Shown here: positions 1-64,000 of the stretch, one piece after another | Layout: each line of letters opens with the position of its first letter | Numbering within the stretch: the stretch's first letter is position 1 | From: Nocardiopsis potens DSM 45234 | GTDB lineage: Bacteria; Actinomycetota; Actinomycetes; Streptosporangiales; Streptosporangiaceae | DNA: 64,000 nucleotides | Assembly (NCBI RefSeq): GCF_000341105.1 | Contig: NZ_ANBB01000044.1 | Coordinates: 62,001 to 126,000 of the forward strand | Direction: 5' to 3' | The notes under the pieces: model-generated | Told to the model about the DNA's origin: nothing | The model's database searches: none | The model's input: only the letters and a program-made list of their open reading frames with translations | Made by a program: the position numbers and the translations under genes

Positions 1-1021
1 ACAGCGAGGCCTGCACCACGATGTGGTGGACCAGGTAGACGATGGCCCCGGCGAGCCCGGCGACGGTCCCGACGCCCAGCCCGAACAGCATGAAGCCGAT
101 GTGGCTGACCAGCGCGAAGGACATGATCCGGTTGATGTCGTCCTGCACCAGCGCGCCGAGGATGCCGACGATCATGGTGGCGATGGCCATCCACAGCAGC
201 ACGCCGGAGACGTCGTCCCGGGAGAACAGCAGCGTCTGGGTCCGGATGATCGCGTACACCGCGACCTTGGTGAGCAGCGCCGCGAAGATCGCGGAGATGC
301 GGGTGATGGCGACCGGGTAGCTGTCCGGCAGCCAGAAGTGCATCGGCACGATGGCCGCCTTGATCCCGAACACCACCAGGAAGAGCAGCGCCAGCACCAT
401 CCGCAGCGGCGGGGGCGCATCGCCGAGCTTGACCGCGATGTCGGCCAGGTTGACGGTGCCGGTCAGGGCGTAGACCAGGGCGATCCCGGTGAGGAACAGG
501 ATCGAGGAGGTCAGGCTGACCATCGTGTAGATCATGCTGGCCCGGACCCGGGCCCGGGTGGGCGCCTGGGTGATCAGCGCGTAGCTGGCGGTCAGCATGA
601 TCTCGAAGCCGACGAACAGGTTGAACAGGTCGCCGGCGATGAAGCTGAGGCACACCCCGGCGGTCAGCACCAGGTAGATGGGGTGGAAGACCATCGGCAT
701 GGCCCGGCTGAGCCCGGCGATGTCCTGGCCGATCGCGTAGAGCAGCACCACCAGCAGCACCACCGAGGAGACCAGCAGCAGCAGCGCGGAGAGCGGGTCC
801 ACCGCGATGGTGATCCCGAGCGGCGCCGGCCAGCCGCCGGCCTGGCTGGTGATGACGTCCCCATCGGCGGTCCGCCGGACCAGGGCGGCCGCGGCGGCGA
901 CCACGATGGCCAGGGTCAGCGCGCTGACCACCTGCTGGGTGCGGGGGGCCCGGCGCATCGGCAGGGTGAGCGCGGCCCCGAGCAGCGGGACCAGGAACGG
1001 TACGGCGAGGAGGAGGTTCAC
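1..1021 (-). CDS. mrpD: Mrp Na+/H+ antiporter subunit D (partial, 3' end beyond window)
   Basis: This is the proton-pumping membrane subunit D of a Mrp-type cation/proton antiporter, homologous to the antiporter-like subunits of respiratory complex I. About 340 N-terminal residues are visible; the rest lies beyond base 1. Translation opens VNLLLAVPFLVPLLGAAL and includes NLFVGFEIMLTASYAL, a conserved MrpD stretch, among many hydrophobic helices. The GTG start overlaps the mrpC stop by four bases (GTGA), so translation is probably coupled. The order A-B-C-D implies that the small subunits E, F and G follow outside the window. The family call is secure; the ion specificity (Na+, K+ or Li+) cannot be read from sequence. 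Confidence 0.93.
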   Translation of the reverse strand, partial: MNLLLAVPFLVPLLGAALTLPMRRAPRTQQVVSALTLAIVVAAAAALVRRTADGDVITSQAGGWPAPLGITIAVDPLSALLLLVSSVVLLVVLLYAIGQDIAGLSRAMPMVFHPIYLVLTAGVCLSFIAGDLFNLFVGFEIMLTASYALITQAPTRARVRASMIYTMVSLTSSILFLTGIALVYALTGTVNLADIAVKLGDAPPPLRMVLALLFLVVFGIKAAIVPMHFWLPDSYPVAITRISAIFAALLTKVAVYAIIRTQTLLFSRDDVSGVLLWMAIATMIVGILGALVQDDINRIMSFALVSHIGFMLFGLGVGTVAGLAGAIVYLVHHIVVQASL

Positions 1022-1395
1022 GCGGAGTCCTCCGGTTCCTGCAGCCGGCCGATCCGGCGGTCCTCGAGGTCGTCGGGGACCTCGTCGTTGCCGTCGCCCA
1101 GCCAGACCCGGTAGGCCAGGGCGAGCAGGAAGGTGGTCACGCCGAAGGTGATGACGATCGCGGTGAGCGCCATGGCCTGGGGCAGCGGGTCGGAGAGCAC
1201 GCCTTCGGGACCGCCGAGCAGCGGCGGCAGGGTGATGGCCCGGTCGGTGAGCATCAGCGACACGTTGGCGGCGTGGCCGAGCAGCAGGATGCCGAAGACC
1301 GCGCGCATCAGCGAGCGCTGCAGCATCAGGTAGAAGCCGCAGGAGTAGAGCACTCCGACGGCGAGGACCAGCAGGAGGCTGGGGGCTCCGCTCAT
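1018..1395 (-). CDS. mrpC: Mrp Na+/H+ antiporter subunit C
   Basis: A 125-residue membrane protein resembling NuoK/MrpC. It has three hydrophobic segments (about residues 4-24, 28-50 and 73-97), with an HAANVSLML stretch in the second and an ITFGVTTFLLALAYR stretch in the third, typical of the MnhC/NuoK fold. The C-terminus is an acidic and basic soluble tail of about 25 residues. The ATG start overlaps the mrpB stop (ATGA) and its own stop overlaps the mrpD start, so it sits in the middle of a tightly coupled Mrp operon. Its length is normal for the family. Confidence 0.93.
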   Translation of the reverse strand: MSGAPSLLLVLAVGVLYSCGFYLMLQRSLMRAVFGILLLGHAANVSLMLTDRAITLPPLLGGPEGVLSDPLPQAMALTAIVITFGVTTFLLALAYRVWLGDGNDEVPDDLEDRRIGRLQEPEDSA

Positions 1396-2003
1396 CGCTC
1401 TCCTCCCCCGCTCCGGGCGCGGCGGCGACGGCGGTGCCCCGCGCGCGCTTCCTCCTCCTCGGCCTCCATCCGGGCGCCCAGGGCGGCCACGACGGACAGC
1501 ACGAGCCCGACGACGATCAGGAACACCCCCGCTTCGAAGAACAGATAGCTGGCGACCTTGACCTCGCCGAACAGCGGCAGCTCGAAGGTGCGGTAGAAGA
1601 CGTCCAGCAGCGGGGCGCCGCCGATCAGCGGCAGGCCCGCCATCACCGCGGCCAGCAGCAGCCCGGCCGCGAGCAGCGTGTTCGGCTTCAGCGGCATGCC
1701 CACGGCCAGCTCGTGCCGGCCGCCGGCGATGTAGCGGAGGACGAACGCCATGCTGGCCACCAGCCCGCCGGCGAACCCGCCGCCGGGCCGGTCGTGCCCG
1801 GAGACCAGCAGGAACACCGAGAAGACCAGGATGGAGGGGATGAGCAGTCGGACCACCACCTCCAGCAGCACCGACCGCGGTCCGAACGCCGGGCTGACGA
1901 CGGTGCTCAGCCACCGCTCCCGGGGGGCCTCCCAGCCCTCCGGCGGGGTGGGCCGGCGCTCCTCGCCCGCTCCGGGAACCGCTCCGCTCTGCGGGGGTCT
2001 CAT
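1392..2003 (-). CDS. mrpB: Mrp Na+/H+ antiporter subunit B
   Basis: A 203-residue MnhB-domain protein. The family core runs from about residue 42 to 180 and contains SGHDRPGGGFAGGLV, the typical MrpB motif, followed by four predicted membrane helices. The first 40 residues form a polar extension and the last 25 are a Glu-rich then Arg-rich cytoplasmic tail. The ATG at 2003 overlaps the mrpA stop by four bases. The short, uninterrupted spacing through mrpA-D suggests a single transcript and assembly of one membrane complex that exports Na+ in exchange for protons. Confidence 0.92.
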   Translation of the reverse strand: MRPPQSGAVPGAGEERRPTPPEGWEAPRERWLSTVVSPAFGPRSVLLEVVVRLLIPSILVFSVFLLVSGHDRPGGGFAGGLVASMAFVLRYIAGGRHELAVGMPLKPNTLLAAGLLLAAVMAGLPLIGGAPLLDVFYRTFELPLFGEVKVASYLFFEAGVFLIVVGLVLSVVAALGARMEAEEEEARAGHRRRRRARSGGGER

Positions 2004-4450
2004 CGTCGGCTCCCTTCCTCTTCGATCTGCTCCTCGTCGGCCGAGGGCTCGTCCACCACGCGGTGCCGCCGGTTGAGCAGCACCAGGGAGGCGACCGCGA
2101 CCGCCGCGGTGAGCAGCACCACGATCTCGCCGAAGGTGTCCAGCGCGCGGAAGTCGGCGAGGATCGTGTTGACCAGGTTGCGGCCGCCGGCCTGCTCGGC
2201 GGCGGCCTCGTAGCCGAGCGAGATCGGCTCGGCGGTGCGGGCCGCGGCCATCAGCCACAGCGAGACCGAGATGAAGGCGCCGGCCGCGACGGACAGCACC
2301 ACCATCCAGCGCTTGGGCCAGCCGGGCGCGCGCACCGAGAAGGTGGCGGGCAGCCGGCGGAGCACGAACACCAGGATGATCGTGGTGAGCGTCTCCACCA
2401 GGATCAGGGTGAGCGCCAGGTCCGGGGCGCCGTGCAGGACGAACAGCCCGGCGATGCCGAAGCCGGTGGCGCTGAGCAGGATCAGCGCGGGGAACCGGCG
2501 GTGCTCGCGCAGCGCGGCGATCGCGGTGACCGCGATCACCGCGGCGACCACCCCCTCCAGCGGGGTGTCCCACAGCCGCAGCCCGTCGCCGCCGGAGGGC
2601 ACCGCCACCTCCCCGGTGGCCAGGGCGGTGACCAGCCGCACGCCCGGCAGGGCGAGCATGGTGGCCAGGATGATGCCCAGGTAGGCGGGGAGCGAGCCGG
2701 TCTGCAGCCGCCGGGTGACGCTCAGCGCGATCGCGTAGGTGCCGTGCAGGAACAGGTGGTAGCCCATCTCCGCGGAGATCACCCGGGGGGCGCGGCCCTG
2801 GAGCCGGGCGAACGCCTCCCGCCACCGGAACAGCGCCGCGCCGGCCGCGATGACCACCGCGGTGAGCAGCAGCGGCGTGCTCAGCCCGTGCCACAGCGCC
2901 AGGTGGTAGGGCTTGCCGTGGTCGGAGTAGGGGGCGGCGTAGGCCGCGGCGATGGCGTCGGCCGGGCCCGGCAGCGAGCCGAGCACCAGGCCGCAGAGCG
3001 AGAGCAGCACCGGGGCGGCGAGGAAGACCGCCGAGGGCGGGGTGGCCCGGGTGCGCGGAATACGGGGCTCCGCGCCGTCCTCCCCGCCGGCGTCCGTTCC
3101 GGGGACCGGCTCGATGTCGGTCTCGGCGGCGCGCTTGTCGCCGAACGCGCCCCACCAGAACCGGGCGCTGTAGGCGAAGGTGAGCACCGAGGCCAGGACC
3201 AGCCCGGCCAGTTCCAGCCCGGCGGCGAGCGGCGGGAGCTCCGGGCTGTGCCCGGGGAGGAACGCCTCCAGGGCGGCCTCCTTGCCGATGAAGCCGAGCA
3301 GCGGCGGCAGGCCCGCCATGGAGGCCGCGGCCAGTCCGGCGGCGGCGGCCGTCACCGGCAGCGACCGCCACAGCCCGTTCAGCCGCCGGATGTCCCGGGT
3401 GCCGGCCTGGTGGTCGACCACGCCGACCACCAGGAACAGGGTGGACTTGAAGAAGCCGTGCGCGAGCAGCGCGCCGATCGCGGCCACCGCCGCGGTGTGC
3501 GTTCCCGCGCCGGCCAGCAGGCACAGGAAGCCGAGCTGGCTGACGGTGCCGTGCGCGACCAGCAGCTTCAGGTCGGTCTGGCGCAGTGCGCTCCAGCCGC
3601 CGATGACCATGGTGGCCAGGCCGAAGGCGAGCACCAGGACCCGCCACGGGTCGGCGTCGGCGAAGCCGGGGGCGAGCCGGGCGATCAGGTAGACGCCGCC
3701 CTTGACCATCGCGGCGGCGTGCAGGTAGGCGCTGACCGGGGTGGGCGCGACCATCGCCCCGGGCAGCCAGTAGTGGAACGGGGCCTGGGCCGACTTGGCG
3801 AAGGCGCCGATCAGCACGAGCACCAGCGCGACCGGGAGCAGCGGGGAGTCCACCGGCGGGTCGGCGACCAGTTCGGAGATCCGGTAGGTGCCGCCGGCCT
3901 GGCCGAGCAGGATGAACCCGATCAGCATGAACAGGCCGGCGCCCGCGGTGGTGATCAGCGCCTGGAGCGCGGCGCGCCCCGCCGCGTCCTTGCGCTGGTC
4001 GAAGCCGACGAGCAGGAAGGAGGTGACCGAGGTCAGCTCCCAGAACACGTACAGCGCGAACAGGTTGTCGGCGGTGACCACGCCGAGCATCGCCCCGGCG
4101 AACAGCACCATGACCGAGGTGAGCCGGGCGAGGCCGGCCTGGTCGCTGCGGAAGTAGGCGGCGCTGTAGCAGAAGATGACCGCTCCGACCCCGCTCACCA
4201 GCAGCACCATGGCCAGGGAGAGGGCGTCGACGCGGAAGTCGAGGGTGATGTCGAGGGCGGGCACCCAGGGGACCGATGCCTCGGCGGGCTCCCCTGCGGC
4301 GATCCCGGGGGACCGGCTCAGGGCCCACACCGCGGACAGCGCGGGGGGCAGGCTCGCGACGAGGAAGGCCCGGGCGCCCAGGAGGCGGACCAGGGGCGGC
4401 AGCAGCACCGCGGTCGCGGCGTGCAGCGCGAGGATGACAGGCAGCAGCAT
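2000..4450 (-). CDS. mrpA: Mrp Na+/H+ antiporter subunit A
   Basis: An 816-residue polytopic protein, the largest Mrp subunit and related to NuoL. The N-terminal ~500 residues carry the proton-translocating module, with PFHYWLPGAMVAPTPVSAY and HAAAMVKGGVYL, matching the conserved lysine/histidine helices of the family. The C-terminal third contains further helices that correspond to the MbhD/MbhE-like extension of long MrpA proteins. The protein ends in a basic and acidic tail. It is first in the operon, and its stop overlaps the mrpB start (ATGA). The length agrees with other MrpA proteins. The start at 4450 follows about 90 bases downstream of a candidate -10 hexamer TAACCT. Confidence 0.95.
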   Translation of the reverse strand: MLLPVILALHAATAVLLPPLVRLLGARAFLVASLPPALSAVWALSRSPGIAAGEPAEASVPWVPALDITLDFRVDALSLAMVLLVSGVGAVIFCYSAAYFRSDQAGLARLTSVMVLFAGAMLGVVTADNLFALYVFWELTSVTSFLLVGFDQRKDAAGRAALQALITTAGAGLFMLIGFILLGQAGGTYRISELVADPPVDSPLLPVALVLVLIGAFAKSAQAPFHYWLPGAMVAPTPVSAYLHAAAMVKGGVYLIARLAPGFADADPWRVLVLAFGLATMVIGGWSALRQTDLKLLVAHGTVSQLGFLCLLAGAGTHTAAVAAIGALLAHGFFKSTLFLVVGVVDHQAGTRDIRRLNGLWRSLPVTAAAAGLAAASMAGLPPLLGFIGKEAALEAFLPGHSPELPPLAAGLELAGLVLASVLTFAYSARFWWGAFGDKRAAETDIEPVPGTDAGGEDGAEPRIPRTRATPPSAVFLAAPVLLSLCGLVLGSLPGPADAIAAAYAAPYSDHGKPYHLALWHGLSTPLLLTAVVIAAGAALFRWREAFARLQGRAPRVISAEMGYHLFLHGTYAIALSVTRRLQTGSLPAYLGIILATMLALPGVRLVTALATGEVAVPSGGDGLRLWDTPLEGVVAAVIAVTAIAALREHRRFPALILLSATGFGIAGLFVLHGAPDLALTLILVETLTTIILVFVLRRLPATFSVRAPGWPKRWMVVLSVAAGAFISVSLWLMAAARTAEPISLGYEAAAEQAGGRNLVNTILADFRALDTFGEIVVLLTAAVAVASLVLLNRRHRVVDEPSADEEQIEEEGSRR

Positions 4451-4558
4451 AGGGCTCGTTATCGGCGACGGCGGTGGAAGAGACGGGGCGCATCGCCTCC
4501 GGCTGGGGCGACGGACGGTCGAGCGCCATCCAGGTTAGCGGCGATTCGTCCCCCCGCC

Positions 4559-4586
4559 TTGACAGCGCGGTGAATGGGCGTACCAT
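4559..4586 (+). promoter_or_regulatory. Candidate sigma-70-type promoter (TTGACA-N16-TACCAT)
   Basis: A -35 hexamer TTGACA and a -10 hexamer TACCAT are separated by 16 bases. The next plus-strand gene, parC, starts about 380 bases downstream, so this would give a long leader or a separate short RNA. Sequence evidence only. Confidence 0.4.
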
Positions 4587-4953
4587 GCCCTCGCATCTTT
4601 CCACGATACGGAAGCGTTACGATCGGTAATTCCGCTGGATTACCAGGAATAACGCCGCCCGAGTCGCCTGGACCCCCTTCCCCATTCCCGTTCGAAGCGT
4701 GGTTGTTCTCACCAGATCCACCGCCCCCGTTCCTCGCCCCCCGGGTCCGGCCGCCCCGGGCGGGCACCGGACGCGCTTCACGCAGAGTAGTCGGCCTCGG
4801 CGCCGCCCGACTGCGCACGAACGCCGCGAGCGCGCCGTATACGTCGTATTAACGGAACCCTAACGGGTGATCTGCGCCCCTCTCCCCATCGGCCTCGCCC
4901 CGGACGCGGGCCGAACGGGGGGCGCCTGGTTCGCGATGGTCGGTACGTGGGGC

Positions 4954-4966
4954 CAGAATTGGCGGC
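4954..4966 (+). promoter_or_regulatory. Possible leaderless -10 of parC
   Basis: CAGAAT at 4954-4959 is followed by seven bases and then the parC ATG. No Shine-Dalgarno sequence precedes the ATG. This spacing matches other leaderless candidates in the window, although the first base of the hexamer is not T. Confidence 0.35.
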
Positions 4967-7459
4967 ATGGCCCGTTCAACGTCTCCGTCTCCGCCTTCCG
5001 AGGAACTCGCCGAGAAGATCATCGACATCGACGTCTCGGAGGAAATGCGGGGCAGCTTCCTGGAGTACGCCTACTCGGTGATCTACCAGCGCGCCCTGCC
5101 CGATGCCCGCGACGGCATGAAGCCGGTGCAGCGGCGCATCCTCTACCAGATGAACGAGATGGGGCTCCGCCCCGACCGCGGGCACGTCAAGTGCGCCCGC
5201 GTCGTCGGCGAGGTCATGGGCAAGCTGCACCCGCACGGCGACGCCGCCATCTACGACGCCATGGTCCGGATGAGCCAGTCCTTCGCCATGCGGGTCCCGC
5301 TGGTCGACGGGCACGGCAACTTCGGCTCGCTGGGCGGCGACGACGCCCCGGCCGCCATGCGCTACACCGAGGCCCGCATGGACCGGGCCGCCGAGCTGCT
5401 GGTCACCTCCATCGACGAGGACGTCGTCGACTTCCGGCCGAACTACGACGGCCAGGAGACGGAACCGGAGGTGCTCCCGGCCGCCTTCCCCAACCTGCTG
5501 GTGAACGGCGCGTCGGGGATCGCGGTGGGGATGGCCACCAACATGGCCCCGCACAACCTCGGCGAGGTCGTCGCGGCCGCGCGGCACCTGATCGCGCACC
5601 CCGACGCCGACCTCGAGAAGCTGATGGAGTTCGTGCCCGGCCCCGACCTGCCGACCGGCGGCACCGTCGTCGGCCTGGACGGGATCCGCGACGCCTACGC
5701 CAAGGGCCGCGGCACCTTCCGCACCCGCGCCACGGTCTCCATCGAGAAGGTCTCGCCGCGCCGCACCGGCATCGTCGTCACCGAGCTGCCCTACAGCGTG
5801 GGGCCGGAGAAGGTGGTCGGCCGGATCAAGGAGCTGGTGCAGTCCAAGAAGCTGCAGGGCATCTCCGACCTCAAGGACCTCACCGACCGCAACCAGGGCC
5901 TGCGGCTGGTCATCGAGCTGAAGAACGGCTTCAACCCCGAGGGCGTGCTGGCCGAGCTGTACCGGCTCACCCCGATGGAGGAGTCCTTCGGCATCAACAA
6001 CGTCGCGCTGGTGGACGGCCAGCCGCAGACGCTGGGCCTGCGCGAGCTGCTCCAGGTCTTCGTCGACCACCGGCTGGACGTGGTGCGGCGGCGCAGCGAG
6101 CACCGGCGGAGCAAGCGGCTGGACCGGGTGCACCTGATCGACGGCCTGCTCGTCGCGCTGCTCAACATCGACGACGTCATCGCGCTCATCCGGGACTCCG
6201 ACGACACCGCGCAGGCCCGGGAGCGGCTGATGGAGGCCTACGCGCTCTCCGACGTCCAGGCCCGCTACATCCTGGACACCCCGCTGCGCCGGCTCACCCG
6301 GTACGACCGGCTGGAGCTGCAGAGCGAGGCCGACCAGCTGAAGAAGGAGATCGAGGAGCTCACCTCGGTGCTGGAGTCCGACGCCAAGCTGCGCCGGCTG
6401 GTCTCCAAGGAGCTCGCCGAGGTCGCCAAGAAGTACGGCACCCCGCGCCGCACCACCCTGCTGGAGAGCGACGGGGCCGCGCGCACCGCCGCCGTCCCGC
6501 TGGAGCTGGACGACGTGCCGTGCAACGTGCTGCTCGGCTCGGACGGCATGCTCGGCCGGAGCAAGGGCGCCGCGGTCCCGCGCGTCTACGAGGGGCTGCG
6601 CACCAAGCACGACGCGGTCGCCGCCGCGCTGCCCGCGCGCAGCAAGGGCGGCGTCGGCCTGGTCACCGACCTCGGCCGGGTCGTCCGGGTGCCGGTGGTG
6701 GAGCTCCCCGAACTCCCCGACTCCGGGGAGGAGGCCCCGCCGCTGGCCTCCGGGCTGCCGGTGGAGGAGTTCGTCGACCTCGCCGAGGACGAGAAGGTGA
6801 TCGCGCTCGCCGCGGTGGACGGAGAGGGCCCCGGCCTGGCCCTCGGCACCGAGCAGGGCGTGGTCAAGCGGGTGGTGCGGGACTACCCGGCCAACCGGGA
6901 CGACCACGAGATCATCGCGCTCAAGGACGGCGACCGCCTGGTCGGCGCGACCCAGCTGGCCACCGGCGAGGAGGACCTCGTCTTCGTCACCTCCACCGCG
7001 CAGCTGCTGCGCTTCTCCGCCTCCGCCGTCCGCGAGCAGGGGCGACCGGCCGGCGGCGTGGCCGGCGTGAAGCTCGCCGAGGGCGCCCGGGTGCTGTGGT
7101 TCGGCGCGGTCTCGGTGCCCGAGGACTCGGTCCTGGTGACCATGTCCGCGGCCACCCCCGAGGACGCCCTGCTGCCCGCCGAGGGCGGATCGGCGAAGGT
7201 CACCCCGATCGAGGCCTACCCCGCCAAGGGCCGGGCCACCGGCGGCGTACGCTGCCACCGCCTGCTCAAGGGCGAGGACGGCCTGGTGTTCGCCTGGGTC
7301 GGCCGGGCGCCCGCGCGGGCCTTCCGCGCCGACGGCGGCCCGGTCCGCCTGCCCGACATGGACCCGCGCCGGGACGGCTCGGGCGAGCCGCAGCCCCGGG
7401 CGATCGCCTCCATCGGCACCGGGCAGCACGACACCGGCCTTCTCGGCACCGCCGATTAG
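4967..7459 (+). CDS. parC: DNA topoisomerase IV / second gyrase, subunit A
   Basis: A type IIA topoisomerase A subunit of 830 residues that breaks and rejoins DNA with its ParE partner (encoded at 11058-13163) to decatenate or relax chromosomes. The active tyrosine is Y133 in AAMRYTEARM. The winged-helix quinolone region reads HPHGDAAIYDAMVRM (residues 88-102). The N-terminal breakage-reunion domain spans about 25-480, followed by a coiled coil and a beta-pinwheel C-terminal domain. The GKLHPHGD form and gene context match the second actinobacterial gyrA-like gene (parC/gyrA2) rather than the gyrA beside dnaA. Position 93, equivalent to E. coli GyrA Ser83, is alanine. Translation may start on a leaderless message. 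A strong hairpin follows the stop. Confidence 0.93.
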   Translation: MARSTSPSPPSEELAEKIIDIDVSEEMRGSFLEYAYSVIYQRALPDARDGMKPVQRRILYQMNEMGLRPDRGHVKCARVVGEVMGKLHPHGDAAIYDAMVRMSQSFAMRVPLVDGHGNFGSLGGDDAPAAMRYTEARMDRAAELLVTSIDEDVVDFRPNYDGQETEPEVLPAAFPNLLVNGASGIAVGMATNMAPHNLGEVVAAARHLIAHPDADLEKLMEFVPGPDLPTGGTVVGLDGIRDAYAKGRGTFRTRATVSIEKVSPRRTGIVVTELPYSVGPEKVVGRIKELVQSKKLQGISDLKDLTDRNQGLRLVIELKNGFNPEGVLAELYRLTPMEESFGINNVALVDGQPQTLGLRELLQVFVDHRLDVVRRRSEHRRSKRLDRVHLIDGLLVALLNIDDVIALIRDSDDTAQARERLMEAYALSDVQARYILDTPLRRLTRYDRLELQSEADQLKKEIEELTSVLESDAKLRRLVSKELAEVAKKYGTPRRTTLLESDGAARTAAVPLELDDVPCNVLLGSDGMLGRSKGAAVPRVYEGLRTKHDAVAAALPARSKGGVGLVTDLGRVVRVPVVELPELPDSGEEAPPLASGLPVEEFVDLAEDEKVIALAAVDGEGPGLALGTEQGVVKRVVRDYPANRDDHEIIALKDGDRLVGATQLATGEEDLVFVTSTAQLLRFSASAVREQGRPAGGVAGVKLAEGARVLWFGAVSVPEDSVLVTMSAATPEDALLPAEGGSAKVTPIEAYPAKGRATGGVRCHRLLKGEDGLVFAWVGRAPARAFRADGGPVRLPDMDPRRDGSGEPQPRAIASIGTGQHDTGLLGTAD

Positions 7460-7465
7460 CGGCCC

Positions 7466-7496
7466 CGGCCCGGGGAGGCCGCGCCTCCCCGGGCCG
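7466..7496 (+). terminator. Hairpin terminator after parC
   Basis: A perfect 14-base stem with a 3-base loop begins seven bases after the parC stop. The arms are 7466-7479 and 7483-7496. There is no U-tract, as is usual for terminators in very GC-rich actinobacteria. Confidence 0.7.
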
Positions 7497-7604
7497 CGCG
7501 CCATCGGCCCGCCGCGGCGCGCCCCCGCCCGCCCCGCCCGCCGGGCAGGCCGGCGGGGCCGGCGCCCTGCGGCGGACCGCCCGCACGACCCTGAGGAGAA
7601 CCCA

Positions 7605-8108
7605 GTGAGCAGCGCATTCGACGATGTGCTCAGCGCCAACGCCGACTACGCCGAGTCGTTCCGGCTGGCCGGCCTGGAACCGGTCGCCGCCCGCGGCATA
7701 GGCCTGGTCACCTGCATGGACTCCCGCCTCGAACCGCTGGACATGCTGGGCCTCCAGCCGGGCGACGCCAAGATCCTGCGCAACGCCGGCGCCCGGGTCA
7801 CCGACGACACCCTGCGCACCCTGGTGCTCGCGGTCTACCTGCTCGGGGTGGAGCGGGTGCTGGTCATGCCGCACACCAAGTGCAAGATGGCCTCGGTCTC
7901 CGGCGACGACGAGGTGCACGACCTGATCCGGGACCGGTACGGCGTGGACACGCGCAGCCTGGAGTTCCACACCGACGACGACCAGCTCGGCGCGCTCCGG
8001 CACGACCTGGAGCGGATCCGCCACCACCCGCTGCTGCCCGACGGGCTGCCGGTGGCGGGCGCCCTGTACGACGTGGACACCGGCAGGCTGGAGATGATCG
8101 ACGCCTAG
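7605..8108 (+). CDS. Beta-class carbonic anhydrase
   Basis: A 167-residue zinc enzyme that interconverts CO2 and bicarbonate in the cytoplasm. The metal ligands and catalytic dyad are clear: C37, D39 and R41 in VTCMDSR, and H90 and C93 in PHTKC. The arrangement matches the compact beta-carbonic anhydrases of actinobacteria; the length is short but normal for this subgroup. The GTG start at 7605 is preceded by GAGGAGAA at good spacing. It stands alone, with a ~145-base gap after parC that includes the parC terminator. It probably supplies bicarbonate to carboxylases or buffers pH, which is inference. Confidence 0.9.
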   Translation: MSSAFDDVLSANADYAESFRLAGLEPVAARGIGLVTCMDSRLEPLDMLGLQPGDAKILRNAGARVTDDTLRTLVLAVYLLGVERVLVMPHTKCKMASVSGDDEVHDLIRDRYGVDTRSLEFHTDDDQLGALRHDLERIRHHPLLPDGLPVAGALYDVDTGRLEMIDA

Positions 8109-8221
8109 CGGCCGCACCGGGCCCGCCCGGACCCCGCCGCTCCGCCCCGGCCGGGAATAGCAGGCCGGCGGCGGCGGTTGGCACGCCTGTAACGGCGTAC
8201 CACCCGAGGAGAGGGGCGCTG

Positions 8222-8548
8222 ATGCAGGCTTCCACCTACGAGACCTTCGCCGTCGGCCGGTCCTACTTCGACCTGGGAGACCCGATAGCGGCGGCCCGAG
8301 TGCTGGAGCCGCTGTCCGACCGCGAACCGGAGAGCCGCTCCATCCTGGAGCTGCTCGGCCGCGCCTACTTCCACTCCGCCCAGCTCGGCAAGGCGGAGTG
8401 GGCCTTCCGCCGCCTGATCGAGCTCGACCCCTGCGACAGCTGGGCGCACATCGCCCTGGCCCGCGCGCTGGAGCGGCAGAACCGCGACGAGGAGGCCGCT
8501 CCGCACCGCAGGATGCACGCCGCGATGAGCGGCGGCTCCCTGGACTGA
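8222..8548 (+). CDS. Small TPR-repeat protein
   Basis: A 108-residue protein made of about three tetratricopeptide-like helical pairs, for example ILELLGRAYFHSAQLGKAEW followed by an AFRRLIELDP unit, the classic TPR consensus. TPR proteins act as scaffolds for protein contacts; no partner can be named here. ATG 8222 has an upstream GAGGAGAG. No signal peptide or membrane helix is seen, so it should be cytoplasmic. A long hairpin follows the gene, suggesting that it is transcribed alone or with the carbonic anhydrase 113 bases upstream. Confidence 0.8.
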   Translation: MQASTYETFAVGRSYFDLGDPIAAARVLEPLSDREPESRSILELLGRAYFHSAQLGKAEWAFRRLIELDPCDSWAHIALARALERQNRDEEAAPHRRMHAAMSGGSLD

Positions 8549-8570
8549 CCCCGGCCGCACGACCGCCCCA

Positions 8571-8602
8571 AGGCCCCGCTCCTCCGCTGAGGACCGGGGC
8601 CT
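8571..8602 (+). terminator. Hairpin terminator after TPR gene
   Basis: An 8-base outer stem (8571-8578 with 8595-8602) encloses a second 5-base stem (8580-8584 with 8589-8593). It begins 22 bases after the TPR gene stop. Confidence 0.6.
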
Positions 8603-8700
8603 CGGCCGTTCCCGCTCCCCCGCCGCAGGCGGACGCCCACCGCCCCGGCGCCGGGTGGCGCCCCTGGTGGGGGCGGTCGTGCGCGGTACGGGCGGCCGGA

Positions 8701-8713
8701 TAGCCTGCCGGAC
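8701..8713 (+). promoter_or_regulatory. Leaderless -10 (TAGCCT) of the Cds1-like gene
   Basis: TAGCCT at 8701-8706 lies exactly seven bases before ATG 8714. There is no ribosome-binding sequence between them, so transcription should begin at or beside the start codon. Confidence 0.55.
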
Positions 8714-9841
8714 ATGGCAGAGTCCTTCGAACCGCTCGGCGACCCCGTCGACCGCTCCTGCTCGCGCACCCGGGCCTGGGTCGACGAGGCCGTCCGCAAG
8801 GTGGTCGCCGACGCCAACCGGTCGGCCGACACCCACCTGCACGTCTTCCCGCTGCCCGAGTCCTGGGGCATCGACCTGTACCTGAAGGACGAGTCGGTGC
8901 ACCCCACCGGCAGCCTCAAGCACCGGCTGGCCCGGTCGCTCTTCCTCTACGGGCTGTCCAACGGCTGGATCCGGGAGGGCACCACGATCGTGGAGGCCAG
9001 CTCCGGTTCCACCGCGGTCTCCGAGGCCTACTTCGCCCGGCTGGTCGGGCTGGACTTCATCACCGTGGTGCCCCGCTCCACCAGCCCGGAGAAGATCGCG
9101 CTGATCGAGCGGTACGGCGGCCGGTGCCACTTCGTCGACCGGCCGCCGGAGATCTACACCGAGGCCGAGCGGCTGGCCGCGGAGACCGGCGGCCACTACA
9201 TGGACCAGTTCACCTATGCGGAGCGGGCCACCGACTGGCGCGGCAACAACAACATCGCCGAGTCGGTCTTCGAGCAGCTGGCCATGGAGCGGCACCCCAT
9301 CCCGGAGTGGATCGTGGTGGGCGCCGGGACCGGCGGCACCTCCGCCACCATCGGGCGCTACCTGCGCTACCGGCGGCACCACACCCGGCTGGCCGTGGTC
9401 GACCCGGAGAACTCCGCCTTCTTCCCCGGCTGGGTGACCGGGGCCCGGGACTACGCCACCGGCATGCCGTCCCGGATCGAGGGGATCGGCCGCCCGCGGA
9501 TCGAGCCGAGCTTCGTGCCCGACGTCATCGACCTGATGCTGCCGGTGCCCGACGCGGCGAGCATCGCCGCCATGCGCCACCTGGAGTCGGTCACCGGGCT
9601 GTGCGCCGGCGGGTCGACCGGCACCAACCTGTGGGGCGTCTGGCGGCTCATCGCCCGGATGCTCGCCGACGGGACCCGCGGCAGCGTGGTCACGCTGATC
9701 TGCGACGGCGGCGACCGCTACCGGCACAGCTACTACGACGACGCCTGGGTGGCGGCCCAGGGCATGGACACCGCGCCCTACACCGCCGCCCTGGAGCGCT
9801 TCCTGGCCTCCGGCGAGTGGTCCCCGCCGGAGAAGCGCTGA
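8714..9841 (+). CDS. cds1: PLP-dependent cysteine synthase-family enzyme (Cds1-like cysteine desulfhydrase)
   Basis: A 375-residue fold-type II PLP enzyme. K69 in HPTGSLKHR is the expected Schiff-base lysine. SSGSTAVSE (about 97-105) corresponds to the substrate-binding loop and [14 protein letters not shown] to the phosphate-binding glycine loop. Length and motifs such as [10 protein letters not shown] recall mycobacterial Cds1 (Rv3684), an L-cysteine desulfhydrase releasing H2S, pyruvate and ammonia. A cysteine or cystathionine synthase role is an alternative. It is convergent with the RDD gene, with only an 18-base gap. It probably acts in cytoplasmic sulfur or redox balance. The family is sure; the exact reaction is moderately sure. 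Confidence 0.85.
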
Positions 9842-9859
9842 CCCCGGCCCCGGGGCGGG

Positions 9860-10702
9860 TCAGTCCCGCACCACCAGGGTCCCGGCGGCCATGTCGCCGA
9901 TCCGCTGCCGGCGGTCGGAGACCAGGATGACGATCAGGCCGACCAGGCCGGCGAAGAGCCCGTCCGCGAGCAGCAGGATCCACCGGACGAAGTGCTGGGC
10001 CATGCTCGGCTCGCCGCCCTCGGCCCGGACCACCTTGATCCCGAGCAGCCGCATGCCCAGGGTCCGGCCGCCGGCCTTGGCCGGCCACACCACCCAGTAG
10101 CCGACGTAGACGACGACCCACAGCACCACCAGGACCAGCAGCGCGACCAGCGCCAGGACCGGGTTGCGCAGCGACCCGTCCGGCTCGGTGGGCGCGAACG
10201 CCAGCGGGAGGAGCGCCAGGTAGGCCAGGAAGGGCAGGAGCGAGGAGAGGAACCCGTCCACGATGTACTGCACCACCCGGCGGCCGACGACGTCGGTGTC
10301 GCCGGGCGGCGCCATCGCGGGCAGGCCGTAGCCGGGCGGCGGCTCGTCCATCGGCGTCCCGTACCCGGGCGGCCCCGCCTCGGGGGGACCGTAGCCCCCG
10401 TGGGCCGGCCCGGGACCGGGCTCACCGCCCATCGGCCCGGGCGGGGGCCCCTGCCCCGCCGGCCCGGCCCCTTCCGGAGCCGCGTGCCTTCCGGTGCTCT
10501 TCGGCCGCTCGGGCCCTCCGGGAGCCCCCGGCCCCGCCGGCGGCTCTCCCGGGGCTCCCGGCTCTCCGGGGGCCCCGGGACCTCCGGCCCCTTCCGGCCC
10601 TGCCGGGGTCCCCGGCCCGCCCCGGCCTCCCGGGCCCTCCGCCTCCTCCGGCCTGCGGCCGGGCTCCTCCTGACCGCCCGGGTACTGCTGTCCGTGACTC
10701 AT
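9860..10702 (-). CDS. RDD-family membrane protein with Gly/Pro-rich N-terminus
   Basis: A 280-residue protein. The first ~125 residues are a low-complexity Gly/Pro/Glu region with collagen-like GXX runs such as GAPGEPGAPGEP. The C-terminal half is an RDD domain with three membrane segments (about 148-168, 180-205 and 242-262). It opens with VVGRRVVQYIVDGF (the R..D signature) and has KAGGRTLGMRLLGIKVV and RRQRIGDMAAGTLVV, typical RDD motifs. RDD proteins are poorly understood; some influence ion transport or transcription. The disordered head probably lies in the cytoplasm. It is convergent with the Cds1-like gene; parE lies upstream and is separated by strong hairpins. Confidence 0.87.
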   Translation of the reverse strand: MSHGQQYPGGQEEPGRRPEEAEGPGGRGGPGTPAGPEGAGGPGAPGEPGAPGEPPAGPGAPGGPERPKSTGRHAAPEGAGPAGQGPPPGPMGGEPGPGPAHGGYGPPEAGPPGYGTPMDEPPPGYGLPAMAPPGDTDVVGRRVVQYIVDGFLSSLLPFLAYLALLPLAFAPTEPDGSLRNPVLALVALLVLVVLWVVVYVGYWVVWPAKAGGRTLGMRLLGIKVVRAEGGEPSMAQHFVRWILLLADGLFAGLVGLIVILVSDRRQRIGDMAAGTLVVRD

Positions 10703-11057
10703 CCGGCACCACCGCTCCGTGCTCCCGACTCGGAGGCGAGGCCACCTCCCTCACCCTCCGAAAATAGACCACGACGGCGCGTTGTCCCCGCTGGTCGGGG
10801 CGGCGGCGCGCCGAGCGGCGGACGGCGCCGGGCCCGGCCGCCGGAGAAGGGCGGGGCACGGGAGGCGGCCCGGGAACGCGCTTCCGGGGCCCGGCCCCCG
10901 GAGGAGGGCGGGCCCGGGAAGAGCGGACTCGGGAGGCGCCCGGGGCGGCCCGCACCGCCCGCCCCCGGCCGAACCCGCCCGGAAACGGGTCGGGGGCCCG
11001 CCGGGCGGCGGGCCCCCGGGGTGCGGGGAACCGGGGCGGCGGCCGCCCCGGGCGGGA
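10703..11057. other. Intergenic region between parE end and RDD start
   Basis: About 355 bases of very GC-rich DNA without a believable gene. It holds the parE terminator hairpins (10991-11018 and 11031-11051) and presumably the promoter of the RDD gene, which I cannot place. Confidence 0.5.
10991..11051 (-). terminator. Double hairpin terminator after parE
   Basis: A perfect 12-base stem with a 4-base loop (10991-11002 with 11007-11018) and a second 9-base stem with a 3-base loop (11031-11039 with 11043-11051) lie directly downstream of the parE stop on the minus strand. Confidence 0.7.
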
Positions 11058-13163
<2,106 letters not shown>

Positions 13164-13648
13164 CTGGACGTCTCCTGCATTCGTTGGACAGGGCGCGCCG
13201 CGAAGCCGCTCGGCTGCGTGCGCGGAGCGCCGGCGTACGCGTTCGCCGCGCGGGTCCGCCGGTGCGGACCGCGGCGCCGCGGGGCACCGGATCGCGGGGC
13301 CCGGCCCAGCCTAACCGCGCCCGGGGACATCCTCTGTGGCGGACGGCGGCCGTGCCGCTCCACCCGCTGCACCGCGTCGCGGCCCGGCTCCGCTCCGATG
13401 CGGGGCCCGCGCTCCTTCGCGGGTCCGGCCGACGGCCGAACCCCAGCGACACTACCACCTCCCCGGAACGCCCATCCGGGCCCTCCTCCCTTGTGGTTTC
13501 CGGCGTGTCGCGCCCGCCGCTCCCCCGGGCGGCCGGCTCCGGCCCGGCCCTGATTCCGCTGTCGGCGTACATCAGGACTGGTTGGGAACGTCCTGGTCCG
13601 GTTAGATGTTGTGCTGAGCGACTGGCGCCGAGCATTGAGGAAGGCGAA
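13164..13648. other. Divergent intergenic region between parE and the small Cys/His gene
   Basis: About 485 bases without a supported gene. It must contain the parE promoter (minus) and the promoter of the 13649 gene (plus). A TTAGAT-like element near 13602 is a weak candidate for the latter. The middle (about 13200-13430) is dense in GC and has no clear signal. Confidence 0.45.
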
Positions 13649-13876
13649 GTGACTGGAACCCTTGCCCCCACCCAGCCGCTGACGGCTGCTGACCGTTGCG
13701 ACCGCTGTGGTGCGCAGGCCTACGTCCGCGTGCTGCTCAACTCCGGCGGCGAACTGCTCTTCTGCGCGCACCACATGCGCAAGCACGATGAGGAGATCCG
13801 CAAGATCGCCGCGGACATCCAGGACGAGACCGGCCGACTCCAGGAGACCCCGGCCACTTCCGACGGGGAGCGCTAA
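13649..13876 (+). CDS. Small conserved Cys/His protein (DUF7455-like)
   Basis: A 75-residue protein with probable zinc ligands C17, C20, C39 and H41/H42 in CDRCGAQAYV and ELLFCAHHMRKH, a short treble-clef-like arrangement. Proteins of this type sit beside gyrB2/hrdB in many actinobacteria; I recall the DUF7455 label but could not check it. The GTG start at 13649 has AGGAAGG a few bases upstream; the reading frame is open further upstream but lacks a better start. Function is unknown; a nucleic-acid or protein adaptor role would be a guess. A clear terminator follows. Confidence 0.82.
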   Translation: MTGTLAPTQPLTAADRCDRCGAQAYVRVLLNSGGELLFCAHHMRKHDEEIRKIAADIQDETGRLQETPATSDGER

Positions 13877-13900
13877 GGACTCCCCCGCCCCAAGACGCAC

Positions 13901-13933
13901 GGCGGCGGCCCCTCCCCGGGGCCGCCGCCTTCG
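13901..13933 (+). terminator. Terminator after the small Cys/His gene
   Basis: A perfect 12-base stem (13901-13912 with 13918-13929) with a 5-base loop is followed by a T-containing tail, 24 bases after the stop codon. Confidence 0.7.
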
Positions 13934-14142
13934 TCGTCTCCGGGCCCTCCGCGGGGCGGCCCCGGGCGTTCCCGGCATGGACGGGAGGAGATACCGGCGG
14001 TGGCACCGCCCCGGCGGCGGCGCCTTCGCAGCGAGCGGGCCCGTCCTGCTGCATTACGATCGGGACTTCGAGGCGATCGCGAAGCACACCGGGCAGCCGA
14101 CCAGCCGGTCGGCGGGGCCCGGTTCGCTGTGAGAGGGAGACG

Positions 14143-14940
14143 ATGCTGATCCTGCTGCCCCCGTCGGAGGGGAAGGCGGCGGCGGGCGAGGGGCCCGCGC
14201 TGGAGCCGTCCGGGCTCGTCCTGCCCGAGGTGAACGGGGCCCGGGAGGCCGTGCTGGAGTCGCTGGAGGCGCTCTGCGCCGGGCCGCGGGAGACGGCGAT
14301 GGAGGTGCTCGGCCTCACCGCCGGCCAGGCCGGCGCGGTGCCGCGGAACCTGGAGGTGCGCACCGCCCCGGCGCTGCGCGCGGCCGAGCTCTACACCGGG
14401 GTGCTCTACGACAATCTGCGCCTGGGCGAGCTGCTGGCCGGCCCGGCGGCCGCGCGGACCGCGGAGTCCGTGCTGGTCTTCTCCGGGCTGTGGGGGGTCC
14501 TCGGGGTGAACGACCGGGTGCCGCCCTACCGGCTGTCGATGGGCGTGAAGCTGCCCCCGCTGGGCGGGCTCGGCGCCTACTGGCGCTCCCACCTGGCCGA
14601 ACCGCTCGGCAAGCTGGCCGAGGACCGGCTGATCGTGGACTGCCGGTCGGCCGCCTACGCCGCGGCCTTCCGCCCCTCCGGCGCGGCCGCCGAGCGCACC
14701 GCCGCGGTGCGGGTGCTCAAGGAGACCGTCTCCGGCGGGGCGGTGAAGCGCTCGGTGGTCAGCCACATGGCGAAGGCGACCCGCGGCGCGATCGCGCACG
14801 CCCTGCTCGCCGAGGGGCGCTCCCCGGAGACCCCCGCCGAGCTGGCCGAGGCCCTGAACGACCTGGGGCACCGGGCCGAGCTGACCCCGCCCGGCCGCGG
14901 CGGCAGGGCCGCGGTGCTGGACGTCGTCATCCCGGGCTGA
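14143..14940 (+). CDS. yaaA: YaaA family peroxide-stress protein
   Basis: A 265-residue member of the YaaA/DUF328 family. It begins MLILLPPSEGK, the family signature, and has YTGVLYDNL, VFSGLWGVL and DRVPPYRLSMG in the expected order. In E. coli YaaA limits intracellular iron and protects DNA during H2O2 stress; its fold binds DNA. Here the gene stands alone between the small Cys/His gene and the convergent rpoD gene. ATG 14143 has GAGAGGGAGA just upstream. Length is normal. Assignment to the family is confident; the iron role is transferred from E. coli. Confidence 0.92.
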   Translation: MLILLPPSEGKAAAGEGPALEPSGLVLPEVNGAREAVLESLEALCAGPRETAMEVLGLTAGQAGAVPRNLEVRTAPALRAAELYTGVLYDNLRLGELLAGPAAARTAESVLVFSGLWGVLGVNDRVPPYRLSMGVKLPPLGGLGAYWRSHLAEPLGKLAEDRLIVDCRSAAYAAAFRPSGAAAERTAAVRVLKETVSGGAVKRSVVSHMAKATRGAIAHALLAEGRSPETPAELAEALNDLGHRAELTPPGRGGRAAVLDVVIPG

Positions 14941-15302
14941 GCCCCGGCCCGGCGGCCGCCGCGAGAGCCTCCCGGGGCCGCTCGGCGACCGCCCCGGAGG
15001 GGAACGTAACGAAAGCGTCTCGGTGCTTTATCTCGCCCATACGCGGTGTCCGCGATGATCGGGCCTGGCAGAGATGTTGGACCGCCGGTCGGACGCGAAG
15101 AGCCCCCGGACCTCCCCTGCGGCCGCGTCGCGCGGCGTCCCCTCCCCGGGCCTCGCCACACCCGGGGCGCGGGACCCCGCCGGTCCCGATGGCCGGCCGC
15201 GCACGCACCGCAGGGGTCCGGGGCGGCTCCGACCGGGGAACGCGCCGGGGCGCCGGCGGCGCCGAACGGACGCGGCACCACGACGCACCCCGGATGCACG
15301 GA
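14941..15302. other. Intergenic region between yaaA and rpoD ends
   Basis: The two genes converge here. I see no gene or RNA signature in these ~360 bases. A locally AT-richer patch lies at about 15005-15060. Confidence 0.45.
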
Positions 15303-15347
15303 CGCCTCGGGCGCCGGTCCGCCCTGCGGCGGCCGGCGCCCGAGGCG
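15303..15347 (-). terminator. Long hairpin terminator after rpoD
   Basis: A perfect 15-base stem (15303-15317 with 15333-15347) with a 15-base loop, 18 bases beyond the rpoD stop. The loop itself can pair further (CCGCC with GGCGG). Confidence 0.8.
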
Positions 15348-15364
15348 CACCATGTCGGCCGTGC

Positions 15365-17074
15365 TCAGTCCAGGTAGTCGCGGAGCACCTGGGAGCGCGA
15401 CGGGTGCCGCAGCTTCGACATGGTCTTGCTTTCTATCTGGCGGATCCGCTCGCGGGTGACCCCGTAGACCTTGCCGATCTCGTCCAGCGTCTTCGGCTGG
15501 CCGTCGGTCAGGCCGAAGCGCATGGACACCACGCCGGCCTCGCGCTCGGAGAGGGTGTCCAGCACCGAGTGGAGCTGCTCCTGGAGCAGGGTGAAGCTGA
15601 CCGCCTCGCCCGGCTGGATGGCCTCGGAGTCCTCGATGAGGTCGCCGAACTCGCTGTCCCCGTCCTCGCCGAGCGGGGTGTGCAGCGAGATCGGCTCCCG
15701 GCCGTACTTCTGGACCTCGACGACCTTCTCCGGGGTCATGTCGAGCTCCTTGGCGAGCTCCTCCGGGGTGGGCTCCCGGCCCAGGTCCTGCAGCATCTGC
15801 CGCTGGACGCGGGCCAGCTTGTTGATGACCTCCACCATGTGCACCGGGATGCGGATGGTGCGCGCCTGGTCGGCCATGGCCCGGGTGATGGCCTGGCGGA
15901 TCCACCAGGTGGCGTAGGTGGAGAACTTGAAGCCCTTGGTGTAGTCGAACTTCTCCACCGCGCGGATCAGGCCCAGGTTGCCCTCCTGGATCAGGTCCAG
16001 GAAGAGCATGCCGCGGCCGGTGTAGCGCTTGGCGAGCGAGACCACCAGCCGGAGGTTGGCCTCCAGCAGGTGCTTCTTGGCGCGGGCGCCGTCCTCGGCG
16101 ATCCACTCCAGCTCGTCGCGGAACTCGACGCTGAGCGAGCCGCCCTCCTCGGCGAGCTTCTCCTCGGCGAACAGGCCGGCCTCGATCCGCTTGGCGAGCT
16201 CGACCTCCTGCTCGGCGTTGAGCAGCGCGACGTTGCCGATCTGCTTCAGGTAGTCCTTGACCGGGTCGGCGGTGGCGCCGGCCGCGACCACCTGGGCGGC
16301 GGGGGCGTCGTCGTCATCGTCGTAGAGGACGAACGCCTCGTCCTCGGAGGTGTTGGCGGCGGCCTTCTCCGGGATGCCCACGGCCTCCGGCTTGCTGCCG
16401 GACCCCGCGACCGGGCCGCCGACCGGCTCCGGCTTGTCGTCGCCGGTGTCCTCGACGAGCTCCAGCTCGACCCCGGTGTCCTCGAGGTCGTCGTCGACGT
16501 CGAGGTCGATGTCGGCGTCCTCGGCGGCCTCCAGGGCGATGTCGTCGCTCTTCTTGGCCGCGGCCTTGGCCGTGGTCTTCTTCGCCGCGGGCTTGGCCGC
16601 CGTCCCCTTGGCGGCGGGCTTGGCCGCCGCCTTCTTCGGCGCGGCCTTCTTCGCCGCCTTCGGCTCGGCCGCCTCCGCGGGCGCCGGCTTCGCGGCGCCC
16701 TTGGCCGGACCGGAGTCGACGACCGCGGTCACGGTCTCCGGCTGGTCCTGCGCGGCGGCCGCGCGCCGGGGGGCCCGGGCGGTGGTCGTCCGGGTCGCGG
16801 CGCTCTTCTTCGGCGCGGCCGTCTTGCGGCGCGCGGACTTTCGGCGCGTGGGGGCGGACTCCTCGGCCCCGACCACGAGGGTGACGCCCTCCTTGGTCAG
16901 GATGCGGAGCACGGCCTGGGCCTGCGACATGGGGATGTCGGCCTCTTCGAAGGCACGGCGCACGTCCTCGGGCTCAAGGTACCCCTGGGACCGCCCACGC
17001 TCGATCAGCTGCTGGATGACGGGCTCGTGCAGCGACTCCGGCTGTTTTGAGCGGGTCGAACTGGCAGGTGACAC
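15365..17074 (-). CDS. rpoD: Principal RNA polymerase sigma factor (RpoD/HrdB)
   Basis: The essential housekeeping sigma-70 factor, 569 residues. Regions 2 to 4 fill the C-terminal ~320 residues. They include [16 protein letters not shown] and [16 protein letters not shown] (region 2, -10 binding), [19 protein letters not shown] (region 3) and [13 protein letters not shown] (region 4.2, -35 binding). The N-terminal third is a Lys/Ala/Pro-rich spacer followed by an acidic stretch, as in Streptomyces HrdB. The frame stays open to 17356, but the GTG at 17074 has AGAGG five bases before it and gives the HrdB-like N-terminus; a GTG at 17080 is the alternative. The gene lies downstream of a PP2C phosphatase that may respond to stress. 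Confidence 0.95.
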
Positions 17075-17379
17075 AAACACCTCTCGAACGGACGTGTGGC
17101 GAGATTGCTGGACCCGGCGGCCCGAAGACCTCCGTGGAGCCTCGCGGAGGGCGGAGCCACCGCCCCCCGGCCCCAGCCCGGGATCATCCCCGCCGCGGGG
17201 ATGCCGACTTCCTTTCAGCGTATGCGCCCTGTCCAACGCTCGGGACGCATGCGCCCAGTAGGGTTTTTTCCGCGGCCGTGCGGATCCAACCCCACCGTCG
17301 GGTCCTGACCCCACCCCCCGCGTGCGCGGGGTTGATGGATCCTCCACCTTAGGCAAAGTGTCGGACTTCTTCTTACGGA
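17075..17379. other. rpoD upstream region
   Basis: About 305 bases between the PP2C phosphatase stop and the rpoD start. It must contain the rpoD promoter(s). A poly-T patch lies at 17264-17269 on the plus strand. I could not place a convincing -35/-10 pair or a GGAAT/GTT stress-sigma promoter. Confidence 0.4.
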
Positions 17380-19452
17380 CTACTGCTCCGGTGCGGCCTC
17401 GATCACCGGTAGGTGGACGGCGAGCAGGGTGACGTCGTCGTCCTGCTCGTACCCTGCGAGCATGCCCTCCACAAGGTACTGGAGCATCAGCTGTGGATCG
17501 CCCACCACCTCCGGCGGCGCCTGGGACGCCACGGTGACTAGTTCCTCCAGACCGGAGGCGACGGACCGCTTCCGGTTCTCTACAAGTCCATCGGAATAGA
17601 GCACCACGGTGTTACCGGGTTGGACGAAGAATTTGTGGTGGCCCCGCTCGGAGCTGATCCCCAGCGGGGTGTCCGGCTCGGTCTCCAGCAGCCACGGCTC
17701 GGTCCGCTCGGTGACGACCAGCGGCGGCAGGTGCCCGGCGTTGCTCAGGTCGATCTGCCCGGTGCCGGGGTCCAGCACGAAGTAGACCAGGGTGGTGACC
17801 TGGTCCATCGCCTCGGTGGCGTCGAACATCCGGTCCAGGCCGGTGAGCACGTCGGCCGGCTCGGGCATGCTGAAGGCCAGCGCCCGCAGCGCGTTGCGCA
17901 CCCGGCTCATCCCGGTGGCGGCCTTGATGCCCTTGCCCATCACGTCGCCGAGCACCCCGGCCACCCGCCCGTCGGGCAGCGGGAAGGCGTCGTACCAGTC
18001 CCCGCCGACCTGCACGTGCTGGGTGCCCGAGCGGTAGAAGGCGCGCATCCTGATGCCCTGGACCTCCGGCAGGGCCTCGGGCAGCAGGCTGGCCTGGAGC
18101 GCCTCGGCGGTGCGGTGCTCCCGCTCGAAGAGCTTGGCCCGCTCCAGGGCGAGCGCGCACTGGCCGGCCAGCGCCTCCAGGAAGACCTTCTCCTCGTCCG
18201 AGATGTCCCGCGGCGAGGTGTGCGCGAAGCGCAGCGCGCCGACCGGCTGGCCGCCGCTGAGCAGCGGCAGCGCCGCCCAGGCCCGCTCGTCGGTGGCCTT
18301 GGCGAAGGCGGGCGCCTCCTCGTCCCCGTCCAGCAGGCCGAGCAGCTCCAGCGGCCCGCCGGCGATGCACGGCCGCTGCTCCCGGACGGCCAGCGACATC
18401 AGGCCGGTGTGGTCGGGGGCGGATCCGGCGGCGGGCTCCCCGGCCCGGCCGATGACGCGCAGCCGCAGGCCGTCCCCGCCGATCTCGGCCACGGTGGTGC
18501 GGTCGGCGCCCACCGCGGAGCGGCCGATCTCCCCCATGGCCTGCACCACCTGGTCCACGGTGAGGGCCTCGGCGAGGTCGGCGGTGGCCTTCTGCAGCCG
18601 CACCGTGCGCAGCGCGGCCTCGCCGAGCTGCTGGGTGAGGCGCTGGCGCATGTCGTCGGCCTCGTGCTGGGTGGTGACGTCGGTGTTGGCGCCGACCCAC
18701 TCGGAGAGCTCCTCGCCGCGCATCATCGGCACCGCGCGGGAGCGGAAGTGGCGGAAGTCCCCGGAGCAGGTGCGCACCCGGAAGGTCTCGTCGAAGACGG
18801 TGCGGTCGGCGATGGAGTCGTCCCAGGACCGCTCCACCCGGGGGCGGTCGTCGGGGTGGACCGAGTCCAGCCAGCCCCGGCCCAGGTACTCCTCGCGTCT
18901 CTGCCCGGTGACCGCGCGCCACTGCGGGCAGTCCTCGGCCACCGCGCCGTCCGGGTCGGCCGCCCACACCACCTGGTTGGTGGCCTCCATCAGCGAGCGG
19001 TACCGCTCCTCGCTGCGGCGCAGCTCGCCCTCGGCGCGCACCCGGTCGCTCAGGTCGACCGCGATCAGCGCCACCCCGTCGACCTCGCCGCCGTCGCCGT
19101 GGGTGGGGAACCAGGAGGGGGCCCAGCGCTCGGCCTCCCCGCCGGCCGGTCCGAACGGCGGGAACTGGCCCCCGTAGACCACCGGCTCGCCGGCGAGCAC
19201 CCGGTCGATCGCCGCCTCGTGCGCGCCGGCGGCCGCGGCCCCGAGCACGTCGTGCGGGAGGCGGCCGACGCACTCCTCCTCCGCCCGGCCGTACAGCCGG
19301 GCCAGCGCGGGGTTGACCCGCTGGAAGCGCGCGGAGGTGTCGAAGAAGGCGAAGCCGACCGGGGCCTCCTTGAGGATGGTCTCCAGCAGCGCCGATTCGG
19401 AGGGGCCGAGTCCGGACATGCGAGGGAGCGGAACGGACGTATCGGTGCTCAC
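17380..19452 (-). CDS. PAS-PAS-GAF-PP2C (SpoIIE-type) serine phosphatase
   Basis: A 690-residue cytoplasmic signalling phosphatase. Two PAS domains (about 20-130 and 145-265; the second has [13 protein letters not shown]) are followed by a GAF domain (about 290-445) and a PP2C/SpoIIE domain (about 465-690). Metal-binding motifs are intact: [26 protein letters not shown] and [11 protein letters not shown]. In this family the phosphatase usually dephosphorylates an anti-sigma-factor antagonist, with PAS and GAF sensing small molecules, redox state or light. The frame is open far upstream; GTG 19452 has GGAGG at good distance, while ATG 19419 is an alternative. It lies directly upstream of rpoD, but no antagonist gene is nearby. 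Confidence 0.9.
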
Positions 19453-20049
19453 CAATGACACCTCCGGGGGCCTTTCCCCCCGCGGACGGGGGCTCGCGTG
19501 AGCGGGCGCCGTGGAAATCCTCCACCTGTCGGCCGCACCGGGGTGCGACCGCGGCCGGGGAGGCCTGGGGGCGACATCGGGCGACCGCCGCCACCGGTTC
19601 AGCATAAGCCACCCGCCCGGCTCGGGTCCGGGCCGCGGTGGAAACTCGGCGGCGATAGCGGAAGGTAAATGATACGTCTCCGTCGTGCAACCAAGGCCCA
19701 TCCGCGGATTTTCGGCCGCCCATTTCCGAAGACGCCTTCCTTTACCTCGCCCGATCCCGTTTCTCGGACCTTCCGCCCCGCCCTCTCCCGCGCCCGAAAA
19801 TACGCAGACAGGCCGAATACGCTCCGTTCTGCCATGGATTCGCACGGTCACCGGTGTTCTCTTCCGCCCCACCCGCACCACGGCCGCCTCCCGGCACTCC
19901 CGCCCCGGTCGGGGACGGTGCCGGGGCGCCCCGCGGCGCGCCGCAAAGCCTGGGCAACGACTCACCGGACGGGGCTTGACACCCCGATGCGAAGCAGTGA
20001 AATGGATGGTGGTCACCGTCCGACCCGCCGGCGAGAGGCGTGAGCGAGG
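19453..20049. other. Divergent intergenic region with lower GC
   Basis: Nearly 600 bases without a supported gene. The stretch 19650-19850 is clearly lower in GC than the flanks and contains no codon bias in any frame. TTGACA at 19976-19981 on the plus strand could be the -35 of the 20050 gene. The region probably carries promoters for both flanking genes. Confidence 0.5.
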
Positions 20050-20307
20050 ATGCTCCAGACTTATCCCGCGGCCGACCTGCAGCAGGTCGCGCGGCGCTTG
20101 AACGACGAGTTCAGTTCCCTGGCACCGGGGAACGTGCACCGCTGCGTGCACGACACCTGGAAATGCGCCGAGCACCTCGGCTTCCAGGCCACCCCGGGGC
20201 TGGTGGAGCGGGTCGCCCGCGAGCGGCTGCAGGCCATGGTGATGTCCCGCCCGCCGTCGGAGCGGCTGGTCGGCCCGCGCCTGCCGGGCCACGACGCGAT
20301 CGCCTGA
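20050..20307 (+). CDS. Small three-helix-bundle protein, function unknown
   Basis: An 85-residue protein predicted to be mostly helical: DLQQVARRLNDEFSSL, VHRCVHDTWKCAEHLGF and PGLVERVARERLQAM form three amphipathic helices. This resembles the short three-helix-bundle dimerisation proteins common in actinobacteria, which often lie near signalling genes. ATG 20050 follows GAGCGAGG with tight spacing; a GTG at 20040 opens a different frame that looks non-coding. No catalytic motif is visible. A hairpin follows within ten bases. Confidence 0.7.
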   Translation: MLQTYPAADLQQVARRLNDEFSSLAPGNVHRCVHDTWKCAEHLGFQATPGLVERVARERLQAMVMSRPPSERLVGPRLPGHDAIA

Positions 20308-20315
20308 CCACCGCC

Positions 20316-20337
20316 CGGGGAGCACCCCCGCTCCCCG
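20316..20337 (+). terminator. Hairpin after the three-helix gene
   Basis: An 8-base perfect stem (20316-20323 with 20330-20337) with a 6-base loop. Confidence 0.55.
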
Positions 20338-20370
20338 ACCGATTCCACCCGGGGCGCACGGCAGGTGCCA

Positions 20371-20383
20371 TAGGCTCTGTCAG
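20371..20383 (+). promoter_or_regulatory. Leaderless -10 (TAGGCT) of the 20384 gene
   Basis: TAGGCT at 20371-20376 is seven bases before GTG 20384, with no ribosome-binding sequence between. Confidence 0.55.
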
Positions 20384-22045
20384 GTGTCCGTACCTCCCCT
20401 GACGCCGTCCCCAGACGCAGCCCCCGACCCGGTCTTCGCGGAGATGCTCCGCGTGGCCCGCGCCCTGCTGGCGGTGCGCGACCCGCTCGACGCCGAACTC
20501 GTCGTCGGCAGGATGCTCGGCGCCTGGTGGGGGCAGCGCATACCGGGCATGTCCGGCGCCGACCTGGAGCGGCACCTGACCGAGGGGCTGATCGCGCACG
20601 CCACCGCTTCGGGCACCCCGGCGGGGCTGGCGCTGCTGTCCGGAATCGCCTCGCTGGGCGTCTCGGCGCACCGGCGCGAGCTCGCCGAGCAGGGCGTGCT
20701 CGCCCTCACCGACCGCGGCGACCTGCGCCGCCCGGCCTGGGCCGAGGCGGTGGGCCGGGTCCGCCCGCTGGGCGCCTACCTCTCCGGCGACCGGTTCGGC
20801 GACGCCGACGAGGTCGTCTGCACCTTCCGCCACGACTCCGACCCGGGCGGCCCGGACGCCCCCGGCCACGCGCTGATCGCCGTCATCGACCACAACGCCG
20901 GCGGGGTCCTCCGGGACGCCTGGGTGACCACCAAGGTGGAGCGGCTGCTGGAGCACGGCCGGGCGCTCGCCGAGGACGACCCGATGGCCGTGTTCCACCC
21001 GCTCGCCCCGGCCCGCGCCCGGACCCTGCTGGAGCGCGCGCTGGCAGGCACCGACCTGGTGGTCTCCGGTGCCCCCGGCGAGCGCCCGGCCCGGCTCACC
21101 GCGGCCCGCGAGGCCGACCTGATCGGCGGCTCCCTGGGCGCGCACCACGCGCTGCTCCGCTCCCGGGTGCGGGCGCTGCCGGCGGAGGGCCGCCCCGCGG
21201 GCGAGCCGGTCTGGCGCCGCGACGCCCGCGCCACCCTGGCCGCCCGGTTCCTCGCCTCCGACGAGGCGGCCGAGCTCTCCGACTCCTACGCGGCGAGCCG
21301 CTGCGTGGACCACGTGATCGGCTACGGCTGCGACGTCGACGCCGGGCGCCCGATGCGGGTCAGCCCGCGCAAGGTGGAGACCTTCCTGCTCACCTGGCTG
21401 CCCCGGCGGGTGGTGCTGCTGCCCGAGGAGAGCGAGGCGATGCCGCACGTGCTGGGCGCGTGGATCCGGTGGGCCGGCCCCCGGGCCGGGCTGCCCGAGC
21501 CGGCGGTGGGCGCCGCGCTGGACGCGCTGTGGGACTCCTTCGAGGCGTTCGGCCGCACCTACCGCGACCCGGCCGAGGCGCTCGGCCTGGGCCGCCGGGA
21601 GATCCGCCGGCTGCTGCCCGACGGCGACCTGGCCGCGCTGCCCCGCCGCATGTTCGCCTTCCCGCTGCTCGCCGGCGACCTGCTGGACCGGGCCGAGGAC
21701 GGGTTCGACCCGACCACCCCGGAGGGGCGGCGGGCGCTGCTCCGGCTGGACCACTTCGGCGAGATCGACGTCCCGGAGGGGCCGCCCGGCCGGCACGCGG
21801 TGGACGGCGGGCGCTCCGGCCGGATCGGCCGCGCCTCCTCGGCCCAGGCCGACCTGGACGCGCACGAGCGGCTCGCGGTGCGGCTGTGGCACGGCGACCC
21901 GCCGGAGCTGTGGGCCGCCGCGCAGCGCCTGCTCGACCAGGGCCGGAGCAGACCCGAGGTGCTGCTCACCCTGCTGGACGCACTCGACGGCGGCGGGGAC
22001 GGCGACCCCCGGCTGCTCCTCTCCCGCCTGCGCGCCCTGGGCTGA
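20384..22045 (+). CDS. Conserved actinobacterial protein of unknown function (553 aa)
   Basis: I do not recognise a named domain. The protein is soluble and helix-rich, with no signal peptide or membrane segment. Conserved-looking stretches include RDPLDAELVVGRMLGAWWGQ near the N-terminus, ALIAVIDHNAGGVLRDAWV in the middle (about 168-186), and a C-terminal third with DLDAHERLAVRLWHGDPPE followed by helices. Coding character is strong along the whole length. The GTG start is set by a leaderless -10 hexamer. It converges with the Tyr phosphatase gene, and one hairpin spans both stop codons. It could be a chaperone-like or regulatory protein, but nothing visible proves a role. Confidence 0.8.
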   Translation: MSVPPLTPSPDAAPDPVFAEMLRVARALLAVRDPLDAELVVGRMLGAWWGQRIPGMSGADLERHLTEGLIAHATASGTPAGLALLSGIASLGVSAHRRELAEQGVLALTDRGDLRRPAWAEAVGRVRPLGAYLSGDRFGDADEVVCTFRHDSDPGGPDAPGHALIAVIDHNAGGVLRDAWVTTKVERLLEHGRALAEDDPMAVFHPLAPARARTLLERALAGTDLVVSGAPGERPARLTAAREADLIGGSLGAHHALLRSRVRALPAEGRPAGEPVWRRDARATLAARFLASDEAAELSDSYAASRCVDHVIGYGCDVDAGRPMRVSPRKVETFLLTWLPRRVVLLPEESEAMPHVLGAWIRWAGPRAGLPEPAVGAALDALWDSFEAFGRTYRDPAEALGLGRREIRRLLPDGDLAALPRRMFAFPLLAGDLLDRAEDGFDPTTPEGRRALLRLDHFGEIDVPEGPPGRHAVDGGRSGRIGRASSAQADLDAHERLAVRLWHGDPPELWAAAQRLLDQGRSRPEVLLTLLDALDGGGDGDPRLLLSRLRALG

Positions 22046-22076
22046 CCCGCCGCGCCGGGCCCCGGTGGCGGGGTCA
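22043..22076. terminator. Shared hairpin spanning both converging stop codons
   Basis: TGACCCGCC (22043-22051) pairs with GGCGGGGTCA (22067-22076) with one bulge. The two arms contain the stop codons of the converging genes, so it may end transcription from both sides. Confidence 0.5.
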
Positions 22077-22856
22077 GGCCTCCAGCAGCCGGTCGCGGAG
22101 GCGCTCGGCGGTGCGCGGGGCGAGCTTGAGCCCGTCGGCGACGTAGCCCTCGAAGGATCCGTAGACCCGCTCCAGCTCGGTGAAGGCGGTCTCCAGGTAG
22201 GAGCGGCGGACCTGGATGATCGGCTCCATGAGGTCGGGGTCGATGCCGCCGCGCTCCGCCTGGCGGCGCATCATGCCGCGCAGCCGGTCCATCCGCTCGT
22301 TGCTGGCCAGGTAGTCCTCGAAGACGGTCTCCCGGTCGACCCCCAGCAGGGTGAGCAGCAGCGCGGCCGCCCAGCCGGTGCGGTCCTTGCCCGCGGTGCA
22401 GTGGAAGACGACCGAGGTGGGGCCGGCGGCGGCCCGCTCCACCAGCTCGCGGTAGCCGGCGTGCGCGTCGTCGGTGGTGACCAGAGCCCGGTTCACCTCG
22501 TGCATGAAGGCCTCGGCACCGCCGCCGCCCAGCGCCGCGGCGGCCGCCTCGGGGTCGTCGAACAGCCTGTTCAGGTCGCCCCCGGTGGTGTGGTCGCCCT
22601 GCACGTCCAGCACGGCGTACTCGGCGCCCTCCGGGACCCGGTCGGGCTCGGCGGTCCGCTCGTGCACCGTGCGCAGGTCCAGGACCTGGCGCAGGCCGCG
22701 CTCGGCGAGCGCGGCGAAGTCGTCGTCGTCGATCCGGGAGAAGGAGTCGGCCCGGTAGACGAGCCCGGTGCGGACCCGCGCTCCGGAGTCCGTGCGGTAC
22801 CCGCCGATGTCGCGGAAGTTGGGGAGGGTTCTGAGCATCGCGGAATCGTTGGTCAC
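22074..22856 (-). CDS. Tyrosine-protein phosphatase (DSP/PtpB-like)
   Basis: A 260-residue phosphatase with the P-loop HCTAGKDRT (H152-T160; nucleophile C153, R159). The GKDRT form with lysine is typical of the bacterial tyrosine/phosphoinositide phosphatase group that includes mycobacterial PtpB. It begins LPNFRDIGGY, another family signature, and has QVLDLRTVHER before the catalytic loop. No signal peptide is seen. GTG 22856 lies seven bases after a TATCGT hexamer, so the mRNA is probably leaderless. Substrate is unknown: phosphotyrosine or phosphoinositides are possible. Confidence 0.9.
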   Translation of the reverse strand: MTNDSAMLRTLPNFRDIGGYRTDSGARVRTGLVYRADSFSRIDDDDFAALAERGLRQVLDLRTVHERTAEPDRVPEGAEYAVLDVQGDHTTGGDLNRLFDDPEAAAAALGGGGAEAFMHEVNRALVTTDDAHAGYRELVERAAAGPTSVVFHCTAGKDRTGWAAALLLTLLGVDRETVFEDYLASNERMDRLRGMMRRQAERGGIDPDLMEPIIQVRRSYLETAFTELERVYGSFEGYVADGLKLAPRTAERLRDRLLEA

Positions 22857-22869
22857 CGGACCGACGATA
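22857..22869 (-). promoter_or_regulatory. Leaderless -10 (TATCGT) of the Tyr phosphatase gene
   Basis: On the minus strand TATCGT (22869-22864) is seven bases before GTG 22856. No ribosome-binding sequence intervenes. Confidence 0.55.
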
Positions 22870-23022
22870 CCCGCCGGTCGGTCGTCCTACCTCGACGGGA
22901 GCCCCGCTCCGCGGAGGCGGGACCCCCGGCCCCGGGCCGGTTCCGCGGCGGTGCCGCAGCGCACCCGGCGCACCGCCGCGGCGGAGTCCTTCACCCGGGT
23001 TCCACCCCGGCGCCGCCCGGCG

Positions 23023-23745
23023 TCAGCCGGCCCGCCCGAGCAGCTCCGGGATCTGCTCGCCGGCCTCCTTGACGTCCTTGACCGTGTCCACGCCCCGCCA
23101 GAACCCGTCGATGCGGTACCCGAACAGCCGCCCCTCCTCGGCGAGCCGCGGGAAGGTGGAGGACTCGTGGTCGCCCTTCTCCGGGAGGAGCCCGGTGAGG
23201 CCCGGCTCGAAGAGGTACACCCCCGCGTTGATCCAGAACGGCAGCAGCGGGCTCTGCACGAAGCCGCCGATGGCGCCGGCGTCGTCCACGTCCACGATGC
23301 CCCAGCTGGTCCGGTACTGGGCCAGCGCCAGGGTGCCCAGGCCGCCCTTGGCCCGGTGGAAGTCGGTGAACTCGTCCAGCGGGAACCAGGTGAGCACGTC
23401 GCCGTTGAGCGCGAAGTAGGGGGAGTCCGGGTCGCGCAGGCCGGAGGCGGCGTAGCGGAGCGCCCCGCCGCGGCCCAGCGGCTCGTCCTCGACCAGGACG
23501 GTGACCTCCGGGCCCTCGGTCCGCCCGGCCAGGTGCTCGCGCAGCACCTCGGCCTTGTAGCCGCAGGACACCACCGCGTGCCGCACGCCGTGCCCGGCCA
23601 GCCACTCCAGCTGGTAGTCGATGATCGGCCGGTCGGCGACCTCCACCATGGCCTTGGGCCGGGTGTCGGTGTAGGGGCGCAGGCGGGTCGCCTGCCCACC
23701 GGCCAGGATGACGGCTTCGCGGACGGGGGCGCTGCTCGAAGTCAT
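23023..23745 (-). CDS. Sugar-1-phosphate nucleotidyltransferase
   Basis: A 240-residue NTP_transferase-fold enzyme that should join a sugar-1-phosphate to an NTP, giving an NDP-sugar for glycan synthesis. The signature LAGGQATRLRP (14-24) with K31 binds the nucleotide, and FALNGDVLTW holds the metal-binding aspartate. GVDTVKDVKEA near the C-terminus is common in the GDP-mannose/heptose-type enzymes. The frame is open to 23820, but ATG 23745 begins directly before the catalytic fold and has a -10-like TAATGT seven bases upstream. No glycan gene cluster surrounds it, so the exact sugar is unknown. Confidence 0.87.
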   Translation of the reverse strand: MTSSSAPVREAVILAGGQATRLRPYTDTRPKAMVEVADRPIIDYQLEWLAGHGVRHAVVSCGYKAEVLREHLAGRTEGPEVTVLVEDEPLGRGGALRYAASGLRDPDSPYFALNGDVLTWFPLDEFTDFHRAKGGLGTLALAQYRTSWGIVDVDDAGAIGGFVQSPLLPFWINAGVYLFEPGLTGLLPEKGDHESSTFPRLAEEGRLFGYRIDGFWRGVDTVKDVKEAGEQIPELLGRAG

Positions 23746-23758
23746 GGAGCGGACATTA
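23746..23758 (-). promoter_or_regulatory. Leaderless -10 (TAATGT) of the nucleotidyltransferase gene
   Basis: TAATGT (23758-23753 on the minus strand) is seven bases before ATG 23745. This also supports the chosen start over the longer open frame. Confidence 0.55.
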
Positions 23759-23809
23759 GCAGGGCGGCCGCGGCGCGCGCCGCCGTGCCCGCGCCCGTTC
23801 CCGGGGCGG

Positions 23810-23839
23810 GCGGGCACCACCGCCGGAGGTGGTGCCCGC
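23810..23839 (-). terminator. Hairpin after the tandem AAA+ gene
   Basis: A perfect 12-base stem (23810-23821 with 23828-23839) and a 6-base loop. A second 10-base stem lies nearer the gene (23850-23859 with 23872-23881). Both are downstream of the AAA+ stop on the minus strand. Confidence 0.7.
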
Positions 23840-23907
23840 TCCGCCCGGACCGCCCCGCGCCGGCCGCGGCCCGCGGGGCGGGCGGCGGAGGCGGCGGCCC
23901 GGGCGCC

Positions 23908-26352
23908 TCAGCGCTGGGTCACCTCGGAGTAGGCGGCGCGGATGTCGGCGCTGGTGACCACGGTCAGCTCGGCGGCGGTGGCGGCCTCACCCACCTCCTC
24001 GGCGACCCGCAGGTCCCGCTGCGAGCAGGCCTTCTCGAACAGCGACCGGGCGAACCGGCCGTTGCCCAGCTCGTCGATCCAGCCCTCGTCGCACACGTAG
24101 CCGAAGATCCGGCGCAGGTCCTCCAGCGCGGACTCGTCGAACGCGTCGCCGGTCCGCTCGGCCACCGCGCCGGCGATCTCGGTGAGCTGGTCGGCGGTGT
24201 AGCTGGGGAAGGCCACCCGGACGTTGAACCGGGAGGCCAGGCCGGCGTTGGAGGCCAGCAGCCGGTCCATCTCCCCCGGGTAGCCGGCCAGCACGACCAC
24301 CAGCCGGGAGCGGTCGTCCTCGGCCCGCTTGAGCAGGGTCTGGATCGCCTCGGCGCCGAACGCGTCCCCGCCGCTGTAGCCGGGGTTGGCCAGGGCGTAG
24401 GCCTCGTCGATGAAGAGCACCCCGCCCAGCGCCCGGTCGACCAGCGCGTTGGTCTTGATCGCGGTCGCCCCGAGGTGCTCGCCGACCAGGTCGGAGCGCT
24501 GCGCCTCGACCACCTCGGCCCGGGTCAGCAGGCCCAGCGCGGCGAAGACCCGGCCCAGCACCCGGGCCACCGAGGTCTTGCCGGTGCCCGGCGGCCCGGA
24601 GAACACGAAGTGCCGCATCGGCGGCTGGGCGCGCAGCCCCTGCTCCTCGCGGAGCTTGGCCACTCGCAGCTGCGCGGCGATCGCCCGGACCTGGCGCTTG
24701 ACCGGCTCCAGCCCGACCATCCCGTCCAGCTCGGCCAGCGCCCCCTCCAGGTCGGGCGCCCGGCCGAACCCGGGCAGCCGCGCGGTGAGCTGCCGGTAGG
24801 CCTCGTCCACGTCGGGTTCGCGGACGGTCACCAGGTCGCCGGGGGCCGGCGGCTCCCGGCTCTCCCCCGAGGTCACCACCCGCACGTCGCGCGCCTCGGC
24901 GGCCTTCTCCACCAGGGAGCGGGCGAACCGGCCGTTGCCCAGCTCGTCCACGGCGGCCCGCTGCTCCACCTCCTCCAGCCCGCGGCCCAGAACCCGCAGC
25001 GCGCCCGCGTCGAGCAGGTCCCCGCGCTGCCCGAACAGGTGCTCGCAGATGAGCCGGAGCTCCTCGGCGGAGTAGCTGGGGAAGGTGACCCGGGTGGCGA
25101 ACCGGGAGGCCAGGCCGGGGTTGGAGGCGAGGAAGCGGTCCATCTCCGCCTCGTAGCCGGCCAGGATCACCACCAGCCGGTCCCGGTCGTCCTCGGCCCG
25201 CTTGAGCAGGGTCTGCACCGCCTCGGCGCCGAACCGGTCGGGCTGCCCGTCGCCGTCGTTGACCAGGGAGTACGCCTCGTCGATGAAGAGCACCCCGCCC
25301 AGCGCCCGGTCGAACAGCTCGTTGGTCTTGATCGCGGTGGCCCCCAGGTACTCGCCGACCAGGTCGGCGCGGTGCGCCTCGACCACCCGGGAGGTGGGCA
25401 GCAGGCCGAAGGAGTGGAAGATCGTGGCCAGGGTGCGCGCGACGCTGGTCTTGCCGGTGCCCGGCGGCCCGGAGAACACCAGGTGGCGCAGGGGCTTGTC
25501 GACGGCGTACCCGGCGTCGGCGCGCAGCCGGGCCGCCTCGATGGACGCCGCGATCGCCCGGACCTGCTGCTTGACCGGGTCGAGGCCGATCATCTCCTCC
25601 AACCGGGCCAGCGCCTGGTCGACCGGGACGGGGGCCTCCTCGTCCTGCTCCTCGCCGGAGCGCCGGGGGGCGGGGCCGCCGGCCTTCGCCCGCTGCCGGG
25701 GCGGCGCCGGGGGGCGGGGCCCTCCCGGGCGGCCGCCGGACCCGGCGGGGTCGGCGGAGCGGGCGGAGCCCGGGGTCGGGCCCATTCCGCGGCGCAGCCG
25801 GTACCCGGCGGCGGCACGCCAGGCCAGGGCCAGCCCGGCCGCGCAGGCGGCGCTGACCAGGCCCAGCGCTGGGGGCGCCCCGCCGGTCAGCATCCCGCCC
25901 AGCCCCACGGCGAGTCCGGCGATGAGCGCGACGAGCAGGGCGAGCAGGGTGGTGTGCCAGACCGGGAACTCTTTGATCCGCACCGCCGCGACCGTGACCA
26001 GCAGCGGGATCAGCGGGAGCAGCAGCAGGACGCCGCGGTCGGCGACCGGGATCGGGATCTGCAGCAGCAGGAAGGCGAGGACCAGCCAGCCCAGGCAGAC
26101 CAGGGTGGTGGCGACCGCGTCGACGGAGTGCATCAGGGCGGCCAGCACCGACAGCACCGCGGCCGCCACCGCCACGCTGAGCAGCACGGGGAGCTGGAGG
26201 AGCAGCGCGGCCACCGCCACCGCGAGCAGCACCCCCGCCGCCGCGGCGAGCCGGATCCGCGGGGGCCGGCCGTGGTAGGCCGTCCGCGCCCGCTCCAGCA
26301 GCGGGCCCGCTGCGGGCCCGCCGGCCGTTCGGGACCGGTCCTCAGGCGGCAT
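23908..26352 (-). CDS. Membrane-anchored tandem AAA+ ATPase (CbbX/SpoVK-type)
   Basis: An 814-residue protein with an N-terminal membrane domain (hydrophobic segments at about 34-54, 56-76, 80-100, 107-125, 133-155 and 160-180), a Gly/Pro linker (about 190-235) and two CbbX-like AAA+ domains. Walker A motifs GPPGTGKT lie at 295-302 and 586-593. Walker B VLFIDEAY occurs in both, as do VVILAGY or VVVLAGY, LASRF and ELGNGRFARSL. CbbX-type ATPases remodel other protein complexes. The membrane domain is unusual and suggests work at the cytoplasmic face on an envelope or secretion substrate, but no type VII secretion genes are nearby. ATG 26352 has GGAGG six bases upstream. It overlaps the preceding small frame. 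Confidence 0.9.
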   Translation of the reverse strand: MPPEDRSRTAGGPAAGPLLERARTAYHGRPPRIRLAAAAGVLLAVAVAALLLQLPVLLSVAVAAAVLSVLAALMHSVDAVATTLVCLGWLVLAFLLLQIPIPVADRGVLLLLPLIPLLVTVAAVRIKEFPVWHTTLLALLVALIAGLAVGLGGMLTGGAPPALGLVSAACAAGLALAWRAAAGYRLRRGMGPTPGSARSADPAGSGGRPGGPRPPAPPRQRAKAGGPAPRRSGEEQDEEAPVPVDQALARLEEMIGLDPVKQQVRAIAASIEAARLRADAGYAVDKPLRHLVFSGPPGTGKTSVARTLATIFHSFGLLPTSRVVEAHRADLVGEYLGATAIKTNELFDRALGGVLFIDEAYSLVNDGDGQPDRFGAEAVQTLLKRAEDDRDRLVVILAGYEAEMDRFLASNPGLASRFATRVTFPSYSAEELRLICEHLFGQRGDLLDAGALRVLGRGLEEVEQRAAVDELGNGRFARSLVEKAAEARDVRVVTSGESREPPAPGDLVTVREPDVDEAYRQLTARLPGFGRAPDLEGALAELDGMVGLEPVKRQVRAIAAQLRVAKLREEQGLRAQPPMRHFVFSGPPGTGKTSVARVLGRVFAALGLLTRAEVVEAQRSDLVGEHLGATAIKTNALVDRALGGVLFIDEAYALANPGYSGGDAFGAEAIQTLLKRAEDDRSRLVVVLAGYPGEMDRLLASNAGLASRFNVRVAFPSYTADQLTEIAGAVAERTGDAFDESALEDLRRIFGYVCDEGWIDELGNGRFARSLFEKACSQRDLRVAEEVGEAATAAELTVVTSADIRAAYSEVTQR

Positions 26353-26848
26353 GCCGCACCTCCCTCTCCCTGTCGGCCCGTCCCATACTGCCGCGAAGGC
26401 CGGCGCCGGCAGAACCGCCGGAAGCGTGAAGTTCCGCTGTGTCGCACCTTTGAACGGCCCGTCGGAGCCGCTCCCCGCCCCGCCGCACCGGACGTCCGGA
26501 AGGGCCGTTCTCCGGCGCCGGGCCGCTGTACCGGCCGGCGCCCGGCAGCACGATCGCGTCGGAGCGCGGCCGCCCGTCGCGGCGGGCGGTCCGCCAGCCC
26601 CGGCCCCAGGCGGCAGGGGGGAGCGCCGCCGCGATCAGCGGCACGACCGCGATGATCCGGCCCGGGCGCGGCCGGGGCCGCGGATCGGGCCCGTCGAACG
26701 GGCCGCCCGGCAGGGGCCGCCGGGCGGCCGCCGTTCTCCGGGGGCGGTGCGGGGCGGCGCCCGCGGCGGCCCCCGCTCCCGCCGGGCCGCCTCCTCCGCG
26801 GGACCTCCGCGGGGCCGCGCCGTCCGGGCGGGGGGTCGGTGCCGGCAT
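26342..26848 (-). CDS. Possible short YdcF/SanA-like protein or decayed remnant
   Basis: A 168-codon frame fits exactly between rnhB and the AAA+ gene. Its ATG shares one base with the rnhB stop (TGATG), and its stop lies 11 bases inside the AAA+ gene. After ~60 low-complexity Gly/Pro/Arg residues comes a hydrophobic stretch (IIAVVPLIAAALPPAAW) and then RPRSDAIVLPGAGRYSG. This resembles the membrane anchor and first strand of DUF218 (YdcF/ElyC/SanA) proteins. The remaining ~60 residues do not continue that fold. It may be a decayed gene, a truncated protein or a chance frame; the gene-boundary overlaps are the best argument for translation. Confidence 0.3.
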   Translation of the reverse strand: MPAPTPRPDGAAPRRSRGGGGPAGAGAAAGAAPHRPRRTAAARRPLPGGPFDGPDPRPRPRPGRIIAVVPLIAAALPPAAWGRGWRTARRDGRPRSDAIVLPGAGRYSGPAPENGPSGRPVRRGGERLRRAVQRCDTAELHASGGSAGAGLRGSMGRADREREVRHAA

Positions 26849-27534
26849 CAGAGCAGCGCCGTCTGCCCGCCCGGGCCGGGGCGGGGCCTGCGCAGGTGCC
26901 GCCACTTCTCCAGGCCGTCCAGGTAGGACCAGGTCATCCGGTGGTGCGGGGTGGGGCCGTGCTCGGCCAGGGCGGAGCGGTGCGCCGGCGAGGGGTAGCC
27001 CGCGGCGCCGGCGAAGCCGTAGCCGGGGTGCTCCTCGTCCAGCCCGGCCATCCAGGTGTCCCGGTACACCTTGGCGAGCACCGAGGCGGCCGCCGTGCTG
27101 ACCGAGGTCAGGTCGGCCTTGACCTGGGTGCGCACCGCCCACGGGCGGCCGAGGTAGTCGTGCTTGCCGTCCAGGATGACCGCGTCCGGGCGGCGGCTCA
27201 GGCCGCGCAGCGCCCGGTCGGCCGCCAGCCGCAGCGCCGCGGTCATGCCCAGCTCGTCGATCTCCCCGGCCTCGGCCCGGCCGATGGCGTGGTCGGCGAC
27301 CCAGGGGCGGAGCAGCTCGGCCATGGCGGTGCGCCGCTTGGGGGTGAGCCGCTTGGAGTCGGTGAGGCCTTCGGGGGCGGGGGCCGGGCCGGCGACGGCC
27401 GCGCAGACCACGACCGGCCCCGCCCAGGCGCCCCGGCCGACCTCGTCGACCCCGGCGACCAGGCCGGCGCCTGCCGCGCCCAGCTCCTGCTCCAGCGCGT
27501 AGTCCGGCGGTTCGATGGGGGTAGTGGCTGCCAC
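26848..27534 (-). CDS. rnhB: Ribonuclease HII
   Basis: A 228-residue RNase HII that removes ribonucleotides and RNA primers from RNA/DNA hybrids. Catalytic acidic residues are visible in [13 protein letters not shown] (D and E), and in [12 protein letters not shown] (D). [15 protein letters not shown] is the conserved helix, and GYPSPAH precedes the C-terminus. The frame is open upstream, but GTG 27534 sits seven bases after TAAGGT, so a leaderless start there is favoured; GTG 27543 is an alternative. The stop overlaps the ATG of the next small frame, suggesting an rnhB-orf-AAA+ transcript. Confidence 0.93.
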
Positions 27535-27547
27535 CCGCCCCACCTTA
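27535..27547 (-). promoter_or_regulatory. Leaderless -10 (TAAGGT) of rnhB
   Basis: TAAGGT (27547-27542 on the minus strand) is seven bases before GTG 27534. This decides the rnhB start. Confidence 0.5.
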
Positions 27548-27726
27548 CTCAGTGCCCGCCCCTCCCGCCGCCCGGCGCGGAGCCGCGCCGGGCAGAACGG
27601 GCGGATCGGGCGGACCGGGCGGTCTTCCCGGGGGAATCGGCGGGCCCCGGGTGTGGCGCCCGGGCGGGGGCGGCCGGGTCGAGTAGTTTCCGGGTGTCTC
27701 TGCCGGGCGGACGAGGGCGGACTCAG

Positions 27727-28260
27727 GTGAAGCGGAGCGGGAGCGCGGGCCGGGGGCGGCTCTACGACGCGGCGGTGCTGGCGGTGCGGGCCGGGGCGGC
27801 CTGGGTGTTCGCCGGGCACGCGGTGGGCCGGCCGCTCTCCTGGCCGGTCTCCCCGGGGGCGGCGCTGGCCTGGATCGAGCTGGCCGGCGCCGTGCTGCTG
27901 GCCGCCGGGGTGGCGGTGCCGGTCTGCGGCGCCGTGCTGGCCGCGCTGGCCGCGGCCGCGGTGCCCGCGGCGGCCGGGGCCTGGCCGGACGGGGCCGCGG
28001 CGGCCGCGCTGCCGGCCGGGGCCTCGCCCGCCCCGCTGGCGCTGCTCGGCGCGGCCTGCCTGCTGGCCGCGGTCGCCCCCGGGCGGTTCTGCGCGGACCG
28101 GGCGGCGCGCCGCTCCGCGGCGGCGGGAACCGCGGGCGCCCCGCATGCGACCAAGATCCCGTCCGGGGATCGCGACGGACCCCTCAGAAGGCCTGAGGAG
28201 GCGCCGCCGCTCCCCTATCCTGAAGGGCGGGCCGCTGTGCGGCGGCCGTCCCGGACCTGA
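27727..28260 (+). CDS. DoxX-like small membrane protein
   Basis: A 177-residue protein with four hydrophobic helices (about 15-33, 44-62, 63-82 and 98-116) and a charged C-terminal tail of ~50 residues. The pattern [18 protein letters not shown] followed by [13 protein letters not shown] resembles DoxX/MauE-type four-helix proteins, some of which act in thiol redox or detoxification. Ala is extremely frequent. The GTG start has a distant GAGGG. The C-terminal ~45 residues may be non-homologous tail. The function is a guess from topology only. Confidence 0.6.
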
Positions 28261-28333
28261 CGACGCGGTCCCCGGTGGCCCACCCCTCGGACCGCGCCTG
28301 AGATCACCGCATCCATCTGGGGGAACGCACTCC

Positions 28334-29023
28334 ATGACAGCCTCGGCTCCGACGCCCGGATCGAATCCGGCGAGCCGTTCCGACGCGCGCGGCGGCCAGG
28401 ATCCGGTCGCGCCGCTGCTGCAGATCGCCCACCGGCCGACGCTCGCCCGGCGGCTGATCTCCTGGGCGTCCCGGCCGCCCGGCCGGCTCTACCTGCCCGC
28501 CTGCGTCCTGGTCGGCCTCGTCCTGATCTATGAGGACAGCATGCCCGGCGGGCACCTGCCGGCGTTCGTGCTGGGCATGGGGGGCGGCGCGCTGCTCGCC
28601 GCGATGGGCGCGCTGCGGCTGGGCATCGCGCTGTCGGTGGCCCGCCCGATGGTGCGCCGGTACTGGCTGCGGTGGATCTCCGCGCCGCTGGTCGCGGCCG
28701 TCGCGATCGTCCTGTCGATGGCCGACATCCCGCTGCAGGGCCGGGTCTCCACCTCCGCCGACGAGCTGCTGAACGTCCGCGACACGACCAACCGGTCCAC
28801 CACCATCCCGCTGAACGGCGAGATGGCCGGGCTGTACCCGCTGAAGTCGGTGACCATCAAGGACGGCCTGACCCTGTACACGGTGCAGGGCGCCGGGCTG
28901 CTCAGCCCGTCCGGGCTGGCCTACAGCGCCGAGCCGCTGGAGACCGACGTCTTCGTCCGCGGCCACGGCGGCCGGGTCTACGAGCACATCGGCGGCAGAT
29001 GGTACTCCTGGACCGAGTACTGA
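28334..29023 (+). CDS. Membrane protein of unknown function
   Basis: A 229-residue protein with a polar N-terminus of ~50 residues, three hydrophobic segments (about 55-68, 76-100 and 111-132), and a ~95-residue extracytoplasmic C-terminal domain rich in Thr/Ser and Gly. This ends [16 protein letters not shown] do not recognise the family. The likely topology puts the C-terminal domain outside the membrane, where it could bind a ligand or the wall. The ATG lies after GGGGGAACG. A good rho-independent terminator follows. Confidence 0.75.
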
Positions 29024-29066
29024 CCGCCCCGCCGCCGCGCCCGTCGCGCGGGGCGGGTTCCCGAAG

Positions 29067-29095
29067 CGCCGGTGGCCCTCGTCACCGGCGTTTTC
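29067..29095 (+). terminator. Rho-independent terminator
   Basis: An 8-base stem CGCCGGTG/CACCGGCG (29067-29074 with 29083-29090) is followed by TTTT, 44 bases after the membrane protein stop. Confidence 0.75.
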
Positions 29096-29121
29096 CCTTC
29101 CATCCTCCTTTTCTCTAACCG

Positions 29122-29150
29122 CCCTTTTATCCGGAACCGGTAGAAAAGGG
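29122..29150. repeat. Imperfect palindrome upstream of the 29200 gene
   Basis: CCCTTTT (29122-29128) and AAAAGGG (29144-29150) flank CCGG-aa-CCGG (29131-29140). It lies 50 bases before the small gene and could be an operator or a second terminator. Confidence 0.4.
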
Positions 29151-29199
29151 AGCGACGAGAACGAGAAGGATCCCCCCTGGAGAGGGACGGACGGACACC

Positions 29200-29391
29200 A
29201 TGAGCGAGTTCCTGACCACACTGCACCTGCGCATCTACGACGCGACGCGGGCCCTGCGCCGGGCGCACGCGCGCGGAGACGCGGAGGTCTGCCTCGCTCA
29301 GGCCGGAGAGATCGAGGACCTGGTGGAGATCGCGGCCCGGCACGGTGTGGACATCGACAGCGGCTACCGCTCGCTGGTCGAGGCGGCCTGA
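29200..29391 (+). CDS. Small helical protein, function unknown
   Basis: A 63-residue, soluble, helical protein starting MSEFLTTLHLRIYDATRALR. It resembles very short actinobacterial conserved hypotheticals with alternating acidic and basic residues; no motif can be named. ATG 29200 is preceded by GGAGAGGG at a long but acceptable distance (~15 bases). A palindrome stands upstream and two hairpins follow. Confidence 0.6.
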   Translation: MSEFLTTLHLRIYDATRALRRAHARGDAEVCLAQAGEIEDLVEIAARHGVDIDSGYRSLVEAA

Positions 29392-29424
29392 GCCGCGGCG
29401 GGCGGGTGAATTCCGCCGAAAACA

Positions 29425-29479
29425 ATTGTTCCCGGATTCGACCTGCGCGCCTCGCCGGCGCCGGGAATCCGGGAACAAT
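29425..29479. repeat. Perfect 15-base inverted repeat
   Basis: ATTGTTCCCGGATTC (29425-29439) is repeated inverted at 29465-29479, with a 25-base spacer. It begins 34 bases after the stop of the 63-residue gene. It could form a hairpin or serve as a binding site. Confidence 0.7.
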
Positions 29480-29566
29480 CTCCCCCCGATGCACCCGACT
29501 GTACCGGGGCGCGATTCAAGGCCGGGTAATGCCGGGCCCAATACAGGGCCACTCCGGCCGCAGGCG

Positions 29567-29613
29567 AAGGGGCGGGGAGAAGCGGTTCGCACCGCTTCTC
29601 CCCGCCCCTTTTT
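29567..29613 (+). terminator. Strong rho-independent terminator
   Basis: A perfect 19-base stem (29567-29585 with 29592-29610), 6-base loop, and a run of five Ts overlapping the end of the right arm. This is the clearest intrinsic terminator in the window, and it is unusual in such a GC-rich genome. Confidence 0.88.
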
Positions 29614-29621
29614 CCGGCGGT

Positions 29622-29654
29622 GCGGCGGTGCGGCCGGAGGGGCCGCACCGCCGC
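29622..29654 (-). terminator. Hairpin terminator after the SPFH operon
   Basis: A perfect 14-base stem (29622-29635 with 29641-29654) with a 5-base loop, just beyond the stop of the second SPFH gene on the minus strand. Confidence 0.7.
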
Positions 29655-29658
29655 GGGC

Positions 29659-31095
29659 TCAGCGGCGCTTGCCGCCGCCGTAGCCCTCGCCGCGCTCGAA
29701 CTGCTCGCGCATCGCCTGCTGCTGCTCCTGCAGGTACTGCTCGGCCATCTGCTGCTGCCGGCCGGCGGCCGCCGCGACGGCCCCCTGCGCCTCCTGGAAG
29801 GCGCCGGCCGCGTCGCCCTCGACCGCGGCGCGGGCCCGGCGGCCCCCGCCCCCGATCCCGGGCAGCATCTGCGCCAGCAGCAGGGTGGACAGCGCCGAGG
29901 TGTCCCCGCCGGTCCCGTCGGTGCGCACCACCACCGGGGTGGGGGCGTGCTCGGCGAGCCTGGCCCCGACGTCGAGCCGGCGGCGCGCCAGCTCGTAGCG
30001 GAGCACCGCCCGGTTGTCCCGGTAGGCGGTGGCCAGGCGGCGCTGCGCCTTGGCCTCGTTCTGCGCGGCGACCAGGTCGGCGCGGCCCTGCGTCTCGATC
30101 TCGTAGCGGACCCGCTGCGCCTCGGTCTCCTGCTCCTCCAGCATCTGCGCGACGTCCTTGCGGGCCTTGTTCAGCGCCGCGTTGACCTCGACGATCTTGG
30201 CGTCGCGGGTCTTCTTGGACCGCTCGATGTCCATCAGCAGGGTGTCGATCCGCCGCTTGCGGGTGAGCTCCCACTCCTGCTCGTAGGCGTCCAGCTCCTT
30301 GGCCACCCGCTCCCGGGTCGCCAGGTGCTGCTGGTACTGGTTGGGCAGCTGCACGTCGGGGATGTTGCAGCCGCGGATCTCCACGCCGTACCGGCGCAGC
30401 TGCCGGTTGAGCAGGTCCTGCATGTCGGCGACGTCGGAGCCGCGCAGGTCGTAGGCGCTCTCCGTCTGCACCATACGGCTGCGCTGGCGGATCGCGTCCT
30501 GCACCGCGCTGGACAGCACCAGGTCGAAGTTGGACGCGCCGATGGTGCGGACGAACGCCACCGCGTCGACGATCCGGAACTTCAGGAAGAACTCGATCGA
30601 CTTCAGCGGCACGTTCTCCTGCGTGGGGCAGGCCACCACCGGGGCGGTGTAGGGGATCTCGGTGGAGACGTCCACCACGAAGTCCACCCGCGACCACGGG
30701 TGCCACAGGTAGTGCCGGCCGGGTTCGAGCTGGCCGACGATGGCGCCGTACTTGGTGAGCAGGCCGACGGTGCCCTGCTCGATCTCCACGATCGCCGAGC
30801 GCCACCACCACAGCAGCCCCAGGCCCAGCGCGACCAGCGCCAGCACGAAGAGCAGCACCGCCAGCCACATCAGCAGGCTGATTCCGATGACCGCCACCAC
30901 CAGTGCGCCGAGCAGCAGGTAGAGCGCGGCCCAGACCAGCATGGTCCAGCTGAGGCCCCGGCTGTCCCGGGGGATGACGACGGGCACCAGGGCGCCCTGG
31001 TCGCCGCCGCGGAGCAGGCGGGCGATGTCGCCCCAGGAGGCCACCGACTCCTTGATGTTGGACCCGCTCCGCTGCGGGGCGTTGGACTGGCTCAT
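29659..31095 (-). CDS. SPFH/band-7 membrane protein (second of a pair)
   Basis: A 478-residue SPFH-domain protein. Two membrane helices (about 52-72 and 76-97) are preceded by VPVVIPRDSRG. The SPFH domain follows (about 102-275), with VGLLTKYGAIVGQLEPGRHY and GVEIRGCNIPDVQLP. A long charged coiled coil (about 265-385) and a Gln/Gly-rich tail come last. SPFH proteins such as flotillins and HflK/C form large cage-like membrane microdomain scaffolds around proteases or secretion systems. Its ATG abuts the stop of the upstream SPFH gene, so the two are translated together. No protease or NfeD gene is adjacent. The exact client is unknown. Confidence 0.88.
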   Translation of the reverse strand: MSQSNAPQRSGSNIKESVASWGDIARLLRGGDQGALVPVVIPRDSRGLSWTMLVWAALYLLLGALVVAVIGISLLMWLAVLLFVLALVALGLGLLWWWRSAIVEIEQGTVGLLTKYGAIVGQLEPGRHYLWHPWSRVDFVVDVSTEIPYTAPVVACPTQENVPLKSIEFFLKFRIVDAVAFVRTIGASNFDLVLSSAVQDAIRQRSRMVQTESAYDLRGSDVADMQDLLNRQLRRYGVEIRGCNIPDVQLPNQYQQHLATRERVAKELDAYEQEWELTRKRRIDTLLMDIERSKKTRDAKIVEVNAALNKARKDVAQMLEEQETEAQRVRYEIETQGRADLVAAQNEAKAQRRLATAYRDNRAVLRYELARRRLDVGARLAEHAPTPVVVRTDGTGGDTSALSTLLLAQMLPGIGGGGRRARAAVEGDAAGAFQEAQGAVAAAAGRQQQMAEQYLQEQQQAMREQFERGEGYGGGKRR

Positions 31096-32838
31096 CTACA
31101 GGCCTCCCTGCTCGCTGGGGCCGGACTGCGGCCACGGGGCGGGCGGCGGGGGCGGCGCCGGCCGCTCCTGCCGCTCCGGGGCCTGCGGCTCGGGCTCCTC
31201 GCCGGCCGCGGCCGCGGGGTCCTGGCCGGCGGCGGCCTGGAGCCGCTCGTCGATGGCTTCGCCGGAGACCGACTTGCGGATCTCCTCCAGCCGCTCCTCG
31301 CCGGGGACCTCGTGGTCCTCGGGGTCCGGGGTCTCGACGGTGGCCTGCTCCTCGGCGAGCAGCGCCTCGATCTCGGCCTCCCGGGCGGCGATGCGCTCGG
31401 AGATCTCCGCCAGCCGGGTGCGGATGGCGGCCATGTCCTCTTCGTCGAAGAGCTGCGCCTCGGACTCGCCGATGATGCCCCGCGCCACCCGGAGGAAGTC
31501 GACGCTGGACTCGTCGGCGCCGCCGATGTGCAGCACCTGGGGCAGGCTGTCGGCGACCGACTCCAGCTTGTCCAGCAGGTCCTGCTGGTAGCGGTAGTTG
31601 AGGATCTCCGGCGCCTCGGCCGCGCTGACCGCGCGGATGTCCAGCGCCTGGGCCTCCAGCAGCGCGGCGTTGGCGTTGGCGGTGCTCTCCGCCTCCACGA
31701 AGCGCTGCCGCGCCTGGGCGCGCGCCCGGTTGGTCTCCCGCTCCAGGGCGGTGTCCATCTGGGCCTGATACTGGGCGATGTCGGCCTGGATCGCCGAGAG
31801 CGTCTCGTTCAGCGAGGCCAGCTCGCGGTTGAGGTCGCCCTCGTTCTGCTCCTTGCGCAGCTGGAGCTCGTACTGGTAGGTGTACGCCTCCTTGGCCACC
31901 CGGATCATCTCGGTGGCCGCCAGGTCCATCCGGTACTCCTGGCTGGACGGCTCGGCGTGGGTGATGTTGGCGTTGGTCAGCCGCACCGCGGGCAGGAACT
32001 GCGCGTTGAGCTGCTCCACCATCCGGGCGGTGCTCTCCCCGACCAGGTCGTAGATCTCCGCGGCCTGCTGCTCGTAGATGAGGCTGCGGGTGGTCTCGCT
32101 GATCGCGTTGTTCAGCTTCTCCTGGAAGCCCTGCACCGCGCCGAGGACGAAGATGAACTGCTCCGGGTCCTCGATCCGGAACTGGACGAACAGGTCTATG
32201 GAGGCCTTGACCCCGCTCTTGGTGGGCGCCTCCCGGATGGGGGCGTTGAACGGGTACTCCCGGGTCGTGTTGACGATGTAGGAGACCCGCTTCCACGGGT
32301 TGAACAGGGTGACCCGGCCGGGGCCGACGATCTGCTCCAGCTTGCCGAACCGGGTGATCAGCGCCTGGCAGCCGTCCGGGACCATGACCATGCCCTGCCG
32401 CCACCACATGAACGCGGTGAACAGCAGCAGCACCACCCAGTAGTGCGGGCCGAAGAAGGGGTTGAGGAGGAAGCCCAGCGGGAGCGCGGTGACGCCCAGG
32501 CCGATCCCGCCGACCACGGCCAGCAGGATCGACGGCAGCAGCGCGGCGAACGTCCGGCCGCGCGGGATCACCATCGGGCAGATGACGTTGACCGGGCCGT
32601 CCGAGCCGCGCTCGAACGTGCTCTGGTTCAGCGCCTCGCCGGCGTTATTGAGCGACGTGGTCTTCTGCTCGATCCGGGTGCCCGTCGAGGCGCCCTGATC
32701 CCGGGCGGCCAGAAAGTCTCCCGGATCGAGTCCGAATCCCTCCGCCCCCTCACTGAGCGCGTCGGTGACCGCCGCCCGAGGATCGCCGCCCTGGGCGATG
32801 CTCTCGGCGGCCCCGCGCACGGTCTGTGCGAAGGACAT
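31096..32838 (-). CDS. SPFH/band-7 membrane protein (first of a pair)
   Basis: A 580-residue SPFH-domain protein. A ~90-residue polar head precedes two membrane helices (about 97-123 and 131-147), introduced by CPMVIPRGRTF as in its partner. The SPFH core (about 148-320) contains QALITRFGKLEQIVGPGRV and RIEDPEQFIFVLGAVQG. Helical coiled coils (about 320-400 and 465-505) and a Pro/Glu-rich tail follow. The arrangement recalls flotillin or HflK. The ATG has AAGGAG ten bases upstream, and the stop abuts the next ATG. An unusual 14-base palindrome lies ~140 bases upstream. The pair probably forms a hetero-oligomeric membrane scaffold. Confidence 0.88.
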   Translation of the reverse strand: MSFAQTVRGAAESIAQGGDPRAAVTDALSEGAEGFGLDPGDFLAARDQGASTGTRIEQKTTSLNNAGEALNQSTFERGSDGPVNVICPMVIPRGRTFAALLPSILLAVVGGIGLGVTALPLGFLLNPFFGPHYWVVLLLFTAFMWWRQGMVMVPDGCQALITRFGKLEQIVGPGRVTLFNPWKRVSYIVNTTREYPFNAPIREAPTKSGVKASIDLFVQFRIEDPEQFIFVLGAVQGFQEKLNNAISETTRSLIYEQQAAEIYDLVGESTARMVEQLNAQFLPAVRLTNANITHAEPSSQEYRMDLAATEMIRVAKEAYTYQYELQLRKEQNEGDLNRELASLNETLSAIQADIAQYQAQMDTALERETNRARAQARQRFVEAESTANANAALLEAQALDIRAVSAAEAPEILNYRYQQDLLDKLESVADSLPQVLHIGGADESSVDFLRVARGIIGESEAQLFDEEDMAAIRTRLAEISERIAAREAEIEALLAEEQATVETPDPEDHEVPGEERLEEIRKSVSGEAIDERLQAAAGQDPAAAAGEEPEPQAPERQERPAPPPPPAPWPQSGPSEQGGL

Positions 32839-32975
32839 GTGTTGGTGACTCCTTGCTCGTGACGGACCTGTGGGTCCGACGCGGGCGCGCCTCGCCCGGT
32901 TCCCACGGTCCCGTTCGCGGTGGCGGCATCCTCCCATACGGGGGCCGCCCCACCTGCGTCTTCCGGGTGACCATC

Positions 32976-32989
32976 GGGTATCGATACCC
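32976..32989. promoter_or_regulatory. 14-base perfect palindrome upstream of the SPFH operon
   Basis: GGGTATCGATACCC is a perfect palindrome, AT-richer than its surroundings, 138 bases upstream of the SPFH start codon and just beyond the cyclodeaminase gene. It could be an operator for the SPFH operon. Confidence 0.4.
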
Positions 32990-33030
32990 AGCGTGTCCGG
33001 AACCCGGGACCCCCGGTCCGAAACCGGGCA

Positions 33031-33046
33031 CCCGCCCCGGGGCGGG
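33031..33046 (-). terminator. Palindromic hairpin after the cyclodeaminase gene
   Basis: A 16-base palindrome CCCGCCCCGGGGCGGG can fold into a short stem ~50 bases beyond the stop on the minus strand. It is a weak terminator candidate. Confidence 0.45.
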
Positions 33047-33094
33047 CTCTTCCGGGCGCCGGAATCCGCGCCCCCGCGGAGCGGCGGCGGCCCG

Positions 33095-34048
33095 CTAGCC
33101 GAGGAAGTCCATCGGCGTTCCGGCGCCGGCCTCGCCGGCCGCGCGGTAGCCGTGCCAGGCCAGCGCGAGGTCCTGCCAGGGCACGCCGACCGGCGCGTAG
33201 ACCGTGACGGTGTCCGGGCCGCCGCGGGCCGGGACCGCGCCGGTGAGCACCTCGCCCAGGGTCGCGGAGATGGCCGAGGCGTCCAGGCCCGCGTTGCCCA
33301 CCGCCCCGCCGGCCAGCGCGAGCCGCGCGTCGTCCACCACCACCCGGGAGGCGAGCAGCAGGTCGGCGGCGAGCTCGATCTTGCCCGGCTCGTCGGCGCC
33401 GAGCGAGGTGATCTGGGTGCCGGGGCGCACGTCGGCGGCGTGCAGCAGCGGGGTGCGCGACCAGGTCGCGGTGAGCAGGATGTCCGCCTCGGCGGCCGCC
33501 CCCGGCGCGTCGTCGGCGACCCGCACCGGCAGCCCGAACTCCTCGGCGCACCGGTCGGCGAACTCCCCGGCCCGGGCCCGGTCGGTGTCGGTCACCACCA
33601 TGGCGGAGATCGGCCGCATCCCGACGATCCCCCGGGTGAACAGCCCGGCCTGGGCGCCGCAGCCCACGATGCCCAGCACCTCGGCGTCGTAGCGGGCCAG
33701 GCTGTGCGCGGCCAGCGCGGCGGCCAGGCCGGTGCGCCACGCGGTGAGGGTGGCCGAGTCGAGCAGCGCGAGCAGCTCCCCGGTGCCCAGGTCGTGCAGG
33801 CAGACGACGCCGCGCAGGGCCGGCCGGGCGCCGGGGAACTTGGCGTTGACCTTGACCGAGTAGGCGGGGATGCCGGGGAGCAGCCCGGGGATGAGCGCGG
33901 TGGCCGTGCCGGGCCCGGGCAGGTCGGCGCGGACCCGCTGCGCGTCCACCCCGACCGGCTCCGCGGTGAACCCGCTCCACAGCCGGTCGATGCAGGCGTG
34001 CACGTCCAGCAGGCGGAGCAGGTCGGAGCGTCCCAGGCAGAGTGTCAC
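33095..34048 (-). CDS. Ornithine cyclodeaminase / mu-crystallin family protein
   Basis: A 317-residue NAD(P)-dependent enzyme. SVKVNAKFPG (64-73) is the substrate-binding motif, GIVGCGAQA (127-135) the dinucleotide-binding loop, and TSLGADEPGKIEL the C-terminal signature. Members deaminate ornithine to proline or reduce imino acids and cyclic amines; the exact substrate cannot be read here. GTG 34048 begins the fold directly, so the longer upstream reading frame is ignored. It stands alone, divergent from a small membrane protein gene. The family is certain; a role in opine, siderophore or amino acid metabolism is open. Confidence 0.87.
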   Translation of the reverse strand: MTLCLGRSDLLRLLDVHACIDRLWSGFTAEPVGVDAQRVRADLPGPGTATALIPGLLPGIPAYSVKVNAKFPGARPALRGVVCLHDLGTGELLALLDSATLTAWRTGLAAALAAHSLARYDAEVLGIVGCGAQAGLFTRGIVGMRPISAMVVTDTDRARAGEFADRCAEEFGLPVRVADDAPGAAAEADILLTATWSRTPLLHAADVRPGTQITSLGADEPGKIELAADLLLASRVVVDDARLALAGGAVGNAGLDASAISATLGEVLTGAVPARGGPDTVTVYAPVGVPWQDLALAWHGYRAAGEAGAGTPMDFLG

Positions 34049-34222
34049 ACCCCGATCATCCCCCTTGCGCCCGCCGCCCGCCAAGGGGACCCCTCCGGCC
34101 CGGGGACTCCGATGGCCGCGGGGCGCGGGGCCGCGCCGGGATGCGCCGGCTCCGGGGATAGCGTGGAGCGAGAACAGCCGCGGGGCCGCCCGGCCCCGGA
34201 CCGTACGTGAGGAGCCAGCGCC

Positions 34223-34546
34223 GTGCCGATGCCCGCCGTTCCCAGCCCCGTGCTCACCTCCGCCGGCCTGATCGGCGGATACGCCGCGGCCCGCGCCACC
34301 GGGGTCCGCCCGCTCGGCGGCGCCGTGCTCGCCGGGTTCGGCGCGGCCGCCTTCGCGTCCTGGCGGCGCACCTCGGGCCCGGCCACCGCGGCCGCGCTCA
34401 CCGGCGTCTACCTCGGCGCCTTCGGCCTCTCGCACCCGCTGGCCAAGAAGATCGGCGCGTGGCCGTCGGTGCTCGCGGTCACCGCCGCCACCGGCGCCGC
34501 GGCCTGGGCCTTCGGCGACCGCGGCGGCGCCCCGGACGAGGCCTGA
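34223..34546 (+). CDS. Small hydrophobic membrane protein
   Basis: A 107-residue, Ala/Gly-rich protein with three hydrophobic stretches (about 12-25, 32-46 and 54-72) and a shorter one at ~82-97. I do not recognise a family. The start is GTG 34223, with GAGGAG upstream; TAGCGT at 34159-34164 could be its -10. It ends next to the CBS gene on the opposite strand, with a 51-base gap. It might be a membrane partner of small signalling proteins, but this is speculation. Confidence 0.65.
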   Translation: MPMPAVPSPVLTSAGLIGGYAAARATGVRPLGGAVLAGFGAAAFASWRRTSGPATAAALTGVYLGAFGLSHPLAKKIGAWPSVLAVTAATGAAAWAFGDRGGAPDEA

Positions 34547-34597
34547 GCCGGCCGCGGGCGGTGCCGCGCGGAGCGGCCGCCGCGGCACCGCCCGGCC

Positions 34598-35026
34598 TCA
34601 CCCCTGGGTGATGTAGGCCTCCAGCTGCTGGCGGTCCAGCTCCAGCTGGCGGATCCTGCTCTTGACCACGTCCCCGATGCTCACGATCCCGATCAGCGCC
34701 CCGGCGGAGAGCACCGGCACGTGCCGGACCCGGTTCTCCGTCATCAGCACGGTGAGGGCGTCGTCGGTGTCGGAGGTCTTGCAGGTGATCACGTTGGTGG
34801 TCATGATGTCCCGGACGGGCCGCTCCAGCAGCTCCGCCCCCTGCTCGTCCAGTCGGCGCACCACGTCGCGCTCCGAGACGATCCCCGCGATCCTCCCGCC
34901 CTCCAGGACGACGACGGCCCCGATGTTGTGCCGGGCCAGCAGGGTCAGCAGCCCCGCCACCGTCGTGTCGGGCCGGACCGTCACCACGTCGGAGCCCTTG
35001 GCGCGCAGCAGCTCGGCGATCAGCAT
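34598..35026 (-). CDS. CBS-domain protein
   Basis: A 142-residue protein of two CBS domains (about 5-60 and 70-130), with NIGAVVVLEGGRIAGIVSER and VRHVPVLSAGALIGIVSIGD, each the classic CBS strand-turn. CBS pairs bind adenosyl ligands (AMP, ATP, SAM) and act as energy sensors for a partner; no partner gene is adjacent. ATG 35026 is preferred because AAAGG lies eight bases upstream; a GTG at 35035 would add three residues. Cytoplasmic, no signal peptide. Confidence 0.88.
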   Translation of the reverse strand: MLIAELLRAKGSDVVTVRPDTTVAGLLTLLARHNIGAVVVLEGGRIAGIVSERDVVRRLDEQGAELLERPVRDIMTTNVITCKTSDTDDALTVLMTENRVRHVPVLSAGALIGIVSIGDVVKSRIRQLELDRQQLEAYITQG

Positions 35027-35120
35027 GGCGGTCACCTTTCGCTCGGTGACGGGGGGTTACCCGCGGGCCGCCCGCCCTTAACCGCCTCCCCGCCGATCAG
35101 GGGCGGCTGCGCCGGGTGGG

Positions 35121-35558
35121 TCAGATGTGCACGATGCCTACCCGCCGGTTCTTGGGCATGTCGGGCTCTTCGACCAGCTTCGCCATGTCATCCGGGTCGC
35201 TGGTCAGCAGGAGAACGGGCCTGGCCTGCACCAGAGCGGTGGCCGCGACGATCGCGTCCACTGTGCAGCGGTGGCCGGACAGCCCGGCTCTCCCCAGGAT
35301 CTCCCCCGCGGCGCGCCCGATCTCGGCGGAGACCGGCACCTGCACGACCCCTTTCAGGACGCGGTGCACGCGTGCATCGCGCGGCCCGCCGCGCAGCACC
35401 TCGGCCAGGGTGACGGTGCTGACCACCACTCGGGCACCGTGTTCCTCCGCCTTCACCAGATGGGCCCGGGCCCGCCCGTCCCCTCCTGCGGCCTTGGCGA
35501 GCCCCTCCGAATCGAGGACGACCGTTCCTCCGAGGCGGCTCAATCGGCGTCCGGCCAC
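35121..35558 (-). CDS. vapC: PIN-domain toxin (VapC-like)
   Basis: A 145-residue PIN-domain ribonuclease toxin. Acidic metal ligands are D16 (VVLDSEGLAK), E53 (TLAEVLRGG), D101 (CTVDAIVAATAL) and D121 (LTSDPDD). In VapC toxins this domain cleaves specific tRNA or rRNA and arrests growth. The GTG start at 35558 overlaps the antitoxin stop by 19 bases, so translation is coupled. The fold begins at about residue 12, and the first residues may be non-native if a TTG is used instead. The antitoxin is encoded immediately upstream. Confidence 0.85.
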   Translation of the reverse strand: MAGRRLSRLGGTVVLDSEGLAKAAGGDGRARAHLVKAEEHGARVVVSTVTLAEVLRGGPRDARVHRVLKGVVQVPVSAEIGRAAGEILGRAGLSGHRCTVDAIVAATALVQARPVLLLTSDPDDMAKLVEEPDMPKNRRVGIVHI

Positions 35559-35932
35559 GCCGCCTCCGCTTCGGCCAGGTACTCCTCCGAGACGGGGCCG
35601 TACTCCTCCTCCAGGAGGAGGTTCAACTCGATCAGCCGCTCACGTTCGAGCCTCGTGGCGACCGCCTCGCTGATGTAGCGGCTGAACTCCCCGCGCCCGG
35701 CCCGCTCCCGGACCGCGTCGACGAGCGACTCGGGCATGGAGACGCTGACCTTGCGCGCGCGCTCCTCTTCTTCCTCGGTGCGCTTCTCGACGGTTCTGTG
35801 CAGGAGGCGCAGCATCGCTCTCGCCTCTCCCGGCGAGAGGGACCTCATCTCTTCGAGAAGGGCCCTCTCCCGGAGGACGCGCGCCTCCCTCTCGTGGCCG
35901 GCCGTCTCCTGCTCCATGTGCACCGTCCCCAT
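35540..35932 (-). CDS. RHH-type antitoxin with long N-terminal extension
   Basis: A 130-residue antitoxin. The ribbon-helix-helix DNA-binding motif spans about 60-97 (RKVSVSMPESLVDAVRERAG then FSRYISEAVATRL). The C-terminal ~30 residues, acidic and ending AEAAWPDAD, should wrap the toxin. The N-terminal ~60 residues form a highly charged helix absent from most such antitoxins, with an EKRTEEEEERARK patch. ATG 35932 follows a TAGGAT hexamer by eight bases, so the message may be leaderless. Three TCCTAC/GTAGGA half-sites in the promoter suggest self-repression by the toxin-antitoxin complex. An internal ATG at 35917 is an alternative start. Confidence 0.83.
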   Translation of the reverse strand: MGTVHMEQETAGHEREARVLRERALLEEMRSLSPGEARAMLRLLHRTVEKRTEEEEERARKVSVSMPESLVDAVRERAGRGEFSRYISEAVATRLERERLIELNLLLEEEYGPVSEEYLAEAEAAWPDAD

Positions 35933-35940
35933 GCCGCGCG

Positions 35941-35967
35941 ATCCTACCGCCAGTAGGAAACTCCTAC
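35941..35967 (-). promoter_or_regulatory. Toxin-antitoxin operator with three half-sites overlapping a -10
   Basis: TCCTAC (35942-35947), GTAGGA (35953-35958) and TCCTAC (35962-35967) form alternating inverted half-sites. On the minus strand the last one overlaps TAGGAT (35946-35941), which lies eight bases before the antitoxin ATG. This fits autorepression by the ribbon-helix-helix antitoxin. Confidence 0.6.
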
Positions 35968-36016
35968 CCGGGAAACGGCGGGAGAACTCGGGCCTGCGTT
36001 CCCGGCGAACACGGAA

Positions 36017-36047
36017 ACGGGGGCCGACCGGATCGGTCGGCCCCCGT
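36017..36047 (-). terminator. Terminator after nrdJ
   Basis: A perfect 14-base stem (36017-36030 with 36034-36047) with a 3-base loop, 22 bases after the nrdJ stop, followed on the minus strand by TTT. Confidence 0.8.
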
Positions 36048-36069
36048 CGGACGGGTCGGGTGCCCGGGA

Positions 36070-38889
36070 TCAGCTGCAGCCGCTGGTGGAGCCGCAGCCC
36101 TCGCAGACGTAGCAGGAGCCGGACGGGCGCATCTTGGTGCCGCAGGTGACGCAGAGCGGGGCGTCGGCGACGAAGCCCTGCTCGGCGGCGGTGCGGACGC
36201 GGGACTCGGCGGCGGCGCCGGCGGCGCCCTGCTCCGCGGGGGCCTCCTCGCGGCCGGCCACCGGGGCGGACTGGGCGTAGGACTCCACCTCCGCGGCGAC
36301 CAGCGCCGGGTCCTCGCCGGCGGCCTGGGCCCGGCGCTCCTCCGCGGTGAGCACGCCCAGGTCGGCGCGGACCTCGAAGGAGAGGTGGTCCAGGGCCAGG
36401 CGGCGGAAGATGTAGTCGACCACCGACTGGGCCATCCGGATGTCCGGGTCGTCGGTCATGCCGGCCGGCTCGAACCGCATGTTGGTGAACTTCTCGACGT
36501 AGGTCTCCAGCGGGACCCCGTACTGCAGCGCGATGGAGATCGCGATGGAGAACGCGTCCATCACCCCGGCCAGGGTGGAGCCCTGCTTGCCGAGCTTCAT
36601 GAAGACCTCGCCGAGGCCGTCGTCCGGGTAGGAGCCGGCGGTGATGTAGCCCTCCGCGCCGCCGACCGCGAACGACACCGTCTGGCTGGGGCGCTTCTTC
36701 GGCAGCCGGCGCCGGACCGGGCGGTTCACCTCGACGACCTGCGGCTCGGGCGCCTTCCCGGCCTCCTCCTTCTCCTCGCTCCCGGCGGTGGAGAGCGGCT
36801 GGCCGACCTTGCAGTTGTCCCGGTAGACCGCGAGCGCCTTCAGGCCGAGCTTCCAGCCCTGGAAGTAGATGTGCTCGAAGTCCTCGACGGTGGCCTCCTC
36901 GGGCACGTTCACCGTCTTGGAGATCGCGCCGGAGAGGAACGGCTGCACCGCGGCCATCATCTCCACGTGGCCCATCGGCTTGATGTACCGGCGGCCCATG
37001 GCGCAGTCGAACACCTCGTAGTGCTCCGGGCGCAGCCCGGGGGCGTCCACCACGTGGCCGTTCTCCGAGATGTACTCGACGATGGCCTCGATCTGCTCCT
37101 GCTGGTAGCCGAGCGTGGCCAGCGCCCGCGGGATCGCCTGGTTGACGATCTGCATGGAGCCGCCGCCGACCAGCTTCTTGAACTTGACCAGCGAGAAGTC
37201 CGGCTCGATGCCGGTGGTGTCGCAGTCCATCATGAAGCCGATGGTGCCGGTGGGCGCGAGCAGGCTGGCCTGGGCGTTGCGCCAGCCGTTCTTCTCGCCG
37301 ATCTTGAGGCAGTCCTGCCAGGCGGCGGTGGCGGCCGCGGCGATCGACCGGTCCATCTCGCCGATGGTGCGCAGGTCGTCGTTGGCCGCGGCGTGCTTGC
37401 GCATCACCCGCTTGTGCGCGCCGGCGTTCTTGGCGTAGCCGTCGTAGGGGCCGACCACGCCGGCCAGCTCCGCGCTGCGCTTGTAGGCGGTGCCGGTCAT
37501 CAGCGAGGTGATCGCGGCGGCGACCGCGCGGCCGCCGTCGGAGTCGTAGGCGTGGCCGGTGGCCATCAGCAGCGCGCCCAGGTTGGCGTAGCCGATGCCG
37601 AGCTGGCGGAAGGCCCGGGTGGTCTCGCCGATCTTCTCGGTGGGGAAGTCGGCGAAGGTGATGGAGATGTCCATCGCCGTGATGATCAGCTCGGTGAGCC
37701 TGGCGAACTTCGCGATGTCGAACGAGCCGTCCTCGCCGAGGAACTTCAGCAGGTTGATCGAGGCCAGGTTGCACGAGGAGTTGTCCAGGTGGACGTACTC
37801 CGAGCACGGGTTGCTGGCGGTGATCCGGCCGCTCTCCGGCGCGGTGTGCCAGTCGTTGATGGTGTCGTCGTACTGGAGGCCCGGGTCGGCGCACTCCCAG
37901 GCCGCCTTGGCCATGGAGTGGAAGAGCCGCTTGGCGTCCACCTCGCCCACCGTGTCGCCGGTGGTCCGGGAGACCAGGCCGAAGCCGGAGCCGCTCTCCA
38001 CCGCGCGCATGAACTCGTCGGAGACCCGCACCGAGTTGTTGGCGTTCTGGTACTGGACGCTGAACATGTCCGCGCCGCCCAGGTCGACGTCGAAGCCAGC
38101 GTCGCGCAGCGCGCGGATCTTGTGCTCCTCGCGCGCCTTGGTCTCGATGAACTCCTCGATGTCGGGGTGGTCCACGTCGAGCACGACCATCTTGGCCGCG
38201 CGGCGGGTGGCGCCGCCCGACTTGATGGTGCCGGCCGAGGCGTCGGCGCCGCGCATGAACGAGACCGGGCCCGAGGCGGTGCCGCCGGAGGAGAGCAGCT
38301 CCTTGCTGGAGCGGATCCGGGAGAGGTTGACCCCGGCGCCGGAGCCGCCCTTGAAGATGATCCCCTCCTCCTTGTACCAGTCGAGGATCGACTCCATGGT
38401 GTCGTCCACCGACAGGATGAAGCAGGCCGAGACCTGCTGGCTGGAGGCGGTGCCGACGTTGAACCAGACCGGCGAGTTGAAGCTGAACAGCTGGTGCACC
38501 AGCGCGTACTTCAGCTCGTGGTCGAAGACCTCGGCGTCGGCGTCGGTCGCGAAGTAGCCGTTCTCCCGGCCGGTGCGGGTGTACATCCCGGCGACCCGGT
38601 CCACGAGCTGCTTGAGGCTCCACTCCCGCTGCGGGGTGCCCACCGCGCCGCGGAAGTACTTGCTGGCGACGATCTGGGTGGCGTTCATCGACCAGGCGGC
38701 GGGGAACTCCACGCCCTTCTGCTCGAAGTTGACCGACCCGTCCCGCCAGTTGGTCATGACGATGTCGCGGCGCTCCCACTCGACCTCGTCGTACGGGTGC
38801 ACGCCGGGCGTGGTGAAGATGCGCTCGATCTTCAGCCCCTTGCGGCGGCCGCCGCCCTTGCGCGCCGTCGCGCCCGTCGTCTCCGTCAT
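36070..38889 (-). CDS. nrdJ: Adenosylcobalamin-dependent class II ribonucleotide reductase
   Basis: A 939-residue class II ribonucleotide reductase making deoxynucleotides with vitamin B12, so it works with or without oxygen. The catalytic core includes NPCSEYVHLDNSSCNL, matching the active-site cysteine region. NATQIVASKYFRG lies near the N-terminus and the B12-type finger-loop follows. The C-terminal zinc-binding tail carries CVTCGTKMRPSGSCYVCEGC (two CxxC pairs), which hands electrons to the active site. ATG 38889 has GGGGGA upstream. It lies 99 bases downstream of nrdR, as in Streptomyces nrdRJ. Length is normal. Confidence 0.95.
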   Translation of the reverse strand: MTETTGATARKGGGRRKGLKIERIFTTPGVHPYDEVEWERRDIVMTNWRDGSVNFEQKGVEFPAAWSMNATQIVASKYFRGAVGTPQREWSLKQLVDRVAGMYTRTGRENGYFATDADAEVFDHELKYALVHQLFSFNSPVWFNVGTASSQQVSACFILSVDDTMESILDWYKEEGIIFKGGSGAGVNLSRIRSSKELLSSGGTASGPVSFMRGADASAGTIKSGGATRRAAKMVVLDVDHPDIEEFIETKAREEHKIRALRDAGFDVDLGGADMFSVQYQNANNSVRVSDEFMRAVESGSGFGLVSRTTGDTVGEVDAKRLFHSMAKAAWECADPGLQYDDTINDWHTAPESGRITASNPCSEYVHLDNSSCNLASINLLKFLGEDGSFDIAKFARLTELIITAMDISITFADFPTEKIGETTRAFRQLGIGYANLGALLMATGHAYDSDGGRAVAAAITSLMTGTAYKRSAELAGVVGPYDGYAKNAGAHKRVMRKHAAANDDLRTIGEMDRSIAAAATAAWQDCLKIGEKNGWRNAQASLLAPTGTIGFMMDCDTTGIEPDFSLVKFKKLVGGGSMQIVNQAIPRALATLGYQQEQIEAIVEYISENGHVVDAPGLRPEHYEVFDCAMGRRYIKPMGHVEMMAAVQPFLSGAISKTVNVPEEATVEDFEHIYFQGWKLGLKALAVYRDNCKVGQPLSTAGSEEKEEAGKAPEPQVVEVNRPVRRRLPKKRPSQTVSFAVGGAEGYITAGSYPDDGLGEVFMKLGKQGSTLAGVMDAFSIAISIALQYGVPLETYVEKFTNMRFEPAGMTDDPDIRMAQSVVDYIFRRLALDHLSFEVRADLGVLTAEERRAQAAGEDPALVAAEVESYAQSAPVAGREEAPAEQGAAGAAAESRVRTAAEQGFVADAPLCVTCGTKMRPSGSCYVCEGCGSTSGCS

Positions 38890-38936
38890 GCCGGCTCCCC
38901 CTGAAATCTCGTCCGGGCTCTCCCGGAGCCCCCGTC

Positions 38937-38989
38937 GGCCCGCCTGCGGGCGGGCCCTCCTGCTTCTCCCCGCGCGGCCCCGGGGCCGC
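38937..38989 (-). promoter_or_regulatory. Two hairpins between nrdR and nrdJ
   Basis: An 8-base stem with a 4-base loop (38937-38944 with 38949-38956) and a 16-base palindrome (38974-38989) that touches the nrdR stop. They could attenuate read-through from nrdR into nrdJ or shape processing. Confidence 0.5.
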
Positions 38990-39468
38990 TACGCGCCGTC
39001 CTCGTCCCCGACGCCCGCGGACTGCCGCTCGGCCCGCAGCCGGGAGATCTCCTCCTCGAAGTCGGCCAGCGACTCGAAGCCCCGGTAGACCGATGCGAAC
39101 TGCATGTAGGCCACCTCGTCCAGCTCCTGCAGCGGGCCGAGGATGGCCAGGCCGATCTCGTGCGCGGGCACCTCGGCCAGGCCGCGGCAGCGGATCTCCT
39201 CCTCCACCCGCTGGCCCAGCACGGCCAGGGCGTCCTCGGTGACCGGGCGGCCCTGGCAGGCGCGGCGGACGCCGGCGACGATCTTGGCCCGGGAGAAGGG
39301 CTCGGTGACGCCCGAGCGCTTCTGCACCATCAGCAGGACCGTCTCCTGCGTGGTGAACCGCCGCCCGCACTCCGGGCAGGAGCGGCGGCGGCGGATCGCC
39401 GCGCCGTCGTCGGTGGACCGGCTGTCGATCACCCGGCTGTCCGGATGACGGCAGAACGGACAGTGCAT
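38989..39468 (-). CDS. nrdR: Transcriptional repressor NrdR
   Basis: A 159-residue NrdR. The zinc ribbon uses C3 and C6 (CPFC) and C31 and C34 (CPECGRRF). The ATP-cone domain (about 49-139) senses (d)ATP, with [19 protein letters not shown] at its start. NrdR represses ribonucleotide reductase operons when dATP is high. The frame is open further upstream, but ATG 39468 gives the canonical MHCPFC start and has GGAGG ten bases upstream. Two NrdR-like boxes lie ~150 bases upstream, so it probably represses itself and nrdJ. Confidence 0.95.
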
Positions 39469-39807
39469 GCCGAAACGCCTCCCTGCGCCCCGCGGCCCTT
39501 CCGCGCCGGCTCCAGCCGCGACGCGCGCGGCGGAGTCCGCTCGCTGTTTCGCCCGGGCCGCCGGCATCGTCCGCACACCGGACGGCCCCATGAAGATCTG
39601 CTCCCACTAAAGCACAACTTATGGGTCATCTGTGCCAAGACGAGCACAAGATCTTGTGGTCAACCTATGAGGCGGTGGGTCGGGACCGCAAGCCCCCGCG
39701 CGGCGTTCGAGCGGCACCGCAGGTCAGCCCGGACGGAAGCGCCCGCGCCCCGGCGTGTCGCACCGGGGCGCGGGCCGCCGCCGTGATGAGGGACACCCGC
39801 ACGGGGG
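39469..39807. other. nrdR upstream region
   Basis: About 340 bases between nrdR and the LysM gene stop. The notable content is the NrdR-like pair at 39611-39658. The rest shows no gene; the LysM gene probably ends near a GC-rich hairpin-prone stretch at ~39690-39790. Confidence 0.5.
39611..39658 (-). promoter_or_regulatory. Pair of NrdR-like boxes
   Basis: Both sites share AGCACAA (39611-39617 and 39643-39649), exactly 32 bases apart, about three helical turns, as in known paired NrdR boxes. The second forms a perfect palindrome CACAAGATCTTGTG (39645-39658). The first has a degenerate other half. A TTGACC lies beside the second site on the minus strand. Confidence 0.65.
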
Positions 39808-40326
39808 TCAGCCCCCGGGGATCCGCAGTCTCTGGCCGGGCTCCAGCTCGGTCCCGGCCAGGCCGTTGAGCTCGACGATCTCGTGCACGGTGCGCCGCGT
39901 GTCGTCACCGGGGCGCACCCGCTCGGCGATCCCCCAAAGCGTATCGCCGTCCCGGACGACCACCGTCGGGGGAACCCCGGCCCCGAAGAAGGCGCCGGCC
40001 GCCGCCCCGGCCCCCGAGGCGCCCGCCGCGGCGGAGGTCATGAACAGCAGCGACAGCATCCCGGTGGCCACCGCGCACAGCAGCGAGACGAGGACCACGC
40101 GGCCGCGCACGGTGAGCCGGAGCCGGGCGCCGGGCCCCCCGCCCGGGGCGGCCAGCAGCTCCGGCAGGCCGGCCAGGGCGGGCGGGGCCGCCGGGGATCG
40201 GTGCCACTCGGGGATCTCGACCGCCCAGTCGTACAGGGCGGGGCCGGGGGGCACCGGCCTCCTGGGACGGGGGATGTGCGGAACGGCACCGGGCGCCCCC
40301 GGCGGGACGGGCGCGGTTTCGGACAT
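39808..40326 (-). CDS. LysM-domain membrane protein (possible SOS division inhibitor)
   Basis: A 172-residue protein. A Pro-rich cytoplasmic head (about 1-70) and one membrane helix (about 74-98) are followed by a Gly/Ala linker and a C-terminal LysM domain (about 121-170), with VRDGDTLWGIAERV and LNGLAGTELEPGQRLRIP, which binds peptidoglycan. It is divergent from lexA with two LexA boxes between, like yneA next to lexA in Bacillus, whose product stops division during DNA damage. That role here is inference from context. ATG 40326 has AAGGGGG upstream. Confidence 0.85.
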   Translation of the reverse strand: MSETAPVPPGAPGAVPHIPRPRRPVPPGPALYDWAVEIPEWHRSPAAPPALAGLPELLAAPGGGPGARLRLTVRGRVVLVSLLCAVATGMLSLLFMTSAAAGASGAGAAAGAFFGAGVPPTVVVRDGDTLWGIAERVRPGDDTRRTVHEIVELNGLAGTELEPGQRLRIPGG

Positions 40327-40353
40327 GGACGCCCCCTTCGAACACCAGTCTGA

Positions 40354-40369
40354 TCGAACTGATGTTCGA
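40354..40369. promoter_or_regulatory. LexA SOS box 1
   Basis: TCGAACTGATGTTCGA is a perfect 16-base palindrome with the actinobacterial GAAC-N4-GTTC core. It lies 28 bases before the LysM protein ATG. Confidence 0.8.
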
Positions 40370-40405
40370 CTAATACCGTATCCGGGCGATTTTTTCATCA
40401 CCATC

Positions 40406-40421
40406 TCGAACGTTTGTTTGA
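40406..40421. promoter_or_regulatory. LexA SOS box 2
   Basis: CGAACGTTTGTTTG contains GAAC-N4-GTTT (40408-40419), a good match to the GAAC-N4-GTTY core. It is 52 bases from the first box and ~170 bases upstream of lexA. Confidence 0.7.
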
Positions 40422-40589
40422 TATCGCTATGTGCAGGCAGTAACGTTGGACGTGCTTTACCTCGACACCGGCGCGGCCCGCGAGCGGGGCGGTCACGGTC
40501 GGTGCCGCCGCACCATCGGTCGAGGATTTCGACGCTCCCGACAGCCCATACGCGCGACGACCGCGAGATCACCGCCGAGGAGGCCGGCC

Positions 40590-41357
40590 GTGCCGGAGGA
40601 GAACCACGGAACGCAGGAACCTCACGCGGGCGGGCCCGGCTCCACCGACCCGCGCCCCGCCTCCCCGGCGCCGGAGGGCGCGCGTACGGGGGTCGCGACG
40701 CAGAGCGGTGCACCGAAACTCACGGCTCGCCAGCAGAGCGTACTGAACTGCATCCACCGCTACGTGCGGCAGCGCGGTTACCCGCCGTCCATCCGGGAGA
40801 TCGGGGACGCCGTGGGCCTGTCGAGCCCGTCCAGTGTCGCGCACCAACTGAAGGTCTTGCAACGCAAGGGCTATCTTCACCGCGACCAGAATCGCCCACG
40901 AGCGGTGGAAATTCGCATTCCGGGCCAGGCGACGGTGCGCTCCTGGGACGAGCTGGAGGGCGAGCCGCAGGCCCCGGAGGGGCGCGCCGCGCACGTCCCG
41001 GTGGTCGGCCGGATCGCGGCCGGCGGCCCGATCCTGGCCGAGGAGTCCATCGAGGACGTCCTGACCCTGCCCAAGCAGATCGTCGGCGAGGGCCGGCTGT
41101 TCATGCTCACCGTGGTCGGCGACTCCATGACCGACGCCGCCATCACCGACGGTGACCTGGTCGTCGTCCGCCAGCAGCCGGACGCCAACAACGGCGACAT
41201 CGTGGCCGCCCTGCTCGGCGACGAGGCCACCGTGAAGGTGTTCAAGCGCGAGGGCGACCACGTCCTGCTGCTGCCCCGCAACGACGCCTACGAGCCGATC
41301 GACGGCGACGAGGCGACCATCCTCGGCAAGGTCGTCGCGGTGATGCGCCGCATGTAG
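40590..41357 (+). CDS. lexA: SOS repressor LexA
   Basis: A 255-residue LexA. The winged-helix DNA-binding domain (about 43-110) includes [20 protein letters not shown]. Self-cleavage residues are intact: Ala144-Gly145 in RIAAGGP, Ser179 in VVGDSM and Lys216 in EATVKVF. The ~42-residue N-terminal extension is common in actinobacteria. GTG 40590 has GAGGAGG seven bases upstream. LexA represses DNA repair genes until RecA triggers its cleavage. Here two boxes in the divergent region should let it control itself and the LysM protein. Confidence 0.95.
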
Positions 41358-41521
41358 CGGCCCCGGTAACGACTTCGCCTCGCTTCGGAACGCCCCCGTG
41401 ACCTTCCGCCCCGGCCGCGGGATCGTTCCCGTTCCGTCACCCCGCGGTGACCTCCGGTGCGCCCCGCGCGGTGCGCACCGGGCCGCCGGACCGCCGCCGT
41501 ACGCCGCTCCCCCGGAGCCCC

Positions 41522-41534
41522 GTACGGTAGGGGC
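41522..41534 (+). promoter_or_regulatory. Leaderless -10 (TACGGT) of the hydrolase gene
   Basis: TACGGT at 41523-41528 is six bases before ATG 41535, which has no separate ribosome-binding sequence except the overlapping GGGG. Confidence 0.45.
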
Positions 41535-42635
41535 ATGCCTTGGCCGCCGCTCCTCCCCGCCCGACCGCGCCCACCGCACCGGGGCGCCCGCCGGACCCCG
41601 CTGCGCCTCGCCGCGGCGGCCGCCGCGGCCGCGCTGCTGGCCGCGGGCTGCGTCCCCGGCGCGGAGCAGGCCGCCCCGCCCGGCGTCGGACCGGTCGAGC
41701 GGGACGTCCGCTTCGCCAGCGGCCCGGACACCCTGTACGGCACCTTCGCGCTGCCGCCCGGGGCCGAGGGGAAGGTGCCGGCCGCGCTGATCATCTCGGG
41801 CAGCGGCCCCACCGACCGCGACGGCAACAGCCCCGGCCGGGCGGACGCGGAGACCAACCTCAACTTCGCCCGGGTGCTCGCCGACGCCGGGGTCGCCTCG
41901 CTCCGCTACGACAAGCTGGGCAGCGGCGAGACCGGCATGGGCTCCCGCGGCGCCGACGACCCGGTCGACTACGACGTCTTCGAGCAGGAGATGGTCGACG
42001 CCTACGCCGAGCTGGCCGCCCAGCCCGAGGTGGACCCCTCCCGCCTGCTGGTGCTCGGCCACAGCGAGGGCGCGCTGTTCGCGCTGCGCGCCCCGGAGGC
42101 CGTCGGCGGGCACCCGCCGGCCGCGCTCGTGCTGGCCGCCCCGCTCGGCACCCGGTACCTGGACCTGCTCGACCGCCAGCTGACCGAGCAGATGCGCACC
42201 GCGGAGACCGCCGGCACCTCCGAGGCCGACGTCACCGCCCTCCTCTCCGACGTGCGCACCGCCACCGCGCGGCTGCGCGCGGGCGAGCCCCTGCCCGAGG
42301 ACCTCTCCCCGGAGCTGGACCCGCTGTTCAGCCCGCAGACCGAGCCGTTCCTCCGCGAGATCGACGCGCTGGACCCGCTCGACCTGGCCCGGGACCTCCC
42401 CGCCGGGACCCCCGCCCTGGTGCTGTGGGGCACCGAGGACGCCCAGGTCACCGAGGCCGAGGTGGACCGGCTGACCGGCGGGCTGCCCGACGCGGCCCGG
42501 GTCGACCTGGACGGCGCCGACCACGTCTTCCGGATGTACGACCCCGCCCCGGGCTCGGTCGCCACCGACGCCGAGCGCGGCTTCTCCCCCGACGCCGCCC
42601 CGGCCCTGGAGGACTTCCTCGACACGGCCCTGTGA
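41535..42635 (+). CDS. Lipoprotein alpha/beta-hydrolase
   Basis: A 366-residue secreted lipoprotein esterase or peptidase-like hydrolase. The signal peptide has a lipobox ending LAAGC, with C39 lipidated. The fold shows IISGSGPTDRDGN (oxyanion loop, about 87-99), nucleophile S177 in GHSEGAL, an acid in the TPALVLWGTEDAQV stretch and a C-terminal DHVFRMY histidine. The SGSGPTDRDG motif is shared with alpha/beta hydrolases of unknown substrate (YqiA-like group). It sits alone downstream of lexA; the start is ATG 41535. A perfect 58-bp palindrome follows the stop. Confidence 0.87.
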   Translation: MPWPPLLPARPRPPHRGARRTPLRLAAAAAAAALLAAGCVPGAEQAAPPGVGPVERDVRFASGPDTLYGTFALPPGAEGKVPAALIISGSGPTDRDGNSPGRADAETNLNFARVLADAGVASLRYDKLGSGETGMGSRGADDPVDYDVFEQEMVDAYAELAAQPEVDPSRLLVLGHSEGALFALRAPEAVGGHPPAALVLAAPLGTRYLDLLDRQLTEQMRTAETAGTSEADVTALLSDVRTATARLRAGEPLPEDLSPELDPLFSPQTEPFLREIDALDPLDLARDLPAGTPALVLWGTEDAQVTEAEVDRLTGGLPDAARVDLDGADHVFRMYDPAPGSVATDAERGFSPDAAPALEDFLDTAL

Positions 42636-42662
42636 CCGGGCGCCGCTCCCGGCCCTCCCCGG

Positions 42663-42720
42663 TGTTCTCGGCGTCGCGGCCGCGTCAGAGCGCTCTGACG
42701 CGGCCGCGACGCCGAGAACA
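42663..42720. terminator. Perfect 58-bp zero-spacer palindrome
   Basis: Left arm 42663-42691 and right arm 42692-42720 are exact reverse complements of 29 bases with no spacer. It lies 28 bases after the hydrolase stop and ~180 bases before the converging gene at 42901. It could terminate both transcripts or extrude as a cruciform. The centre reads AGAGC-GCTCT. Confidence 0.85.
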
Positions 42721-42900
42721 GCGCCCTGGTGCCGGTTCGGGCGGGCGCCCCGCCCCGGGTGGGCGGAGCGTCCGCCGGCGGCATGCACCGTCCCGCGGAA
42801 ACACCCTCGGTCACCCTCCGGGTGACCGTTCGGCCCGCCGGCGGCCGGGATGCCGCGCCCCGGACGGGCCCGGCGGGAGCGGCCCGCCTGCGCCGCGGGG

Positions 42901-44232
42901 TCAGCCCCCGCTCTCCTCGATCCCGGCGACCACCTCGCCGGCCAGGCGCTTGGCGCCGTCGACCATGTCGGCGTCGGGGATCGGCTCGGTGCGCCCGTAG
43001 TCGGCCGCGGAGGAGTAGCAGGTCTCGACGTAGAGGTTGGCGGTGCGCACGCCGACGCAGCCCCAGCCGAGCGGGGCGACCTCGGCGTCGTACCAGGAGT
43101 AGGCCTCGTCGCCGAGCCCGGAGAGCGCGGTGCGCTCGTGCCGCTGCGAGGCGCCGTTCAGCAGCTCCGCGGAGGCCTCCTCGCCGGCGGAGCCGCCCTC
43201 GGTGCCGGTGCGCACCATGACCACGCGCACCGCGGAGGGCGTGTGCGCGGAGTCCTCTCCGGTCGCCCAGCGGCACTGCACGCCGTCGCGGCCCTCCTGC
43301 TCCAGGCCGTCGATGCGGCCGCCGATCTCGGCCTCGGCCTCGGGGACCAGCTCGTCCAGGACGCTCCCCTCGACGACCGGGCACTCGGGGGTCTTCTCGA
43401 AGCCGTCCGAGCCGACCAGGCCCACCACGGCCCACACCCCGGCGCCGACCAGCGCCACGCCGCCGAGGGCCAGCGCGGTGACGGCGGCGGTGGCGCACCC
43501 CCGGTTGGCGCGCGGCGCCTCCGGGGACGGGCCGGCGCCGCTCCCCGGCGGCCCCTGCGGCGGCCCGGAGGGCGGCCCCGCAGGCGGACCCTGCGGATTC
43601 TGCGGCCCCTGGCCCCCCTGCGGCCCGAAAGCGGAGGTCCCCTGCGGGGGCGGTGCGGGGTTCCCCTGCCCGGGGCCGCCCGGGCCGGGGCTCCCGGACG
43701 CACCGGCGGACGCCGCCGGAACAGTCCCGGTACGAGCCGCGCCGGCCCCGTCGGACGGCACCGCCGCTCCCGCCGGCGCTCCGAGCGCTTCCCCCGGAGC
43801 CGGCCGGCCGTCCGGACCGGCCGCAGCCCCCTGCTGATCCGCCCGGCCGGGCGCGCCGGAAGGCCCTGAAGGCCGACCGTCCCGCTCCGGATGCTCCGGG
43901 CCGCCGGCCGGGGGCGGGGAATCCGCTCCGGGAGCCTCGCCGTCCGGGGCCGACCGGTCGTCCGGACCGGCCGCGGGCGCCCCCTGCTCGGTCCGGGCGG
44001 GATCAGCGGAGGGCTCGGCGGGCTCCGAAGGCCGGTCGTCCTGTTCCGGGGCGTCCTGTGCCGAAGCGTCCTGTGCCGGGGCGTCCTGCTCCGGGGCGGG
44101 GGCGCCCGCTTCGGGGGCCTCGGTGTCCGGGGCCGGCCGGGGGCGTCCGAGCGGGGGCGGGGCGGTGCCGCCCTCCGGGTCGGAGGCGGACGGGCCGTCG
44201 TGCGGCCCGGTCCGGTCCGGCTGCTCGGACAT
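42901..44232 (-). CDS. Membrane protein with long disordered N-terminus and extracytoplasmic Cys domain
   Basis: A 443-residue protein. About 240 N-terminal residues are low-complexity Pro/Glu/Ala/Gly/Asp, including repeats such as QDAPAQDASAQDAPEQDD. One membrane helix (about 250-275) follows. The extracytoplasmic C-terminal ~165 residues contain four Cys, with CPVVEGSVLDELVP and VQCRWATGED. The last part resembles the C-terminal region of the 44311 protein, so the two may be related DUF3558-like surface proteins. Function unknown. ATG 44232 has GGGAGGCG upstream; a small inverted repeat lies in the promoter. Confidence 0.8.
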   Translation of the reverse strand: MSEQPDRTGPHDGPSASDPEGGTAPPPLGRPRPAPDTEAPEAGAPAPEQDAPAQDASAQDAPEQDDRPSEPAEPSADPARTEQGAPAAGPDDRSAPDGEAPGADSPPPAGGPEHPERDGRPSGPSGAPGRADQQGAAAGPDGRPAPGEALGAPAGAAVPSDGAGAARTGTVPAASAGASGSPGPGGPGQGNPAPPPQGTSAFGPQGGQGPQNPQGPPAGPPSGPPQGPPGSGAGPSPEAPRANRGCATAAVTALALGGVALVGAGVWAVVGLVGSDGFEKTPECPVVEGSVLDELVPEAEAEIGGRIDGLEQEGRDGVQCRWATGEDSAHTPSAVRVVMVRTGTEGGSAGEEASAELLNGASQRHERTALSGLGDEAYSWYDAEVAPLGWGCVGVRTANLYVETCYSSAADYGRTEPIPDADMVDGAKRLAGEVVAGIEESGG

Positions 44233-44268
44233 GGGCGCCTCCCGGCTGGCTCATCGGTCAGGTCATCG

Positions 44269-44285
44269 TGTACGACAACCGTACA
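44269..44285 (-). promoter_or_regulatory. Inverted repeat in the 42901-gene promoter
   Basis: TGTACG (44269-44274) and CGTACA (44280-44285) with a 5-base spacer lie ~37 bases upstream of the start of the disordered membrane protein. The arrangement could be a GntR-type operator. Confidence 0.4.
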
Positions 44286-44310
44286 AGCGGGGCAGGCTTC
44301 GCGGAGACGG

Positions 44311-44952
44311 TCAGATCGCCGCTTCGACGCCCTCCGCCGCGGCGATCGCGGCGTCGCGCGCGTCCTCGTGGCCCAGCGGCGGCCCGCCGGCCCGTTCCGC
44401 TCCCCCGTAGGAGACCCGGACCAGCAGGTTGTCCTTGCGGAAGGCGACCTCGGCGGAGTCTCCGGCGGGGGTGGACCGCCAGGCCCGCGCGTCCTCGCCC
44501 AGTGCCGGGACGGCCGAGACGCCGCGCTGGATCGGCTCCAGGCCGGCCAGCGCCTCCTTCGCCGCCTCCGCCCCGGCCACCTCGCCGGAGCGGTCGGTGA
44601 AGAGCGCCCGGAAGCCGACCCGGAGCACCCGGGGCGGCACGCCGTCCTCCTCGGCCCCGACCGAGGTCCAGGTGCACACCGCCCCGTCGGAGTCCTCCAG
44701 CAGGCCGCGCTCGGCCGCGTCCAGCGCGGCCTCGCCGAGCGCCTCGTCCAGGACCTCGGCGGGGACGTCGCCGCACTCCGGCGCGGCCTGGAACAGGTCG
44801 TCCGGCCCCGCCTCGGCGGAGGGGCCGCTCCCCTCCGCCCAGAGCACGGCGGTGACCGACACCGCGACGACCAGCAGGGCCGCCGCAGCGGCGGCGGCCG
44901 CCCAGCGCACCCGGCGCGGGGCGGCCGCCCACAGGTTCGGCAGTCCGGCCAC
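44311..44952 (-). CDS. Single-pass membrane protein, paralogous to the 42901 protein
   Basis: A 213-residue protein. One N-terminal membrane helix (about 16-38) is followed by an extracytoplasmic domain with Cys pairs: ECGDVPAEVLDEALGEA then DSDGAVCTWTSVGAEEDG. The same Cys-spaced layout (ECPVVEGSVLDELVPEAEAE then VQCRWATGED) occurs in the 42901 protein, so they look like distant relatives. GTG 44952 starts within 10 bases of the leuS stop, without a good ribosome-binding site, so it probably depends on leuS translation. Function unknown; possibly a sensor or lipoprotein-like surface factor. Confidence 0.7.
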   Translation of the reverse strand: MAGLPNLWAAAPRRVRWAAAAAAAALLVVAVSVTAVLWAEGSGPSAEAGPDDLFQAAPECGDVPAEVLDEALGEAALDAAERGLLEDSDGAVCTWTSVGAEEDGVPPRVLRVGFRALFTDRSGEVAGAEAAKEALAGLEPIQRGVSAVPALGEDARAWRSTPAGDSAEVAFRKDNLLVRVSYGGAERAGGPPLGHEDARDAAIAAAEGVEAAI

Positions 44953-44957
44953 CCGGA

Positions 44958-47453
44958 TCAGCCCACCACGATGTTGACCAGCTTGGGCGCCCGGACGATC
45001 ACCTTGCGCACCGTCTTGTCGCCGATGAAGCCCTGGGCCTTCTCCGAGGCCAGCGCCCGGGCCTCCAGCTCCTCGGCGGTGATCTCCGGGGAGACCTGGA
45101 GCTTGTCCCGGACCTTGCTGTTCACCTGGACCACCGCGGTGACCTCCTCCTGCACCAGCAGGGCGGGGTCGGGGGTGCGCCAGTTGCCGATCGCCACCGA
45201 TCCGGTGCGGCCCAGCCGCTCCCAGCCCTCCTCGGCGACGTACGGCGCCACCAGGGACAGGGTGATCGCGATGACCTCGGCCGCCTCGCGGACCGCCGGG
45301 TCGGCGGCGCCGGGGCCGCCGTCGATGGCCTTGCGGGCGGCGGTCACCAGCTCCATGATCCGGGCGATGGCGACGTTGAACCGCTGCTCCTCCACCGCCG
45401 CGGTGATCTTGTCCAGCGCCCGGTGGGTGGCCTTGCGCAGGTTCAGGTCGCCGGCGGCCGGGTCGGTGTAGGGCTCGGAGGCCTCGCCGGCCTGCACCAT
45501 CACCCGGAACGCGCGGCCGAGGAACTTCAGCGAGGCGGCCGGGGAGACGTCGGCCCAGTCGATGTCGTCCTCGGGCGGGCCGGCGAACACCACGGTCAGC
45601 CGGACCGCGTCCACCCCGTAGGCGTCGATCTCGGCGCCCAGGTCGACGCCGTTGCCCAGCGACTTCGACATCGCCTTGCCCTGGTTGATGACCTGGCCCT
45701 GGTTCATCAGCCGGGTGAAGGGCTCGGTGAAGTCCACCATGCCCATGTCGTGCAGGACCTTGGTGAAGAAGCGGCTGTACAGCAGGTGCAGGATGGCGTG
45801 CTCGACGCCGCCGACGTACTGGTCGATCGGCCCCCACCTGCGCACCTTCTCCTGGTCGAAGGGGGCGGTGTCGGTCTGCGGCGAGCAGTAGCGCAGGTAG
45901 TACCAGGACGAGTCGACGAAGGTGTCCATGGTGTCGGTGTCCCGCTTGGCCGGCCCGCCGCAGCGCGGGCAGTCCACGTTGACCCACTCCTCGGCGGCGG
46001 CCAGCGGGGAGATGCCCTTGGGCGCCAGGTCGGCGCCGCGCAGGTTCTCCGGGAGGGTCACCGGCAGCTGGTCGTCGGGGACCGGCACCTCGCCGCAGTC
46101 CGGGCAGTGCACGATCGGGATCGGCGTGCCCCAGAACCGCTGGCGGGACAGGAGCCAGTCGCGCAGCCGGTAGTTGACCGCGGCGTCGCCGGTGCCGCGC
46201 TCCCGCAGCACCTCGGTGATCCGCGGGATGGCCTCGCTCTTGGCCAGGCCGTCCAGCGGGCCGGAGTTGGTCAGCACGCCCTCGCCGGCGGTGGCGACGC
46301 CGGTCTCGGCCGGGGCGCCCTCGCCGGTCTCGACCACCTCGCGCACCGGCAGCCCGAACTTCAGCGCGAAGTCCAGGTCGCGCTGGTCGTGCGCGGGGAC
46401 GGCCATGATCGCGCCGTGCCCGTAGTCGGCCAGCACGTAGTCGGCGGCCCAGACCGGGATGCGCTCGCCGTTGACCGGGTTGACCGCGTAGCGGCCCAGG
46501 AAGACGCCGGTCTTCTCGCGCTCGGTGGACTGCCGCTCGATGTCGCTGAGCTTGGCCACCTGCGCCTTGTAGGCCTCGAACGCCTCGCGCTGCTCGGGCG
46601 CGCACAGCTCGTCGGCGAGCGGGGCGTCCGCGGCGACCACGAAGAAGGTGGCGCCGTACAGCGTGTCCGGGCGGGTGGTGAAGACGGTGACCGGCTCCTC
46701 GCGGCCCTCGATCGCGAACCGGACGTCGGCCCCCTGCGAGCGGCCGATCCAGTTCCGCTGCATGAGCAGGACCCGCTCGGGCCACTTGCCCTCCAGCCGC
46801 TCCATGTCCTCCAGCAGCCGGTCGGCGTAGGAGGTGATGCGGAAGTACCACTGGTTGAGGCTGCGCCGCACCACGTCGGTGCCGCACCGCTCGCAGCGGC
46901 CGTTGACCACCTGCTCGTTGGCGAGCACGGTCTGGTCCTTGGGGCACCAGTTGACCAGCCCGTCCTTGCGGTAGGCCAGGTCGCGCTCGAAGAAGCGCAG
47001 GAACAGCCACTGGTTCCAGCGGTAGTACTCCGGGTCGCTGGTGTGCAGCCGGCGCGACCAGTCGAAGGCGATCCCGTACCGCTTGAAGGACTCCGCCTGG
47101 GTCCCGATGTTGGCGTAGGTCCACTCGGCCGGGTGCGAGTCGCGCTTGATCGCGGCGTTCTCCGCGGGCAGGCCGAAGGAGTCCCAGCCGATCGGGTGCA
47201 GGACGTTGTCCCCGCGCTGGAAGCGGTAGCGGGCGACGACGTCGCCCATGGCGAACGCCTCGGCGTGCCCCATGTGGAGGTCGCCCGAGGGGTAGGGGAA
47301 CATGTCGAGCACGTAGCTGCGCGGCCGATCGTCGGACGGGTCCTCCGAAGCGGCGAAGGGGTTGTCCTTCGCCCAGCGCGCCTGCCACTTCTCCTGGAGG
47401 GCGCGGGCGTCGTAGACGTCGCTCGCCACCTGTTCTCCCTCTACCGCTGTCAT
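44958..47453 (-). CDS. leuS: Leucyl-tRNA synthetase
   Basis: An 831-residue class I aminoacyl-tRNA synthetase that charges leucine to tRNA-Leu. The HIGH-type motif is seen in [15 protein letters not shown] and the KMSKS motif in [10 protein letters not shown]. The CP1 editing domain is present with [12 protein letters not shown] and AHDQRDLDF, and two zinc-like CxxC sites (CERCG and CPDCG, CPRCG) occur. The ATG 47453 start has a GAGGGA 15 bases upstream; a GTG at 47429 has a better-placed GAGGGAGAA and gives 823 residues. The two start regions form a tandem duplication. A downstream gene is translationally coupled. Confidence 0.96.
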
Positions 47454-47474
47454 CGCTGTTCGTCCCTCTACCGG
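47431..47474 (-). repeat. Duplicated ribosome-binding/start module at leuS
   Basis: TGTTCTCCCTCTACCG (47431-47446) and TGTTCGTCCCTCTACCG (47458-47474) are near-identical direct repeats. Each places a GAGGGA Shine-Dalgarno just before a possible leuS start codon (GTG 47429 and ATG 47453) on the minus strand. Confidence 0.6.
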
Positions 47475-47913
47475 TTCGCGTTGGGGGGAGCACCGCTCGG
47501 ACTGGGCGCCGTCCCGCGCCCGCGGCCCCTCGGCACCGGGGCGCCGCCTCCGGCCGGGGTCTCCCAGGCATCCAGGTTAGCGCGACACCGGCCCCCGGCC
47601 GCCCTTCGTCCGGGGCCGGGACCGGCGGCGACGGCGCGCCAGGCGGGTCCCGGCCCGGAGCCCCCGGGCCGGGCCGCCGCCCCGCCCCCGGTCGGAGCGC
47701 CCCTCCCCCGCCGCGGGGCCGGCGCCGGTCCCGCGGAACCGGCCCGCCCGCGTTGCGGGGGCGGGCCTCCCGGGTCCCCCGGCGGTGCAAGAATGCTCGG
47801 CGGGCGGCACCCCGTACCGCCCCCGCCGGCGCGCGTGGCCCACCCTTCCAGCGGTCGTCCGCGGACCGGGCGCCGCCGTGCCGGGGTCCGACGACAATTG
47901 GAGACCGCAGCCC
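47454..47913. other. Divergent region between leuS and a lipoprotein gene
   Basis: About 460 bases. It contains the leuS leader, a TAACCT -10-like word (47569-47582) shared with the mrp region, and dense GC between 47600 and 47780. I looked for a T-box or Leu-rich leader peptide upstream of leuS and found none. Confidence 0.45.
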
Positions 47914-48354
47914 ATGACCTTCACCCCCGGTCCACGCACCGCCCGCGCCCTGTCCACCGCGCTGCTCGGGGCGGTGCTCGCGCTCACCGGCGCGGCCTGC
48001 GGAGGAGAGGCGGAGACCGAGAGCGGCACGGCGTCGTCGAGCTCTCCCGCGCCCGATCTCGGCCAGAGCCTGGACCGCATCCGGCTCACCGAGGGCGCCT
48101 CCTACACGATGGAGGACGGCTCGGGCGGCATGGTCACGATCCGGCTCACCGGGCACGAGAAGGGGGACGAGCCCTCGGTGGACATCAGCGTCGCCCCGGA
48201 GGAGGGCTCGGCCGCCGAGCACACCCTGCGGCTCGGCGAGGAGCTGGAGATCGGCGGCGAGCCGTGGCGGGTGTCGGAGATCGGGCTGAGCGGCTCCTCC
48301 TCCCAGCCGAGCAGCGCCACCCTGACCCGGGGCGGGGAGGACGGCGGGGAGTGA
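47914..48354 (+). CDS. Putative secreted lipoprotein, function unknown
   Basis: A 146-residue lipoprotein. The signal peptide ends in the lipobox LTGAAC with C29. A Ser/Glu-rich linker is followed by a beta-rich domain (YTMEDGSGGMVTIRLTGH ... RLGEELEIGGEPWRVSEIGL) of about 90 residues. It resembles small actinobacterial surface lipoproteins of unknown function. ATG 47914 has GGAG about 11 bases upstream. It is monocistronic and divergent from leuS. Confidence 0.78.
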   Translation: MTFTPGPRTARALSTALLGAVLALTGAACGGEAETESGTASSSSPAPDLGQSLDRIRLTEGASYTMEDGSGGMVTIRLTGHEKGDEPSVDISVAPEEGSAAEHTLRLGEELEIGGEPWRVSEIGLSGSSSQPSSATLTRGGEDGGE

Positions 48355-48534
48355 GCCGGGCGGGCCGCGCCCGGCGGCCGCCCTGCCGGAGGCGCTCCGG
48401 CCTGCGGCCGGCTCCGCCCCGGTGCGCCCCGCCGCGCCCGGCGGGGCGCGCCTCCCGGACCCCTGCACCCGCCCCGAGGGTTACCGTGCGGTAGAAAGTG
48501 AGCGGGAACACTCTTCGCACCCCTGGGAGACGCG

Positions 48535-50076
48535 ATGCTGAACCTTTCCGTGCTGCTCGAAGACGGCGCCCGGACCACTCCGGAACGCGAATGCCTGGTC
48601 TTCGGGGATCTGCGGCTGAACTACGCCCTGGTCGACATGATCGCCAACCAGGTCGCCAACCTGCTGGTCTCCCGCGGTGTCGAGCCCGGCGACAAGGTCG
48701 CGCTGGCCAGCCCGAACGTCCCCTACTTCCCGTTCGTCTACTTCGGCGCGCTCAAGGCGGGCGCGGTGGTCGTCCCGCTCAACGTGCTGCTCACCCCGCG
48801 CGAGATCGCCTACCACCTGACCGACTCCGGCGCCAAGGCGCTGTTCGCCTTCACCGGCACCCCCGACCTGCCGCTCGGCGAGCGCGCCCATGCCGCCTTC
48901 GGCGAGGTGGACACCTGTACCACCTACATCGACCTGCCGGCCTCCCCCGGCGCCAAGGAGTCGTCCATCGAGGGCGCCGAGACGTTCTGGGCCGCCCTGG
49001 ACGGGCAGCCCGGCACCTTCGAGTCGGTGCGCACCGAGGCCGACGACACCGCCGTGATCATCTACACCAGCGGCACCACCGGCGCCCCCAAGGGCGCCGA
49101 GCTCAGCCACAACAACCTGCTCTACAACGCGGTCTGCTCGAGCAACCTGTTCGGCAGCGCCGAGCACGACGTGTTCCTCACCGTGCTCCCGCTCTTCCAC
49201 ATCTTCGGCCAGACCACGATGCTCAACACCGCGCTGTACCGGCACGCCACCATGGTGCTGCAGCCGCGGTTCGACGGCGACGAGGCGCTGGCCCTGATGG
49301 AGAAGGAGGGCGTCACCGTCTTCGGCGGCGTGCCGACCATGTACTGGGGGCTGCTCGGCGCCAAGGGCGAGCACGACATCGCCAAGATCGCCGCGAACCT
49401 GCACACCGCGGTCTCCGGCGGCTCGGCGCTCCCCGCCGAGCTGGCCAGGAACGTCAAGGAGCGGCTGGGCGTGGAGATCCTGGAGGGCTACGGCCTGTCC
49501 GAGACCTCCCCGGTGGTCTCCTTCAACAACCCCAAGGTCAAGGCGAAGCCCGGCTCCATCGGCCGGCCGATCTGGGGCGTGGAGATGAAGCTGGTCGACG
49601 CGGAGTTCAACGACGTGGAGGGCGAGGGCCCGGCGGAGATCGCGGTGCGCGGCCACTGCGTGATGAAGGGCTACCACGAGCGCCCCGACGCCAACGCCCA
49701 GGTGCTCAAGGACGGCTGGTTCCGCACCGGGGACATCGCCCGCCGCGACGAGGAGGGCTTCTACTTCATCGTCGACCGGTCCAAGGACATGATCATCCGC
49801 GGCGGCTACAACGTGTACCCCCGGGAGCTGGAGGAGGTCCTGATGACCCACCCGGCGGTGAGCCTGGTCGCGGTGGTGGGCGTCCCGCACGAGAGCCACG
49901 GCGAGGAGATCAAGGCCTACGTGGTGCCCGAGGAGGGGGAGAAGGTCACCGAGGAGGAGCTCCTCTCCTGGTCCAAGGAACGGCTGGCCGGCTACAAGTA
50001 CCCGCGGCTGATCGAGTTCCGCGACCGGCTCCCGATGACCGCGACCGGCAAGATCCTCAAGCGCGACCTGCGCTGA
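48535..50076 (+). CDS. Fatty acid-CoA ligase (acyl-CoA synthetase)
   Basis: A 513-residue ANL-superfamily enzyme activating an acid as an acyl-AMP and then joining CoA. Motifs are complete: the P-loop YTSGTTGAPKGAELS, GYGLSETSPV (A5), GWFRTGDIARRDE (A7) and the catalytic K506 in TGKILKR near the end. The substrate pocket cannot be read, but the best recalled homologues are medium- and long-chain fatty acid ligases. ATG 48535 has GGGAGA upstream, with TACCGT ~48 bases back as a -10. A hairpin follows the stop. Confidence 0.9.
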   Translation: MLNLSVLLEDGARTTPERECLVFGDLRLNYALVDMIANQVANLLVSRGVEPGDKVALASPNVPYFPFVYFGALKAGAVVVPLNVLLTPREIAYHLTDSGAKALFAFTGTPDLPLGERAHAAFGEVDTCTTYIDLPASPGAKESSIEGAETFWAALDGQPGTFESVRTEADDTAVIIYTSGTTGAPKGAELSHNNLLYNAVCSSNLFGSAEHDVFLTVLPLFHIFGQTTMLNTALYRHATMVLQPRFDGDEALALMEKEGVTVFGGVPTMYWGLLGAKGEHDIAKIAANLHTAVSGGSALPAELARNVKERLGVEILEGYGLSETSPVVSFNNPKVKAKPGSIGRPIWGVEMKLVDAEFNDVEGEGPAEIAVRGHCVMKGYHERPDANAQVLKDGWFRTGDIARRDEEGFYFIVDRSKDMIIRGGYNVYPRELEEVLMTHPAVSLVAVVGVPHESHGEEIKAYVVPEEGEKVTEEELLSWSKERLAGYKYPRLIEFRDRLPMTATGKILKRDLR

Positions 50077-50090
50077 CCCGCCGCCGGCGG

Positions 50091-50117
50091 CGTCCTCCGC
50101 CCCCTCGGCGGAGGGCG
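50091..50117 (+). terminator. Hairpin terminator after the acyl-CoA ligase gene
   Basis: An 8- to 11-base stem (50091-50101 with 50107-50117, one wobble) with a 5-base loop, 15 bases after the stop. Confidence 0.6.
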
Positions 50118-50200
50118 CCCCTCCCCCACTGGTCTCGGCGCCGCCGCCGTCCCGGCGCCGGTCGGGGCGGCGGCGCCGGGAGCGGCGCCGCAGGGTCCGG

Positions 50201-50476
50201 TCAGGGCAGCGGGCGCCAGCGCGCGCCGCATACGGTGCAGCGGTACTCGATGGGCCGGCCGCACACGCCGCAGTGCGGCTCCGGGCCGCGCCCGTCCGGC
50301 CGGTCGGCGTGCCGGTCGGCGAAGAACCGCGGCTCGCCGCACCGGTGGCAGCGGATCCGCACCCCGGTCGGGCTCTTCGGCCACGGGGCCTCCGGCTCGA
50401 TGGGGTGGTCCGGCAGCGGGCCGGCCGCGGCTCCCCCGTCCGCCGGACCGCTCTGCGCAGCGCCGTCCTCCGTCAC
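50201..50476 (-). CDS. Small zinc-ribbon protein
   Basis: A 91-residue protein. The Pro/Asp-rich N-terminus is followed by three CxxC motifs: C43-C46 (CHRC), C69-C72 (CGVC) and C80-C83 (CTVC), enough for at least one zinc ribbon. GTG 50476 is the first start in the frame. It may act as a metal-binding or nucleic acid-binding adaptor; there is no clear partner. It is convergent with the acyl-CoA ligase gene. Confidence 0.65.
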   Translation of the reverse strand: MTEDGAAQSGPADGGAAAGPLPDHPIEPEAPWPKSPTGVRIRCHRCGEPRFFADRHADRPDGRGPEPHCGVCGRPIEYRCTVCGARWRPLP

Positions 50477-50578
50477 CCGACCGCCCCCTGGTCGCTCGCC
50501 CGGCTCCCGTCCCTCCCCTGCTTCCCCGGTATCGGCGCCTTACTCCGCCGACCCGTCCGACCTGCAAGGATCTCGATT

Positions 50579-50614
50579 CCGCGGGGGTGTCGGAGCGCTC
50601 CGGCGCCCCCGCGG
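50579..50614 (-). terminator. Nested hairpin after the importer operon
   Basis: A 9-base outer stem (50579-50587 with 50606-50614) encloses a 12-base palindrome (50591-50602). It lies just beyond the stop of the NagZ-like gene on the minus strand. Confidence 0.6.
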
Positions 50615-50622
50615 CGCCGAGG

Positions 50623-51660
50623 TCATCGCCCGGAGGGCTCGGCGCGCACCCGGGCGGCCATCGCGGCGACCCGGGCGGAGGCCTCCGCCAGCCGGGACTC
50701 GGGCACCTCCCCGGCGGCCACCGCGGCGGCCACCGCCTCCAGGGCCGCCCGGTAGGCCTCCTCCCCGGTGCCGCCCGCGGTGACCGGGTTGCCCAGGCAG
50801 AGCAGGTCGGCGCCGGCGGCGAGCGCGGCGACCGCGCCGCGCGCCACCCCCTCGACCGGGTCGGCGGCGCCGGTGAAGCAGGTGAGCCCCTTCATGTCCA
50901 GGGCGTCGGTGATCGCGACGCCGGTGAACCCGAGCTCCTCGCGGAGCAGCGCGTACCAGCGCGGCGAGACGCTGGCCGGGGCGTCGTCCACCGCGGGGAC
51001 GACGATGTGCCCGGCCATCACCATGTCCGCCCCGGCCCGCACCGCCGCGGCGAACGGCACCAGCTCGCGCTCGGCGAGCAGGCCGGCGCCGATGTCGATG
51101 ACCGGCAGCGCCGCGTGCGAGTCGGTCCGGGTGTCGCCGTGGCCGGGGAAGTGCTTGGCCGCGGCCGCCCGCCCGGCCCGGTGCAGGCCCTCGATGAACG
51201 CGGCGCCGTGCCGCGCGGCCAGGTCCGGGCGGTCGCCGAAGGCGCGCACCCCGATCACCGGGTTGAGCGGGTCGGAGTTGACGTCGGCCACCGGGGAGAG
51301 CGCGGCGTCCACCCCGACCCCGGCGAGCTCCTCGCCGAGCCTGCGGGCCGTCTCCCGGGTGAGGCCGGTGTCGTCGGCGGCGCCCAGTTCGGCGTGGGAC
51401 GGGTAGGGCGGCGTGCCTCCGGCGTGCAGCCTGCTGACCGCGCCGCCCTCCTCGTCGGAGGCGATGAGCAGCCCGGGGGCGAGCCGGTGCAGCTCCGCGG
51501 AGAGCCGGGCGGTGTCGCCGGTGAAGTTCTGCCCGAAGTACAGCACCGAGCCCAGCCCGCCCTCGATGGCGCGGACCAGCCAGGGCGGCGGCTCCGTGCC
51601 CAGGAACCCCGGCATCAGCACCGAGGCGGCCGCCCGCTCGATCCGCTCCGCCGCGCCCAT
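50623..51660 (-). CDS. nagZ: Beta-N-acetylhexosaminidase (glycoside hydrolase family 3, NagZ-like)
   Basis: A 345-residue cytoplasmic GH3 enzyme. KHFPGHGDTRTDSH is the NagZ signature with the general acid-base His/Asp pair, and ITDALDMKG carries the nucleophile Asp. NagZ-type enzymes release GlcNAc from chitobiose or peptidoglycan fragments. The ATG at 51660 overlaps the permease stop (ATGA), so it is coupled to an ABC importer for oligosaccharides, which should supply its substrate. No signal peptide is visible, consistent with cytoplasmic action on imported sugars. Confidence 0.9.
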   Translation of the reverse strand: MGAAERIERAAASVLMPGFLGTEPPPWLVRAIEGGLGSVLYFGQNFTGDTARLSAELHRLAPGLLIASDEEGGAVSRLHAGGTPPYPSHAELGAADDTGLTRETARRLGEELAGVGVDAALSPVADVNSDPLNPVIGVRAFGDRPDLAARHGAAFIEGLHRAGRAAAAKHFPGHGDTRTDSHAALPVIDIGAGLLAERELVPFAAAVRAGADMVMAGHIVVPAVDDAPASVSPRWYALLREELGFTGVAITDALDMKGLTCFTGAADPVEGVARGAVAALAAGADLLCLGNPVTAGGTGEEAYRAALEAVAAAVAAGEVPESRLAEASARVAAMAARVRAEPSGR

Positions 51661-52496
51661 CAGCCCTTCACCGCCCCTTGTACCAGGCCGGAGACCAGCC
51701 CGCGCTGAACGAACAGGAAGAACACCATCACCGGGATGGTCACGATGGTGGAGGCCGCCATCATCGCGCCCCAGTCGGTGGTGTTCTGGCCGGCGAACTG
51801 CCGCAGCCCCACGGCCACCGTGTAGTACTCCTCCATGTCCAGGAACGCGTACGCGATGAGGAACTCGTTCCACGCGGTGATGAAGGAGAAGATGCCGGTG
51901 GCGACCAGGCCCGGGGCCACCAGCGGGAGCAGCACCGACCAGAACATCCGGCCCCAGGAGGCGCCGTCGATGTAGGCGGCCTCCTCCACCTCCACCGGGA
52001 CCGCCGCGGTGAACCCGCGCAGCATCCAGATCGCGAACGGCAGCGAGAGCGCCACGTAGACGATGGAGAGGCCGAGCAGCGAGTTGAGCATGTCCAGCGA
52101 GGAGGCCTGCAGGAACAGCGGGATGACCAGCGCCTCCAGCGGGACCATCTGCACGACCAGCACCATCACCAGCACCGTGGTGCGGAACCGGAAGCGGAAC
52201 CGGGAGACCGCCACCGCGGCGAGCAGCGCCAGCAGCGCGCTGCCGAGCACGGTGGCCACCGCGATGAACAGCGAGTTGCCCAGGTAGCGGACGAAGCCCG
52301 CGTCGCCCAGCACGTAGGTGAAGTTGTCCAGGGTGACCTCGTCGGGCAGCAGCACCTCGGTCCCGGTCACGGTCCGCTTCGGCGCGAGCGCGCTGGAGAG
52401 CATGAAGTAGGCCGGGAACAGGGTGAACGCCAGCAGCCCGGCGACCGCGGCGAAGATGCCCGCCGAGGCCCAGGGCGAGCGCGTTCCGGTCCTCAT
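51660..52496 (-). CDS. Sugar ABC transporter permease 2
   Basis: A 278-residue MalG-type permease with six membrane segments. The EAA motif that contacts the ATPase reads EAAYIDGASWGRMFWSVLLP. It partners the upstream permease. The ATG overlaps the first permease stop (ATGA), and its stop overlaps the hexosaminidase start. Confidence 0.92.
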   Translation of the reverse strand: MRTGTRSPWASAGIFAAVAGLLAFTLFPAYFMLSSALAPKRTVTGTEVLLPDEVTLDNFTYVLGDAGFVRYLGNSLFIAVATVLGSALLALLAAVAVSRFRFRFRTTVLVMVLVVQMVPLEALVIPLFLQASSLDMLNSLLGLSIVYVALSLPFAIWMLRGFTAAVPVEVEEAAYIDGASWGRMFWSVLLPLVAPGLVATGIFSFITAWNEFLIAYAFLDMEEYYTVAVGLRQFAGQNTTDWGAMMAASTIVTIPVMVFFLFVQRGLVSGLVQGAVKG

Positions 52497-53470
52497 CGGA
52501 TCTCCTCCTCGCGGAACAGGGCGCGCAGGTAGACCAGGGTGACGGCGAGCAGCATCACGGTGAGCAGCACCGCGATCGCCGCGCCGGTCCCGTAGGCGGT
52601 CTGCACGATGCCCTGCTGGTAGGACCAGACGCCGAAGTTGAGCATCGCCGGGTTGGCCCCGTCGCCCCCGGGCATCAGGAAGACCTGGGCGAAGACCTTG
52701 AAGTCCCAGATGGTGGAGAGGATGGTGACCACCGCGAAGACCGGGCGCAGGGTGGGCACCGTGACGTTCCAGAACCGCTGCCAGGCGCCGGCCCCGTCGA
52801 TCACCGCGGCCTCGTACAGCTCCTTGGGCACGGTGAGCAGCCCGGCCAGCACCGTCACCGCCACGAACGGGAAGCCGTGGTGGACGATGTTGAGCGTGAC
52901 GATCGCGTAGAACGCCAGCCGGTCGGCGAACCAGTTGAACCCCTCGGGACCGAGCGCCCCGACCGCCTCCAGGCCCTGGCGGACGATGCCCCGGTCGACG
53001 TCGAAGATCCACACCCACACGTAGGTCCCGGACACCGCGGGCATCGCCCAGGCCACCATGATGCAGCTGATCACGATGGTGCGGGCGAGCGGCCGCAGCG
53101 CGGCCAGCAGCAGCGCCACCAGGGTGCCGAAGACGACGGTGGCCCCCACCGCGACCACCGCGAAGAGCACGGTGTTGGGCAGCGCGGTCCGCCACAGGTA
53201 GGAGTCGCTCAGCAGGTCGGTGTAGTTCGCGGCGCCGACGAAGTTCGTCCCGCCCTGGAACAGCTCGCGCAGGCCGTAGTCCTGCACCGACAGCCACAGC
53301 ACCCGGCCCAGCGGGTAGAGCAGCAGGCCGCCGATGACCAGCAGGCCCGGCGCGAGCAGCGCCCAGGGCAGCGCGCGCCGGCGGGCGCGCAGGGACATCC
53401 GCCGGCGGCGGTTCGGGGGCGGCGGCGGGGCGGCCGGCGCCGGCCGCCCCGCGGTCACGGTCTCACTCAC
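52493..53470 (-). CDS. Sugar ABC transporter permease 1
   Basis: A 325-residue MalF-type permease with a Pro/Arg-rich N-terminus and six membrane segments. Its EAA motif is EAAVIDGAGAWQRFWNVTVP. With the next permease it forms the channel of a carbohydrate importer. It starts at GTG 53470, 13 bases after the binding-protein stop. No ATPase gene is in the operon, so a shared MsiK-type ATPase encoded elsewhere probably powers it. Confidence 0.92.
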   Translation of the reverse strand: MSETVTAGRPAPAAPPPPPNRRRRMSLRARRRALPWALLAPGLLVIGGLLLYPLGRVLWLSVQDYGLRELFQGGTNFVGAANYTDLLSDSYLWRTALPNTVLFAVVAVGATVVFGTLVALLLAALRPLARTIVISCIMVAWAMPAVSGTYVWVWIFDVDRGIVRQGLEAVGALGPEGFNWFADRLAFYAIVTLNIVHHGFPFVAVTVLAGLLTVPKELYEAAVIDGAGAWQRFWNVTVPTLRPVFAVVTILSTIWDFKVFAQVFLMPGGDGANPAMLNFGVWSYQQGIVQTAYGTGAAIAVLLTVMLLAVTLVYLRALFREEEIR

Positions 53471-53483
53471 CTTGCTCGGGCCC

Positions 53484-54815
53484 TCACGACTCCTGGTTGA
53501 GGGTGCCGTCGATCTCTTCGTCGGCCTTCTTCGCCGCCTCCTCCGCGGTGGCGTCGCCGTTCAGGATCGACTGGGTCATCTCCGGGATGACCTGCTTGCC
53601 CTCGACCTGGCCCCACTGCGGGGAGACCGGGGCCGAGGCGCCGGCCTCCAGCGCCTGCACGGCGAACGGGGCGACCAGCGGGTCGTCGGACTCGGCGAGC
53701 GCCTCGATCTGGTCCTGGCGGCCCGGGAAGTAGGTGCTCTCCTCGGTCCAGCGCTGCGCGAACTCGTCGCCGGTGAGCAGCTCGATGTAGGACCAGGCGG
53801 CGTCCTCGTTCCCGCCGGCGAACATGCCCAGGTGCGAGCCGCCCATGAAGGAGGGGCTGTACCCGCCGTCCGGGCCGGGGATGGGGAAGGCGCCCAGGTT
53901 CTCGGCCAGCTCCGGGTCGGCCTCGGCGATGGCGGCCGGGGTCCAGCTGCCGGAGATCGCCATCGCCACCTTGCCGTCCACGAAGTTGTCCTGGACGTCG
54001 GTCTCCTTCCAGGTGGCGGCGCCGGTGCTGGAGACGCCGTCCTCCAGCGCCAGGTCGGTGTAGAACTCCAGGCCCTCCACCGACTCGTCGGAGGAGAGCG
54101 TCCCGGTCCACTCCCCGCCGTCCTGCTCGGCGATGCCGCCGCCGGCGCCCCAGATGAACGGCATCACCGAGTAGGGGGCGGCGCCGGGGACCGGGAAGGC
54201 GGTCATGTCGTCCTCCCCCTCCTCGGCGATGGTCTTGGCGGTCTCGCGCAGCTCGTCCCAGTTCTCCGGGACCTCCAGGTCGAGCTCCTCGAACACGTCG
54301 GTGCGGTAGATGATCGAGCGGATGCCGGCGTACCAGGGCATGCCGTAGACCTGGCCGTCGTAGGTGCCGGCCTCGACCAGGGCCGGGTTGTAGGCGCCGG
54401 TGTCGCCGACCCGGTCGGTCAGCTCGACCAGGGCGCCGACCTCGGCGAACTCGGGGGTGAAGGTGGTGCCCAGCTCGGCGACGTCGGGCAGGGTGCCGCC
54501 GGCCATGCCCTTGGTGAACCGGTCGTGCGCGTCCGCCCAGGGGACGAACTCCACCTCGACCGGCATCCCGTGCTCCTCTTCGAAGCGCTCGCCGACCGCT
54601 TCGAAGTACTCGGTGGCGTCGGGGTTGGTGCCCTCCATGATCCAGACGGTGAGGGCGCCGTCGTCCCCGCCGCCGCCTCCTCCGCCGCATGCGGTGGCGG
54701 CCAGGCCGAGCGCCGCCGCGGCGGCGGCCGCGGGCAGCGCCCGGCGCGCGGTACGTGCGGGGTTCCCTCTCCGGGTGCGGTGTCCGGTGGCGGGCTGGGG
54801 ATTCTTCGTCTCCAT
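53484..54815 (-). CDS. Sugar ABC transporter substrate-binding lipoprotein
   Basis: A 443-residue extracellular solute-binding protein (family 1). Lipidation site C43 ends the lipobox LAATAC, followed by a poly-Gly linker. The mature protein shows LTVWIMEGTNPDATEYFEAV at the start and SYIELLTGDEFAQRWTEEST near the C-terminal hinge. It should capture a sugar oligomer, presumably GlcNAc-containing because the operon ends in a NagZ-like hexosaminidase. ATG 54815 has GGGAGG seven bases upstream. A GTAG-aaaaa-CTAC inverted repeat at 54880-54892 may be an operator. Confidence 0.92.
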   Translation of the reverse strand: METKNPQPATGHRTRRGNPARTARRALPAAAAAAALGLAATACGGGGGGGDDGALTVWIMEGTNPDATEYFEAVGERFEEEHGMPVEVEFVPWADAHDRFTKGMAGGTLPDVAELGTTFTPEFAEVGALVELTDRVGDTGAYNPALVEAGTYDGQVYGMPWYAGIRSIIYRTDVFEELDLEVPENWDELRETAKTIAEEGEDDMTAFPVPGAAPYSVMPFIWGAGGGIAEQDGGEWTGTLSSDESVEGLEFYTDLALEDGVSSTGAATWKETDVQDNFVDGKVAMAISGSWTPAAIAEADPELAENLGAFPIPGPDGGYSPSFMGGSHLGMFAGGNEDAAWSYIELLTGDEFAQRWTEESTYFPGRQDQIEALAESDDPLVAPFAVQALEAGASAPVSPQWGQVEGKQVIPEMTQSILNGDATAEEAAKKADEEIDGTLNQES

Positions 54816-54879
54816 CGGCGTCCTCCCATCCGGGAACGTCCCCGCGGATGCGGGGCGTCCAGGGCCCCCCGGGGGTTCT

Positions 54880-54892
54880 GTAGAAAAACTAC
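54880..54892. promoter_or_regulatory. Short inverted repeat upstream of the importer operon
   Basis: GTAG (54880-54883) and CTAC (54889-54892) flank AAAAA, 65 bases upstream of the binding-protein start. It could be an operator or part of a -10. No dre-like GntR box typical of DasR was seen. Confidence 0.3.
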
Positions 54893-55060
54893 GCACACCG
54901 GTGGGTGCTGTGAAGACAAGTAACGCGGATGTTATGACCTGCCCCACAGGCGGGACCCACTGTGCGCATCACGTTACATTCGGCACCCGGCGCGGGCCGC
55001 GGACGCCTCGCGGAACCGCCCGTTTTCCCTTCCCCTTCCCCGGCCTCCCCCGGACCCGGC

Positions 55061-56314
55061 TCAGAAGGCGCACGGCATCGACTTGACGCCGTTGACGAAA
55101 GAGGAGAGGAGCCGCTGCGGCGGGGCGGTGGAGTGGATCCCGGGCACCCGCCGGTGCAGCTCGCGCAGCATCACGGTGATCTCCCGCCGGGCGAGGTGGG
55201 CGCCGAGGCAGAAGTGCGGCCCGGGCCCGCCGAAGCCGACGTGCGGGTTGGGCGAGCGGGTGACGTCGAACTCGTCCGGCCGGTCGAAGACCGCCTCGTC
55301 CCGGTTGGCCGAGGGGTAGATCAGCAGCACCTTGTCGCCGGCCCGGTAGTGCACGCCGTTCATCTCGTGGTCCCGGGTGACGGTGCGGCGCATCCAGTTC
55401 ACCGGCGAGGAGTACCGGACGACCTCCTCCACCGCGGTCCCGGCGTGCGCCTCGAAGTCCGACCACCACAGCTCCCGCTGGGCGGGGTGGAGGGTGAGCA
55501 GTTCGAGCGCGTGGCTGATGCCGTTCCGGGTGGTCTCGTTGCCGGCCACCGCCAGCAGGATGAAGAAGGAGCCGAGCTCCTGGTCGGTGAGGAGCTCGCC
55601 GTCGATGTTGGCGTGCACCAGGGCGGAGGTGAGGTCGTCGGCGGGCCGCCGGCGGCGCTCCTCGGCCAGCTCGGCGAGGATCCCGGAGAGCTCCGCCCCG
55701 GCCTCCAGCAGCCGGCGCACCGCGGTGTCGGCGTCCTCGCCCAGGTAGTCCGGGTCGTTGCCGGCCAGGACGATGTTGGAGTCGGCGAAGACGGTCTCCC
55801 GCCGGTCCTCCGGGATGCCCATCATCGAGCAGATGATGTTGAGCGGCAGCCGGGCCGCCGCCTCGGAGACGAAGTCGCACGGCCCCTTCTCCAGCAGGCC
55901 GTCCACGATCAGCGCGGCCTCGCGGTGGACGTCGTCGTCGAGCTTGGCGAGCATCCGGGGGGTGAAGCCGCGGGAGACGATCCGGCGCAGCCGCGCGTGC
56001 CGCGGGTCGTCCATGTTGATCATCGACCCGAAGTACTCGGCGAACTCCTGCGGCATGTCCGGGATGGAGATGGCGCTCGGCTCGGAGGCGAAGACCTGCG
56101 GGGTGCGGCTGGCCTCGACCACGTCGGCGTGGCGGACCAGCGCGTAGTAGCCGGGCCCGGCGGGCACCGGGCCCATGTCCGGCTCGGCGAAGAACACCGG
56201 GGCGTGCCGGCGGAGCCGGGCGAAGTCGCGGTGGCGCTCGCTCGGCGGCCGGCTCCAGAACTTCATCGCGGACAGGTCGATGTCGGCCACTTCGGCCGGC
56301 GGTGTGGAGAGCAT
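55061..56314 (-). CDS. Cytochrome P450 (CYP124/125-like)
   Basis: A 417-residue P450 monooxygenase. The heme ligand is C369 in FGGPGPHFCLG, the I-helix has AGNETT (257-262) with the oxygen-activating Thr, and ExxR is E297-R300. INMDDPRHARLRRIVSRGF resembles CYP124-type enzymes, which hydroxylate methyl-branched lipids at the omega end. It lies near the 10-methyl fatty acid genes but a strong terminator separates them. No ferredoxin gene is adjacent. ATG 56314 has GGAAGG upstream. Confidence 0.88.
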   Translation of the reverse strand: MLSTPPAEVADIDLSAMKFWSRPPSERHRDFARLRRHAPVFFAEPDMGPVPAGPGYYALVRHADVVEASRTPQVFASEPSAISIPDMPQEFAEYFGSMINMDDPRHARLRRIVSRGFTPRMLAKLDDDVHREAALIVDGLLEKGPCDFVSEAAARLPLNIICSMMGIPEDRRETVFADSNIVLAGNDPDYLGEDADTAVRRLLEAGAELSGILAELAEERRRRPADDLTSALVHANIDGELLTDQELGSFFILLAVAGNETTRNGISHALELLTLHPAQRELWWSDFEAHAGTAVEEVVRYSSPVNWMRRTVTRDHEMNGVHYRAGDKVLLIYPSANRDEAVFDRPDEFDVTRSPNPHVGFGGPGPHFCLGAHLARREITVMLRELHRRVPGIHSTAPPQRLLSSFVNGVKSMPCAF

Positions 56315-56372
56315 GGGGGGCCTTCCGACTGGCGTGTCTCACCCCACACTCTTTACACAGCACCCTCTTGTG

Positions 56373-56855
56373 TCAAGCGTCCTGGTCCGGGCCTCCTTCG
56401 GAGACGCCGGCCGCGATCCGCAGCGTGGAGATGAGCTCGGCGGGCCGGTAGACGGCCCGGCCGACCGCCGCGCAGAACGCGGCCAGCATGTGCACCGCCA
56501 CCATCGGGTCGCCGTGCGAGAGCCGCTCCGCGGCCTCCTCCTCGCCGACCGAGTACGCCTCCCAGACGGTCACCACGGCGAACTCCAGCTCGGGCGGGAG
56601 CATGTCGGCGACGGCCGCGGCCACCGCCTCGCGCGAGTCCGCCGGCTTGTAGACGACACCGGTCTCCTGCACCCGGCGGGTCAGGAAGGCGGTGAAGACC
56701 CGCAGCTCCGAGGTGACCGTCTCGACGGCCCCCTCCTCCTCTGCCCGGGCGGCGGACGCGGCCAGCGCGTCCCGGTCGGAGCGGACGTAGGCGTCGATGA
56801 TCTCGATGGCGAGCGCGGCGGCCCGCCGGCGGTCGTCTCGGGGTTCTTCCGGCAT
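56373..56855 (-). CDS. Unknown protein upstream of the P450
   Basis: A 160-residue helical protein: DRRRAAALAIEIIDAYVRSD and AVETVTSELRVFTAFLTRRV are typical amphipathic helices, with a hydrophobic middle (EFAVVTVWEAYSVGEEEAAE). I do not recognise a family; it could be a small regulatory or ligand-binding protein like those beside P450 genes in actinobacteria. ATG 56855 has only weak ribosome-binding context. The P450 starts 58 bases downstream, so they are probably co-transcribed. Confidence 0.65.
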   Translation of the reverse strand: MPEEPRDDRRRAAALAIEIIDAYVRSDRDALAASAARAEEEGAVETVTSELRVFTAFLTRRVQETGVVYKPADSREAVAAAVADMLPPELEFAVVTVWEAYSVGEEEAAERLSHGDPMVAVHMLAAFCAAVGRAVYRPAELISTLRIAAGVSEGGPDQDA

Positions 56856-56922
56856 GCCCCCATGATCCCCTACCCGGCCCGCCTCCCCGGTGCCGGGCCC
56901 GCCCGCGCCGCCCGACGTGTCG

Positions 56923-56966
56923 CGGCCGGTCCGCCCCGCGGTGCTCTCCGCGGGGCGGACCGGCCG
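56923..56966 (-). terminator. Strong hairpin terminator between tmsB and the P450 unit
   Basis: A perfect 19-base stem (56923-56941 with 56948-56966) with a 6-base loop, 23 bases after the tmsB stop on the minus strand. It separates the tmsAB transcript from the P450 transcript. Confidence 0.82.
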
Positions 56967-56989
56967 GGGGCGCGGTCGGGAGGAGGCGG

Positions 56990-58249
56990 TCAGGAGAAGG
57001 ACGGGCGGAGCGGCATGCGCGCGTCGGTGCCGTCCGGCTTCACCCCGAGGATCTGGTGGAGCTGCACCACGTTCTTCTCGAAGCCCAGCACGCAGCCGGC
57101 CATGTACAGCCGCCACACCCGGGCGGTGCCCTCGCCGACCTCGCGCACCGCCGCGTCCCAGTTCCGGTCCAGGTTGGCGCACCATTCGCGCAGGGTGAGC
57201 GCGTAGTGCTCGCGGAGGTTCTCCTGGTGGCGGATCTCGAAGCCGGCGTCGTTCATCTTCGCCTGCAGCCAGCCCGGCCCCTCCAGCTCGCCGTCGGGGA
57301 AGACGTAGCGGTTGATCACCCCGCCCGGCTTCATCGGCGGCTCGTCGTTGCGCGGCCGGGTGATGCAGTGGTTGAGCAGCCGCCCGCCCGGCTTGAGCTT
57401 GGCGTGCAGCGCGGCGAAGTAGTCCGGCACGTTCTTCTTGCCGATGTGCTCGGTCAGGCCGATGGAGCTGATCCGGTCGTAGGCGCCGTCCGGGAGGTCC
57501 CGGTAGTCCATGTGCCGGACCTCGGCCAGGTCGCCCAGGCCCTCCTGGGCGATCCGCTTGCTCGCCCACTCGGCCTGCTCCTTGGAGAGCGTCACGCCGA
57601 GCGCCTTGACGCCGTGCTCCCTGGCCGCGTGCATCACCATCCCGCCCCAGCCGCAGCCGACGTCCAGCAGCCGCATCCCGGAGCGCAGGTCCAGCTTGCG
57701 GGAGACCAGCTCGTACTTGGCGAACTGGGCCTCCTCCAGGGACGCCTCCGCGGTGGGGAACACCGCGCAGGTGTAGGTCATCGACGGCCCGAGCACCAGC
57801 TCGTAGAAGGCGTTGGAGACGTCGTAGTGGTGGTGGATGGCCTCCGCGTCGCGGCTCCGGCTGTGCCGCCAGCCCAGCCCGGACAGGCGCGAGCGGGTCA
57901 TCTCCTGCGGCGGCGGGGCGACCCGGTTGACGAACTTGACCCAGCCGATGCTCCGCACGATCCCGGCCAGCTCCCGGGCGGAGACCGCCGGGCGGTCCGC
58001 GAAGACGACGTCGCTCATCCGCTTGAGCGCGGTGTACATGTCGCCTTCGAGGTCGATGTGGCCGGAGACGTAGGCCCGGGTGAGCCCCAGCGCCCCCGGC
58101 GACTGGGCCAGGTAGTTGAGCGCCACCGGGGTGCGGACCACGATGGCCACGTCACTGCCGGGATCGCCTGCCGTGCTGCCGTCATAGGCGCGGAACGCTA
58201 CGGGCGCGTCGGTGCCCACGACGCGTTCGAAGATCTCCGCAAGCCGCAT
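56990..58249 (-). CDS. tmsB: SAM-dependent fatty acyl methyltransferase (TmsB/cyclopropane-synthase type)
   Basis: A 419-residue methyltransferase of the cyclopropane fatty acid synthase family. It transfers methyl from SAM to the double bond of an acyl chain in phospholipid. LLDVGCGWGGMVMHAA (194-209) binds SAM, and TYTCAVFPTAEASLEEAQ is a family signature. Next to an FAD oxidoreductase gene (58313-59752) it matches the tms/bfa pair that makes 10-methyl branched (tuberculostearic-type) acids in actinobacteria. ATG 58249 has AAGAGGAG upstream. Length is normal. Confidence 0.88.
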   Translation of the reverse strand: MRLAEIFERVVGTDAPVAFRAYDGSTAGDPGSDVAIVVRTPVALNYLAQSPGALGLTRAYVSGHIDLEGDMYTALKRMSDVVFADRPAVSARELAGIVRSIGWVKFVNRVAPPPQEMTRSRLSGLGWRHSRSRDAEAIHHHYDVSNAFYELVLGPSMTYTCAVFPTAEASLEEAQFAKYELVSRKLDLRSGMRLLDVGCGWGGMVMHAAREHGVKALGVTLSKEQAEWASKRIAQEGLGDLAEVRHMDYRDLPDGAYDRISSIGLTEHIGKKNVPDYFAALHAKLKPGGRLLNHCITRPRNDEPPMKPGGVINRYVFPDGELEGPGWLQAKMNDAGFEIRHQENLREHYALTLREWCANLDRNWDAAVREVGEGTARVWRLYMAGCVLGFEKNVVQLHQILGVKPDGTDARMPLRPSFS

Positions 58250-58312
58250 GTTCGCTCCTCTTCGTCACGGCACGTCGCCCCGACTCCCCCGGAGCGGGGC
58301 CGGCGTGTCATC

Positions 58313-59752
58313 TCACCTGCTGCTGACGCATTTGGCGTAGAGGTCGAGAAGGCGCCCCTGGGGGTCGTAGGCGTCCTTCAGCGCCCGGTAGCCGTCGCCG
58401 TTGTAGAGCCGCCAGAACTCGTCCTCGGTGTAATAGGCGTCCGAGTAGAGGGATTTATGCCCGCCCAGCCGGGAGACCTCCTCCTCGACCAGCCGGTTGT
58501 GGTGGTGCCGGCGCTGCCCGCGCGTCATCGGCACCATCCCCCAGAACCCGAAGTTCACGTAGAGCCGGTCCCGCTCCAGCGGGTAGAGCGGCCAGGCGGG
58601 GCCGTCCTCCCCGGCGCCCGGCGCCGCCGCCCCCTCGGGCCGGTCCCGCAGCCGCATCGGGCACATCCAGATCGGCGACAGCCCGATCTCGGAGTGGAAG
58701 AACTCCAGGAACTCCGCGCCGCGCTCCACCCCGACCTCGATGTCCTGGATGACCGGCTCCTGCTGGGGCAGCCCCCGGTAGTGGTTGAGCAGCCGGCTGA
58801 AGTCGGTCCGCCGGTCCAGCGCGATCAGCCTGCGGTAGACGTCGGAGCGCTTGAGCGAGCGCGGCCAGAACCTCCGGATCCTCGGGTTCTGCACGCCGAA
58901 CGCCCGCGAGCACCAGAACCAGTCGGTGTCCCAGCGCCACAGGTAGTCCTCGGTGGTGAGGTAGTCGCCGGGGCCGCTGCCCGCGTAGCGCGGGATCGAC
59001 GTGTAGTAGATGTCGTTGCCGGCGTAGTCGCTGGTCCACGGCGCGCTGTCGGTGAAGGAGGCGACGGTCAGGTAGAGCTCGTCGGGACCGAAGGCGACCC
59101 CGTCCACGAAGTCGGCCCGCTCGCCCTCGTGCTCGCGCTCGGCGCAGATCCGGGAGAAGGCGTCCATCGCCTCCTTCGCGTCGGCGAACCGCAGGTGGCG
59201 CAGGTGCACGAAGGGCGCGACCGGCTCCAGCTCGATGCGGAGCCGCAGGCTGTAGCCGAGCGTGCCGTAGGAGTTGGGGAACCCGCGGAACAGCTCGGCG
59301 TGCTCGTTGTCCGGGCGGGCCACCACGGTGTCGCCGGTGGCGGTGAGGATCTCGATCTCCTGGACCGACTCGTGCGGCAGCCCGTTCCGGAACGAGGTGG
59401 ACTCGATGCCCAGGCCGGTGACGGCGCCGCCCAGGGTGATGGTGCGCAGCTGCGGCACCACCAGCGGCATCAGCCCGTGCTGCAGGGTGGCGGCGACCAG
59501 GTCCTCGTAGGTGGTCATGCCGCCGACCTCGGCGGTCCGCCGCTCCGGGTCCACCGAGATCACCGAGGTGAAGGCGGAGACGTCCAGCCGGGGGCCGTCG
59601 TCGGAACCGCGGAACCGGAACAGGTTGGAGGTCGGTTTGGCCAGGCGGACCGGCGCCCCCTCGGGCAGCGCGGCGAAGTCCCTGCGCAGTCGCTGTACGG
59701 CCGCGACGTGGTCGGCGAAGTCCCGCTGCGGAGGCTGACGATGCACGTTCAC
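58313..59752 (-). CDS. tmsA: FAD-binding oxidoreductase (TmsA, 10-methylene reductase)
   Basis: A 479-residue PCMH-type FAD-binding oxidoreductase related to the DHCR24/dwarf1 group. The FAD-binding half has TSVISVDPERRTAEVGGMTT and TITLGGAVTGLGIESTSFR. In the 10-methyl fatty acid pathway TmsA reduces the 10-methylene acyl intermediate made by TmsB. It is first in the tms unit, and tmsB begins 63 bases downstream. GTG 59752 has GGAGTGGGTGA upstream. A TetR-like palindrome sits ~60 bases further upstream. Confidence 0.87.
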   Translation of the reverse strand: MNVHRQPPQRDFADHVAAVQRLRRDFAALPEGAPVRLAKPTSNLFRFRGSDDGPRLDVSAFTSVISVDPERRTAEVGGMTTYEDLVAATLQHGLMPLVVPQLRTITLGGAVTGLGIESTSFRNGLPHESVQEIEILTATGDTVVARPDNEHAELFRGFPNSYGTLGYSLRLRIELEPVAPFVHLRHLRFADAKEAMDAFSRICAEREHEGERADFVDGVAFGPDELYLTVASFTDSAPWTSDYAGNDIYYTSIPRYAGSGPGDYLTTEDYLWRWDTDWFWCSRAFGVQNPRIRRFWPRSLKRSDVYRRLIALDRRTDFSRLLNHYRGLPQQEPVIQDIEVGVERGAEFLEFFHSEIGLSPIWMCPMRLRDRPEGAAAPGAGEDGPAWPLYPLERDRLYVNFGFWGMVPMTRGQRRHHHNRLVEEEVSRLGGHKSLYSDAYYTEDEFWRLYNGDGYRALKDAYDPQGRLLDLYAKCVSSR

Positions 59753-59776
59753 TCACCCACTCCGGCGCTGCGCGGC

Positions 59777-59804
59777 GCCATAGACGACGGACGGCCCCGA
59801 GCAA
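59777..59804 (-). promoter_or_regulatory. Candidate tmsA promoter (TTGCTC-N16-TATGGC)
   Basis: On the minus strand TTGCTC (59804-59799) and TATGGC (59782-59777) are 16 bases apart, with the TetR-like palindrome just upstream. It would start transcription ~20 bases before tmsA. Confidence 0.4.
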
Positions 59805-59811
59805 CCCTACG

Positions 59812-59827
59812 CCTACCGGTCGGTAGG
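59812..59827. promoter_or_regulatory. TetR-type palindrome upstream of tmsA
   Basis: CCTACCG-gt-CGGTAGG is a perfect 16-base palindrome of a type bound by TetR-family repressors of lipid genes. It lies 60 bases upstream of tmsA and just ahead of the candidate promoter. Confidence 0.6.
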
Positions 59828-59965
59828 GCTGCTCCGCCTACGCTGTTCCGCTCGCCACTCTTTCAATTCGAGGGCGCGAAGCCCAGCATCGCCCCCCCGG
59901 CATCGCCCCCGGGGCACGGGCCGCCCCGGCGGGTCGCACCCGGGCCGGGCGGGGCGGGGAGGCCA

Positions 59966-59979
59966 TATCATCGGGTGAC
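59966..59979 (+). promoter_or_regulatory. Leaderless -10 (TATCAT) of the racemase-like gene
   Basis: TATCAT at 59966-59971 is eight bases before GTG 59980, without a ribosome-binding sequence between. Confidence 0.5.
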
Positions 59980-60753
59980 GTGCGCATAGCCCTCATCGAC
60001 TCCGGTATCGGAATGCTGTCCACCGCCGCCGCGCTCCGCGCGGCCCGCCCGGACGCCGACCTGATCCTGTCCATGGACCCCGACCACATGCCGTGGGGGC
60101 CGCGGACGCCCGAGGACATCATCGGCCGGGTGCTGGCCGGAGCCCGCGCCGCCGCCGCGCTGGAACCCGACGCGATCGTGGTGCCGTGCAACACCGCGTC
60201 GGTGAACGGCCTGGTGGCGCTGCGCGCCGAGTTCGAACCGGGCACCCCGGTGATCGGGACGGTCCCGCCGATCAAGCCGGCCGCCGAGAACGGCGCCCCG
60301 ATCGCGGTGTGGGCCACCCGGGCCACCACCGCCAGCCGCTACCAGCAGGACCTGATCGACCGGTTCGCCCCGGGCGGCGAGGTCGCCGCGGTGGCCTGCC
60401 TCGGGCTGGCCGAGGCGGTGGAGTCGGCCGACCCCGGGGCGATCGCCTCCGCGGTGGCCTACGCCGCCGAGCGCACCCCGGCCGGGGTGCGCGGCGTGGT
60501 CCTCGGCTGCACCCACTACGACCTGGTGGACGCGGAGATCTCCGCGGCGCTCGGCGGCGGCCCCGCGCTGTTCACCGCGGCGCAGGCGGTCGCCGCCCAG
60601 GCCCTGCGCCGGATCGGCGCGGAGCCGGACCCCGGGGCCCGGCGCACCGGCACGGTCCGGGTCCTGGCCAGCGGCCGCCCGGCCGACCTGCCCAAGGCCG
60701 CCCTGGCCTACCCCGCCGGCGAGGTACTGGCCGAGCCCGCGCTGCCCGCCTGA
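59980..60753 (+). CDS. Aspartate/glutamate racemase-family protein
   Basis: A 257-residue cofactor-independent racemase-fold protein. Catalytic cysteines are C70 in VVPCNTAS and C177 in LGCTHYD. The N-terminus IALIDSGIGML resembles the MurI DSGVGGL motif. True MurI would supply D-glutamate to peptidoglycan; the sequence is shorter and less similar than typical actinobacterial MurI, so it may be a paralogue. GTG 59980 follows a leaderless-type hexamer. It stands alone between tmsA (divergent) and a convergent gene. Confidence 0.82.
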   Translation: MRIALIDSGIGMLSTAAALRAARPDADLILSMDPDHMPWGPRTPEDIIGRVLAGARAAAALEPDAIVVPCNTASVNGLVALRAEFEPGTPVIGTVPPIKPAAENGAPIAVWATRATTASRYQQDLIDRFAPGGEVAAVACLGLAEAVESADPGAIASAVAYAAERTPAGVRGVVLGCTHYDLVDAEISAALGGGPALFTAAQAVAAQALRRIGAEPDPGARRTGTVRVLASGRPADLPKAALAYPAGEVLAEPALPA

Positions 60754-60792
60754 GCCAGCTCCCTCGCCACTCCCGGCGGTCCCCCCGGCGGG

Positions 60793-62268
60793 TCAGTTCG
60801 GGGTGGACGGGGTGAGCGCCGCCTCGGTGAGCGTGCGGACCAGGACCCGCACCCCGGCGGTGTCGTTGTCCTGCAGCAGGGTCTCCAGCAGGGAGAGCGC
60901 GGCGCGCTGGTCGCCGGGGGCGCGGCGGACCCGGGACCACTGCGGTTCGGCGGCGGTGTCGCCGAGCTTGAGCGTCCGCCCCACCTGCCCGAGGGCGCTG
61001 AGCAGGACGGAGTCGTCCGGGCGCTCGGCGCGGGCCGCGACGACCAGGTCGGCCTGGCGCTCGGGGTCGACCGTCTCCCTCGACTCCCTGCGCAGCTCGG
61101 CGACGAGGTCGGCGGCGCCGACCGGGAGGACCACCGGGGGCAGGCCGAGCACCAGGCCGCGGGCCTCGTCCAGGTCGGCGGCGAGCTCGTCGGAGCGGCG
61201 GATGCGCCCCAGCGCGCGCCGGGCCCGGCCCAGCGCGCTCTCCCCCACCCAGCGGGCGCCGCGCGCGGCCGCCAGCCGGGCCGCGGCCAGCGAGAGCTGC
61301 GCGCACCGGCGGTCCGCGCCGACCCGCTCGGCGTAGCGGGACCAGGTGGTCAGGGCCACCCCGGTCTTCCAGTCGTTGGCCAGCGCGCCCTGGGCGGCGA
61401 GGTCCTCGGCCGCGTCCGCCCAGGCCTTGCGGAGCAGCGGGTGGGCGTCGGCCTCGGTGACGTCGGGCAGTGCGGCCGCCGCCTCCTCGGCCGGCTTCAG
61501 CCCGGCCCGGGAGAGCCAGGCCAGCAGCCGGGCGCGCTCGAACCGGAGCCGCCGGGCCGCGGCGGTGCGCGCCGTCCCGGCCGGAACCGAGGCCAGCGCC
61601 CCCTCCTCCAGCCGCTCCAGCACGAGCAGCGCGTCGGTGTGGCGGTCCTGGTAGCGCAGCGCGCGCACGTAGGCGAAGCCGTACTCCATGCCGACCTCGG
61701 CCCCGGCCTCGCGGATCTCCGCGGCGCGCAGGTCCAGCTCGCGGACGGCCTCCTCGGGGCGCTCGTCGTCGATGAGCATGTCGGCGTGCGCGACGACCAG
61801 CGCCTCCCAGGCCGGGTGGCCCGGGACTGAGTGCGCCATGGCCTCGGCGAGCAGCGCGGTCCGGTCCGCGGTGCGGCCGGGGCCGTCGATGTTGGCGTAG
61901 CAGTCCAGCACGTTCTGCGCGGCGCACGACGCCGGGCCGCAGGAGGCCGCCGCGTCGTCGGCGTCCTCGGCCTCGCCGTGCGCGGCGACCAGCGCCTCCT
62001 CGGCGGCGGCGAGCGCCGCGGTCCCCTCCCCGCGGTGGCCGACCCGCGCGGCCAGCGGCCAGTGCCGGTAGTAGCCCTCCAGCCACACCGGGAGGAAGCC
62101 GTCGGCCTCGCGCAGCGCGCGCAGGGCCGACGGCAGCACCGCGCGGATCCGCTCGGTCTCCCCTTCGGCGGCCAGCAGCGGCAGCCGCACCACCGCGTCG
62201 GCCAGCTCCGGACGCTCCTCTTCGCGGAAGCGCCGCGCCGTCTCGGCCACCCACGTCCACAGAGTCAC
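60793..62268 (-). CDS. Large alpha-helical repeat protein, function unknown
   Basis: A 491-residue, mostly helical protein with TPR/HAT-like repeat character: helix pairs such as AVVRLPLLAAEGETERIRAV and ALSLLETLLQDNDTAGVRVL recur over its length. No catalytic motif, signal peptide or membrane segment is seen. Such proteins often act as scaffolds or regulators. GTG 62268 is preferred because GGGGG precedes it; the TTG at 62277 would add three residues. It converges with the racemase-like gene. Confidence 0.75.
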   Translation of the reverse strand: MTLWTWVAETARRFREEERPELADAVVRLPLLAAEGETERIRAVLPSALRALREADGFLPVWLEGYYRHWPLAARVGHRGEGTAALAAAEEALVAAHGEAEDADDAAASCGPASCAAQNVLDCYANIDGPGRTADRTALLAEAMAHSVPGHPAWEALVVAHADMLIDDERPEEAVRELDLRAAEIREAGAEVGMEYGFAYVRALRYQDRHTDALLVLERLEEGALASVPAGTARTAAARRLRFERARLLAWLSRAGLKPAEEAAAALPDVTEADAHPLLRKAWADAAEDLAAQGALANDWKTGVALTTWSRYAERVGADRRCAQLSLAAARLAAARGARWVGESALGRARRALGRIRRSDELAADLDEARGLVLGLPPVVLPVGAADLVAELRRESRETVDPERQADLVVAARAERPDDSVLLSALGQVGRTLKLGDTAAEPQWSRVRRAPGDQRAALSLLETLLQDNDTAGVRVLVRTLTEAALTPSTPN

Positions 62269-62428
62269 GACAAGCAACCCCCCTCGCCCCTATCGGGCAC
62301 CGAACGTAGCAGTGCGGTCACTCCGACGTGCGGGAAATGCGAAAAGTCCTGTCGCTTCGGGCGGATAGACTCCTCTGCAAGGGCCGAGCACAGAACCCGG
62401 GTACCGCGTGGACGGGAGCACGACGCAC

Positions 62429-62776
62429 ATGGGATGGCGAGACCGGTTCGGACTCCGCAGGGCGCGGCGGCGGGGCAAGGCCCGCTTCGACCGCCCGGCC
62501 GAGGACTCCGATGTGAAGGCGCTGATCGATTTCGCCCGGTCCAGGACGGGCGTGGAGTTCTACGTCGAACCGGAGACGTTCGCCACCGGGACCACCGCCG
62601 TGGGCGTCGCGCACGACGGCGAGTGGACCCGGCGCCGGGTCGGGTCCCCCGAGGTGATCCGCAAGGTGGCGCGGAAGCTGGCGGTTCCCGTCTACGATGT
62701 CCTGGTCGTCGGCTATCCCAAGCGGATGCGCGAGTGGACCGCTCGGAACAAGCGCGGGCTCTCCCTGGACGACTGA
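62429..62776 (+). CDS. Small basic conserved protein, function unknown
   Basis: A 115-residue protein with an Arg/Lys-rich head (MGWRDRFGLRRARRRGKARF) and a central beta/alpha domain of ~70 residues (VEFYVEPETFATGTTAVGVA and VGSPEVIRKVARKLAVPVYD). It has no signal peptide. The charge suggests RNA or ribosome contact, but no family is recognised. ATG 62429 has GGGAG upstream; a GTG at 62408 would add seven residues. TAGACT ~60 bases upstream could be its -10. Confidence 0.65.
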   Translation: MGWRDRFGLRRARRRGKARFDRPAEDSDVKALIDFARSRTGVEFYVEPETFATGTTAVGVAHDGEWTRRRVGSPEVIRKVARKLAVPVYDVLVVGYPKRMREWTARNKRGLSLDD

Positions 62777-62986
62777 GGCCTCCGGGCGCGGACGACCGCT
62801 CCTCTCCGCGGGTTCGCGGCGGGGGCGGGCAGGGCGGCCTCCGCCGCGCGGCCGGCCGGGGCGGGCCCCGGAACCGGACGCGGGCCCGACGGCCCGGCCG
62901 CTCTCGGCACGGCCGGGCGATCCGAGAGACGAGGAGGAAGCGCCGCCTTCCGCCCGCAGGGCGGGAGTCCCCGCGCCAACGCACCC

Positions 62987-64000
62987 ATGACCCAGCCTGA
63001 CAAGACCGGCATGCCGTCGTGGCTGCCGCGCGCGATGATGCTCGCGGTGTGGACCGTCATCGGCTTCGCCGTCGCCGGATGGCTCTTCTTCCAGCTGCGC
63101 GGCCTGCTGGTGCTGCTGCTCATCTCGCTCTTCCTCGCCCTGGCACTGGAGCCCGCGGTCAACTGGCTGCACCGGCACCGCTGGCCGCGCGGGGTGGCCA
63201 CCGGCGCGGTGATGCTGGCCGCGCTGGGCGTGCTCGCGGTGTTCGTCTCAGTGCTCGGCTCGATGCTGGTCGGCCAGGTGCTGGAGTTCGCCGCGCAGAT
63301 CCCGGCGATGAGCCGGGCCCTGCTGAGCTGGGTCAACAGCACCTTCAACGCCGATTTCCAGCCGGAGATCCTGCTCGCCGAGCTGACCGACGTGAGCGGC
63401 CAGCTCAACCAGTGGGCCTCCAGCGCGGCGGAGAACGCCTGGGGCGCCGGGACGGCGCTGCTCCTGCTGCTCTTCAACGGGCTGACGGTGGCGCTGTTCA
63501 CCTTCTACCTGACCGCCGACGGGCCCCGGTTCCGGCGCACCATCTGCTCGGTGCTGCCGCCCCGCACGCAGAGCGAGGTGCTGCGGGCCTGGGAGATCGC
63601 GATCGACAAGACCGGCGGCTACATCTACTCCCGCGCGCTGCTCGCGCTGATCTCCACCGCCGCCCACTTCGCGGCGCTGGTCGTGCTGGACGTGGACTAC
63701 GCGTTCGCGCTGGCGCTGTGGGTCGGCGTGCTCTCCCAGTTCATCCCGACCGTCGGCACCTACATCGGCGGGGCGCTCCCGGTGGTGGTGGCGCTGATCG
63801 GCGGCCCGTTCCCGGCGCTGTGGATGCTCGTGTTCATCACCGTCTACCAGCAGTTCGAGAACTACGTGCTGCAGCCGCGGATCACCGCCCGGACGCTGGA
63901 CATGCACCCGGCCGTGGCGTTCGGCGCGGTGCTGGCCGGGGCCGCGGTGCTGGGCGCCCCGGGCGCGCTGCTCGCGCTGCCCGCCGGCGCCAGCCTGCAG
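62987..64000 (+). CDS. AI-2E family transporter (partial, C-terminus beyond window)
   Basis: The first 338 residues of a polytopic membrane protein of the PerM/AI-2E family. About seven hydrophobic segments are visible; MLAVWTVIGFAVAGWLFFQL opens the first, and FIPTVGTYIGGALPVVVA and QQFENYVLQPRITARTLDMH match the conserved family stretch. Members export peptides or signals or are permeases of uncertain substrate. ATG 62987 has GGGAG at ~15 bases. The gene runs past the window end. Confidence 0.88.
   Translation, partial: MTQPDKTGMPSWLPRAMMLAVWTVIGFAVAGWLFFQLRGLLVLLLISLFLALALEPAVNWLHRHRWPRGVATGAVMLAALGVLAVFVSVLGSMLVGQVLEFAAQIPAMSRALLSWVNSTFNADFQPEILLAELTDVSGQLNQWASSAAENAWGAGTALLLLLFNGLTVALFTFYLTADGPRFRRTICSVLPPRTQSEVLRAWEIAIDKTGGYIYSRALLALISTAAHFAALVVLDVDYAFALALWVGVLSQFIPTVGTYIGGALPVVVALIGGPFPALWMLVFITVYQQFENYVLQPRITARTLDMHPAVAFGAVLAGAAVLGAPGALLALPAGASLQ

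What the first reader, a model, noticed from the sequence alone, without database searches (positions are those of the whole stretch)
42663..42720. Perfect 58-bp palindrome with no spacer between two converging genes
Two 29-base arms match exactly with zero spacer. Most terminators have a loop of at least three bases, and a palindrome this long is normally unstable in bacterial DNA. It may be a bidirectional terminator, a cruciform site or a protein-binding element that the cell tolerates. Its centre AGAGCGCTCT is itself symmetric.
Basis: seen in the sequence. Interest (0 to 1): 0.6.

Follow-up and report, generated by a model that had tools for sequence, protein, structure and literature searches.

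The report
Dispersed 64-bp DNA palindrome family
The perfect palindrome is one of probably 150-200 copies of a short, fixed-length, self-complementary DNA element scattered just downstream of genes in Nocardiopsis and related bacteria; it behaves like a small hairpin-shaped mobile repeat that probably also stops transcription from both sides.

Summary
The palindrome is real: 42663-42720, 29 of 29 pairs, no spacer, 24 nt after a stop codon between converging genes. It is not a one-off. It is one copy of a dispersed family of exactly 64-bp elements (here 42660-42723, 31 of 32 pairs). I read 106 copies in 1.55 Mb of the host genome; an unbiased part suggests 150-200 in all. The ends (CGATGATCTYGRCG) are conserved. 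The interior varies, but both arms change together. Related Nocardiopsidaceae carry up to 363 copies with the same ends and length but different interiors. Copies sit at gene 3' ends, are enriched 2.6-fold between converging genes, and turn over fast: 3 of 18 sites are shared with the sister species. The genome has no REP-type (Y1/RAYT) transposase, the elements have no U-tract, and sense-strand mismatches show no G-U bias. Best reading: a REP/MITE-like, non-autonomous mobile palindrome, kept symmetric at the DNA level, that probably acts as a U-less bidirectional terminator. Neither mobility nor termination is shown directly, and the mobilising enzyme is unknown.

The parts
42660..42723 (.). 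64-bp family element (31 of 32 pairs); its core is the perfect 58-bp palindrome 42663-42720
42663..42691 (+). left arm of the perfect palindrome (29 nt)
42692..42720 (-). right arm of the perfect palindrome (29 nt), exact reverse complement of the left arm
41457..42635 (+). alpha/beta-hydrolase (Hydrolase_4, PF12146); stop codon 24 nt before the element (gene start uncertain, 41457 or 41535)
42901..44232 (-). converging gene, no Pfam match; stop codon 177 nt after the element (gene start uncertain)
50565..50628 (.). second, decayed copy of the same 64-bp family (24 of 32 pairs), also between converging genes

Best explanation
The palindrome is one copy of a dispersed, non-autonomous repeat: a 64-bp DNA palindrome with conserved ends (CGATGATCTYGRCG...) and a variable but self-complementary interior. 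It spreads to new places in the genome, survives mainly just downstream of stop codons, and there probably acts as a strong, U-less hairpin that ends or protects transcripts arriving from either side. SHOWN: membership in a high-copy family, fixed length, conserved ends, both-arm covariation, 3'-end location, fast site turnover, no Y1/RAYT transposase, no U-tract. INFERRED: transposition by an unidentified trans-acting enzyme that recognises the ends and/or the hairpin; termination or 3'-end protection; symmetry maintained at the DNA level (for example one arm templating the other in a hairpin intermediate) rather than by selection on the RNA.
For: Family: 106 copies with at least 50 bits in 1.545 Mb of this genome, 91 distinct among 99 64-mers, 36 perfect. 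Covariation: 97.5% of cells pair, 21 of 30 pairs have changes on both sides (422 cells), no shuffle and no slid register comes near. Fixed length: the exact 58-nt spacing between the end motifs accounts for 81 of 95, 116 of 123, 363 of 364, 67 of 69 and 148 of 152 of all spacings allowed, in five genomes; reversed control 0. Interior differs by genome with the same ends. Context: 49 convergent, 51 tandem, 5 divergent, 0 inside genes, against 18.5 / 56.3 / 30.2 expected from intergenic bases; 40 of 51 tandem copies nearer the upstream stop, median 23 nt. Independent set from relatives: 45 / 34 / 8 against 15.6 / 43.1 / 28.3. Turnover: 3 of 18 comparable sites shared with sister species G004; at L140 the element is extra DNA beside an ordinary terminator present in both species. 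DNA-level symmetry: sense-strand mismatches in tandem copies A-C 37 vs G-T 28, and 26 vs 22 in relatives; convergent and tandem copies equally perfect (29.9 vs 29.8 of 32, p=0.98). Terminator-like: MFE -60.2 kcal/mol here; convergent regions with an element have another strong hairpin less often (22% vs 44%, p=0.01).
Against: No mobilising enzyme was found, and no clear target-site duplication: flanks share 3 bp more often than chance (21 vs 12.5, p=0.006), but only as GGG or CCC. Intergenic DNA between the two species is too diverged for clean insertion borders at most sites. Loss in G004 instead of gain in G000 is not excluded. In tandem regions the element does not replace other hairpins (22% vs 20%). 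No transcript data were available, so termination is inferred. Gene calls come from my own simple codon-usage caller.
Confidence: 0.6

Rival explanations
1. It is simply a bidirectional intrinsic (U-less) transcription terminator of converging genes. The family similarity comes from selection for strong terminators plus local duplication or gene conversion, not from a mobile element.
For: 3'-end location and 2.6-fold enrichment between converging genes; very stable hairpin; fewer other hairpins in convergent regions that hold an element. U-lacking structured 3' ends are common in Streptomyces clavuligerus (PMC8269248).
Against: Terminators do not need a fixed 64-bp length, conserved outer ends or near-identity over 100 loci. 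No G-U bias in the sense RNA and no difference between convergent and tandem copies. Some copies sit beside another terminator (L140).
Confidence: 0.25
2. It is a REP element of the classical kind, mobilised by a RAYT (Y1 tyrosine transposase).
For: High-copy extragenic palindromes at gene 3' ends, and a few closely spaced doublets in N. endophytica (90-93 bp).
Against: No GT(A/G)G head in the family consensus. No PF01797 match in this genome or in G004, both rich in copies. The Y1 genes of other genomes have no copy near them.
Confidence: 0.05
3. It is a binding site for a dimeric DNA-binding protein (for example a LacI/CelR-type operator, centre GAGCGCTC, or a nucleoid protein).
For: The centre TCAGAGCGCTCTGA resembles actinobacterial LacI-family operators such as TGAGAGCGCTCTCA (PMC3377646).
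Against: The centre varies within the family and is replaced in relatives that keep the ends. Copies lie after genes and avoid divergent promoter regions. A 64-bp palindrome far exceeds such sites.
Confidence: 0.07
4. It is an assembly artefact (inverted duplication or chimeric reads).
For: Several contigs of this assembly end within about 100 bp of an arm, so the repeats do disturb assembly.
Against: This copy lies inside a 170-kb contig. The same elements occur by the dozen in an independent assembly of a sister species in 3 contigs and in other genera. Different copies have different symmetric interiors.
Confidence: 0.01

Closest known systems
REP / REPIN-BIME elements of enterobacteria, Pseudomonas and Stenotrophomonas with RAYT transposases (PMC2817692)
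   Same: Short extragenic palindromes, hundreds per genome, 3' ends of genes, species-specific sequence, occasional doublets.
   Different: Ends are CGATGATCTYG, not GT(A/G)G; fixed 64 bp, often with no loop at all; arms covary; no RAYT in the genome.
Miniature inverted-repeat transposable elements (MITEs)
   Same: Short, non-coding, conserved terminal inverted ends, intergenic, presence/absence between sister species.
   Different: No parent transposon with the same ends was found, no clear target duplication, and the element is nothing but two abutting inverted arms with a variable interior.
U-less (I-shaped) bidirectional terminators of high-GC actinobacteria (PMC8269248)
   Same: Strong GC-rich hairpin just after stop codons and between converging genes, no U-tract.
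   Different: Known ones are not dispersed copies of one fixed-length element with conserved ends; activity was not tested here.
Integron attC sites (recalled, not tested)
   Same: Recombination sites in which hairpin structure and short conserved ends matter more than the interior sequence.
   Different: No cassettes or integrase context; recalled only as an analogy for structure-based recognition.

Membership tests
REP/RAYT elements | GT(A/G)G head next to the palindrome | tested here: not met
   Consensus ends are CGATGATCTYGRCG in about 100 copies; no such head in flank profiles.
REP/RAYT elements | Cognate Y1 (RAYT) transposase in the genome | tested here: not met
   PF01797: no match in G000 or G004, although the control genomes ring as expected.
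REP/RAYT elements | High-copy extragenic palindromes | tested here: met
   106 copies in 1.55 Mb, none inside a predicted gene.
MITE | Conserved terminal inverted repeats | tested here: met
   Ends conserved within and across genomes.
MITE | Parent autonomous transposon with the same ends | tested here: inconclusive
   Unpaired half-elements in 2.3 Mb of two genomes join only non-coding repeats; the rest of the genome was not readable.
MITE | Target-site duplication | tested here: inconclusive
   Flanking 3-mers identical in 21 of 106 vs 12.5 expected, all GGG or CCC.
Canonical intrinsic terminator | Hairpin followed by a U-tract | tested here: not met
   Hairpin yes; 5 or more T in the next 10 nt at only 1 of 212 flanks; the terminator scan finds none at this site.
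U-less (I-shaped) terminator | Stable stem close after a stop codon, no U-tract | tested here: met
U-less (I-shaped) terminator | Measured termination | not testable with these tools
   No transcript data available.
LacI/CelR-type operator | Conserved central operator upstream of promoters | tested here: not met
   Centre not conserved across relatives; copies lie at 3' ends and avoid divergent regions.

The most novel reading that the evidence does not exclude
A new class of mobile palindrome, recognised mainly by its end motif, its exact length and its ability to fold. It is copied through a hairpin intermediate in which one arm templates the other, so that every new copy is born perfectly symmetric whatever its interior sequence, and it is moved by an enzyme that is not a RAYT.
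Probability: 0.3. Interest if true: 0.78.

Novelty: new variant of a known kind. Interest (0 to 1): 0.58.

Why it matters
Dispersed extragenic palindromes are best understood in proteobacteria, where RAYT transposases are thought to drive them. Here is a dense actinobacterial family without a RAYT, with a strictly fixed length and with arms that change together. That makes two questions testable: what enzyme copies it, and how such perfect symmetry is kept while the sequence drifts. It also bears on how high-GC actinomycetes without U-tracts end transcripts between converging genes, and on why draft assemblies of these genomes tend to break at such places. No earlier description was found in the open literature searched; that library is incomplete.

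Tried and rejected
Rfam: no match in the window. Search for the exact arm: unique, so arm identity alone would have hidden the family. RAYT/Y1 transposase: absent from this genome and from G004, the two genomes that carry this subfamily in high copy, and Y1 genes elsewhere are not flanked by copies. RNA-level selection: rejected as the cause of symmetry because G-T mismatches are not favoured over A-C on the sense strand, and because convergent and tandem copies are equally perfect. Autonomous parent element: half-palindromes lead into 1.2-1.6-kb repeats, but these have no predicted gene. Target-site duplication scan: only a weak G/C-run signal. Orthologous intergenic regions in sister species: too diverged for clean borders except at L140. 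Central operator idea (CelR-like): rejected on lack of conservation and on location. Structure prediction of proteins was not needed.

Full report
OBSERVATION. The window is G000:C44:62001-126000 of a 6.9-Mb draft genome in 133 contigs. The palindrome at 42663-42720 is exactly as described: 29-nt arms, 100% complementary, no spacer. It lies 24 nt after the stop of a + strand Hydrolase_4 gene (stop at 42635) and 177 nt from the stop of a - strand gene at 42901. As RNA the 58-mer folds to -60.2 kcal/mol with a GCGC tetraloop, and the region folds 7.7 standard deviations better than shuffles. No U-run follows it, and the terminator scan finds nothing. In 372 kb of this genome, order-2 Markov sequences contained no perfect hairpin with arms of 12 bp or more, against 56 real ones.

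IT IS ONE COPY OF A FAMILY. The arm itself is unique in the genome at up to 3 mismatches. But a scan for perfect hairpins in nearby DNA found longer relatives, for example CGATGATCTTGACGTTGCGGCCCTATCAGAGC|GCTCTGATAGGGCCGCAACGTCAAGATCATCG. These share the ends, the GCGG block and the total length of 64 bp. The copy in the finding is 42660-42723 in that frame, with one mismatched pair. A second, decayed copy lies in the window at 50565-50628. From contig C44 and other stretches not chosen for having copies (10 copies in 372 kb), I estimate roughly 150-200 copies in the genome.

SYMMETRY. Of 99 copies that are exactly 64 nt, 91 are distinct, 36 are perfectly palindromic (32 of 32) and 21 have 31 of 32 pairs; mean pairwise identity is about 77%. 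In the model alignment 97.5% of cells pair; 21 of 30 pairs show changes on both sides (422 cells), with 0 of 500 shuffles and no slid register coming close. So both arms change together. Is this selection on an RNA hairpin? In tandem copies, where the sense strand is known, A-C mismatches (37) are as common as G-T (28), and in relatives 26 against 22. Convergent and tandem copies are equally symmetric (29.9 vs 29.8 pairs of 32, p=0.98). Symmetry therefore looks like a DNA-level property, either made when copies are made or restored by template switching. This last step is inference.

LOCATION. None of the 106 copies lies inside a predicted gene; 49 are between converging genes, 51 in tandem gaps, 5 in divergent gaps. 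Intergenic base counts predict 18.5, 56.3 and 30.2. In tandem gaps 40 of 51 are nearer the upstream stop (p=6e-5), median 23 nt after it. An independent set from named relatives gives 45 / 34 / 8 against 15.6 / 43.1 / 28.3 expected. Convergent regions with an element have another strong hairpin less often than those without (22% vs 44%, p=0.01), but tandem regions do not differ (22% vs 20%). Gene calls come from a simple codon-usage caller that I wrote, reliable for gene ends rather than starts.

RELATIVES. A pattern that fixes only the two ends (TGATCTYGR...YCRAGATCA), with any spacing from 24 to 50, occurs 95 times in this genome and 13-364 times in five same-genus genomes, 152 and 106 times in another genus and 101 times in a third. 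It is essentially absent from most of 299 genomes of the family, and the reversed control is near zero. Requiring the exact spacing of 40 keeps 81 of 95, 116 of 123, 363 of 364, 55 of 77, 67 of 69, 148 of 152, 88 of 101 and 100 of 106. Length is thus fixed while the interior differs completely between genomes and even between subfamilies of one genome. Across 297 genomes of the class the exact pattern is nearly confined to this family, with two nearly fully palindromic 58-mers in one genome of another family, G354. Named carriers include Nocardiopsis endophytica, N. suaedae, N. halophila, N. chromatogenes, Actinorugispora endophytica and Murinocardiopsis flavida. G003, same genus as the window, has a contig of the same number and length as N. 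endophytica RSe5-2 (59,798 bp), so the host is very probably a Nocardiopsis in the GTDB sense; the exact species was not determined.

TURNOVER. In the sister species G004, whose flanking genes are about 90-95% identical, only 3 of 18 comparable sites are occupied in both genomes. The site in this finding is empty in G004. At L140 the G004 sequence runs straight from the gene region into an ordinary hairpin terminator, while G000 has about 100 extra bases holding the 64-mer next to the same terminator. At the shared sites the two species differ by both-arm changes and by decay. Flanks are C-rich on one side and G-rich on the other, and the bases touching the element match directly more often than by chance (3 bp: 21 vs 12.5, p=0.006), but only as GGG or CCC.

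WHAT MOVES IT. The classical answer for REP elements, a RAYT (Y1 transposase), fails: PF01797 has no match in this genome or in G004, and the family consensus has no GT(A/G)G head, the defining mark in PMC2817692. Unpaired half-elements do exist: in at least seven places one arm, cut at the palindrome centre, runs into a conserved block and then into a 1.2-1.6-kb repeat made of inverted arrays of about 74-bp units round a core. No gene is predicted inside these repeats, so they do not supply an enzyme. Whether they insert into palindrome centres or share ends with them is unresolved.

FUNCTION. Highly structured transcript ends without U-tracts are common in Streptomyces clavuligerus and have been compared with I-shaped terminators or with 3' ends protected after Rho termination (PMC8269248). 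A 30-bp GC-rich stem just after the stop codon fits either role, and from both sides between converging genes. I think this likely (about 60%) as an effect of the element, but secondary to its nature as a dispersed repeat.

STABILITY AND ARTEFACT. The host encodes SbcD above the curated cut-off, and at least 36 perfect 64-bp palindromes coexist with it, so this length is evidently tolerated. Some contigs end within about 100 bp of an arm, as expected for hairpins in short-read assemblies. The copy in question lies well inside a 170-kb contig, and G004, in 3 contigs, has dozens of copies.

VERDICT. Observation confirmed; interpretation partly right but incomplete. This is a new, dense, fixed-length family of dispersed palindromes in Nocardiopsidaceae, REP/MITE-like in behaviour but not a REP/RAYT member by test, with a probable side role as bidirectional U-less terminator.

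Noticed in passing
L039:17970-19183 (= contig C44:137970-139183, outside the window); L112:15701-16929; L122:14009-15546; L295:11629-13102: A second dispersed repeat, 1.2-1.6 kb, in both genomes: inverted arrays of about 70-77-bp GC-rich units around a core bounded by a roughly 31-bp inverted repeat, no gene predicted inside; about 17 copies in 1.5 Mb of this genome and about 8 in 0.8 Mb of the sister species.
   Followed up: partly
L042:~839, L093:~509, L112:15626, L116:~768, L089, L039, L295:11562 and 13169: Half of a 64-bp palindrome, cut at its centre, joined by a conserved block (GGTTTCCAGCGTCCGTTGCAACACCGCACACCA) to the large array repeat; at L295 the two ends carry halves of different palindrome subfamilies.
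   Followed up: partly
window 50565-50628; weaker matches at 50127-50187, 59521-59565, 2497-2555: Further copies or remnants of the same palindrome family in the window; the one at 50565-50628 overlaps the 3' end of a minus-strand gene.
   Followed up: partly
window 29567-29610 and 56923-56966: Perfect hairpins with 20- and 19-bp arms outside the family; the first, between converging genes, is followed by a run of T and looks like an ordinary terminator.
   Followed up: no
N. endophytica loci L222, L237, L253, L270, L276: Pairs of 64-bp elements of different subfamilies spaced 90-93 bp start to start, reminiscent of REP doublets (BIMEs).
   Followed up: partly
G000 contig ends C42, C50, C79, C99, C19: Contigs of the draft assembly end within about 100 bp of a palindrome arm, suggesting that the elements break short-read assemblies.
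   Followed up: no
G354:C28:14483-14540 and C87:20682-20739: Two palindromes with the same ends and the same 58-nt spacing in a genome of a different family of the class, possibly horizontal spread.
   Followed up: no
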